Made by a program: the position numbers and the translations under genes | In this document: in pieces, positions 1 through 36,189 of the stretch | Numbering within the stretch: the first letter of the stretch is position 1 | Layout of the letters: every line of letters begins with the position of its first letter | The notes under the pieces: generated by a model | Seen by the model: only the letters and a program-made list of their open reading frames with translations | The model's database searches: none | Told to the model about the DNA's origin: nothing | NCBI GenBank assembly: GCA_900315065.1 | Contig: OMXQ01000017.1 | Span: forward strand, 1 to 36,189 | Origin: an uncultured Erysipelotrichaceae bacterium | GTDB taxonomy: Bacteria > Bacillota_I > Bacilli_A > Erysipelotrichales > Erysipelotrichaceae | Direction: 5' to 3' | Length of the DNA stretch: 36,189 nucleotides

Positions 1-2
1 CC

Positions 3-140
3 CGCTCATCGGCGGATTATGAGACGCTTCCGACAAATGCTCTGGAAGTACGTCTGCTGGCTATATGGTCAAGACAGAATGTAACGGGAATTGATTCTGT
101 CGTGTACCCTGATTTTGTCAGAGCGTTACGCCCTGTTTGA
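3..140 (+). CDS. Possible 3' end of an unidentified protein, cut by the window edge
   Basis: A plus-strand frame is open from the left edge and stops at TGA 138-140. It gives about 45 residues with a protein-like composition, including LLAIWSRQNVTGID. It would converge on uxaA and overlap the end of that gene by 23 bases. I do not recognise a family. An open frame of this length can occur by chance, and the hairpin at 73-101 lies inside it, so the call is weak. The alternative is a noncoding stretch downstream of uxaA. Confidence 0.3.
   Translation, partial: RSSADYETLPTNALEVRLLAIWSRQNVTGIDSVVYPDFVRALRPV
73..101. repeat. Inverted repeat downstream of uxaA
   Basis: GACAGAAT (73-80) pairs perfectly with ATTCTGTC (94-101) across a 13-base loop. 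No T-run follows on either strand, so it is not a classical intrinsic terminator. It could be an mRNA 3' stabilising hairpin for uxaA. Confidence 0.4.
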
Positions 141-1602
141 AGATTGCGATATCGTGGAAGCCGTTTTCTTCGGACCTGCACTTTTCGCCGCTTGCAATGC
201 GGATGACAAGATCATAGAGTTCCTGTCCGACTGCATCGATAGAAGAATCATCTTCCAGTGCCTTGCCGGCATTGAGATCGATCCAGTTCTTTTTCCTTGT
301 TGCCAAAGGTGTGTTTGTAGCAATCTTCACAGTCGGAACTGCAGTTGCAAACGGTGTACCTCTTCCGGTTGTGAAGAGGACCATCTGACAGCCTGCAGCT
401 GCCTCACCGGTTGCTGCTACCAGGTCATTGCCTGGTGTCGAAAGAAGATTGAGACCCTTTGTCTTCAATACTTCCCCATACTTTAATACATCCCTGATTT
501 CAGCACTGCCACTCTTCTGGACGCAGCCATTGGACTTGTCTTCCAGAGTGGTAATGCCGCCGGCTTTGTTGCCAGGGGACGGGTTATCATAAATCGGCAT
601 ATGATATGACTGGAAATATTCCTTGAAGTCATTGATCAGATGCACGGACTTGTCAAATACTTCTGCATTGCTTGCCCGGTTCATGAGTTCTGTTTCAGCT
701 CCGAACATTTCCGGAACTTCAGCCAGAATCGTAGTTCCGCCGTCTGCTACCAGCATATCGGAGAATCTGCCGACTACAGGATTAGCGGTAATGCCGGATA
801 AGCCGTCAGAGCCGCCGCACTTCAAGCCGACCTTGAGCTCAGAAGCAGGAACTTCTGTTCTTTCGTCTTTGGATACGATTTCTGCCAAGGAAGTGAGTTC
901 TTCCATGCATGCTTCGTATTCATCTTCGACTTTCTGTGCAACAACGAAACGGATTCTTTCCGGATCATATTCACCGATGTATTTCTTCAATACGTCAATA
1001 TTGGAGTTTTCACATCCCAGTCCTACAACCAGGACGCCGCCTGCATTCGGGTGATTGATCAGGTCGGCAAGAATGGTTCTTGTATTTTCCTGATCAGCTT
1101 CCATCTGGGAACAGCCATACGGATGCGTATAAGCGACGATTCTGTCAATGGAACCTTTCTTCAGAGGCTGAGCCATCTGTTCCAGGTGCTGGACAATGTT
1201 GTTGACACAGCCGACTGTAGGAATGATCCAGATTTCATTGCGGATGCCGACCTTGCCGTTCTTTCTGACAAAACCTCTGAAGGTTCTGTGCTGGGCAGCA
1301 GGCTGGGGATAAGAAACAGGAGAATACGTATATGTAAGGACATCCTTGAGGTTGGTCTTTACATTGTGCGTATGTACGTGTTCGCCCTTTTTGATATCCT
1401 GGGTAGCGTGACCGATCAGGGTTCCGTATTTGACGATATTTTCGTTTGTCTTGATATCACGCAAAGCAAACTTGTGGCCTTGTTCAATATCTTCCAGCAG
1501 GGTGACATTCTCATTGTCGAAAGAGAATGTCTCGCCCTTGGAGAGATTTGTCAATGCGACAGCCACGTTGTCCTTTGCATGGATTTTCACGGCTCTTTGC
1601 AT
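118..1602 (-). CDS. uxaA: Altronate dehydratase
   Basis: Converts D-altronate to 2-keto-3-deoxygluconate (KDG) in the cytoplasm, third step of the galacturonate isomerase pathway. The N-terminal part (about residues 1-75) is a SAF-like domain (KIHAKDNVAVAL). The rest is the UxaA/GarD catalytic region, with GCSQMEADQENTR, VVGLGCENSN, LKCGGSDGLSGITANP and TTGRGTPFATAVPTVKIATN. The length of 494 residues is usual for UxaA. I chose ATG 1602 because the resulting MQ-start matches known UxaA N-termini. The in-frame TTG at 1611, overlapping the uxaB stop, is the only upstream alternative. Last gene of the lacI-uxaB-uxaA minus-strand unit. Confidence 0.95.
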   Translation of the reverse strand: MQRAVKIHAKDNVAVALTNLSKGETFSFDNENVTLLEDIEQGHKFALRDIKTNENIVKYGTLIGHATQDIKKGEHVHTHNVKTNLKDVLTYTYSPVSYPQPAAQHRTFRGFVRKNGKVGIRNEIWIIPTVGCVNNIVQHLEQMAQPLKKGSIDRIVAYTHPYGCSQMEADQENTRTILADLINHPNAGGVLVVGLGCENSNIDVLKKYIGEYDPERIRFVVAQKVEDEYEACMEELTSLAEIVSKDERTEVPASELKVGLKCGGSDGLSGITANPVVGRFSDMLVADGGTTILAEVPEMFGAETELMNRASNAEVFDKSVHLINDFKEYFQSYHMPIYDNPSPGNKAGGITTLEDKSNGCVQKSGSAEIRDVLKYGEVLKTKGLNLLSTPGNDLVAATGEAAAGCQMVLFTTGRGTPFATAVPTVKIATNTPLATRKKNWIDLNAGKALEDDSSIDAVGQELYDLVIRIASGEKCRSEENGFHDIAIFKQGVTL

Positions 1603-1607
1603 AAGAC

Positions 1608-3098
1608 TCAACCGAAATACTTTACCAGTGCCTTTTCCATGCCTTCTGCACGGATTTCATCAAGATATTCAGCAACCTTGTCTTCAAGACCTGGTACCAG
1701 AGTCAGATCCTGGCCATGGAATTCAGTATTGGACAGATAGTCATGAACGAATGTCTTTGTATCCTTGACGGATTCTTCAGCAAAGAACTTCAGAACAGCC
1801 GGATCATCCTTGATGTCGTATGTATCATTGCCTCTCTTGCCCTTGAGGACACCGTCTTCAAGATCTGTAGCACTATAGAATGCCATCAGAGCTGCGATGG
1901 AGAATGTCAGGTGTTCAGGCAGCTTGTTGAACTTTTCAACATAACCCAGTAAAGAAGGCATGCATCTGGCTCTCCACTTGGATACAGAGTTCAGTGCGAT
2001 GGAAAGCAGAGCGTGCTTGATGAACGGGTTGTTGAATCTGTCAACAACTGCATCAGCGAAGTCTTCCAGATCCTGCTTCGGCAGTGTCAAAGTAGGAATC
2101 ACTTCTTCATGAATTGTCTTCATCATGAAGTTCTTGATGATCGGATCATTCATGGACTGGTTGACATAGTCATTGCCCTTGAGGAAGGATGCCAGAACAA
2201 AGGATGTGTGAGCACCATTCAGAATTCTGACTTTTCTCTGCTTGTAAGGCTTCTGGTTATCCGTGAAGATAACATTCATGCCTTCCTTGCCTTCAAATGC
2301 CTTATCCATCGGCCATTCTGCGGAAATGTCTTTACCCTTCGGGCATTCAATGACCCACAGAGCGAATGGTTCTGCTGTATCGAGCAGGTTATCTACATAA
2401 CCGAGTTCTTCATAGATGGCATTTCTTTCAGCTTCATCTCTGACCCAGCCGGTAACGATACGGTCAACCAGAGTGGATGTAAAGATGCAGGCATTTTCAA
2501 CCCAGTTCCTGAATGCTTCCGGCAGCTTCCAGAGATCGATGTACTTGAGCACATCCTTGTGGAGTTCAATACCGTTGTCGTCGATCAATTCAACCGGTAA
2601 CATTACCAATCCCTTGTCCATAGCACCGTTGAATGCTTCATAACGGGCATAGAGGAACTGTGTCAGCTTGGCCGGGAAGGTAACGTCCAGCTTTTCTTCA
2701 AACTTATCTGTATCGTGGAAAACAATACCTGCTTCAGTTGTATTGGAGACAACAAAACGCAGTGTATCGATCCTGGCAACATTGATATATGCATCGTAAT
2801 CAACGAATGGAGAAACGATGTCCTTGACGGATGTGATCTGACGTGTTTCCTTGTATGGTTCGCCATTGACTCTGCCTCTGAGCTGCAGGGTATACTGGCA
2901 ATCCTGTTTCTTGAAGTTATCGATGGAACCGAAGGAAATCGGCTTGACGAGCACAACGGAACCATTGAAGAGTCCCTTTTCGTTAGCGAGATCAACCTGG
3001 TAGTCGACAAAGGCACGCAGGAAGTTTCCTTCGCCAAACTGTACGACCTTAACCGGATGGTCGACTGGATGAGTCATAGTTTTGTTTAATACGTTCAT
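1608..3098 (-). CDS. uxaB: Tagaturonate reductase (altronate oxidoreductase)
   Basis: NADH-dependent reduction of D-tagaturonate to D-altronate, second step after uronate isomerase. It belongs to the mannitol/polyol long-chain dehydrogenase family. The N-terminal nucleotide-binding motif VVQFGEGNFLRAF lies at about residues 18-30, and KVRILNGAHTS is the family active-site region. The start is ATG 3098, giving 496 residues, close to the usual 480-500. A longer frame reaching back into lacI adds a Lys-rich, unconserved segment and is not believed. It follows lacI after a 64-base gap and runs up to uxaA, so it is probably cotranscribed with both. Confidence 0.93.
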   Translation of the reverse strand: MNVLNKTMTHPVDHPVKVVQFGEGNFLRAFVDYQVDLANEKGLFNGSVVLVKPISFGSIDNFKKQDCQYTLQLRGRVNGEPYKETRQITSVKDIVSPFVDYDAYINVARIDTLRFVVSNTTEAGIVFHDTDKFEEKLDVTFPAKLTQFLYARYEAFNGAMDKGLVMLPVELIDDNGIELHKDVLKYIDLWKLPEAFRNWVENACIFTSTLVDRIVTGWVRDEAERNAIYEELGYVDNLLDTAEPFALWVIECPKGKDISAEWPMDKAFEGKEGMNVIFTDNQKPYKQRKVRILNGAHTSFVLASFLKGNDYVNQSMNDPIIKNFMMKTIHEEVIPTLTLPKQDLEDFADAVVDRFNNPFIKHALLSIALNSVSKWRARCMPSLLGYVEKFNKLPEHLTFSIAALMAFYSATDLEDGVLKGKRGNDTYDIKDDPAVLKFFAEESVKDTKTFVHDYLSNTEFHGQDLTLVPGLEDKVAEYLDEIRAEGMEKALVKYFG

Positions 3099-3162
3099 GT
3101 TTCTTTTCACACTTTCCCTTTTTTGTTGCTTTTTGTTTCTTTTTTTATCAAGAAGATGCTTT

Positions 3163-4167
3163 TCAGCGTCTGGTTGATTCTGCTTCATTGATTCTGCACT
3201 TCAGAATCCTGTTCGGTGCTTCCTGATGCTTTCCCTCTATTGCATCAATCAGCACTGCCGCTGCTGTTCTGCCTTCTTCATAGGCAGGCTGAACAATGGT
3301 GGTAATGCTTGGATCTGCCATCTCTGACCATTCCAGGGAATCAAAGCCGATCAGGCCGAGTCTTTGCGGAATCAGCTTTCTGTATTTCTTAAGGCCGAGA
3401 TAGGTTTTATCCAGCAGCCAGTTGTTGGCAACAAACACACATGTAGAATGTTTGTCATCCTTTAAATACTTTTCAAGTTTTCCAACGATGTCTTCAGGCG
3501 TTGCCTTGGCATCAAATACGAGTACTTCATACGGAAGCTTCTTGATATCAAGACAATCCGTAAAGCCTCTTGTTCTTTCCATTCTGGTTTTCAGAACATA
3601 CGGATCCGCGGTGATCAATACATAGCGGTCATAGTTCTTTTTTGTCAATTCTTCGGTGGCATTGTAGACAGCTTCGTAGTTATTGGTCTTGACCCACAAG
3701 CCGGAAGAAGAAGAATTCGGCGAATCGAAATAAACAATCGGCTTTTCAATGTTGGCTTCTGCCCACATGGTTTCAAAATGAACCGTCGGCTGAACGATAA
3801 AGCCGTCTGCTCCCATACCACCCATGCCGCTGACGCATTTCTTTTCATTTTCCAGGTCGTAGTTGGAAGAACCGACAATCATCTGATAACCGTGTTCACG
3901 GGAATAGTCATCAATTCCCTTGACGATCTGGTTGGCAAATGAGTTGGTGATGTCACCGATGATGACGCCGATGAGCTGGGTCTGTTTATAGTTCAGTGAA
4001 CGGGCCATTGCATTTGGTCTGTAGTTTGTTTTTTCGATGGCGCTTTCGATCCGCTGTCTGGTTTCATCAGACATCTTTTCGAACTTGTCATTTAAATAAA
4101 AGGATACTGTCGTCTTCGATACACCAGCGAGCTTTGCAATGTCGTTAATTGTGATCTTGCGTGCCAT
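3163..4167 (-). CDS. LacI-family repressor of the galacturonate/pectin regulon
   Basis: A 334-residue LacI/GalR-type regulator. The N-terminal helix-turn-helix and hinge are plain (ITINDIAKLAGVSKTTVSFY, then RPNAMARSL), followed by a periplasmic-binding-protein-like effector domain. The start has an excellent GGAGG site. Its own promoter has TTGACA at 4223-4228 and TAATCT at 4200-4205 (minus strand), with an AACCGGTT palindrome just downstream of the expected start, which suggests autoregulation. Similar palindromes lie at the kdgA, ABC-operon, pectinesterase and uxaC control regions. The effector is probably a galacturonate-pathway intermediate such as KDG; that part is inference. Confidence 0.92.
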   Translation of the reverse strand: MARKITINDIAKLAGVSKTTVSFYLNDKFEKMSDETRQRIESAIEKTNYRPNAMARSLNYKQTQLIGVIIGDITNSFANQIVKGIDDYSREHGYQMIVGSSNYDLENEKKCVSGMGGMGADGFIVQPTVHFETMWAEANIEKPIVYFDSPNSSSSGLWVKTNNYEAVYNATEELTKKNYDRYVLITADPYVLKTRMERTRGFTDCLDIKKLPYEVLVFDAKATPEDIVGKLEKYLKDDKHSTCVFVANNWLLDKTYLGLKKYRKLIPQRLGLIGFDSLEWSEMADPSITTIVQPAYEEGRTAAAVLIDAIEGKHQEAPNRILKCRINEAESTRR

Positions 4168-4181
4168 ATACCCTCCTTTGT

Positions 4182-4228
4182 TAACCGGTTTATATCAATA
4201 GATTACAACCGAATGTAAACGTTGTCAA
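4182..4228 (-). promoter_or_regulatory. lacI promoter and autoregulatory operator
   Basis: On the minus strand TTGACA (4228-4223) and TAATCT (4205-4200) are 17 bases apart. The operator-like AACCGGTT core (about 4183-4190) falls at the expected transcription start. Confidence 0.7.
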
Positions 4229-4283
4229 CGATAATTGAAAAATCGAAGAAAAGTCAATATTTATACCTTTTATCAATATTTTC

Positions 4284-4331
4284 TTGACTAATTTACCCGG
4301 AAAAGCTACATTATGAGTATACCGGTTTACT
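4284..4331 (+). promoter_or_regulatory. kdgA-kdgK-kduD-kduI promoter with LacI-type operator
   Basis: TTGACT (4284-4289), a 17-base spacer and TACATT (4307-4312) form a sigma-A-type promoter. TACCGGTTTA (4320-4329) sits at the expected +1, a good position for repression. It shares its core with the other four palindromes in the window. Confidence 0.8.
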
Positions 4332-4355
4332 AAATTATAGGAGGATTCGATAGAA

Positions 4356-5324
4356 ATGACTTATACAAATGACGTTATGAAACGCCTGCACGGCATCGGT
4401 ATTATTCCTGCCATCGTTCTCGACCGAGTAGAAGACGCAGCTCCATTAGCAGAAGCTCTCTGCAAGGGCGGTCTTCCGGCAGCTGAAGTAACTTACAGAA
4501 CAGCCTGCGCACATGATGCAATGATTGCCATGAAGAAAGCAAGACCTGACCTGATCGTTGGTGCAGGTACTGTATTAACTAAGGAACAGGTTGATTCTGC
4601 CATCGATGCAGGTGCAGAATTCATCGTTGCTCCGGGTCTCAATCCGGAAGTTGTAAAGTATTGCCAGGAAAAGAATGTTCCGGTTGTCCCGGGACTTTCC
4701 ACAGCTTCTGAACTGGAACAGGCTTTGTCTCTGGGCCTGCACACTGTCAAGTTCTTCCCGGCTGAAGCAATGGGCGGCATCAAGACCATCAAGGCTCTTT
4801 GCGGTCCTTACAAGACAATGACATTCCTGCCTACCGGCGGTGTCAATGAAAAGAACATGCTCGACTACCTGTCCTTCAACAAGATCTTCGCAGTCGGCGG
4901 TACCTGGATGGTCAAGGCTGATCTCATCAAGAACGGTCAGTTCGACAAGATTGAAGAACTTTCCAGAAATGCAGTTCTGAAGATGCTGGGCATGCATGTC
5001 AAGCACGTCGGCATCAACTGCACAGAAGCAGACGGCAGAGAAACAGCTGAAAAGTTTGCCAACCTGCTGCAGGGTTCTGTCAGAGAAACATCCAAGGGCT
5101 ACTTTGGCTCTGAATTGATCGAAATCATGGTCAAGGAACACTATGGCACAAAGGGCCACATCGCCATCGGCGTCAATTCCGTTGAACGCGCTATGGCTTA
5201 CTTCCGTACACGCGGCTATGAATTCGATGAAAGCACGATCGCTTATGATGAAGACGGCGATGCCAAGTTTGTTTATTTCAAGGATGAAATCGGCGGCTTC
5301 AGAATTCATCTGATCAATAATTGA
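4356..5324 (+). CDS. kdgA: KDPG/KHG aldolase with C-terminal VOC-like domain
   Basis: Cleaves 2-keto-3-deoxy-6-phosphogluconate to pyruvate and glyceraldehyde-3-phosphate. Residues 1 to about 208 are a class I aldolase: Glu44 in AEVTYRT, Schiff-base Lys132 in VKFFPAE, and LPTGGVNEKN for phosphate binding. Residues about 212-322 are extra for this family. They begin HVGINC, contain GHIAIGVNSVERAMAYF and end GGFRIHLINN, which looks like one vicinal-oxygen-chelate (glyoxalase-like) module. The normal aldolase is about 205-215 residues, so this is a two-domain fusion. The start has AGGAGG at good spacing. First gene of the four-gene plus operon. Confidence 0.93.
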   Translation: MTYTNDVMKRLHGIGIIPAIVLDRVEDAAPLAEALCKGGLPAAEVTYRTACAHDAMIAMKKARPDLIVGAGTVLTKEQVDSAIDAGAEFIVAPGLNPEVVKYCQEKNVPVVPGLSTASELEQALSLGLHTVKFFPAEAMGGIKTIKALCGPYKTMTFLPTGGVNEKNMLDYLSFNKIFAVGGTWMVKADLIKNGQFDKIEELSRNAVLKMLGMHVKHVGINCTEADGRETAEKFANLLQGSVRETSKGYFGSELIEIMVKEHYGTKGHIAIGVNSVERAMAYFRTRGYEFDESTIAYDEDGDAKFVYFKDEIGGFRIHLINN

Positions 5325-5346
5325 TAATAGGAGAAAAATCGGGAAA

Positions 5347-6372
5347 ATGACTAAGATTGTAACTTTTGGTGAAATTATGCTCAGACTCACACCATCTGAG
5401 CCAAACGGCAGATTTATTCAGGCTGACAAATATAATGTCATCTACGGCGGCGGTGAAGCCAATGTAGCTGTCTCCTGTGCCAACTATGGTGATGAAGGCG
5501 TCTTCGTCACAAAGGTTCCGGCTCATGAAATCGGCCAATGTGCCATCAACGCTTTGAGAAGATACGGTGTCAATACAGACTACATCGCAAGAGGCGGTGC
5601 GCGTCTTGGCATCTATTATGCAGAAAACGGTGCTTCCATGCGTCCGTCCAAGGTCATCTATGACCGTGCCGGTTCTTCTATCGCAGAAGCTGATCCGTCT
5701 GATTTCGACTGGGATGCCATCATGGAAGGCGCTGACTGGTTCCACTGGTCTGGAATCACACCAGCTATTTCCGACAAGGCTGCTGAGCTCACAAAATTAG
5801 CTTGCCAGGCTGCCAAGAGACATGGTGTTACCGTTTCCTGTGACCTGAACTTCCGTGCCAAGCTCTGGACGGTTGAAAAGGCCCGTTCCATCATGGCTCC
5901 ATTGATGGAATATGTAGATGTATGCATCGGCAACGAAGAAGACGCTGACAAGTGCCTGGGCTTCAAGCCGGACGCAGATGTCGAAGGCGGCTCTACCGAC
6001 GCTTCCGGTTATCACACAATCTTCAAGCAGATGGCTGAAAAGTTCGGTTTCAAGATCGTCGCTTCCACATTGAGAGAATCTCATTCTGCATCCAACAACG
6101 GCTGGAAGGCTCTGATCTATGACGGCAATGAATTCTATGAATCCAAGCACTATGAAATCAATCCGATCGTCGACAGAGTCGGCGGCGGTGATTCCTTCTC
6201 CGGCGGTCTGATCCATGGTCTGACAAAGTGGAATGATCCGAAGAAGGCTCTGGAATTTGCAGTAGCTGCTTCTGCTCTCAAGCAGACAATTCCTGGCGAC
6301 TTCAACTGCGTCAGTGAAGATGAAGCTCTGGCTCTTGCCGGCGGTTCTGCAAACGGCAGAGTACAGAGATAA
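5347..6372 (+). CDS. kdgK: 2-dehydro-3-deoxygluconate kinase
   Basis: Phosphorylates KDG to KDPG, feeding the aldolase encoded 22 bases upstream. It is a PfkB-family sugar kinase of 341 residues. The N-terminal signature is GGGEANVAVSCANYG and the C-terminal ATP-binding/catalytic signature is DRVGGGDSFSGG, with the Asp in GGGDSF as the expected base. AGGAG upstream and tight spacing to kduD point to one transcript. Both the galacturonate branch (UxaC/B/A) and the unsaturated-uronate branch (KduI/KduD) converge on this enzyme. Confidence 0.95.
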   Translation: MTKIVTFGEIMLRLTPSEPNGRFIQADKYNVIYGGGEANVAVSCANYGDEGVFVTKVPAHEIGQCAINALRRYGVNTDYIARGGARLGIYYAENGASMRPSKVIYDRAGSSIAEADPSDFDWDAIMEGADWFHWSGITPAISDKAAELTKLACQAAKRHGVTVSCDLNFRAKLWTVEKARSIMAPLMEYVDVCIGNEEDADKCLGFKPDADVEGGSTDASGYHTIFKQMAEKFGFKIVASTLRESHSASNNGWKALIYDGNEFYESKHYEINPIVDRVGGGDSFSGGLIHGLTKWNDPKKALEFAVAASALKQTIPGDFNCVSEDEALALAGGSANGRVQR

Positions 6373-6373
6373 C

Positions 6374-7177
6374 ATGTTCGATCCGAAAGACTTCCGGCTC
6401 GATGGAAAAGTTGCTCTGGTAACAGGCGGTACCTACGGAATCGGCTTTGCGATTGCCCAGGCTTTCGCAAAGTCCGGTGCTGTCATCTGCTTCAATGCCC
6501 GCAGCAAAGACAAAGTCCAGGCAGCCGAAAAGAAATTTCAGGACCTTGGCTATGAAGCACATGGCTTCGTATGTGATGTCACCAATGAAGCAGCTGTCAG
6601 AGAAATGGTTGCTTCGATTAACAAAACATGCGGCACCATTGACATTCTTGTCAACAATGCCGGCATCATCAAGCGCATTCCGATGACGGAAATGGAAACT
6701 TCTGATTTCCAGCAGGTCGTCAACATTGACTTAGTCGGTCCCTTTATTATGGCAAAGGCAGTCATTCCTGCCATGATTGAAAAAGGACACGGCAAGATCA
6801 TCAATGTCTGTTCGATGATGTCTGAGCTTGGCAGAGAAACCGTATCGGCATATGCTGCTGCCAAGGGCGGCCTGAAGATGTTGACAAGAAACATCTGTTC
6901 TGAATACGGTCAGTACAATATCCAGTGCAACGGCTTAGGCCCTGGTTATATTGCCACCCCGCAGACAGCTCCATTAAGAGAAAAGCAGCCGGATGGATCT
7001 GATCATCCGTTTGACAGCTTCATCAAAGCAAAGACACCAGCCGCAAGATGGGGGACCCCGGAAGACCTGATGGGTCCGGCAGTCTTCTTAGCTTCGGATG
7101 CATCTGACTTTGTCAACGGTCAGATTCTCTATGTCGACGGCGGCATTCTTGCCTATATCGGCAGACAGCCTCAATAA
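6374..7177 (+). CDS. kduD: 2-deoxy-D-gluconate 3-dehydrogenase (KduD-type SDR)
   Basis: NAD-dependent reduction of 2,5-diketo-3-deoxygluconate (DKII) to KDG, the last step before KdgK for unsaturated uronates. It is a classical short-chain dehydrogenase of 267 residues with Rossmann motif TGGTYGIG, the NNAG motif, catalytic Ser plus YAAAK, and a C-terminal NGQILYVDGG. I chose ATG 6374, one base after the kdgK stop, because it places the Rossmann motif at the usual distance from the N-terminus. The longer frame starting at 6314 lies inside kdgK. Gluconate 5-dehydrogenase is a close family alternative; the neighbouring kduI favours KduD. Confidence 0.9.
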   Translation: MFDPKDFRLDGKVALVTGGTYGIGFAIAQAFAKSGAVICFNARSKDKVQAAEKKFQDLGYEAHGFVCDVTNEAAVREMVASINKTCGTIDILVNNAGIIKRIPMTEMETSDFQQVVNIDLVGPFIMAKAVIPAMIEKGHGKIINVCSMMSELGRETVSAYAAAKGGLKMLTRNICSEYGQYNIQCNGLGPGYIATPQTAPLREKQPDGSDHPFDSFIKAKTPAARWGTPEDLMGPAVFLASDASDFVNGQILYVDGGILAYIGRQPQ

Positions 7178-7215
7178 AAAATAGAAACACAACCAGAATA
7201 GAAAGGACTTTCAAA

Positions 7216-8058
7216 ATGGAAATCCGCTACAGCGTCAATCCTGAAGATTTCAAGCGCTATACAACTGAAGAAATCAGAAAGGAATTCCTCTACACAAATC
7301 TCTATCAGCCTGATACAATCCAGGCTTATTACACCCATGTCGACAGAGTCGTTACCCTTGGCTGCATGCCGGTCAATGAAGAAATCTCCATTGACAAGGG
7401 CATCGATATCTGGCACAACTTCGGCACGCACTATTTCCTGGAAAGAAGAGAAATCGGTATCTTCAATATCGGCGGCGAGGGCACAATCAATGTCGACGGC
7501 AAGGTATACGAACTCGGCTACAAGGACTGCCTCTATATCACTATGGGCGCTGAGGAAGTTCACTTCGCTACCAAAGATCCTGAAAAGCCTGCCAAGTTCT
7601 ACATGGCTTCTACCCCTGCCCACAGATCTTATGAAACGCGTCTATTGAAACTGGCAGATGCCAACCACAGACCGATCGGGGATGCAGAGCATTGCAACAA
7701 GCGTGTCATCAACCAGTTCATCCATCCGGATGTTCTGCCGACCTGCCAGCTTTCCATGGGCATGACCTGCCTTGACAAGGGTTCCAACTGGAACACCATG
7801 CCGGCTCATACACACGAAAGAAGAATGGAAGTTTATACATACTTCGAAGTACCTGATGATCAGGTTGTCTTCCACATGATGGGAACTGGCGATCAGACAC
7901 GTCACATTGTCATGCACAACGAAGAAGCAGTTTATTCTCCATCCTGGTCCATTCACGCCGGTGTCGGTACAACCAACTATACCTTCATCTGGGCTATGGG
8001 CGGTGAAAACCAGGCCTTTGATGACATGGATGAAATTGCCATCAAGGATCTGAAATAA
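7216..8058 (+). CDS. kduI: 5-keto-4-deoxyuronate isomerase
   Basis: Converts 4-deoxy-L-threo-5-hexosulose uronate, which forms spontaneously from the unsaturated uronate released by GH105/GH88 enzymes or lyases, into 2,5-diketo-3-deoxygluconate, the KduD substrate. It is a cupin-fold zinc enzyme of 280 residues, the usual length. Family motifs are KPAKFYMASTPAHRSYETRL, the metal-ligand stretch PAHTHERRMEVYTYF, and WSIHAGVGTTNYTFIWAMGG near the C-terminus. AAAGGA precedes the ATG. Last gene of the kdgA operon, followed by a clear terminator. Confidence 0.96.
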   Translation: MEIRYSVNPEDFKRYTTEEIRKEFLYTNLYQPDTIQAYYTHVDRVVTLGCMPVNEEISIDKGIDIWHNFGTHYFLERREIGIFNIGGEGTINVDGKVYELGYKDCLYITMGAEEVHFATKDPEKPAKFYMASTPAHRSYETRLLKLADANHRPIGDAEHCNKRVINQFIHPDVLPTCQLSMGMTCLDKGSNWNTMPAHTHERRMEVYTYFEVPDDQVVFHMMGTGDQTRHIVMHNEEAVYSPSWSIHAGVGTTNYTFIWAMGGENQAFDDMDEIAIKDLK

Positions 8059-8105
8059 TTCCAATTCACAAAGAAAAAACTGAACTTGTCATTCAGCTTC
8101 CCTGA

Positions 8106-8137
8106 GAGTACGCATTGCCCGCGTACTCTTTTTTTTT
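8106..8137 (+). terminator. Intrinsic terminator after kduI
   Basis: GAGTACGC (8106-8113) and GCGTACTC (8121-8128) form a perfect 8-bp stem, followed by nine T residues. Confidence 0.95.
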
Positions 8138-8207
8138 GCCAGATTCATAAAGAAACAACCTGTCTGAGTAATGATATTCTGGTCTATCATCCGTAAATTA
8201 TTTCCGG

Positions 8208-8229
8208 TAAAATAGATGCAGGAAGCATC
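8208..8229 (+). promoter_or_regulatory. Probable -10 and operator of the Phd-type gene
   Basis: TAAAAT (8208-8213) is followed directly by the inverted repeat GATGC-AGGAA-GCATC (8215-8229), at the expected start of transcription. Phd-family antitoxins commonly repress their own promoter, so this is a candidate autoregulatory site. No good -35 is visible. Confidence 0.4.
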
Positions 8230-8252
8230 TTATATGCTGGAAGGAGACTACA

Positions 8253-8513
8253 ATGACGAAACGAATTCCGATCGAAGCTTTGCACAATCCTGAAGAAATT
8301 TCTGACCTTTGCCGCAGAGAAAAAGAACCAGTCATCATCACAGAAGATGATAAAGATAGTCTTGTCATCATGAGTGAGCAGGCATTTGCAGAAAACAGAG
8401 AAATGCTGAAGATTTACCAATCTCTGGCCCGTTCTGAAGAACAGATCCAGGCCGGCATGAAGCTTGATGCGCGCAGACAGCTAAACCTTCTCAGAAATGA
8501 TTACAATCTCTGA
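8253..8513 (+). CDS. Phd/YefM-type antitoxin-like protein, no toxin partner
   Basis: An 86-residue protein with the layout of Phd/YefM antitoxins: an N-terminal DNA-binding fold (about residues 3-50, with ISDLCRREKEPVIITEDDKD and VIMSEQAFAE) and a charged helical tail (about 51-86) that would normally wrap a toxin. A strong GGAAGGAG precedes the ATG. The next 257 bases contain a terminator and no credible Doc, RelE or Fic-type toxin frame, and the upstream neighbour is kduI. It is therefore an orphan that may act as a small repressor or answer to a toxin elsewhere. The family call is from sequence style and is moderately sure. Confidence 0.7.
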   Translation: MTKRIPIEALHNPEEISDLCRREKEPVIITEDDKDSLVIMSEQAFAENREMLKIYQSLARSEEQIQAGMKLDARRQLNLLRNDYNL

Positions 8514-8558
8514 TCTGTACCTGGTTTTCAGATCCTGAAAATCAAATAGAAAACACAA

Positions 8559-8615
8559 AGAGGGAGAAGACACTCAGGCAAACATCTGAATGTTCTTCTC
8601 TCTCTGTTTATTTTG
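8559..8615 (+). terminator. Intrinsic terminator after the Phd-type gene
   Basis: AGAGGGAGAAGA (8559-8570) pairs with TCTTCTCTCTCT (8594-8605), with one G-T pair, followed by a T-rich tract. The following stretch to 8749 holds no gene that I can support. Confidence 0.8.
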
Positions 8616-8749
8616 TCTGTTTTTCTTTTTGTTTGTGCATCTTCAGATATATATCTTTTTCTTCCAATTACAGCATGTTTTTGGACGATATCTGATGGAT
8701 TGGACGATAATATCTCATTGCTTCTGATTATTTTCTTTATCATGATGGC

Positions 8750-8802
8750 AATAAAAAAGGTCTGGAAGCCTCAGTCCTCAAAGGACAAGGAATCCAGATC
8801 TT
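8750..8802 (-). terminator. Terminator of the oligogalacturonide ABC/GH operon
   Basis: On the minus strand ATCTGGATTCC and GGCTTCCAGA form the outer arms of a hairpin, with an inner GTCC/GGAC stem, followed by CCTTTTTTATT. It begins inside the last codons of the GH28 gene. Confidence 0.8.
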
Positions 8803-10330
8803 TATTTGTAATATTCTTTAACTGCGTATGAACCAATGCGTGACGGATCACAACATTCTTCATGGATAAGGTATCCACGTTGCCGGCCCAGATGCCGACG
8901 CCCCTGACTGGTTCAAAGTTGTCCATCATGATCGGACAGCCTTCTTTGAGTTCTTCCTCTGGCAGGAAGGACGCATCGACATTTTCGAGTTCAATCTTTC
9001 CGATTGGCTTTTCCGGTAAGCCGTAGGCACAAAGGAAAGCAGAATCAGCACCAGTAACAGTAACGTTCTTTACAGAGATCGTTCCGATCGCTGGTGTCAT
9101 ATCATCAGGTTCATGGTAGTTCTGATCCTGGACATAAGCACTATGACCGTCCGGGTCACAATAATAGAACATATTGAAGGTCATGGCCATGGGGACATTT
9201 TTCATCATGACATGATCAAACTGAATCTGATCAAGTACAGAGCGTTGGCCTCTGCCTCTTCTGGTCTTGATACGGACGCCTCTGTCGGTGGAATCGAAGA
9301 GACATTGATCGATGTTGACGTTATAGACGCCGCCGGCAATTTCACTGCCGACAGTCACAGAACCATGACCTCTTTCAAAGTCACAATTTCTGATCGTTAC
9401 GTCTCTGGTCGGCTTGCAGTGGGCAGTTGCCATATAGATCTTGCCGCTTTTGATCGCTACGCAATCATCACCGACGCTGATTCTGGTGCCGAGCAGCAGT
9501 ACATCGGTGCAGCTTTCCGGATCAAAGCCGTCAGTATTAGGAGAATTGTAAGGATTCTGAATATAGAGGTCCATGAACTTCAGGTGATCACTGTAGTAAG
9601 GATGAATGGTCCAGCAGGGACTGTTCTTTACCGTGACATGGGAAACTGTCATATTCTGGCATTGATTGAAGAAGATCGTATTCGGCCGCCAGGCAATTCT
9701 TTTTTTCTTGTGGTTGTCCCACCAGTCGGAATTGTCCGCATTGCCGTTCAGTGTACCGCCGATGATCGTCGTGTTTTCACAATCAACTGCCGTAATCAGA
9801 GAAGCGAAAGAAGTCAGCGGATTTCCTTCCCAGCTGGAGAAAGAATATTCGCTTTTTTCATCTGTTCCCTGTACCATGCCAGGCAGGAGCGGATAGTGGT
9901 TCCGATCCGGATCACCGAGCAGTTCAGCATCCTTGTCCATATACAATGTCATATTGCTTCTGAGAAACAAAGGTCTGACAAAATAAGTACCTGCCGGTAC
10001 ATAGACACTCCCGTCTTTCGGGCAGTTCATGATGGCTGCCTGAATAGCATTGGTATCGTCTGTCTTCCCGTCTGCTTTGGCACCGAAGTCTTTGACATTG
10101 AGTTTCACAGTTTCTTTTCTGGTGTGGAAAGTATGCGAAACATCATCAATTTTTACGGTCACATCCTGATCAGGTTCCAGGTCTGCAAGCGTAAAGACAT
10201 TCCTGTCAGTTGTGAGAACTTTTTCCCCGTTGACATAGACATCCGTTTCTTTTTGTGTTTTGTAAATATCGGTATTTGTTCTTTCAATCGTGATGGCACG
10301 ATTGAAGATTCCTGCTGCTGTAAATTCCAT
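8771..10330 (-). CDS. GH28 polygalacturonase/galacturonidase, cytoplasmic
   Basis: Hydrolyses alpha-1,4 links in (oligo)galacturonides. Residues about 1-80 resemble the fibronectin-type lead domain of exo-polygalacturonases, and residues about 80-500 form the parallel beta-helix. All GH28 catalytic signatures are present: NTDGFDP, GDDCVAIKSG, GHGSVTVGSE and RIKT. There is no signal peptide, unlike secreted pectinases, so it should act on imported oligomers as an exo-acting enzyme. AAGGA lies just before the ATG. Last gene of the minus-strand operon, 17 bases after the GH105 gene. Rhamnogalacturonan or xylogalacturonan specificity cannot be excluded. Confidence 0.93.
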   Translation of the reverse strand: MEFTAAGIFNRAITIERTNTDIYKTQKETDVYVNGEKVLTTDRNVFTLADLEPDQDVTVKIDDVSHTFHTRKETVKLNVKDFGAKADGKTDDTNAIQAAIMNCPKDGSVYVPAGTYFVRPLFLRSNMTLYMDKDAELLGDPDRNHYPLLPGMVQGTDEKSEYSFSSWEGNPLTSFASLITAVDCENTTIIGGTLNGNADNSDWWDNHKKKRIAWRPNTIFFNQCQNMTVSHVTVKNSPCWTIHPYYSDHLKFMDLYIQNPYNSPNTDGFDPESCTDVLLLGTRISVGDDCVAIKSGKIYMATAHCKPTRDVTIRNCDFERGHGSVTVGSEIAGGVYNVNIDQCLFDSTDRGVRIKTRRGRGQRSVLDQIQFDHVMMKNVPMAMTFNMFYYCDPDGHSAYVQDQNYHEPDDMTPAIGTISVKNVTVTGADSAFLCAYGLPEKPIGKIELENVDASFLPEEELKEGCPIMMDNFEPVRGVGIWAGNVDTLSMKNVVIRHALVHTQLKNITNKDLDSLSFED

Positions 10331-10347
10331 ATTTCCTTCTTTTGTGA

Positions 10348-11490
10348 TTATTCGCGTCTGAGTAATTCGGTATAGGCGAGGATAAATGGTGCTACTCCTT
10401 TTGCCTCATTTTCAACGACTGGTTCACTGTAATAGTATTCTCTGGAACCATCGCGCTTGTGCTTGCCGCCCAGGCCTGCAACTAAGCAGATGCCGCCAAG
10501 TTTCAGGGTGCCGTCTTCGTTTTCAGAAAGATAGGTATTGCATATTCCCTCAAAGGCTTTTTCACCTGCTTTGGCAAATCTTTCCGGCAGGTAACCAAGT
10601 CTTTCTCCTTTGAGAAGGGCATAGGCAATCAGGGCTGTACCGGAGGTTTCCAGATAGTTGCCTTTTTCATGCGGGTAATTGACAACCTGCCAGAACATGC
10701 CGGATTCATCCTGATACGGAAGAATTGCTTCCGCCACATCTTTGAGCATCTTCTGCAGGTATCTGTATTCATAGTAGAGATTTTCATCCATGACGCTTGC
10801 GGTATCCACCAGAGCTGCCATAAACCAGCCCAGAGATCTGAGCCAGAAGTTCTTTGAGCAGCCGGTAACCGGATCTGCCCAATACATTTTTCTGGATTCA
10901 TCATAGCCATGGTAATAGAGACCAGTCTTCGGATCTTTCATGCATTTTTCAACATTCTGGAACTGGTGGAAAGAATCTTCACACATTTCCATCTTGTTGT
11001 ATTTTGTTTCATATTGCATGTAGAAAGGCTGCGCCATGTAGAGACCATCCAGCCAGACCTGGTTTGGATAAACTGCCTTGTGCCAGAAGGTGCCGGCTTT
11101 GATGCGGGGCTGAATGTCCAATTGATGACGGACCGTTTCAATTGCCTTGCGGTATTTTTCTCTGCCGGTCAGATCATAGAGAGCAAACAGGTTTCTGGCC
11201 GCATTGACATTATCCAGATTTTTTTCTTCCGGATCATAGGTACGAATCGTGCCGTCTTCATTGACAAACCAGGACACAAAGGAATCCGCAAAGTCCAGGA
11301 ATTCTTTTCTGCCGGTCATGTCATAGATCGAAAGAACGGAAGTAATCATGCAGCCGTCGATATAATTCCACTTGTTTGCTTTGCCTGCGCGGATCATTTC
11401 CAGATTCCACATAGGCTTTTCAGCAGAACTATTGTTGAGAAGATAGAGAACGTAGTTTCGTATCTTCGCGTCTGTTTCCATATCAATCAT
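10348..11490 (-). CDS. GH105 unsaturated rhamnogalacturonyl/uronyl hydrolase
   Basis: Removes the unsaturated 4-deoxy uronic acid from the non-reducing end of lyase-generated pectin oligosaccharides. It has an (alpha/alpha)6 barrel, 380 residues, the usual GH105 (YteR-like) size. Family features include MWNLEMIRAGKANKWNYIDG, VYPNQVWLDGLYMAQPFY with the expected catalytic Asp in WLDG, NFWLRSLGWFMAAL, and YLETSGTALIAYALL. It lacks a signal peptide. Its ATG overlaps the stop of the upstream isomerase gene by four bases, implying translational coupling. Its product feeds KduI and KduD, encoded about 3 kb away. Confidence 0.93.
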   Translation of the reverse strand: MIDMETDAKIRNYVLYLLNNSSAEKPMWNLEMIRAGKANKWNYIDGCMITSVLSIYDMTGRKEFLDFADSFVSWFVNEDGTIRTYDPEEKNLDNVNAARNLFALYDLTGREKYRKAIETVRHQLDIQPRIKAGTFWHKAVYPNQVWLDGLYMAQPFYMQYETKYNKMEMCEDSFHQFQNVEKCMKDPKTGLYYHGYDESRKMYWADPVTGCSKNFWLRSLGWFMAALVDTASVMDENLYYEYRYLQKMLKDVAEAILPYQDESGMFWQVVNYPHEKGNYLETSGTALIAYALLKGERLGYLPERFAKAGEKAFEGICNTYLSENEDGTLKLGGICLVAGLGGKHKRDGSREYYYSEPVVENEAKGVAPFILAYTELLRRE

Positions 11491-12323
11491 AGAGATTCCT
11501 CAATTCTTTCTATATATTCTCTTGCCTGTACGGCATTATCAGGTTTTGTGTTTTCCAGGGTTGCCTGAATAAAGGGTTTTCTTTCTTTGGCAAAGCGGAG
11601 TACATCCGTGTAGTCCATTTCGCCAAGGCCGCAAGCCATGCATTTCATTTCATTGTCTATGACTTTGTAGTCTTTGAGATGAATGACGGCGACGTCTTTG
11701 CCGAAGAGGTCAATCGCTTTTCCGATGATTTCTTTTCTGTGTTCCAGATTATCCGGATGCAGGAGATTCACCGGATCAAAGATGATCTGCAGGTTGGGAC
11801 TATGGATTGCATCCAGGACGATACGGGCTCTTTCCGGACTGGAGACAATATGCTTGTATACAGGTTCAATGCCGAGAATCACCCCGCATTTTTCAGCATC
11901 TTTGATGACCGGCCGCAGGTTTTCAATCAACTTATCCAAAGCCCAGTCAGAGTGACAAGCCTCAGGATCATAGTGATAATCCGCATTCGGTGCACCTGTT
12001 TCCGTGCCGACCAAAGAACATCCAAGGATAGAGGCAAAGCGTAAGTGTGCTGTGTATTTTGCCTGAATTTCCTTCAGTTTTACAGGATCCGGATCGGCCA
12101 GGTTGAGATAATTGCCAAGGACTGCAACGTCCAGGTGGTTTTTTTCAAACTGGTGTTTCAGATACATGGCATAGCCTGGTGTCAGTGCTTCTGTACTGTC
12201 CGGCAGGTCCTTTACTTTCTTCAGGGCAATGTGAACACAGGAAAAGCCCTGTCTGTGAATTTCTTCCAGTCTTTTTTCAAACGGAAGGTCCGCTGTATCG
12301 TGAAAGCGAATGCCTGTCTGCAT
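11487..12323 (-). CDS. Sugar phosphate isomerase/epimerase-like TIM barrel protein
   Basis: A 278-residue AP-endonuclease-2 family TIM barrel, typical of xylose-isomerase-like sugar isomerases and epimerases. Metal-ligand type positions appear as Glu in GTETG and ILGIEPV, IIFDPVNLL, VIHLKDYK, and Glu in QATLENTKP near the end. The substrate is not known. In this operon, between YesL and the GH105 gene, it probably converts a sugar released from the imported oligosaccharide. It could be an isomerase of a rare uronate or deoxy sugar, but nothing in the sequence decides this. Confidence 0.85.
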   Translation of the reverse strand: MQTGIRFHDTADLPFEKRLEEIHRQGFSCVHIALKKVKDLPDSTEALTPGYAMYLKHQFEKNHLDVAVLGNYLNLADPDPVKLKEIQAKYTAHLRFASILGCSLVGTETGAPNADYHYDPEACHSDWALDKLIENLRPVIKDAEKCGVILGIEPVYKHIVSSPERARIVLDAIHSPNLQIIFDPVNLLHPDNLEHRKEIIGKAIDLFGKDVAVIHLKDYKVIDNEMKCMACGLGEMDYTDVLRFAKERKPFIQATLENTKPDNAVQAREYIERIEESL

Positions 12324-12335
12324 GTTCAGTCTCCT

Positions 12336-12983
12336 TTATTTGTAAATTGAATCTGTCCTGAGAGGCTTTTTGTGGTCAATATATTTTGCAAATACTCTCT
12401 TGTAGAAATAGGCATAGAGATAGAAAACAAGACCAAAGCCGAAGTTGAGACTCAGGAAGTTGACGATAAACGGCATCGTCACATTCAGCACAACCATGGA
12501 AATCAGAATCATCAGAATGAAGACCGTTTCCGGTAAGTTGGTGAAAGCAACCAGGAAGGAAAAGCGGATCGTATCCCTGATGGAATTAACAAACTTTGAC
12601 TGGATGGCAAACACCCAGCACAAAGAAATCAGATAAATGATTCCAATTGCAAGGACTGCAGCCCATAAGAGCTTCATGGATGAAGTATCCATCTTGTTGT
12701 AGAAGATCATGGCAAATACCCATAATGCACCGAAGACAAGATAGATCATCCAGATGCCGGTTGCCTGTCTGAAGTTGGATTTGAAACTTGAGAAGTAGTT
12801 GGATACAACCGAGCCCTCATCGTCCGTGAGTTTCATGCATGCATAGTTGAGTGCCGTCAGGGATGCCCCGATGGTAAAAACCGGAAGCGAGGTAACGACA
12901 AAGAGAAGATCCAGCAGCCATAAATAGCCGAATTTCGTGATTGCCCGCATTACCGGATTGTTATAGTCAAAGAGAGATTTCAT
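12336..12983 (-). CDS. yesL: YesL family (DUF624) membrane protein
   Basis: A membrane protein of 215 residues with about five hydrophobic spans, ending in a basic tail (IDHKKPLRTDSIYK). It matches the DUF624/YesL pattern: an N-terminal MKSLFDYNNPVMRAITKFGY, then LPVFTIGASLTALNYACMKL. YesL proteins travel with LplB/LplC-type permeases in rhamnogalacturonan and other plant-polysaccharide operons; their molecular job is undefined. I chose ATG 12983 because AGGT sits at correct spacing; the upstream in-frame start at 13001 is less likely. Confidence 0.9.
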   Translation of the reverse strand: MKSLFDYNNPVMRAITKFGYLWLLDLLFVVTSLPVFTIGASLTALNYACMKLTDDEGSVVSNYFSSFKSNFRQATGIWMIYLVFGALWVFAMIFYNKMDTSSMKLLWAAVLAIGIIYLISLCWVFAIQSKFVNSIRDTIRFSFLVAFTNLPETVFILMILISMVVLNVTMPFIVNFLSLNFGFGLVFYLYAYFYKRVFAKYIDHKKPLRTDSIYK

Positions 12984-13031
12984 TTCTATACCTGCCAGCA
13001 AGAGTAAAAAAGGTGATGCAGGAGTTGAAGA

Positions 13032-13925
13032 TCAACCCTTGACACCGCCTGCTGAGATACCATCAACGAACTGGTTCTGTGCTAAGAAGAACACTGTGAT
13101 ATTCGGGATGATGGAGATCAAAGATGTAGCTAATACACGGTTCCAGTTGAAACCGGCATCAGAATCCATGGAAAGCTTAACGAAGATCGTTGCCGGATAC
13201 TTCGCAGGCTTATTTACATAAAGTAATGGTCCAAGGAAGTCGTTGGATGACCACATGAACTTGAACAATGCGACAGATACAATGGCCGGCATCAGCATCG
13301 GCACAATGATCTTGACCAGAATCTGGAAAGCGTTGCAGCCATCGATCTTGGCAGCTTCATCCAGATCACGCGGAATGTTACGCAAAAACTGAACAAGCAT
13401 GAAGACGAAATAGGATTCCGTCGCAAACAGGGTCGGTACAATCAATGGAAGATAGTATTCAGAACCGATCCATCCCCATTTGTTGTACATGATGTACTGC
13501 GGAACGTTCAGGACAACCTGCGGCAGGAAAAGCATTGCCAGCATGATTGTGAACATCAGGTTTCTGCCCTTGAATTCAAATCTGGAGAAACCATACGCAG
13601 TCAGTGTGCAGGATACAACGGTGAAGATAACCTGAGGAATGACATATGTATACGTATTCAACATAGCCTTCCAGATGTTAATGGAACCGCCGTAGTTTTC
13701 CATGGCGTCCTTATAACCCTGAAGCGTAGGATTCTTCGGGAACGGATTCATGGAAGTGAAGATTTCAGCGTTGTCCTTGAAGGTAGCACCGATCATCCAG
13801 ATCAGAGGATAGATCATGATGAAGCCGACAAGAATCAATACAATGTAACGGATAATCGTAGAACGGATTCTGCGGTTGCGGATTCTTCTCTGAGAATCAG
13901 AAATAGTCTTAGCTGCTTCTGCCAT
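13032..13925 (-). CDS. ABC sugar permease, LplC/GanQ type
   Basis: Inner-membrane permease subunit of a CUT1 carbohydrate importer. It has 297 residues, six predicted spans and the ATPase-contact EAA loop DEAAKIDGCNAFQILVKIIV. The C-terminus ends FVDGISAGGVKG, a hallmark of the MalG-side permease. The ATG follows the first permease's stop by 7 bases, with AGGGGG inside the preceding gene's last codons. It pairs with the 13933-14823 permease. No ATPase gene lies in the operon, so a shared MsmX/MsmK-type ATPase elsewhere is expected. Confidence 0.95.
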   Translation of the reverse strand: MAEAAKTISDSQRRIRNRRIRSTIIRYIVLILVGFIMIYPLIWMIGATFKDNAEIFTSMNPFPKNPTLQGYKDAMENYGGSINIWKAMLNTYTYVIPQVIFTVVSCTLTAYGFSRFEFKGRNLMFTIMLAMLFLPQVVLNVPQYIMYNKWGWIGSEYYLPLIVPTLFATESYFVFMLVQFLRNIPRDLDEAAKIDGCNAFQILVKIIVPMLMPAIVSVALFKFMWSSNDFLGPLLYVNKPAKYPATIFVKLSMDSDAGFNWNRVLATSLISIIPNITVFFLAQNQFVDGISAGGVKG

Positions 13926-13932
13926 TTTTCAA

Positions 13933-14823
13933 TTACCCCCTGTCATCCTGGTAATAAACCCAGTGTTTCTGGCTCCAGAATGCGACTGCTGTAAAGGCCA
14001 TCAGGATGATGAACAATACCCATGCCTGAGCAGAGGCTTTGCCCATGTCGAAGGTCTGGAATGCGTTGTTGTAAACAAGCAGGGACATCAGTGTCGTTGC
14101 ATTACGAGGACCGCCCTGAGTGATGATATATGGTCCGTTGAATTCCTGGAATGCCTGTACAAGCTGGGTGACCAGATTGTAGAAGATAACCGGTGTAATC
14201 AGCGGAACTGTGATGCTGAAGAACTGCTTCCACTTGCCGGCACCATCGATAGATGCTGCTTCGTAGAGGTCATTCGGCACACCCTTGAGGGCAGCTAAGA
14301 AGATGACCATGGCAGAACCGAACTGCCATACACGCAGCAGACAGATGATGAACAAGGCCCATCCTGGTTCCGACAGGAAGTTAGGTGCCGTTGCGCCAAA
14401 CAAGCCGAAGAGGGTATGAATCAGACCATCGTCCTTGAACAATGCCTTCCACAATACAGCGATTGCGATGGAACCGCCCAGAATAGAAGGAATGTAGTAG
14501 ACAGTTCTGAATAAGTTAACACCCTTGATCTTGAAGTTCAGGATATATGCAATAAACAATGCGAATACAAGTTTCAGCGGGACAGTCATGAAGGCATACT
14601 TGAAGGTAACCTTCAATGCTTTCAATTCGCCCGGATTCCTGAATACGTTAATGTAATTTTCAACAGTAAATTTTGTCATTCCGCCGAACAGATTGTAGTC
14701 TGTGAAGGAATAATACAAAGATGTGATAAATGGATAAAGCTTGAACACAAGGAAGCCGATCAGCCATGGCAGGCAGAAGAAGAACCCGACATTATCCTTG
14801 CAGAATTTTTTGAATTTACTCAT
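13933..14823 (-). CDS. ABC sugar permease, LplB/GanP type
   Basis: Partner permease of the CUT1 importer. It has 296 residues, with a hydrophobic first span (FFFCLPWLIGFLVFKLYPFI), a YSFTDYNLFGG periplasmic stretch and the EAA loop LYEAASIDGAGKWKQFFSIT. It is the MalF-side subunit. It follows the binding-protein gene after a 103-base gap that holds a stable hairpin, which probably lowers permease expression relative to the binding protein. It acts with the second permease to bring in pectic oligosaccharides. Confidence 0.95.
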   Translation of the reverse strand: MSKFKKFCKDNVGFFFCLPWLIGFLVFKLYPFITSLYYSFTDYNLFGGMTKFTVENYINVFRNPGELKALKVTFKYAFMTVPLKLVFALFIAYILNFKIKGVNLFRTVYYIPSILGGSIAIAVLWKALFKDDGLIHTLFGLFGATAPNFLSEPGWALFIICLLRVWQFGSAMVIFLAALKGVPNDLYEAASIDGAGKWKQFFSITVPLITPVIFYNLVTQLVQAFQEFNGPYIITQGGPRNATTLMSLLVYNNAFQTFDMGKASAQAWVLFIILMAFTAVAFWSQKHWVYYQDDRG

Positions 14824-14853
14824 AGCAATTGTTTCCCCACAATATTTAAGAGA

Positions 14854-14889
14854 AAGAGCCTGTCGAGATCTGCTCTCTCACAGGCTCTT
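14854..14889 (-). terminator. Intergenic hairpin between binding protein and permeases
   Basis: On the minus strand AAGAGCCTGT and ACAGGCTCTT form a perfect 10-bp stem with a 16-base loop, followed by a short TTTCTCTT tract. It fits a partial terminator or 3' stabilising hairpin that keeps binding-protein mRNA in excess. Confidence 0.7.
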
Positions 14890-14926
14890 AAGTGTAAATC
14901 TTTAAAGCAATTTGAATCAGTGAAAC

Positions 14927-16264
14927 TTAGTCGCCGCAGACTTCCTTGTATGTATCATACAGAGTCTTAGCACCATCTTCTACAGAATATTCACCATAGG
15001 AGACACCGGAGAAGACATCGATGTATGCAGCGTTGTTGCCCTTGAGCTTGGCGTTATCGAACTTAGGGCTGAAGTACATAGGATCAGCAGCCATGATGGA
15101 TTCATGAGCACTCTTGACCAGATCGTCAACCATGCCTTCCTTCTGGAGCAGATCATATGCATGCTTGGAAGCAGGAATACCACGTTCAGTCTTCAGAATC
15201 TTGATGCCTTCATCTTCATTCAGCAGGAAGTTCAGCAGCATAGCAGCTTCCTTCGGATGCTGAGAAGTCTGAGTAATAGCGAACAGCTGGGAAACCTTTG
15301 TGGAAACACCGGATGCCTTGTCGCCAAGTCCTTCGAGTTCCTGACCTACAACAAGCTTCTGACCTTCAGCCAGGTTGCTTGTGTACTTACCTGGAGTGGA
15401 ATCCCATTCAAATACGCCTGCGTACTTGCCGTTGATGAAGTTAGGATTTTCGTTTAATGCAACGTTGCCGTCGCCAGCCAATGTCTTCAGAGTAGGAATG
15501 ACATGATTTTCTTCCAGAGACTGGATGAACTTGATGCCGTCAGCCAGATCTTCTTCAGAAACGTTCAGCTTGCCATCTTCAGAGATGATCGGTTCGCCGG
15601 ACTTAGCCTGCAGATAGAAGCTCATGAACAGAGCACGGTCATATTCGCCAAGAGACAGCGGATAGTAATCATCGCCCAGCTTTTCCTTGAATACCTTGCC
15701 GGCATTCATCAGATCGTCGAGTGTCTTAGGTGTATCAATACCTGCCTTCTCGAATGTTGTTTCATTCCAGAAGAATGTACGGCCTGTCATGGATACAGGG
15801 ATACCGGCTAAGCCGCCCTTGGAATCCTTGCACATATCCAGTGTCTTTTCATCGAACTGAGACAGATCGATTGTGTCCTTCAGTGTGTTCAGGTCAACGA
15901 ATGTCTGACCCTGCGCATCATAGTCAGGGATCCAGGAGAAGTTGATCTGGACCAGATCAGCAGCTGTGCCGTTCTTGAATTCCAGAGCTCTTGCCTTTTC
16001 CCAGTCAGTCCATGCACCGAATGTTGGTTCAACCTTGATGCCCGGATACTTTTCTTCGAATGCCTTGATAGCTTCCTGAGTTGCTTCGTGACGCTTGTCG
16101 CCGCCCCACCAGGAGAATGTGATTGTGCAGTCTTCATAGCCCTTGCCATTGTCAGAGGACTTTGCAGAAGCTGCAGTGCTGGATGCCTTCTTGGAAGAAC
16201 AGCCGGCCAGCATGGATACGACCATGGCAGAAGTCAGGACCGCACCTAAAAAACCTTTTTTCAT
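14927..16264 (-). CDS. Extracellular solute-binding lipoprotein for (oligo)uronides
   Basis: A 445-residue family 1 binding protein of the CUT1 importer. It has a lipoprotein signal peptide with lipobox LAGC near residue 22, then a Ser/Ala/Lys linker. The mature part begins with a typical CTITFSWWGGDKRHEATQEA strand and the family's Glu/Asp-rich segments. It is anchored outside the membrane and captures the sugar for the two permeases. First gene of the seven-gene operon. Its upstream region carries a LacI-type palindrome and a cre-like site. The pectic-oligosaccharide ligand is inferred from the GH105, GH28 and YesL neighbours. Confidence 0.95.
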   Translation of the reverse strand: MKKGFLGAVLTSAMVVSMLAGCSSKKASSTAASAKSSDNGKGYEDCTITFSWWGGDKRHEATQEAIKAFEEKYPGIKVEPTFGAWTDWEKARALEFKNGTAADLVQINFSWIPDYDAQGQTFVDLNTLKDTIDLSQFDEKTLDMCKDSKGGLAGIPVSMTGRTFFWNETTFEKAGIDTPKTLDDLMNAGKVFKEKLGDDYYPLSLGEYDRALFMSFYLQAKSGEPIISEDGKLNVSEEDLADGIKFIQSLEENHVIPTLKTLAGDGNVALNENPNFINGKYAGVFEWDSTPGKYTSNLAEGQKLVVGQELEGLGDKASGVSTKVSQLFAITQTSQHPKEAAMLLNFLLNEDEGIKILKTERGIPASKHAYDLLQKEGMVDDLVKSAHESIMAADPMYFSPKFDNAKLKGNNAAYIDVFSGVSYGEYSVEDGAKTLYDTYKEVCGD

Positions 16265-16343
16265 TATTGTTTCCCTCCTAAATGAAATAGTTTTTTTGTA
16301 TCTGAAGTACCTGATCAGATTTCATTCCCGTTGTGAAATCTTA

Positions 16344-16357
16344 TCTAAGCGCTTTCA
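16344..16357 (-). promoter_or_regulatory. CcpA cre-like site upstream of the ABC/GH operon
   Basis: The minus strand reads TGAAAGCGCTTAGA, which agrees with the cre consensus TGWAARCGYTWNCW except at one position. It implies glucose repression of the uptake operon through CcpA. Confidence 0.65.
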
Positions 16358-16370
16358 TTACAATAACAAA

Positions 16371-16384
16371 ATAAACCGGTTTAT
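16371..16384. promoter_or_regulatory. LacI-type operator, perfect palindrome
   Basis: ATAAACCGGTTTAT is a perfect 14-base palindrome between the divergent ABC operon and araC. It is the best copy of the motif shared by five control regions and probably the operator consensus for the LacI-family protein encoded at 3163-4167. Confidence 0.8.
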
Positions 16385-16429
16385 TATGTTTTTCTACTTG
16401 TTTTTCGTGTACTTTTACCTCGATATTAC

Positions 16430-16446
16430 AGATTTTTTGTTATAAT
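16430..16446 (+). promoter_or_regulatory. araC promoter, extended -10
   Basis: TGTTATAAT ends at 16446 and forms an extended -10 box. No good -35 is seen. The leader of about 95 bases contains a small GTGGAT/ATCCGC hairpin. Confidence 0.55.
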
Positions 16447-16548
16447 CGTAGCGTGGATATGAAAAATCCGCATAAATAAGCTCTTTTTCGACATAACGAC
16501 AAAGCACTCCATTTGTAAAAATATTCACAAAAAATCACGGAGAAAGTC

Positions 16549-17439
16549 ATGAGAATATCAGATCAGAACATTGACAGAATCTATATCAGCTCCCAGGCAA
16601 GATCTGCCAACTACCACATGGTGGAAAACCACTATCACAACTACTACGAAATTTATTATCTTCAGAAAGGCTCCTGCCGTTTCTTTATCAATAACAACCA
16701 GTACACCCTTCATACCGGTGACTTTCTGATTGTGCCGCCGCAGGAAGTCCACTACAATCACTATCTTTCTTCCTGTGTAAGAATCAATATTTATTTCCGG
16801 CTTTCTGATTTGTCGGAAGGCGGCAGATTATTTGTCCCGAATTTATTGGATAAATATATTCCTTCTCATGTCATCCATGTACATTCCGGTTTCCAGGCTT
16901 TGATCAATACCGTATTGGATGAAATGTTAGCAGAAGAGAAAGTCAATGATGCCAATACCTATAAGATGATGCCTTTACTCTTAAAGCAGCTCTTCTTATT
17001 ATTTGAAAGACACTGTTCTCCTTCTACTTATCAGGAAAACGAAGATGATGAAATCATCGATGCCGTTCACTTCATCGTTGATCACTACAACTTAGGCATT
17101 ACCCTGGACGGTCTTGCCAAAAGAGCCAACCTTTCTCCTACCTACTTTTCAAAAAAATTCCGTCACACCACCGGTATGGGCATGAAGGAATTCTTAAGCT
17201 ATACAAGACTAAAACACGCATCCCTGGAACTCTTGTCTACGAAACACTCCATTACAGAAATAGCCATGAACTGCGGTTTCTCCAATTCCAATTACTTCAA
17301 AGACGCTTTCCGCAAGATGTACGGCATCTCTCCCCGTGAATACAGAAACTCACGGAAAACAGACTATATATTGGAGCAGGCTCTCAAGAGAGAACAATCA
17401 GAAGCGGAATCTGAAACAGACACCAGGGAAGCAGAATAA
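16549..17439 (+). CDS. AraC-family transcriptional regulator
   Basis: A 296-residue regulator. The N-terminal cupin-like sensing domain (about 20-130) includes HYHNYYEIYYLQKGSC and VPPQEVHYNHY. The C-terminal double helix-turn-helix (about 190-285) has ITLDGLAKRANLSPTYFSK, then ITEIAMNCGFSNSNYFKDAF and GISPREYR. GGAG precedes the ATG. It is divergent from the binding-protein gene, so it is likely the operon's local activator, sensing an oligosaccharide or uronate. The last 20 residues are acidic and not part of the fold. Confidence 0.93.
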   Translation: MRISDQNIDRIYISSQARSANYHMVENHYHNYYEIYYLQKGSCRFFINNNQYTLHTGDFLIVPPQEVHYNHYLSSCVRINIYFRLSDLSEGGRLFVPNLLDKYIPSHVIHVHSGFQALINTVLDEMLAEEKVNDANTYKMMPLLLKQLFLLFERHCSPSTYQENEDDEIIDAVHFIVDHYNLGITLDGLAKRANLSPTYFSKKFRHTTGMGMKEFLSYTRLKHASLELLSTKHSITEIAMNCGFSNSNYFKDAFRKMYGISPREYRNSRKTDYILEQALKREQSEAESETDTREAE

Positions 17440-17457
17440 TTACTAACCGCAATCAGG

Positions 17458-17485
17458 AAGGACAGCCTCAGTGCTGCCCTTTTTC
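17458..17485 (+). terminator. Intrinsic terminator after araC
   Basis: AAGGACAGC and GCTGCCCTT form a hairpin with one internal mismatch and a six-base loop, followed by five T residues. It overlaps the end of the convergent PARG-like gene. Confidence 0.75.
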
Positions 17486-18315
17486 ATCACTAAAAACGCG
17501 GGCAAAAGCATCATAGTTTTTATCACTGCCATAGATGGCAAATACAATCTGATCAAAGACAGGCGGGAACACATCCAGTGCACACTTATATGCCTTTGCG
17601 ACAACAGCCGGATTATTCTGAAAGGCACCGCACCCGAAAGCACCCAACACAAGCACATCTGCCCCTTTGGCAGCAGCAGCTGTTAACATATGGATCGCCC
17701 GTTTGACATGATACCCGAACAATTCTGCATCATTCATGGAAACACCGTTTCCTGCCACAGCAGCATACTGATTGCTATCGTGTCTCAGATCCGGCGCAGC
17801 CATGGTAATGACATCTACGCTGACCCATTTGTCCTGCGGCAGGCGCTCCGGATAATCCGTATCAGACTTGCACACAATGACACCTTCTGTATAAATTAAA
17901 GAATCAGTAGCTTTCGGTGTACCAAGATCCCGATGATGCTTATAGAAAGTATCCCGCAAAGATCTTCTGTAAATTAATGGATACAAAGTAGACGTTCTGC
18001 AAAGACTCTCTTCCTGAGCACCGGCTCCCTGGGTTACCCCGCCGCCGGCATGAAATGCATTGGCAAAATTCAATACAGCAATTCTTTTCTCAGGCATTTT
18101 CATATGAAGATCCTGTGCTGCTTCATAAGACCTTTGTCTTGTCACTGTAATCTTTTCATCCTTCACTCTGGAAGCATCAAAGACAGGATACTCATCTTCA
18201 TAGAAGATTTCTGTCCTTTTTTCGCTTTCACTACCGAAGCAGAAAGCTCTGCATTGTGACTGATCCAATATTGTGTGTCTTCAAATACTTCAATTCTTTC
18301 CTGTTTTGTGGACAT
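17468..18315 (-). pseudogene. PARG-like (TIGR02452) protein with an N-terminal frameshift
   Basis: Microbial poly(ADP-ribose) glycohydrolase-like macrodomain protein. The catalytic signature is intact: NFANAFHAGGG followed by GAGAQEESLCR, then VLGAFGCGAFQNNP. The family N-terminus (MSTKQERIEVFEDTQYW) is also present, starting at ATG 18315 behind a perfect AAGGAG, but in another frame. The frames join at a run of six A residues on the minus strand (plus 18217-18222). One extra A there would restore a continuous, family-like protein of about 280 residues. As written, translation from the true start stops after 50 residues. The downstream frame alone has only a TTG at 18268 without a binding site. 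It is a recent pseudogene, a slippage-controlled gene, or a homopolymer sequencing error. Confidence 0.8.
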
Positions 18316-18432
18316 AAGTTATATCTCCTTCTTTCTATGATCATCTTATGACTTAGAGATATGAATGTGGTCGCCTTAGAGGCTACTTAACAGAAAAAAT
18401 GATTGAAAGTGATTGAATCTGATGATGATTCC

Positions 18433-19191
18433 TTATCTGACTTTTACCCAGTCAGGACGGGAGGCATTGTCTGCACCTGGTCCATAAGAACCGATTTCTT
18501 CAAAGATAGTCGTTGGTTCTGCCGGTCCTTTGCGCCAGCCGATCCAGCCTTCTTTTTTGATGTGTCTGCCAAGTTGGCAGTTTTCGATGGTGACTCTTGC
18601 ATAATCACGCCAAGGTCTGGCGATGTAGCAGGATTGATCTGGTACATCTTCCTTGCATGTGAATCTGCAGTTCTTTGCGACAAAGCCAATCGTTACATCT
18701 TCCGGTGTACATGGTGCAAACACATAACCAGGTTCATTGGAACAGAATTCACAGTTTTCAAAATATGCAGTAGCTCCGCCGAAGATAAAGTCTACCCCGC
18801 CTTCAATATAACAATTGCGGAAATACATTGTTCTGTGCGTTCTTGGTTCAAATTGCTTCGGGCCTAAGAAACCGTCCACTTCTCTTTCCTTATCCGGAAG
18901 CGGTGCTAAGAAGAGTGTATCCTGGTGGCCGATCAGGCGGCAGTTTTCAAGCGTGATGTTGTCACCATCCAGATACAAAGCAAGAGCCTGGCCGACTGCT
19001 TTGCCTTTGCCGGCAGTGTTTTCAAATGTACAGTTTCTGAATGTCATGTTATTGCCGTCAGCTAAGACTGTATAGGTACGGAAAGTGTGATAGGGTCTGC
19101 CGTCTTCATGCGGGAGTCTTGCGGAAAGGTTTCCTGTGTATGTTTTGTTTTCAATTGTCGTGTTGTTGTCAGATATGCGTGTTTGTGTCAT
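18433..19191 (-). CDS. Pectin methylesterase (CE8), short cytoplasmic form
   Basis: Demethylates galacturonosyl residues, releasing methanol and preparing oligomers for GH28. The right-handed beta-helix carries the CE8 motifs: GQALALYLDGDN, GHQDTLF (the QDT catalytic region), GGVDFIFGGATAYFENC with the active Asp, and ARPWRDYARV with the substrate Arg and Trp. At 252 residues it lacks about 50-60 residues at the usual N-terminus and has no signal peptide, so it would act on imported oligomers. The ATG overlaps the stop of a 13-codon upstream frame. A LacI-type operator lies upstream. Confidence 0.92.
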   Translation of the reverse strand: MTQTRISDNNTTIENKTYTGNLSARLPHEDGRPYHTFRTYTVLADGNNMTFRNCTFENTAGKGKAVGQALALYLDGDNITLENCRLIGHQDTLFLAPLPDKEREVDGFLGPKQFEPRTHRTMYFRNCYIEGGVDFIFGGATAYFENCEFCSNEPGYVFAPCTPEDVTIGFVAKNCRFTCKEDVPDQSCYIARPWRDYARVTIENCQLGRHIKKEGWIGWRKGPAEPTTIFEEIGSYGPGADNASRPDWVKVR

Positions 19192-19229
19192 AGTGTCTCT
19201 TTCTTTTGTGTATGATTGTCTGTATTCAT
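19188..19229 (-). CDS. Possible 13-residue leader ORF overlapping the pectinesterase start
   Basis: ATG 19229 has AGGAAAG upstream and encodes a 13-residue peptide beginning MNTDNHTQ. Its TGA overlaps the pectinesterase ATG as ATGA. The pectinesterase ATG has only a weak AAAGAGA of its own, so translation may be coupled through this frame. A chance occurrence is possible. Confidence 0.35.
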   Translation of the reverse strand: MNTDNHTQKKETL

Positions 19230-19271
19230 TTTATTTCTTTCCTGGTTATTTTATAAGCTTTTCGATAATAG

Positions 19272-19283
19272 TAAACCGTTTAA
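19272..19283. promoter_or_regulatory. LacI-type operator upstream of the pectinesterase
   Basis: TAAACCGTTTAA is a close relative of the AAACCGGTTT palindrome, located in the divergent region between the pectinesterase and uxaC. Confidence 0.6.
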
Positions 19284-19357
19284 CTATAGTTTTTGCAGTT
19301 TTGTTGTTTTTCGTTATCGTTTTTCTGCTTTTTTCCTGAAATTCCTTATTTTGGCGT

Positions 19358-19387
19358 TGACATGGTTATTGTGAGAGTGCTAAACTC
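19358..19387 (+). promoter_or_regulatory. uxaC promoter
   Basis: TTGACA (19358-19363), an 18-base spacer and TAAACT (19382-19387) preceded by TGC, giving a consensus-like -35 with an extended -10. Confidence 0.8.
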
Positions 19388-19432
19388 CAAATGTATCCGG
19401 TGAAACGGACAAATTTTTTTAACCAATAGGAA

Positions 19433-19444
19433 AACCTGTTTACC
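19433..19444. promoter_or_regulatory. LacI-type operator in the uxaC leader
   Basis: AAACCTGTTTAC differs at one core base from the AAACCGGTTTA motif and lies about 40 bases downstream of the expected uxaC start point, suited to roadblock repression. Confidence 0.6.
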
Positions 19445-19464
19445 AGGAAGAAAGGCTTCAAGAA

Positions 19465-20916
19465 ATGAAAGAATATATGGGAAAAGATTTCCTGCTGAAG
19501 AGTGAAACAGCCAAGCATCTGTTCCATGATTATGCAGAGAACCTGCCAATCGTTGATTATCATTGCCACATTCCGCCAAAGGAAATTTACGAAAACAGAA
19601 GATTTGAAAATATTGCCCAGGTATGGCTCGGCGGTCATCAGGTATTAGCTGACGGCTCCGATTATTACTTCGGTGATCATTATAAGTGGAGATTGATGAG
19701 AGCCAATGGTGTTCCGGAAGAATACATCACTGGTGACAAGCCGGACAGAGAAAGATTCCAGAAGTTCGCTGAAACACTGGAAAAGACCATCGGCAACCCG
19801 ATGAATCATTGGTGCCAGCTGGAACTCAGAAAGTATTTTGGCATTACAAAGCCTCTTACAGGCAAGACTGCTGAAGAAATCTGGAACGTTGCCAACGACA
19901 AGCTTCAGAATGATCCGAATTGTACAGTCCGTGGTCTGATTGAGCAGTCCAACGTTGCTTTCATCGGCACAACGGATGATCCGATTGATTCTCTGGAATG
20001 GCATATCAAGCTCAAGGAAGATCCGTCCATCAAGTATATAGTCGCTCCTTCTTTCCGTCCTGACAAGGCTTTGAATGTTCAGCTCAAGGGCTTTGCGGAT
20101 TACATGAAGAAGCTGGCAGAAGTTTCTCATACAGAAATCACAGATGCAGATTCTGCTCTGGCTGCTTTGGAAAACAGACTCGAATTCTTCGTTTCTCTTG
20201 GCTGCCGTGCTTCTGACCATGGCATTGAAGCTGTTCCTCATACAGGTGCAGATAATGCAAGAGCTTCCGTTGCTTTCGAAAAGGCAATGAATGGTGAAGA
20301 AGTCAGCGCTGATGAAAGAGATGACTGGCAGTCTTATCTGATGACAGGTCTTGGCAGAATGTATGCAACTCATGATGTCGTCATGCAGATTCATTACAAT
20401 GCCATCAGAAATACAAATGAAAAGTACTTCAAGAAGCTGGGTGCAGATACAGGTTTTGATGCAATGGACGCTCACAATTGCGCACATGGCATTCAGGGTC
20501 TCTTATCTGATCTGACTGCTGAAGACAAGTGCCCGAAGGTTATTCTGTATTCTCTGAATCCTTCTGACATGGATATGCTTGCTACATTGGCTGGCTGCTT
20601 CCAGGCAGACTCTCCGGTTCCAACAAGAACTCAGTTAGGTGCAGCATGGTGGTTCGTTGATACAAAGGATGGTATGGAAAGACACCTCCACATCCTTGGC
20701 AGATTGGGAGTTCTCGGCAACTTCGTTGGTATGTTGACAGACTCCAGAAGCTTCCTGTCCTATACCCGTCATGAATACTTCAGACGTATTGTGTGCAACA
20801 CAATCGGTGAATGGGTAGAGAACGGTGAATTCGAAAACGATGATGAAATTCTGAAGAAGATCGTCGAAGGCATCTGCTACTACAACGCAGAACAGTATTT
20901 CTCCCGGAAGAAGTAA
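19465..20916 (+). CDS. uxaC: Uronate (glucuronate/galacturonate) isomerase
   Basis: Isomerises D-galacturonate to D-tagaturonate, the first step before UxaB and UxaA. It is an amidohydrolase-superfamily TIM barrel of 483 residues, slightly longer than the E. coli protein. It has the metal motif HCH at 33-35 within VDYHCHIPPKEIYEN, family features such as FFDHYKWR-like YYFGDHYKWRLMRANG, HWCQLELRKYFGI and a late YTRHEYFRRIVCN. AAGAAAGG precedes the ATG. It is a single-gene unit with its own promoter, operator and terminator, separate from uxaB/uxaA. Confidence 0.97.
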   Translation: MKEYMGKDFLLKSETAKHLFHDYAENLPIVDYHCHIPPKEIYENRRFENIAQVWLGGHQVLADGSDYYFGDHYKWRLMRANGVPEEYITGDKPDRERFQKFAETLEKTIGNPMNHWCQLELRKYFGITKPLTGKTAEEIWNVANDKLQNDPNCTVRGLIEQSNVAFIGTTDDPIDSLEWHIKLKEDPSIKYIVAPSFRPDKALNVQLKGFADYMKKLAEVSHTEITDADSALAALENRLEFFVSLGCRASDHGIEAVPHTGADNARASVAFEKAMNGEEVSADERDDWQSYLMTGLGRMYATHDVVMQIHYNAIRNTNEKYFKKLGADTGFDAMDAHNCAHGIQGLLSDLTAEDKCPKVILYSLNPSDMDMLATLAGCFQADSPVPTRTQLGAAWWFVDTKDGMERHLHILGRLGVLGNFVGMLTDSRSFLSYTRHEYFRRIVCNTIGEWVENGEFENDDEILKKIVEGICYYNAEQYFSRKK

Positions 20917-20946
20917 TTCTTCGTATATATACTCCTTATTGCAGGA

Positions 20947-20977
20947 AAAGAGCAGGACATTGGTTCCTGTTCTTTTT
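20947..20977 (+). terminator. Intrinsic terminator after uxaC
   Basis: AAGAGCAGGA pairs with TCCTGTTCTT (one G-T pair) across a short loop, followed by TTTCTTTG. Confidence 0.85.
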
Positions 20978-20999
20978 CTTTGATTTGATCTGCGCATTC

Positions 21000-21028
21000 T
21001 TTACAAGTTTTCGGGATAATATTAAAAT
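21000..21028 (+). promoter_or_regulatory. degV promoter
   Basis: TTTACA (21000-21005) and TAAAAT (21023-21028) are separated by 17 bases. Confidence 0.65.
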
Positions 21029-21058
21029 GATGAAAAGAAAACAACTGAGGTGATGATA

Positions 21059-21898
21059 ATGGCTCGTATCGTTTCCGATTCTTCCAGCAACTTATATTCT
21101 CTGGATGGTTTTGATTATAAATCTGTACCACTTACAATTGTCACGAAAGAAAAGGAATTCAAGGATGACGGCAATGTCGACATCGATGAATTCCATGAAG
21201 TATTAAGAAAAACAAAAGAAAAGACAACAACTTCCTGTCCGAATACTTTCCAATGGCTGGATGCTTTTGAAGGAGCGCATGAAATCTATGCTATCACAAT
21301 TACATCTGCCCTTTCCGGTTCCTATAATGCCGCAAGCCAGGCAGCGGAACAATACATGCAGGAACACACAGGCGCAAAGGTTCATGTCTTTGATTCTTTG
21401 TCTGCTGGTCCTGAGCTTCCGCTTGTAATCGAAAAGATTGCAGAACTGGCAAAGGAAGGCAAAGACTTTGATACGGTTGTCAAAGAAACACAGGACTATC
21501 AGAAACACACGCATCTTCTCTTTACGCTGGAATCATTGACAAGTCTCGCAAAGAATGGCAGAGTCAATCCTGCCGTAGCCAAGATTGCTGGATTACTTGG
21601 TATTCATATCATCGGCAAAGCTTCCAAAGAAGGAACGCTTGAATTAATTGATAAGTGCAGAGGTTCCAAGAAGGTCGTCAAGCTCATTATGGAAGATCTG
21701 GAAAAGAACGGCTTCAACGGCAAGAAACTCAGAATTGCCCATAATGATAATCCGATTGATGCAGATAATATCAAACAGGAAATCCTGAAGAGATATCCTT
21801 TCGCAGAAATCGTGATCGAAAGAACCGGTGCCTTGTGTTCCTACTATGCTGAAGAAAAAGGCATCATGATCGGTTATGAAGACGGCCGGGCTGAATAA
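21059..21898 (+). CDS. DegV family fatty-acid-binding protein
   Basis: Members bind a fatty acid and hand it to the FakA kinase in Gram-positive bacteria (FakB-type role), or serve unknown lipid-binding jobs. It has 279 residues. The fold's markers are IVSDSSSNL near the start, ITSALSGSYNAASQAA, VFDSLSAGPELPLVIEKI, then LTSLAKNGRVNPAVAKIAGLL, and a final VIERTGALCSYYAEEKG. I chose ATG 21059 because GAGGTGA sits at ideal spacing; the GTG/ATG frames just upstream overlap that binding site. It is a monocistronic gene with its own promoter and terminator. Confidence 0.92.
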   Translation: MARIVSDSSSNLYSLDGFDYKSVPLTIVTKEKEFKDDGNVDIDEFHEVLRKTKEKTTTSCPNTFQWLDAFEGAHEIYAITITSALSGSYNAASQAAEQYMQEHTGAKVHVFDSLSAGPELPLVIEKIAELAKEGKDFDTVVKETQDYQKHTHLLFTLESLTSLAKNGRVNPAVAKIAGLLGIHIIGKASKEGTLELIDKCRGSKKVVKLIMEDLEKNGFNGKKLRIAHNDNPIDADNIKQEILKRYPFAEIVIERTGALCSYYAEEKGIMIGYEDGRAE

Positions 21899-21932
21899 TA
21901 GCAGCGAAACTTATTATTACTACAATCAAATT

Positions 21933-21968
21933 ACTTCAGAGGATCCTGAGTTTCTCTGAAGTTTTTTT
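21933..21968 (+). terminator. Intrinsic terminator after degV
   Basis: ACTTCAGAG (21933-21941) and CTCTGAAGT (21954-21962) form a perfect stem followed by seven T residues. Confidence 0.95.
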
Positions 21969-21973
21969 ATTTG

Positions 21974-22735
21974 TCACAATGCCTTTCCTGACGATTGTAT
22001 TTCATTGACATTATACAGAGTAAGCCTGCATGCATGATCAGAAGTTTCCAGCTTTGGTTTCAAAGCATCATTTTCATACAATTTATTCAATCGTTCCATG
22101 CCTGTATCCTGCTTTTCCACCAGTTTTAATCTGATAAATAATGAAACAAGATCCGGATTACAGGATTCAGAATCCTTCGTAAATGGGTTCCCAACAGAAA
22201 CAAAGACAATCCTGTTCTGAAAAAGATGAATGATATTACTGGCAGGCAGATCATAGCTTCTACAGGCAATGGAATAAAACACAGCTTCCTTCAAAGCTTC
22301 TTCAGGATAGTCCCAGGTGTCATGTCTGAATAAACCGGAGAATTCTGCTTTGACCTGATTGTAGAAACTGATAAATTCATACACATCTTCTGCCTGCCTG
22401 ATCAGAGAGCCTTTGAATTCTTTCTTTTTCCGGCAGATCCTTGTATCTCTGCCCTGGAAGACATTGACTTGATACGTATACGGGCATTGATCAGATACAA
22501 GCAGAGCCAGTTTTGTATATCTGCCTTCTGTATCAAGCAATCCCGATTCGTGCATATCTTCTTCCGTTTCAGCTGAGATGCCGTATCCGGAACATTGTTC
22601 TTTTAAGGAATTAAATGTCAGATTCCAGTTATTTGTTTTCAACTCTTTGCCTGCCTCCAATAAAAGGAATTGCCCCATATCTGCCTTGCAGATATCCGTT
22701 TCTGATATTTTCTGATTTGCGCGGTAAGAATTCAT
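21974..22735 (-). CDS. Degenerate RecG/AlbA_2-like transcriptional regulator homologue
   Basis: A 253-residue protein that resembles the central and C-terminal parts of the AlbA_2/RecG-like family found as putative DNA-binding ATPase regulators. LLDTEGRYTKLALLVSDQCP and the following VFQGRDT region match the family's conserved block, and DYPEEALKEAVFYSIACRSY matches the HATPase-like EALRNAIVHRDY segment with several usual residues lost. The N-terminal AlbA_2 domain is missing or replaced by about 40 unalignable residues. A TATAAT lies only five bases from the ATG, so the mRNA may be leaderless or the true start may be internal. No function is assigned. Confidence 0.7.
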   Translation of the reverse strand: MNSYRANQKISETDICKADMGQFLLLEAGKELKTNNWNLTFNSLKEQCSGYGISAETEEDMHESGLLDTEGRYTKLALLVSDQCPYTYQVNVFQGRDTRICRKKKEFKGSLIRQAEDVYEFISFYNQVKAEFSGLFRHDTWDYPEEALKEAVFYSIACRSYDLPASNIIHLFQNRIVFVSVGNPFTKDSESCNPDLVSLFIRLKLVEKQDTGMERLNKLYENDALKPKLETSDHACRLTLYNVNEIQSSGKAL

Positions 22736-22740
22736 TCAAT

Positions 22741-22746
22741 ATTATA
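22741..22746 (-). promoter_or_regulatory. -10 box abutting the start codon of the RecG-like gene
   Basis: The minus strand reads TATAAT then ATTGA then ATG. Upstream (22776-22799, plus strand) are three TGCAT repeats spaced 11 and 8 bases apart. No good -35 is visible. Confidence 0.4.
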
Positions 22747-22822
22747 GAGTATATTCTTTATAAAATTGTATTATCTGCATGTTTTCTGCATATTTGCATA
22801 TTTTATAAATTTTTTACGTGAT

Positions 22823-22853
22823 AAAAAACATGATTCAATCAATATGAACCATG
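22823..22853 (-). terminator. Intrinsic terminator after the 518-residue membrane protein
   Basis: CATGGTTCA and TGAATCATG pair on the minus strand with a seven-base loop, followed by TTTTTTAT. Confidence 0.85.
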
Positions 22854-22863
22854 CTTTTCAGTT

Positions 22864-24420
22864 TTATTCAGTTTCGTACTTTACTTTGGAACCATCTTCC
22901 AAAGTAACTGTGATGATCGTCTTTCCATTTGCGGATTGTACTTCATAACCGGTCATCTTTCTGGATTCAACCTTCTTTTCTTCTTCTGAAGTATCGGATC
23001 CCATCATCTTTTCATAAGCAGTGATGACATCGCTTCTTGTCTTGCCGGTAACGACATTGGAATAATCCTGCATATCTACCATGGCATAGTTTTTGACAAT
23101 GTGGTTGGCATCGGTCATGACCATGATATAAACAGGCTTGTCGTTGATATTGATCAGAGAGGGGAAGGAAGCTTTATAACCATATTGCTGAAGCTCACCT
23201 TCAGCTGCCCCCATGGCACTGCCTTCATCCGCACCGGCAATCGGGAAGTATTTTCCTTCGCCCGTTCTTTCATTTACCATTAACATGCCCACATTACTTG
23301 CATCATTTGCGGCACTGGTGACACCGGTATAGATCCAGATGTCATCATCGATCGTGATATAGCCGTAGTCATTGCCGTTGTAGACCTTGTCACCGTCTTC
23401 GTCGTAATAGAAGGTAGAAGTTGTTTCAAGGCAGCCTTTCTTGGTTGTAATGGCATTCCAGAAGCCGTTTCTGAATTTCCAGTGATCGTCATATCTGCTT
23501 GTCAGGTAGTCGCCGTTGAAGACAATATCCACCCAGCTAGGTACATCCTGCAAGGCATATTGTTTTGTTTCACCGGTGATGGCATTGACGGTGACAAGTC
23601 CGGTGATTTTTTCATTGAGGACAAAATTCAGCTTGGAAATGACCGGAACAGTCCAGTATGGATTTCCCTCTTCATCAACTTCAAAGAAATAACTGCCGTA
23701 TTTCTGGGTCGGATTGAAGAAATACAGGTGTCTTCTCAGGTCTTTAGAGAATCTGGCAGAAGGCATGTATTTCATTCCTTCTTTGAGCCTGATGAGTTCT
23801 GCATCCCCATTGCTTGGATTGATCTTCACGTAGCCTGGCGTACCAGTTTTGTAATTGGAAAGCCATCGCATGAAAGAAGCATATTCCAACGGCGCAACCT
23901 TGGCGGGATAGCCGTCAATATTGATGGTCGCATATTCACTTTGGTCAATTTCATACTGAGAGACAAGATCCGTTAAAGATCCGAGTTCTCTTTCTCCGAT
24001 GACGGCAGATGTGTCTGTATCAATGAGCGCAAGTTTGTCGAATTGTTCTGTTTCCTTGGGAACCGTGTCTTCAAACTTCGCTTCCCGAGGTTCTTCTACA
24101 ACTGCCGCATAGCTTCCTGCCCGGAAGATCTTTGTATTGAAAACAAACAGAACTGCCGGAATGACAAAAGCTGCCAGAGTTACATAGCCAAGTCTTTTCA
24201 CTGCTTTGGAATCTGCTGGCACGGCTTTTTTCTTATCCGGCCAATGGTGCAGAACAGCCCATATGACAAAGAGATAAACATCAAGCGCTGTCCAGAAAGC
24301 AAGAGATGACAAGCTCAACTGAATCAGAAAGAAATAACAGGCAATAAACCAATACACAACCGAGAAGATGACACATCCTCCTGTCTTATTCCTGATGGAT
24401 AGTGATTTTGTTTTCTTCAT
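22864..24420 (-). CDS. Membrane-anchored protein of unknown function
   Basis: A 518-residue protein. Three hydrophobic spans lie in the first 105 residues (VIFSVVYWFIACYFFLI, FWTALDVYLFVIWAVL and YVTLAAFVIPAVLFVF), then about 400 residues presumably outside the membrane. Recurring family-like phrases are IGERELGSLTDLVSQYEI, GYPAKVAPLEYASFMRWLSN, SKDLRRHLYF, DEEGNPYWTVPV, VNAITGETKQY and TGVTSAANDASNVG, repeated in a beta-rich pattern. I recall similar uncharacterised membrane proteins in Bacillota but cannot name a role. It stands alone, with its own terminator. Confidence 0.85.
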   Translation of the reverse strand: MKKTKSLSIRNKTGGCVIFSVVYWFIACYFFLIQLSLSSLAFWTALDVYLFVIWAVLHHWPDKKKAVPADSKAVKRLGYVTLAAFVIPAVLFVFNTKIFRAGSYAAVVEEPREAKFEDTVPKETEQFDKLALIDTDTSAVIGERELGSLTDLVSQYEIDQSEYATINIDGYPAKVAPLEYASFMRWLSNYKTGTPGYVKINPSNGDAELIRLKEGMKYMPSARFSKDLRRHLYFFNPTQKYGSYFFEVDEEGNPYWTVPVISKLNFVLNEKITGLVTVNAITGETKQYALQDVPSWVDIVFNGDYLTSRYDDHWKFRNGFWNAITTKKGCLETTSTFYYDEDGDKVYNGNDYGYITIDDDIWIYTGVTSAANDASNVGMLMVNERTGEGKYFPIAGADEGSAMGAAEGELQQYGYKASFPSLININDKPVYIMVMTDANHIVKNYAMVDMQDYSNVVTGKTRSDVITAYEKMMGSDTSEEEKKVESRKMTGYEVQSANGKTIITVTLEDGSKVKYETE

Positions 24421-24465
24421 AACCGATCAAAATATTCCTTTCCCCTTTTTCATTGTGTCATTCAG

Positions 24466-24503
24466 AAAAACACGTGTCAAAGGAACAGACACCTCTGACA
24501 CGT
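24466..24503 (-). terminator. Intrinsic terminator after the first MATE gene
   Basis: On the minus strand ACGTGTCA and TGACACGT form a perfect 8-bp stem, followed by GTTTTTCTG. Confidence 0.85.
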
Positions 24504-24534
24504 ATCTTTTACAAACTATTTACACAATACATAT

Positions 24535-25842
24535 TCATGCATGTTGTGGAATTCTTCTGACCAGGACAAAGGCAATGAACGCACCCCATATATTTCCAAT
24601 GATGTTGGCAATCCATAAGCCGTTGAAACCAGCATACTTTGTAAGAAACAAAGTAAAGACAATATTCAAAAGACACGTCGAAATGGAAGAAACCAGATAC
24701 AGGTGCATCTTTTCGTGTCCTCTCATAACTGCTTCCTGTAAGTTCTGGGGAATTGCCAATAACAGGACAAGAGGCCAGGCATTGAGAATAATACTCCCGT
24801 ATTGAATCACACTATTATCATCAGCAAACAGGGTCATCATTGCCTGCGGCAGGAAGAAAGAAACAATCGTTACAGGAATGAGATAAACAAGACTGGTCAC
24901 ATAGGAAGCTCTGATCCCGGCTTTGATTCTTTCGGTTCTTTGCAAAGATACATTCTGTGATACATAAACAGTCAGGGCCTGGCACATGCCCCCGACCGGC
25001 ATCATCATTAAAGTCGTGATTCTGCCGGCAGCAGAATAGCCTGCAATCGCCTGTGTTCCCATGGGTCCTAAGACAGCCTGACGGAAGAGAGACAAGAGAA
25101 CAAGCGAGCTTTGCTGGAACATATATGGAGGAGCTAATCTTCCTATTTCTCTGACACAGGTCATGTTGAGCATTTCCCTGCCAAGAGGCAGATGCAGAAC
25201 ACTTTTACGCAGGATTCTATAGGTCAGGAAACACCCGAGCATCTGGGCTCCGGCAGTAGCGAAAGCAGCCCCGGCAATACCCCAATGAGGAATGAACAGA
25301 ACATCACACAGGATATTCAATGCACTGGTTAAAAGAATCATGTGCATAGGTTTCTTTGAATCTCCTGAGCCGATCAATATTTCCCGCATCAGGTCATATT
25401 CCATCAGGAAAGGAAGGCCCAGTAAGTAGATTCTTCCATAGACCATTGCCTGGTCCATGATTTCTGCCGGCGTGTTTGTGACCACAAGAAGCCAACGGGT
25501 CAGAAACAAGCCTGATCCAGATACAGCAATAGCAATGATCAGATCCGTTACTAACAGGTTCCATATCTTTGCCTGCAGTTCATCTTCAGAAGAAGTCAGG
25601 CTTCTTCCGGCAACCAGTAAAGAACCGCCCAGTTCCATTCCCCCGGAAATAATCAGAAAAAAGGACATAACGTTAGCAGCGTTGGAAACAGCTGCCAATG
25701 CTTCCTGTCCCATCATTCTGCCGACAATCATCGAGTCTGCTGCCGCATAGAACTGGGTGGCAAACATGCTGAAAATGATCGGCAGGGCAAATTGCAATAA
25801 TACTCTTGCAGGTTTTCCCTGCGTCAAAGTACTTTCTTTCAT
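24535..25842 (-). CDS. MATE family efflux transporter
   Basis: A 12-span multidrug and toxin extrusion type Na+/H+ antiporter, 435 residues from ATG 25842. The N-terminus reads ALPIIFSMFATQFYAAADSM, followed by VGRMMGQEALAAVS, the usual MATE opening; the second half repeats the fold (GTQAIAGYSAAGRI). I rejected the 28-residue longer frame because it runs into the upstream small membrane gene and is Cys/His-rich. It starts 5 bases after that gene's stop without a clear binding site, so translation is probably coupled. The substrate is unknown. Confidence 0.93.
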   Translation of the reverse strand: MKESTLTQGKPARVLLQFALPIIFSMFATQFYAAADSMIVGRMMGQEALAAVSNAANVMSFFLIISGGMELGGSLLVAGRSLTSSEDELQAKIWNLLVTDLIIAIAVSGSGLFLTRWLLVVTNTPAEIMDQAMVYGRIYLLGLPFLMEYDLMREILIGSGDSKKPMHMILLTSALNILCDVLFIPHWGIAGAAFATAGAQMLGCFLTYRILRKSVLHLPLGREMLNMTCVREIGRLAPPYMFQQSSLVLLSLFRQAVLGPMGTQAIAGYSAAGRITTLMMMPVGGMCQALTVYVSQNVSLQRTERIKAGIRASYVTSLVYLIPVTIVSFFLPQAMMTLFADDNSVIQYGSIILNAWPLVLLLAIPQNLQEAVMRGHEKMHLYLVSSISTCLLNIVFTLFLTKYAGFNGLWIANIIGNIWGAFIAFVLVRRIPQHA

Positions 25843-25847
25843 ACTGG

Positions 25848-26258
25848 TCAATAAGAAACAAACTGCATCTGGACAAAATAGAGAATCATGACAACGATCA
25901 TGACCCAGAAATACGGATTCCTCCACTTTCCGGTAAGATCAAAGAAACCATAGAAAAGAGCCAAAGCCCCTAATACCAGAAGACCCTTCCAGAGAACCAT
26001 GCCGCCCTGCAGCAATACTGTCACCTCAAGACAGATGAATAAGTTCATCCATAATACACAGTGTTCTGCTTTCTTGGAAAATTCTTTTGTTTTCCAATAC
26101 AGAAAAAGACCTGCGATCAGATAGAAGAACAAACCAGCCAGAATCATTGGGTGAAAGTTGTATCCGATCTCCATGAGTATTAACATGCCTATAAACAAAG
26201 CAACATCGATTTTATCTTCAAAGGTCCTGTATTCCCTTTCGTCTTTTTCTCTTTTCAT
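25848..26258 (-). CDS. Small multi-span membrane protein, unknown
   Basis: A 136-residue protein with a charged N-terminus (MKREKDEREYRTFEDK) and about four to five hydrophobic spans, ending MILYFVQMQFVSY. No family is recognised. GGGGAG sits upstream of the ATG. It is immediately upstream of the MATE gene with a 5-base gap, so the two are almost certainly cotranscribed and it may assist or accompany that transporter. Confidence 0.75.
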   Translation of the reverse strand: MKREKDEREYRTFEDKIDVALFIGMLILMEIGYNFHPMILAGLFFYLIAGLFLYWKTKEFSKKAEHCVLWMNLFICLEVTVLLQGGMVLWKGLLVLGALALFYGFFDLTGKWRNPYFWVMIVVMILYFVQMQFVSY

Positions 26259-26355
26259 AAAATACTCCCCGTTAATTGAATATGACTAATATACAACATT
26301 CCATCTTTGAAAAACAGAGAATAATTTTTCAGTAGTTTTATACTTTTTTATTGTT

Positions 26356-26424
26356 ATGTATGAAAGCGGTAACATTTCTATGAACAAACAGAAAGTTTTG
26401 TGCTATTGTAATAACTGTAAATGA
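26356..26424 (+). CDS. Possible Cys-rich micro-ORF, 22 residues
   Basis: ATG 26356 opens a frame ending VLCYCNNCK (three Cys, as CYC-NN-C). It lies in a 317-base gap where the flanking genes are on the minus strand, and a clear plus-strand terminator follows at 26485. TTTTCA, 17 bases and TATTGT (about 26329-26357) form a weak promoter. No good ribosome binding site precedes either Met. It may instead be part of a noncoding plus-strand RNA. Confidence 0.3.
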   Translation: MYESGNISMNKQKVLCYCNNCK

Positions 26425-26484
26425 GAGAGAAGAAAATACAAGTGAGCACATTGGATTCGATCTCATAGCATTTTCCCAATAAGA

Positions 26485-26511
26485 CAAGGCACAAAAGCCT
26501 TGCTTTTTTTT
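26485..26511 (+). terminator. Plus-strand intrinsic terminator with no annotated upstream gene
   Basis: CAAGGC (26485-26490) and GCCTTG (26497-26502) form a stem followed by C and eight T residues. It implies a short plus-strand transcript starting within 26260-26480. Confidence 0.8.
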
Positions 26512-26524
26512 GCAGAACAAGTAG

Positions 26525-26547
26525 AAGAAAAGCCGGATTTCTCCGGC
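26525..26547 (-). terminator. Intrinsic terminator after cysK
   Basis: GCCGGA-GAAA-TCCGGC on the minus strand, a tight GNRA-capped stem, followed by TTTTCTTCT. Confidence 0.9.
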
Positions 26548-26575
26548 AATTCTGAGGGATATACAATCAGTGCCT

Positions 26576-27511
26576 TTATTCTGCACTGTATAAAGCGGTA
26601 GAAAGATATCTGGAACCTCCGTCAGGCATTAATGCGACAATGGTCCTGCCGGCGTATTCAGGACGCCTGGCAAGTTCAATTGCACCAGCGGCAGCCGCAC
26701 CGGAAGAAATACCTACCAGGTAGCCTTCCTTTCTGCCGATGAGTCTGGCAGTTTCGAAGGATACATCATCTTCGATTTCCAGAATTTCATCATAGATCTT
26801 TGTATCAAGAACATCCGGAATGAAGCCGGCAGAGATGCCCTGGATCTTATGCGGAGCACCTTTGCCTGTTTTCAGCAATGGTGACCCGGCAGGTTCTACG
26901 GCAACAACCTTGAGACCGGGTTTCTTTTCCTTCAGGTATTTTCCTGTGCCGGTAATGGTGCCGCCTGTGCCGACACCTGCAACAAAGACATCTACTTCTC
27001 CATCTGTGTCTTCATAAATTTCCGGGCCTGTCGTTGCATAGTGCGCTGCCGGGTTGGCAGGATTGACGAACTGACCAGGAACGAAGGAATTATCGATGGA
27101 CTGATGGAGTTCATCTGCCTTTGCGATGGCACCCTTCATGCCAAGTCTGCCTTCTGTCAATACAATCTGAGCGCCATACGCAGCCCCAAGTTTTCTTCTT
27201 TCTACTGACATGGTTTCCGGCATGACAAGAATCATCTTGTAGCCCTTGGCAGCTGCAACTGCAGCTAAGCCTATACCGGTATTGCCGGAAGTCGGTTCAA
27301 TGATTGTTGCGCCTTCTTTGATCAGGCCCTTCTTTTCAGCATCTTCAATCATAGACAAGCCGATTCTGTCCTTGACAGAACCTGCCGGGTTCTGTGCTTC
27401 CAGCTTGATCAGGACTCTTGCCTTGAGACCCAGTTCCTTTTCAATGTGGGTGAGTTCCAATAATGGTGTGTGACCGATCAGCTGGTCAACAGATGTGTAA
27501 ATTCTGGACAT
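26576..27511 (-). CDS. cysK: Cysteine synthase (O-acetylserine sulfhydrylase)
   Basis: Makes L-cysteine from O-acetylserine and sulfide with PLP. It has 311 residues, the usual length. PLP-lysine is Lys47 in NPAGSVKDR, the substrate loop is EPTSGNTGIGLA, the phosphate-binding loop is GVGTGGTITGTGKYL, and ISSGAAAAGAIELA lies near the end. It is expected to be a cytoplasmic homodimer. No cysE lies beside it. Its roughly 230-base leader encodes a cysteine-rich peptide and carries an intrinsic terminator about 80 bases upstream of the start, so expression is probably set by cysteine supply through attenuation. Confidence 0.96.
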   Translation of the reverse strand: MSRIYTSVDQLIGHTPLLELTHIEKELGLKARVLIKLEAQNPAGSVKDRIGLSMIEDAEKKGLIKEGATIIEPTSGNTGIGLAAVAAAKGYKMILVMPETMSVERRKLGAAYGAQIVLTEGRLGMKGAIAKADELHQSIDNSFVPGQFVNPANPAAHYATTGPEIYEDTDGEVDVFVAGVGTGGTITGTGKYLKEKKPGLKVVAVEPAGSPLLKTGKGAPHKIQGISAGFIPDVLDTKIYDEILEIEDDVSFETARLIGRKEGYLVGISSGAAAAGAIELARRPEYAGRTIVALMPDGGSRYLSTALYSAE

Positions 27512-27589
27512 AGTATTTTTTCCTCTTCTTTCTTTTGTTTATTTCTTTTCTTTGTCTGATTTTATGAGCGATGATGAAGCCGTAACCCA

Positions 27590-27632
27590 ATAAAAACCCG
27601 GTGCTTCCTTTTATTCTTCAGGAAACCCGGGC
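27590..27632 (-). terminator. Attenuator terminator in the cysK leader
   Basis: On the minus strand GCCCGG-GTTTCCT (27632-27620 region) pairs with AGGAAGC-A-CCGGGT (27609-27596 region) over about 12 bp with one bulge, then TTTTTATT. The 5' arm contains GTTTCCTG (27626-27619), which is also perfectly complementary to CAGGAAAC inside the leader ORF, giving mutually exclusive folds. Confidence 0.85.
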
Positions 27633-27663
27633 TATCTACAGACTGGAGTGAACACGAAATCTT

Positions 27664-27744
27664 TTATGCTGTATAACAAAAACCTGTTTCCTGAGTATTG
27701 AAACAGCAGCAACATTCCTTTTTCATGTTTGTCTTCGTCATCAT
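27664..27744 (-). CDS. Cysteine-sensing leader peptide of cysK
   Basis: A 26-residue frame too short for normal gene calling. It starts ATG-ATG at 27744, with AAGAG upstream, and contains four consecutive Cys codons (TGT TGC TGC TGT, 27714-27703) in KKECCCCFNT, plus a fifth Cys at 27678-27676. The codons after the Cys run include CAGGAAAC (27693-27686), which can pair with the 5' arm of the downstream terminator. In the classical attenuation model, a ribosome stalled on Cys codons leaves CAGGAAAC free to capture that arm, allowing readthrough into cysK. With ample Cys-tRNA the ribosome covers it and the terminator forms. The codon run and pairings are seen directly; the mechanism is inference. 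Confidence 0.82.
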   Translation of the reverse strand: MMTKTNMKKECCCCFNTQETGFCYTA

Positions 27745-27760
27745 CGTTCTCTTTTTTCCT

Positions 27761-27777
27761 ACTCTTTTAGTAGGTCT
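27761..27777 (-). promoter_or_regulatory. 5' hairpin preceding the cysK leader ORF
   Basis: CCTACT-AAAAG-AGTAGG folds on the minus strand just ahead of the leader ORF. A possible promoter lies upstream: TTGTAA, 17 bases, then TAACTT preceded by TGT (about 27810-27787). The hairpin may shield the leader's ribosome binding region or protect the 5' end. Confidence 0.5.
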
Positions 27778-27835
27778 ATAAAGAAGTTAACACATGGGAA
27801 AATAAATTACAAGAAATTTCTGTCCGGAAAGTATA

Positions 27836-27868
27836 AAAAAATGAGAACAACCGAAGTCATTCTCATGC
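27836..27868 (-). terminator. Terminator of tRNA-Lys copy 1
   Basis: ATGAGAATGAC-TTCG-GTTGTTCTCAT on the minus strand, a UUCG-capped stem with G-T pairs, followed by seven T residues. Confidence 0.85.
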
Positions 27869-27869
27869 A

Positions 27870-27945
27870 TGGTGGTTCCTGTCGGGCTCGAACCGACGAC
27901 CCACTGATTAAGAGTCAGTTGCTCTACCAACTGAGCTAAGGAACC
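27870..27945 (-). tRNA. tRNA-Lys (anticodon CUU), copy 1
   Basis: A 76-nt cloverleaf with encoded CCA. Acceptor GGTTCCT/AGGAACC, D arm GCTC/GAGC with AGTTGGTA, anticodon loop CTCTTAA in the ACTGA/TCAGT stem (anticodon CTT, reading AAG), and T arm GTCGG-TTCGAGC-CCGAC. Sequence identical to the copy at 30625-30700. Confidence 0.97.
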
Positions 27946-27969
27946 ATGTGTTTTTCTTAGTGCTCGATT

Positions 27970-27998
27970 ATTATAGGCCAGTCATTTCTGAAATGCAA
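27970..27998 (-). promoter_or_regulatory. Promoter of tRNA-Lys copy 1
   Basis: Minus strand TTGCAT, 17 bases, TATAAT. The second tRNA copy has the same boxes and spacing. Confidence 0.9.
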
Positions 27999-28053
27999 AG
28001 GTTTTTTCAGTTGCGGCGTAATTTTTCATTTTGAGGATCAGAATTGATCCGTC

Positions 28054-28088
28054 AAAAAAAGAATGACATTTTCTTTCTGCCATTCTTC
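28054..28088 (-). terminator. Intrinsic terminator after cpsD
   Basis: GAATGGCA and TGTCATTC pair on the minus strand (one G-T), followed by TTTTTTT. A GGATCA/TGATCC inverted repeat lies just beyond it (28035-28050). Confidence 0.85.
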
Positions 28089-28097
28089 AAGTCAATC

Positions 28098-28793
28098 TTA
28101 TTTGCCGTATTTCTTGCCGTAGCCGTAACCATAGCCATAGCCATATCCATAGCCGTAACCGGCACGTTTTGTATCAACTTTGTTCATGACAACACCGAAT
28201 ACTTTGGCATTGGCATTCTTCAATCTTGCAATGACATCCTGCGCTAACCGATAATCATCTTTGCCGGATTCCATGACAAGAACGGTACCATCCGCAAATG
28301 GTGCAATTGCGGAAGCATCTACAACCATGCCGAGCGGTGCTGAGTCAATGATCACAATTTCAAATGTCTTCTTCAAAGCAGTCATCAGCTTTTCAAAACG
28401 CGGAGAAGCCAATAATTCAGAAGGATTCGGCGGAATCGGACCAGCCGGCATGACATAGAAATGCTTTTCCGTTGTGGAATAAATAGCATCATTTGCTTCA
28501 CACTGACCAGACAGGAAATGCGTCAGACCATAGCGGGAAGTACCAGCTTCAATCTTGTCCAGGATGACACTGTTTCTCAAGTCTGTATCCAGCAACAAAG
28601 TTTCCTTGCCAAGTTCCGCAAAGGAACGCGCCAGTTCCAGAGAAATCGTTGACTTGCCTTCGTTATCAAGACAGGAAGTTAACAGAACAGACTGTACCTT
28701 GTCACCGCAGAACATGATATTGGATCTGAGGCCTTTTAATTCTTCTTTGACTGTATAAGGCAGTTCTTCCTTATGAATAGCTAGTGTTTCCAT
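28098..28793 (-). CDS. cpsD: Capsular polysaccharide BY-kinase (CpsD/YwqD type)
   Basis: Cytoplasmic bacterial tyrosine kinase that, with its membrane adaptor CpsC, controls polysaccharide assembly through autophosphorylation. It has 231 residues. Walker A is TSCLDNEGKSTISLELA (Lys47), Walker A' is LLLDTDLRN, and Walker B is VIIDSAPLG. The C-terminus is a striking tyrosine cluster: seven Gly-Tyr pairs then GKKYGK. The ATG overlaps the end of cpsB by one base. It is the last gene of the cpsC-cpsB-cpsD unit; no glycosyltransferase, flippase or polymerase genes adjoin it. Confidence 0.95.
   Translation of the reverse strand: METLAIHKEELPYTVKEELKGLRSNIMFCGDKVQSVLLTSCLDNEGKSTISLELARSFAELGKETLLLDTDLRNSVILDKIEAGTSRYGLTHFLSGQCEANDAIYSTTEKHFYVMPAGPIPPNPSELLASPRFEKLMTALKKTFEIVIIDSAPLGMVVDASAIAPFADGTVLVMESGKDDYRLAQDVIARLKNANAKVFGVVMNKVDTKRAGYGYGYGYGYGYGYGKKYGK
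28104..28160. repeat. Hexanucleotide repeat encoding the Gly-Tyr tail of CpsD
   Basis: Seven near-identical GGN-TAY units in tandem (minus strand) encode the tyrosine cluster. Replication slippage could change the number of phosphorylatable Tyr residues without changing frame. Confidence 0.8.
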
Positions 28794-29578
28794 TACTTCT
28801 CCTCCTGATATGGACCATGCATCAGATAATCAGGCATGGTAATCAACAATGCCTGGGCTCTTTCAATGCCGTATTTCTTTGTGAGATATTCATATGCCCT
28901 GGCAAGATTCGGTCTTCGGTAATCTATGTGGTGGGCATCGCTTGCAACGATATCGGTGAATCCCTTCTCAATCAGTTCATTGGTCAGTTTTTTCGAATGC
29001 TTGCCTTCATCACCAAGGACTGCAGCAGCGTTGTTCTGAATCACTGCCCCTGCTTTTTTCAAAGCAGAGATGACTGTAAACGGATCTTTCTGAACTGGTC
29101 TGTATCTTTCCACGTGGGCAATCATCGGAATCCATCCTAATCTTGTAACTAATGAGACAAAGTATTCCATGGTCTCATATTCCAGATGCCCGGTTGTAAA
29201 TTCAATCAGAAGAACCGGACGCTCTTTGCCAAACGGCAATAAAGCAGGATCACAGACTCTTGTCCTGTTTGTATCCAGAAGAAGCTTTTCCAATCGCTTG
29301 TCACAGAAATACTCACGGGACAGACCAAGTTCCATATTTTTCAATACTGGATCTTTCAATGCCCACAAGCCAAGTCTTCTGAATTGACTGACCAGTTCAT
29401 CTCTCGGCGTATCAAACATGTCTTTCCGATAGTGGGAAGTAATCGTTATGTGTCTGACGCCTTGTTTGTATTCTTCTTTAAGCAAAGCCTTGCTGACTTC
29501 CAATGTATCTGCCCCGTCATCTACATACGGTACCAGGTGGCAGTGAATGTCATACAGGCCTTCCAGACGCTTTGCCAT
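28793..29578 (-). CDS. cpsB: Tyrosine-protein phosphatase CpsB/YwqE (PHP family)
   Basis: Manganese-dependent phosphatase that dephosphorylates the CpsD tyrosine cluster. It has 261 residues. PHP metal motifs are DIHCHLVPYVDDGA near the N-terminus, ITSHYRKD, PMIAHVERYRPV, and a final VASDAHHIDYRRPNLARAYE. It lies 3 bases after cpsC and touches cpsD, so the three are one transcript. Function follows from the family and the matching kinase next door. Confidence 0.95.
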   Translation of the reverse strand: MAKRLEGLYDIHCHLVPYVDDGADTLEVSKALLKEEYKQGVRHITITSHYRKDMFDTPRDELVSQFRRLGLWALKDPVLKNMELGLSREYFCDKRLEKLLLDTNRTRVCDPALLPFGKERPVLLIEFTTGHLEYETMEYFVSLVTRLGWIPMIAHVERYRPVQKDPFTVISALKKAGAVIQNNAAAVLGDEGKHSKKLTNELIEKGFTDIVASDAHHIDYRRPNLARAYEYLTKKYGIERAQALLITMPDYLMHGPYQEEK

Positions 29579-29581
29579 AAA

Positions 29582-30361
29582 TCAGGCAGCTGCCCTCTTT
29601 CTACGGGACTTCTTTGTTCTGCCTTTGCCTTTTCTATGATGTGTGTCTTCAAACAACATGGAATTTTCCTGCGGGATACTTGCGAGCACATTGACGCCAA
29701 GATACTTTCTGACGTCATCTTCATTTTTGATGCTTGTATCAAGAAGGTGTCTGGCAATAACATAGACTGCAGAAAGAAGGAATCCTACCAGAGCACCTAT
29801 GACCGTATTCTTGCCAAGACTTGGAGAAGAAGGAGATGTCGGTACCTTGCTTTCTTCGACAATGGTCAGCTTGTAATCTTCAACCATGGTCATGGCCAGA
29901 TCCTGCAGGGACTTGGCAGTCTGGTTGGCAATATCTGCTGCCTGCTTCGGATCCGCATCAGATGCAGAAATCTTCAGGATACGGGAACCGGTCGGGTTTT
30001 CAACTGTAATCTGTCCTGCCAATGCAGAAGAATCCATATCCAGTTTCAATTTATCGACAACGTCGTCCATGACAGAACGGGACTTGGCAATGGTCATAAA
30101 GTCGGAAGTCAGCTGTGTACCAACCTGCAGGTCGCCGGTTGTAACACTTTGGGAATTGGAAGATTTGTTATAGATATAAACCATGGAAGTTCCTGTATAC
30201 TTCGGGGTTACAAAGAACTTTGTGAATAACAAAGTAACAGTACCTGCCAGAATCGTACAGATTAACAGGAACATAAATTTTTCCTTCAATGTATGAAGAA
30301 GATCCATCAGATCAATTTCTTCTACATCGTTGTTGTTATTAGCAGCTTTATCCATATTCAT
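29582..30361 (-). CDS. cpsC: Wzz/CpsC-type chain-length and kinase-adaptor protein
   Basis: Membrane co-polymerase that activates the separate kinase CpsD. The N-terminal cytoplasmic part (DVEEIDLMDLLHTL) leads to TM1 (FLLICTILAGTVTLLF), an outside Wzz domain, a Pro-rich lead-in (VPTSPSSPSLG) and TM2 (VIGALVGFLLSAVYVIA), with a cytoplasmic tail ending in a basic stretch (KKSRRKRAAA). Three Met codons cluster at the start; I prefer 30361 since GGGAGG abuts the one at 30373 with no spacing, but the first cannot be excluded. The basic tail may be an RNA or membrane contact. Confidence 0.93.
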   Translation of the reverse strand: MNMDKAANNNNDVEEIDLMDLLHTLKEKFMFLLICTILAGTVTLLFTKFFVTPKYTGTSMVYIYNKSSNSQSVTTGDLQVGTQLTSDFMTIAKSRSVMDDVVDKLKLDMDSSALAGQITVENPTGSRILKISASDADPKQAADIANQTAKSLQDLAMTMVEDYKLTIVEESKVPTSPSSPSLGKNTVIGALVGFLLSAVYVIARHLLDTSIKNEDDVRKYLGVNVLASIPQENSMLFEDTHHRKGKGRTKKSRRKRAAA

Positions 30362-30420
30362 AAACCCAGACATCCTCCCGCCTACTTCAGCCCATTACAA
30401 AAACAGGCAGTGCATCTCAA

Positions 30421-30456
30421 CTATTAAAGTATACCAAAAAAACTGTCAATGAAAAG
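30421..30456 (-). promoter_or_regulatory. Promoter of the cpsCBD unit
   Basis: Minus strand TTGACA (30449-30444) and an extended -10 TGGTATACT (30436-30428) overlap in one promoter region; a TTTTCA-16-TATACT spacing is the best fit. It leaves a leader of about 60 bases. Confidence 0.6.
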
Positions 30457-30591
30457 CTGAAAGCCCGAATTGCAGCACATTGCATGTAAAGAAAAGGTAA
30501 ATAAAACAAGGGAAAAGAGAAACGAACAGAAACAAAGCAGACATCAGAACCAAAAAGCAGCAACACGCAGAAAACAAACAACAACAAAACA

Positions 30592-30623
30592 AAAAAAGAG
30601 AACAGCCGAAGCCATTCTCATTC
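30592..30623 (-). terminator. Terminator of tRNA-Lys copy 2
   Basis: GAGAATGGC-TTCG-GCTGTTCTC with a UUCG loop, then seven T residues (minus strand). A near copy of the terminator behind tRNA copy 1. Confidence 0.85.
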
Positions 30624-30624
30624 A

Positions 30625-30700
30625 TGGTGGTTCCTGTCGGGCTCGAACCGACGACCCACTGATTAAGAGTCAGTTGCTCTACCAACTGAGCTAAGGAACC
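30625..30700 (-). tRNA. tRNA-Lys (anticodon CUU), copy 2
   Basis: Identical over 76 nt to the copy at 27870-27945, including encoded CCA, 2,755 bases away in the same orientation. Confidence 0.97.
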
Positions 30701-30726
30701 ATGCGCTCATTTCTGTGTGCTTGATT

Positions 30727-30755
30727 ATTATATGACAGACATATCTCATATGCAA
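30727..30755 (-). promoter_or_regulatory. Promoter of tRNA-Lys copy 2
   Basis: Minus strand TTGCAT, 17 bases, TATAAT. Confidence 0.9.
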
Positions 30756-30779
30756 GAACTTTTTTTATTGATTTCAGCA

Positions 30780-30811
30780 GAAAAAGTGTCCTTCAGGCCA
30801 GGGACACTTTT
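30780..30811 (-). terminator. Intrinsic terminator after the 57-residue gene
   Basis: AAAAGTGTCC and GGACACTTTT form a perfect 10-bp stem with a T-run on the minus strand (ACACTTTTTC). The stem is symmetric and could also slow plus-strand transcription. Confidence 0.85.
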
Positions 30812-30827
30812 GAGGGATGGCGCTTGC

Positions 30828-31001
30828 TCAGCGCTTGGTAATTGAGGCAGTTGAACGAGTTGTCATGTCTTTCCACTTCAGGAGTGCAAAGTTGTTGGAT
30901 AAAAGAAAATACAGCTCCTCAGGAGAAACACGATCCGGATCAACGATGGTTGTGCCTTCTCTTTTCTTCGCATGTTTGCATGAGCGATCATATTGGTTCA
31001 T
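30828..31001 (-). CDS. Small hypothetical protein, 57 residues
   Basis: A short gene that does not overlap any credible frame. ATG 31001 has AAAGGTGG nine bases upstream, the stop is followed within 20 bases by a strong terminator, and codon choice (GAA, GAG, CTG, AAG) is like the neighbours. The peptide is basic and hydrophilic, with CKHAKKREGTT near the start and VSPEELYFLLSNNFALLKWK in the middle, which could form a helix pair. No family is recognised. Plus-strand frames over this region are shadows. Confidence 0.6.
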   Translation of the reverse strand: MNQYDRSCKHAKKREGTTIVDPDRVSPEELYFLLSNNFALLKWKDMTTRSTASITKR

Positions 31002-31069
31002 TGTCTGGTTCCACCTTTCCCGGTCTCTTTCAACCGCACCTGTATACTAGCAGGGAAAAGAAAAAGGGC

Positions 31070-31087
31070 TGTACATTCAGATGTACA
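31070..31087. repeat. Inverted repeat between the small gene and the AKR gene
   Basis: TGTACAT-TCAG-ATGTACA is a perfect palindrome in the divergent control region and a candidate operator for either gene. A TATAAT 25 bases ahead of the AKR start (31163-31168) is the likely AKR -10 box, without a good -35. Confidence 0.5.
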
Positions 31088-31187
31088 ACGGTATCAATTT
31101 CTGTATTTTCATATCATGTCATATTTCATACAGGTTTCACCGGAAAGAATCAGGACTTTGGGGTATAATGAACACACGGAGGCTATC

Positions 31188-32033
31188 ATGGCTATTAACG
31201 AAAAAACGATTCGTCTTCACAATGATGTTACGATTCCTTCCATCGGATATCGTACCGACTTCAAAACATTCGGCAATATGTATCAGAATGTAATGACTGC
31301 TTTGAAAGCAGGCATTCGTCATATTGACATTGCGTGTGATCCCGATGTCGAAAAAGCTGTCGGCAAAGCAATAGCAGATAGTGGTATTCCGCGTTCTGAT
31401 TTGTTTCTGACTTTCAAGCTGGATAATGAAGACCATGGCTATGATCGTGCTGTGAGGGCTGTCGAAAATTCCATGAAAAGAGCTGGTACAGATTATTGTG
31501 ACCTGGTATTGATTGACTGGCCGAATCCATTGAAATACAGAAGTACCTATGAAAAAACTGCCATTGAAACATGGAAAGCCCTGGAGACTTTATACAAGAG
31601 CGGCAAAGCCCGTGCCATCGGCGTAGCCAATTTTGAATCAAGACACATAGAATTCTGCCTTGAACATTGTGAGATTTCACCAATTGTCAACCAGGCAAGA
31701 ATTTATCCTGGTTTCCCATTTGATGACAATCTGCATTGTGCTCATGAACATGCCATTCAGACCGAAGGCTTCTTACCGCCGGAATACAAGGATATTCTTG
31801 CTTCCAGAGAAGTCGGTATCTTGGCAGAAAAGTATCACCTGTCACCATGGCAGCTGATTATGAGATATCAGCTGGAAAAGAATACGATTGCTTTGACCCA
31901 GGCACCGGAAGAAGAATTGAGAAACCTGGATGCTGTGTTCAATGTATCGATTTCCAAAGATGACATGTTGTTCATGGATCATATGAAAAACTACGGCGTA
32001 GAAAATATCGATCCGGATACGTGTGATTTCTGA
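31188..32033 (+). CDS. Aldo/keto reductase family protein lacking catalytic Tyr and His
   Basis: A full-length 281-residue AKR barrel, similar in layout to Bacillus YvgN-type reductases. The tetrad position Asp47 (HIDIA) and Lys77 (LTFKLDNEDHGYD) are kept. The catalytic Tyr of the usual DTAxxYxNE motif is Pro52 here (ACDPDVEKAVG), and the His of the usual LIHWP is Asp110 (VLIDWPNP). NADPH-binding features late in the barrel are also weak. It may be a pseudoenzyme or have a changed reaction. ATG 31188 follows GGAGG at 6 bases; the longer frame from 30993 is not believed. Confidence 0.9.
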   Translation: MAINEKTIRLHNDVTIPSIGYRTDFKTFGNMYQNVMTALKAGIRHIDIACDPDVEKAVGKAIADSGIPRSDLFLTFKLDNEDHGYDRAVRAVENSMKRAGTDYCDLVLIDWPNPLKYRSTYEKTAIETWKALETLYKSGKARAIGVANFESRHIEFCLEHCEISPIVNQARIYPGFPFDDNLHCAHEHAIQTEGFLPPEYKDILASREVGILAEKYHLSPWQLIMRYQLEKNTIALTQAPEEELRNLDAVFNVSISKDDMLFMDHMKNYGVENIDPDTCDF

Positions 32034-32062
32034 GAGAACGAAAGTTCTCTCTTTTCTTTTGA
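32032..32062 (+). terminator. Intrinsic terminator after the AKR gene
   Basis: GAGAGAAC-GAAA-GTTCTCTC with a GAAA tetraloop, followed by TTTTCTTTTG. Confidence 0.9.
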
Positions 32063-32262
32063 AAAAAAAATAAAAGGAGACACATTTCTATGTCTCCCGA
32101 ACAGATCATAACAGCCGAAGGACTGATATGTTCCCTCTTAAGTAGAGGTGGGTGCTCTTGCTTTTCCCTTAGGATTCCCAGCCGTACCGGGCCTTCACAC
32201 AGAAATTGCGAGTCAGGGCTCCCTGATATCATGATGTAGGAAAAATATTGGTTTCCTCCGGC
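32062..32262 (-). ncRNA. ssrS: Probable 6S RNA
   Basis: A minus-strand, non-coding unit of about 200 bases with its own terminator (GGAGACA/TGTCTCC, then a long T-run, 32097-32062). Near its 3' part it carries GAGCACCCACCTCTACTT and earlier GGCCCGGTACGGCTGGG, which I associate with Firmicute 6S RNAs. A -10-like TATAGT (32274-32269) places the start near 32262. 6S RNA binds the housekeeping RNA polymerase in stationary phase. I could not fold it fully, so the type is less sure than the presence of a structured RNA. Confidence 0.55.
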
Positions 32263-32299
32263 ATCTTTACTATATCATATCCATTTCAAAGAAATAGTC

Positions 32300-32328
32300 T
32301 TGACACAAAGTTTCCTTTCCGCTATTCT
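32300..32328 (+). promoter_or_regulatory. Strong-looking plus-strand promoter antisense to the phosphoesterase gene
   Basis: TTGACA (32300-32305), 17 bases, TATTCT (32323-32328). Only the 3' end of the convergent phosphoesterase gene and a 13-codon frame lie downstream. Confidence 0.5.
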
Positions 32329-32382
32329 TATCGACTTTATTGAATAGTGAAAAGATTTTGAAACAATGAAGGATGATCACTT

Positions 32383-33354
32383 CTATTTATTTTCTGTTTC
32401 TTTCTGATTCATCTCTGTACGTCTTTTTTCATCCACCTTGATCCATTCATCCAAAGTCAGCGGCTGATAGTCAGAAAACATGCAGAAGCAGTTGATCATG
32501 TGGCAGGGAATGGGGGTTGGTTCCGGTTCATACTTGGAAGTGACTCTTGTTTGTCTTGTTTCCATAATAAAGTGATTTACCAGTTTTTCATCCTGGGTAT
32601 TATGGACATGACCATACAGCATATAGGAAAGTTCTTTTCCTTCTTCATTTTTTGCGTATTGGCGGTTATAGCAGAAAACAGGATAATGAGACAAGACAAC
32701 AAGACGATGATTGTCTTTGATTTCTGCGTATGGTTTGATCCAGCGGAAACGGGTTTTGTCAAATTCCTTGTCTGACAGGAAAGAATCATGATTGCCCTGG
32801 ATCAGATAGAGTCTGCCGTTCAACTGACGCACAATTTCATTGGTAGCTTTGCCTTTGGCAATGGAAAGGTCGCCCAGGATGTAGACCTCATCCTTTTTGG
32901 TTACCTTCTTATTCCATTGTTCAATCATGTATGCATTCATTTCTTCATGGTTCTTAAAGCCTCTGCAGTCCATCTGCTTGTTCAAAGCATTGTGGTAGAA
33001 GTGCATGTCAGAAATATAGAGTTTCCGGGAAGGCGTCTTGTCTTTCTGCCGCAGTTTCTGGGAAAGACTTCTTTTTTCTTTCAAAGGAAGTACAGGAAAA
33101 GAAACAGAAACTTCCAGTTGATGCAGACCGAAGTTCTGCTTCAATACATCCAGTCTGCCTCTTTCATAAAGGTCTGAAATGGTCATGCACCAGAGGGCAC
33201 AGCGCTTGTCACCATCATCCATTTCGTTTGTTTCCATATGGGAAAGCAAAGCAGAAATAAAAGCAGCATTCTGTTCATTTGGTTCTGTTATCAATACCTT
33301 TTCAGCAAGCGCAGACAGGTATTCTTTTTCTTTATCAGTGAGTATAAATTCCAT
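32383..33354 (-). CDS. Calcineurin-like metallophosphoesterase
   Basis: Two-metal phosphoesterase with the full motif set: YISDMHFYHNAL, ILGDLSIAKG, LIQGNHDSF, VVLSHYPVF and LYGHVHN. About 110 residues precede this domain and are helical, with no recognised fold. After it comes a short charged tail. The substrate (nucleotide, phosphoprotein or RNA) is unknown. I prefer ATG 33354 (MEFILTDKEKEY); the 6-residue longer start at 33372 is possible. Neither has a clear binding site, and a TGGTACACT extended -10 lies only about 9 bases ahead of the ATG. Confidence 0.85.
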   Translation of the reverse strand: MEFILTDKEKEYLSALAEKVLITEPNEQNAAFISALLSHMETNEMDDGDKRCALWCMTISDLYERGRLDVLKQNFGLHQLEVSVSFPVLPLKEKRSLSQKLRQKDKTPSRKLYISDMHFYHNALNKQMDCRGFKNHEEMNAYMIEQWNKKVTKKDEVYILGDLSIAKGKATNEIVRQLNGRLYLIQGNHDSFLSDKEFDKTRFRWIKPYAEIKDNHRLVVLSHYPVFCYNRQYAKNEEGKELSYMLYGHVHNTQDEKLVNHFIMETRQTRVTSKYEPEPTPIPCHMINCFCMFSDYQPLTLDEWIKVDEKRRTEMNQKETENK

Positions 33355-33387
33355 ACCGGGCAAGTGTACCATACTTCAGATGAAAAT

Positions 33388-33417
33388 GGGAAAAGAAAAC
33401 CCCGGCAGCAGCCGGAG
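33388..33417 (-). terminator. Intrinsic terminator after the second MATE gene
   Basis: CTCCGGC-TGCT-GCCGGGG on the minus strand, followed by TTTTCTTTT. Confidence 0.9.
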
Positions 33418-33421
33418 CATA

Positions 33422-34798
33422 TTACTGATTCAATGTCTTCTGATCAATCTGTGCTTTTCTTCTTTCCTGGGGAATGGCAACTTTGTACATATAGATCAGA
33501 CACAGGATGACCTGCAAGGCAGAAGAAGATGGTGTAGCAAGCCCGATCCGGAATAAGGAAACCGGCTGGACCTTGCTCATGAGGAAGGAAATCGGAACCC
33601 GGGCACCAAAAGCACCGATCAATGACTGAATCATGACAAACTTCGTTTTTCCGATGCCGTTGAAATAGCCGTTGAAGTTGAAGAAAATCGATGTCAGGAA
33701 GCAGTCAATGGCATAGGCTTTCAGATATTCCCAGCCAGCAGCAGTTACTTCCGGATCCTTGGAGAAGATGCCGCACAGGAAATCTCCGTGGAAGAAAGAC
33801 AGCCAGGCCATAAAGGCACCAATGGCAAAGGAAACAGTGATGGCATAGCGGAGTCCCTTGTGGGCTCTGTCCATCTTGTCTGCACCATAGTTCTGGGCAA
33901 CAAAGGCCGCAATGGATTGGGAGAATGCAGAAGGTACCAGCATGATGAAGGCACATACCTTTTCAGCGACACCGACACCGGCAGAAGAAATGACCCCAAG
34001 GGAATTGACAATGGAGGCAATGATCAGAAAGGATAAGCCGACCAGGAAGTCACCAAGGGCTAAAGGAAAACCGAAGTTGAATACTTTCTTTGTAATGGCA
34101 CCGTCAAAACGGATATCCTTCTTGCCCATTTCAAACGGCAGTTTGATATGCCGGATGATGATATAGGAAATCACAACCGAAATTGCCTGGGATAATACTG
34201 TCGCAATAGCGGCGCCTGCTGCTCCCATGTGGAATACTGCAACAAACAGCAAATCACCAAAGATATTTATGACTGCCGCAATCGCAACAGACACTAACGG
34301 CAATGTTGAATTGCCAAGGCCTCTGAATAAGGAACCAAGGACGTTATAAGCAGTGATAAAGACCAGGCCCCAGGAACAGATCCGGATGTAGTCACAGGTT
34401 GCATCAAAGGCTTCTGCCGGTGCCTGCATGATGACCGCAATTCTCTGAATATTCAATAACATGACAGCCGACAATACAACTGCAACAATGGCAAAGAAAA
34501 CAACCGAAGCTCCCATCGCTTTGCCTGCCTGCTTGTGATTGCCTTCCCCGATCAGCTGACCAATCAGGATCGTTGTGCCCATGGAAAGACCGGCAACAAC
34601 GTTGGTAATCGTCTGCATGATCTGTGATCCTGTCGCAACTGCAGATACGTCACTGGAAGAAGCGAACTGCCCTACAACAAGTAAATCAACTGCACCATAT
34701 AAAGACTGCAATACAAGTGCCAATATAACCGGAATGGAGAATGCCATCAATGGTCCCAAGATTTTGCCGCTTGTAAATGTATTTTTCTTTTCACTCAT
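33422..34798 (-). CDS. MATE family efflux transporter
   Basis: A 12-span Na+/H+ coupled exporter of 458 residues. It opens LMAFSIPVILALVLQSLYGA, VDLLVVGQFASSSDVSAVA and TILIGQLIGEGNHKQAGKAM, classic for the DinF/NorM-like branch. The start ATG 34798 has GGGAGG at good spacing. An in-frame ATG 48 bases upstream (34846) lies in the loop of a terminator-like hairpin behind GAAGG. It is unrelated in position to the first MATE gene and only distantly similar. The substrate is unknown. Confidence 0.94.
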   Translation of the reverse strand: MSEKKNTFTSGKILGPLMAFSIPVILALVLQSLYGAVDLLVVGQFASSSDVSAVATGSQIMQTITNVVAGLSMGTTILIGQLIGEGNHKQAGKAMGASVVFFAIVAVVLSAVMLLNIQRIAVIMQAPAEAFDATCDYIRICSWGLVFITAYNVLGSLFRGLGNSTLPLVSVAIAAVINIFGDLLFVAVFHMGAAGAAIATVLSQAISVVISYIIIRHIKLPFEMGKKDIRFDGAITKKVFNFGFPLALGDFLVGLSFLIIASIVNSLGVISSAGVGVAEKVCAFIMLVPSAFSQSIAAFVAQNYGADKMDRAHKGLRYAITVSFAIGAFMAWLSFFHGDFLCGIFSKDPEVTAAGWEYLKAYAIDCFLTSIFFNFNGYFNGIGKTKFVMIQSLIGAFGARVPISFLMSKVQPVSLFRIGLATPSSSALQVILCLIYMYKVAIPQERRKAQIDQKTLNQ

Positions 34799-34817
34799 CC
34801 TGCAAACCTCCCAAAGC

Positions 34818-34867
34818 AAAAAAAGAAACCGGATAGCAGCAGGCATTTCAGCCTTCGCTTATCCGGT
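34818..34867 (-). terminator. Terminator-like hairpin in the leader of the second MATE gene
   Basis: ACCGGATA and TATCCGGT form a perfect 8-bp stem on the minus strand, followed by TTCTTTTTTT, ending only about 20 bases before the MATE start codon. No gene ends here, so it looks like an attenuator. Confidence 0.8.
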
Positions 34868-34873
34868 GATCAT
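34859..34873 (-). CDS. Possible four-residue uORF (MITG) in the MATE leader
   Basis: ATG ATC ACC GGA TAA lies 13 bases downstream of a GGAGG and runs into the 5' arm of the hairpin, so ribosomes here would melt it. The spacing is long, so translation is uncertain. Confidence 0.3.
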   Translation of the reverse strand: MITG

Positions 34874-34902
34874 TTCTATATGAACGCCTCCGCGCAATTG
34901 GT

Positions 34903-34931
34903 ATTTTAGAGGAATTCAGGTCAGGATTCAA
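34903..34931 (-). promoter_or_regulatory. Promoter of the second MATE gene
   Basis: Minus strand TTGAAT (34931-34926), 17 bases, TAAAAT (34908-34903). The start falls near 34896, giving a leader of about 100 bases. Confidence 0.7.
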
Positions 34932-34976
34932 GACAGAAGGCAGAATTTTGTGAATTCAGATAAATCGTATAATTTT

Positions 34977-35024
34977 TTGAATCCATTCATGTTTTTATGC
35001 TTAAATATTTGAATGTATTCAAAT
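34977..35024. promoter_or_regulatory. Cluster of TTGAAT/ATTCAA palindromes
   Basis: TTGAAT-CC-ATTCAT (34977-34990) and ATTTGAAT-GT-ATTCAAAT (35007-35024) lie upstream of both divergent genes, with further TGAATTCA and GGATTCA half-sites at 34912-34958. A candidate binding region for an unlinked regulator. Confidence 0.5.
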
Positions 35025-35142
35025 TTTCATGCAGCATTCTTTCTCTTTAATGAGGAAAATCAATAAAAACCGGCCCCATTTTACTTAAATCTGTAAAAAA
35101 AACAAAGAATACAAGTATACAATTGAGAAGAAGCAGGAATAA

Positions 35143-36015
35143 ATGAATATGAGGAATCTGAATAAGAAAAATATTATAATGGCTTTCATTATGGTAGCCT
35201 GTCTTGTCATCTGCGCTGTTGTATTCTACATGGACCGCCAGCAGAAAAAAGCCATTGCAGCAGAAAATGCAAACACGAAATCAACCGTAATCGAAACTCT
35301 GTACAGCAGTGCAAGACCTGTCACTATTCTCGATTTGTCCGGCAAGGAAACCGCTGATAAAATCACAGTCTCAGAAGCCCTGACCACCAATTGTACAAAA
35401 ACAAAACTGGAAGACTGGTATTTAAATTACGTACTCAAAAACAACTATAAAGCAGGCATTATAAAATACACAGATAAAGCCGGCTATGGAATATACGCAG
35501 ATGATCAGAACATCTATGTTGACGCAAAACTGACACAGAATCCAAAGACAAAAGCCTTCACTCAGGAAGAAGCAAAAACAATTTATACATGCGATAAAAC
35601 AAAGAAAACAATCACAATCTCTCCGCAGCCAACACAGACACCAGATGAAACACCGGAACCAACCGAAACCCCTGAAGAAACACAAGAAACAACAGAAGAA
35701 AATAATACTGAGCAGGAAAATACAAGCCGTAATGTAAATCAGAATACCAATGATAATAACAACAGCCAGGACAATGCATCACCTGCTCAACCGCAAGCTC
35801 CTGCGCAGAATACAAATACGCAGCACGCGGAAGAACAGCCGAAGCCAGCCCAGGAAGACAATAAAAATACTCCTGTTGAACCAGAAACAAACCCAACCGA
35901 TAATCAAAGTGAAGATGCAGGAAATGACCAGAATCCTTCAGAAGATAATAATCAATCTGAACCAACAAACACTACACCTGAAGAAAACCCAGAAGAAACA
36001 CAGGAAACAGAATAA
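35143..36015 (+). CDS. Membrane-anchored protein with long Thr/Glu/Pro/Asn/Gln-rich tail
   Basis: A 290-residue protein. A short cytoplasmic N-terminus and one hydrophobic span (IIMAFIMVACLVICAVVFYM, about residues 11-30) anchor it. Residues about 45-155 form a small domain (LYSSARPVTILDLSGKET, KLEDWYLNYVLKNNYKAGI, YGIYADDQNIYVDAKL). From about 160 to the end the sequence is low complexity, with PTQTPDETPEPTETPEE-like and Asn/Gln-rich stretches, ending EETQETE. Such tails are usually extended surface linkers, yet no LPXTG sorting signal follows. AGGAA precedes the ATG. No family is recognised. Confidence 0.8.
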   Translation: MNMRNLNKKNIIMAFIMVACLVICAVVFYMDRQQKKAIAAENANTKSTVIETLYSSARPVTILDLSGKETADKITVSEALTTNCTKTKLEDWYLNYVLKNNYKAGIIKYTDKAGYGIYADDQNIYVDAKLTQNPKTKAFTQEEAKTIYTCDKTKKTITISPQPTQTPDETPEPTETPEETQETTEENNTEQENTSRNVNQNTNDNNNSQDNASPAQPQAPAQNTNTQHAEEQPKPAQEDNKNTPVEPETNPTDNQSEDAGNDQNPSEDNNQSEPTNTTPEENPEETQETE

Positions 36016-36042
36016 TCTATAATCATTTAGTCAACAAATATT

Positions 36043-36080
36043 CTGGCTTTGGAATCAGAAAAAATCCAAAGTCAGATTTT
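36043..36080 (+). terminator. Intrinsic terminator after the low-complexity protein gene
   Basis: CTGGCTTTGGA and TCCAAAGTCAG form an 11-bp stem with one G-T pair, followed by ATTTTCG. Confidence 0.85.
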
Positions 36081-36127
36081 CGTATACCGCCGCCAGTCCG
36101 CGTCCGATCTCGATTGCAGGCGCAAAA

Positions 36128-36163
36128 ACAAATAAAAAAGGCACAGGATAAACTGTACCTTTT
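36128..36163 (-). terminator. Intrinsic terminator of a gene beyond the right edge
   Basis: AAAGGTACAG and CTGTGCCTTT pair on the minus strand, followed by TTTATTTG. Confidence 0.75.
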
Positions 36164-36168
36164 AAGTA

Positions 36169-36189
36169 AACCTGGCAGCGAGCTTGATT
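36169..36189 (-). rRNA. rrf: Possible 3' end of a 5S rRNA, partial
   Basis: The minus strand enters the window with GCTCGCTGCCAGGTTT, which resembles a bacterial 5S rRNA 3' end (CGCTGCCAGG), and a terminator follows at once. Only about 20 bases are visible. The alternative, a protein frame open from the edge on the minus strand, would run through the terminator. Confidence 0.4.

Follow-up and report, generated by a model that had tools for sequence, protein, structure and literature searches.

A probable cysteine-codon, trp-type attenuator ahead of cysK in an uncultured Erysipelotrichaceae bacterium

The general view of Bacillota is that their biosynthetic genes register a lack of amino acids through T-boxes and repressors. 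A locus on the minus strand of contig OMXQ01000017.1 from an uncultured Erysipelotrichaceae bacterium (36,189 nucleotides, hereafter the window) raises the question of whether a cysteine gene of this phylum is controlled by the translation of a short, cysteine-rich leader peptide. The gene in question is cysK, encoding cysteine synthase A (26576-27511, minus strand; TIGR01139, PF00291), which matches TIGR01139 with 429.6 bits against a cut-off of 351. The region ahead of it very probably acts as a trp-type transcription attenuator, in which a ribosome on the leader gauges the charging of Cys-tRNA(Cys) and so sets the expression of cysK. The window cysK sits on a long branch of the cysK tree, a quick tree with many open forks; a second cysK of the genome, unlinked and 64% identical, is without a Cys-run leader (G000:C139:5169-6095; L127, L219).

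The leader open reading frame, MMTKTNMKKECCCCFNTQETGFCYTA* (27664-27744, minus strand), was read from the sequence with its coordinates set by script. Reading 27744-27664 bears out the initial annotation, which had described a 26-codon frame with four consecutive Cys codons and a fifth nearby: the putative control codons are Cys11-Cys14 (TGT TGC TGC TGT; 27703-27714, minus strand), Cys runs being kept in relatives also, and the fifth Cys codon, likewise read from the sequence, is codon 23 (27676-27678, minus strand). Of 20,000 dinucleotide shuffles made from the 329-nt leader, none held a frame that begins with ATG and has four consecutive Cys, and 4 held one with three. Shine-Dalgarno-like bases (AGGA/GAGA, 27760-27749, minus strand) precede the frame and are weak or badly spaced, with 12 nt between the end of AGGA and the ATG. 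An NCBIfam scan of the leader peptides matched no family, and pattern scans for other Cys-run leaders in the same genome returned only runs lacking an evident layout of Shine-Dalgarno sequence, frame and terminator. The segment CCTACTAAAAGAGTAGG (27757-27773, minus strand) makes a hairpin of six perfect base pairs, with a 3' arm that runs into the AGGA bases; this hairpin might hold back translation of the leader or shield the 5' end.

On the minus strand, the order upstream of the leader is tRNA-Lys (27945-27873), its terminator (27866-27841), about 100 nt, and then the leader frame. Farther upstream lies a Wzz/PHP-type/ParA-like tyrosine-kinase cluster with a (GY)n tail (28098-30373, minus strand), flanked by tRNA matches of equal scores (27873-27945 and 30628-30700). 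The initial annotation had named a transcription start downstream of the leader frame as evidence against its proposal, and on this point the relatives and the window are to be read separately. Among all leaders, a sigma-70-like site matching at least 10 of 12 positions lies upstream of the leader frame in 68%, against 3.6% of shuffles; in relatives the promoter-like sites usually fall 20-45 nt before the leader ATG, and no site of that strength occurs between leader frame and cysK in any leader. The window is itself an exception, promoter scans of it giving weak matches and no strong promoter. A weak candidate promoter read by eye, TTTTCC-16-TATAGA (7 of 12 matches; 27775-27802, minus strand), stands at a distance from the leader ATG within the range usual in relatives.

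Between the leader frame and cysK stands an intrinsic terminator, CCCGGGUUUCCU-loop-AGGAAGCACCGGG (27631-27597), followed by UUUUUAUU (27596-27589); with an energy of about -20.6 kcal/mol over 27631-27589, it agrees with the earlier description of a terminator and T-run behind the frame. Four segments, all on the minus strand, can be delimited. Segment 1 (CTGTTTC, 27700-27706) lies within the Cys13-Cys14-Phe codons and in the fold pairs with 27690-27684. Segment 2, the 5' strand of the antiterminator (TCAGGAAACAG, 27684-27694; delimited by pairing and the footprint model), starts 8 nt past the last Cys codon of the run. Segment 3 is the terminator 5' arm (CCCGGGTTTCCT, 27618-27631), which includes GTTTCCTGA, the part complementary to segment 2, and segment 4 is the terminator 3' arm AGGAAGCACCGGG with the U-tract TTTTTATT (27589-27609). 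The nine-base complementarity earlier reported between a leader segment and the terminator 5' arm is real as a pairing, but its coordinates were off by one: TCAGGAAAC (27694-27686) is a perfect 9-bp complement of GTTTCCTGA (27626-27618), the latter being mostly terminator 5' arm. No shuffle out of 300 gives as good an energy as this 2:3 pairing (p = 0.003). Besides the terminator, the folded leader (z = -3.08) contains a 1:2 protector hairpin, CUGUUUC/GAAACAG (27706-27700 with 27690-27684), built from the Cys codons themselves.

The trp-type layout proposed for this region is thus strengthened, its 2:3 and 3:4 folds being mutually exclusive and the 1:2 hairpin being an addition to the original proposal. 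The window combines a Cys-run frame, an intrinsic terminator between that frame and the gene, and a segment 2 positioned just ahead of where a stalled ribosome would stand; the 1:2 hairpin overlapping the control codons is described from the window locus. The parts, their order and spacing, the exclusive pairings and the conservation of these features are established by sequence and comparative analysis.

From this arrangement we infer leader translation, ribosome stalling and a response to cysteine. RNA polymerase would transcribe the leader while a ribosome begins on the 26-codon frame. With charged tRNA(Cys) in ample supply, the ribosome would pass the four Cys codons, after which segment 2 would fold onto segment 1 or be covered by the ribosome; segment 3, left free, would form the 3:4 terminator, and transcription would end without reaching cysK. 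If Cys-tRNA runs short, the ribosome would halt at the first Cys codons, covering segment 1 and stopping just short of segment 2, which could then pair with segment 3 while segment 4 is still to be transcribed; no terminator would form, and cysK would be transcribed.

The positions of the ribosome were modelled by masking 30 nt, the exact footprint being an assumption, and computing pair probabilities before segment 4 is transcribed. With Cys11, Cys12 or Cys13 in the A site the antiterminator (2:3) has a probability of 0.97; with Cys14 in the A site this drops to 0.08 because the edge of the footprint reaches segment 2, a result that depends on the assumed footprint size. Stalls at Cys14 are accordingly predicted by the model not to antiterminate. 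The fifth Cys codon in the A site gives 0.00, and a ribosome stalled there (codon 23) would cover segment 2. A ribosome at the stop codon leaves the antiterminator at 0.15 and the 1:2 hairpin at 0.82, and with no ribosome the 1:2 hairpin dominates (0.73, against 0.16 for the antiterminator). In the complete transcript at equilibrium the terminator is always preferred, so the switch would have to be kinetic, as in trp.

Comparison with relatives extends this layout beyond a single locus. The window's genus is represented by 70 genomes, of which 51 have cysK matches at the threshold used, and 68 cysK upstream regions were analysed. Hits in rpoB were 58-68% identical to named genomes and 70-72% identical to two further genomes of the same order. 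A short frame with a Cys run, led by a Shine-Dalgarno sequence, precedes 31 of these 68 genes (e.g., MTAMLTNTCCCCKKNARRCR, MKNNVAVLNCCCCFNSGSRISHAELF, MFSMMFMYTACCCCSEKARTCLKTGLF, and MKQYTKKMMCCCCFKNVRIDTLCSLTLL); about half of the genus's cysK genes are without the leader element. Conservation of the Cys run upstream of cysK, which the initial annotation had named as a check of its proposal, was found, in peptides that are variable and mostly dissimilar outside the run and that use both Cys codons (TGT 111, TGC 27). Under a stricter Shine-Dalgarno test, at least three Cys in a row occur in 18 of 68 regions (shuffles, 0) and at least two in 30 of 68 (shuffles, 0.27); three-residue runs of any other residue occur in no more than two regions. 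An intrinsic terminator accompanies 28 of the 31 regions with a leader frame and 10 of the 37 without one (Fisher p = 1e-7), the 28 coming from the automatic scan and the other three terminators having been read by eye. Another genus of the window's family has MKYFNNMCCCCSLINNKPGLVF followed by a terminator, and among other families of the class none of 33 cysK regions has a Cys-run leader.

Further features recur in particular groups of relatives. Several show another possible hairpin close to the leader stop codon, and many share GGATTGTTTT near that codon (L018, L021, L011, L125, L128, and L136), often with a downstream CAATCC or GATCC, so placed that a hairpin is possible between segments 2 and 3; such a hairpin might serve as a pause site or draw these two segments close to each other. 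Many relatives (L011, L018, L021, L114, L119, and L123) have GGAGACGGG or a similar sequence immediately in front of the leader ATG, and its CGGG could pair with the CCCGG in segment 2 to form a protector of another kind. In leaders of the G094 genus (e.g., L176-L199) the peptide is unusually conserved outside the Cys codons too (SSRARCMAGVLS), to a degree that the antiterminator by itself would not require. One relative has a cobalamin riboswitch downstream of cysK (L023:2493-2682).

The competing pairing is also kept in relatives, through compensating sequence change, as the original proposal required. The segment behind the Cys run was paired with the terminator 5' arm of its own or of foreign leaders; near-identical leaders were dropped because kinship among sequences inflates counts, leaving 23 non-redundant leaders less than 80% identical. 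The 2:3 energy averages -14.2 kcal/mol when both segments come from one leader and -10.7 kcal/mol when they come from different leaders, and 0 of 100,000 permutations were as good (z = -6.5). Taken one by one, 20 of the 31 genus leaders have a significant 2:3 pairing (p <= 0.05) and 11 do not. Segment 2 starts 7-31 nt past the last Cys codon (median 13, quartiles 9-16.5), immediately in front of where a ribosome held on the run would stand. Compensating changes can be followed by eye in TGCCCGGA/TCCGGGCA, CTCTCGG/CCGAGAG, CCTGGGAT/ATTCCAGG, GAAACCGGGCTC/GAGTCCGGTTTC, and GGATTGAT/ATTAATCC, the window having TCAGGAAAC/GTTTCCTGA. RNAalifold on a MAFFT alignment of the leaders gave no consensus structure, since the alignment leaves the segments out of register, and it was replaced by the permutation of own against foreign pairs; a sequence-only covariance model of the leaders was set aside as holding too little information. 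Segments 2-4 of the window cannot be aligned with those of relatives, so that what the window can be seen to share with them is an architecture.

These results bear on three other ways of reading the locus. The Cys-run leader might control translation or Rho-dependent termination, as proposed for the polycysteine upstream frames of Actinobacteria, with the hairpin incidental. We regard this as improbable: the stretch from leader to cysK holds an intrinsic terminator, which is tied to the leader frame across the genus (p = 1e-7) and whose 5' arm has a specific pairing partner in the segment that follows the Cys run. A still smaller probability attaches to chance, that is, a meaningless small frame before an ordinary terminator. 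The Shine-Dalgarno sequence and promoter of the window leader are indeed weak, and other four-Cys frames occur by chance elsewhere in the genome; set against this are the failure of all 20,000 shuffles to yield such a frame, the contrast between 31 of 68 regions in the genus and none of 33 from the other families of its class, and the leader-specific pairing (z = -6.5).

Just as improbable as chance is an attenuator read by a factor other than the ribosome (a T-box, a riboswitch or an RNA-binding protein), in which the Cys codons would be incidental. Such a reader would suit a genome rich in T-boxes (23 matches, several of them preceding aminoacyl-tRNA synthetases, proteins recognised by eye) and a phylum whose sulfur genes are often under T-boxes, SAM riboswitches or CymR. 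None of the 23 lies at cysK, however, in keeping with the earlier statement that no T-box motif is present; an Rfam search of the leader gave no T-box, SAM or other riboswitch and no family at the gathering score, and no conserved aptamer-like sequence was found in it. Moreover, Cys runs recur in Shine-Dalgarno-led frames whose peptides are otherwise unrelated, and with synonymous codon variation. The ribosome-mediated attenuator, read through its Cys codons, is by far the most probable account of the locus.

Leaders of this kind occur in a second, distant lineage, the genus of MAG Clostridiales bacterium SIG269 (L106). From its 47 genomes 30 cysK loci were taken in, and 18 of these have Cys-run leaders, of the type MCC(C)LM..SRARC (e.g., MKNIIPSQLNKNYWMCCCLMQSSRARCMAGVLS). 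Segment 2, usually GCTCCCGGGC, lies exactly 10 nt past the Cys run in each of the 17 leaders tested, again just in front of a ribosome that would stall on the run; segment 3 is GCCCGGGAGC, and the antiterminator is 8-11 bp long. A leader of similar type, MMCCRVLCSRACCMAGVF, is found in three genomes of the window's genus, and the cysK genes that follow it fall in the same larger part of the quick cysK tree, with its many open forks, as those of the second lineage; these sequences suggest that cysK may have been exchanged together with its leader. In some metY-cysK operons, too, such a leader stands in front of metY. On balance we lean slightly toward a broader view: in some Bacillota, cysK (and metY-cysK) would be under a general and quickly evolving type of control, the Cys leader-peptide attenuator with an intrinsic terminator. 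Its origin or remodelling would have happened more than once, giving a native family type whose segments defy alignment and a mobile MCC-SRA-C cassette shared with a distant Clostridia-like lineage. Where a genome uses T-boxes for other amino acids, this attenuator would take the place of T-box or CymR control.

A Cys attenuator in Bacillota would extend trp-type attenuation to another amino acid and another phylum. Natural variants are numerous, with pairing segments that are wholly changed and a logic that is kept, and they offer a useful set for the study of attenuator evolution; the leader is a compact part that should report Cys-tRNA charging.

The principle of trp-type attenuation is textbook. 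With the trp, his and leu attenuators of enterobacteria the window shares a run of control codons in a leader frame, the segment pairings 1:2, 2:3 and 3:4, an intrinsic terminator, a cognate biosynthetic gene, and a segment 2 just ahead of the stalled ribosome; it differs from them in its Cys codons, in belonging to a Bacillota genome that otherwise uses T-boxes, and in its unrelated sequences. Closer in its codons is the uORFC-8-2 motif upstream of cysS in Rhodobacterales, for which attenuation is predicted from tandem Cys codons in an upstream frame and an intrinsic terminator (PMC8632094). That motif likewise joins a Cys-codon frame to an intrinsic terminator but precedes cysS rather than cysK, belongs to Alphaproteobacteria, has two Cys codons against a run of four, and is predicted only; because the gene regulated here is cysK, the window was not assigned to it. 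Polycysteine leader frames also precede cys/cbs operons of Mycobacterium, Propionibacterium and Bifidobacterium (PMC1262725), and a mycobacterial leader is cysteine-responsive according to the title of Canestrari et al. 2020 (cited in PMC13236596). These Actinomycetota leaders resemble the window in placing a Cys run in a short frame ahead of a cysteine operon, and differ in having no conserved intrinsic terminator (PMC1262725) and, in mycobacteria, in being leaderless. Leader-peptide attenuators are themselves known in Bacillota, with His leader peptides at hisS/hisZ in Bacilli (PMC2965389) and branched-chain leader peptides at ilv-leu of S. aureus and Listeria (PMC5794164, PMC5864092); as described there, they serve other amino acids and genes. 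A literature search, with most subscription papers outside its scope, returned no Cys leader-peptide attenuator of cysK in Bacillota. The trp mechanism and Cys-run leaders in Actinobacteria and Rhodobacterales are thus already known, and what is new here is the lineage, the gene and the recurrence of the element.
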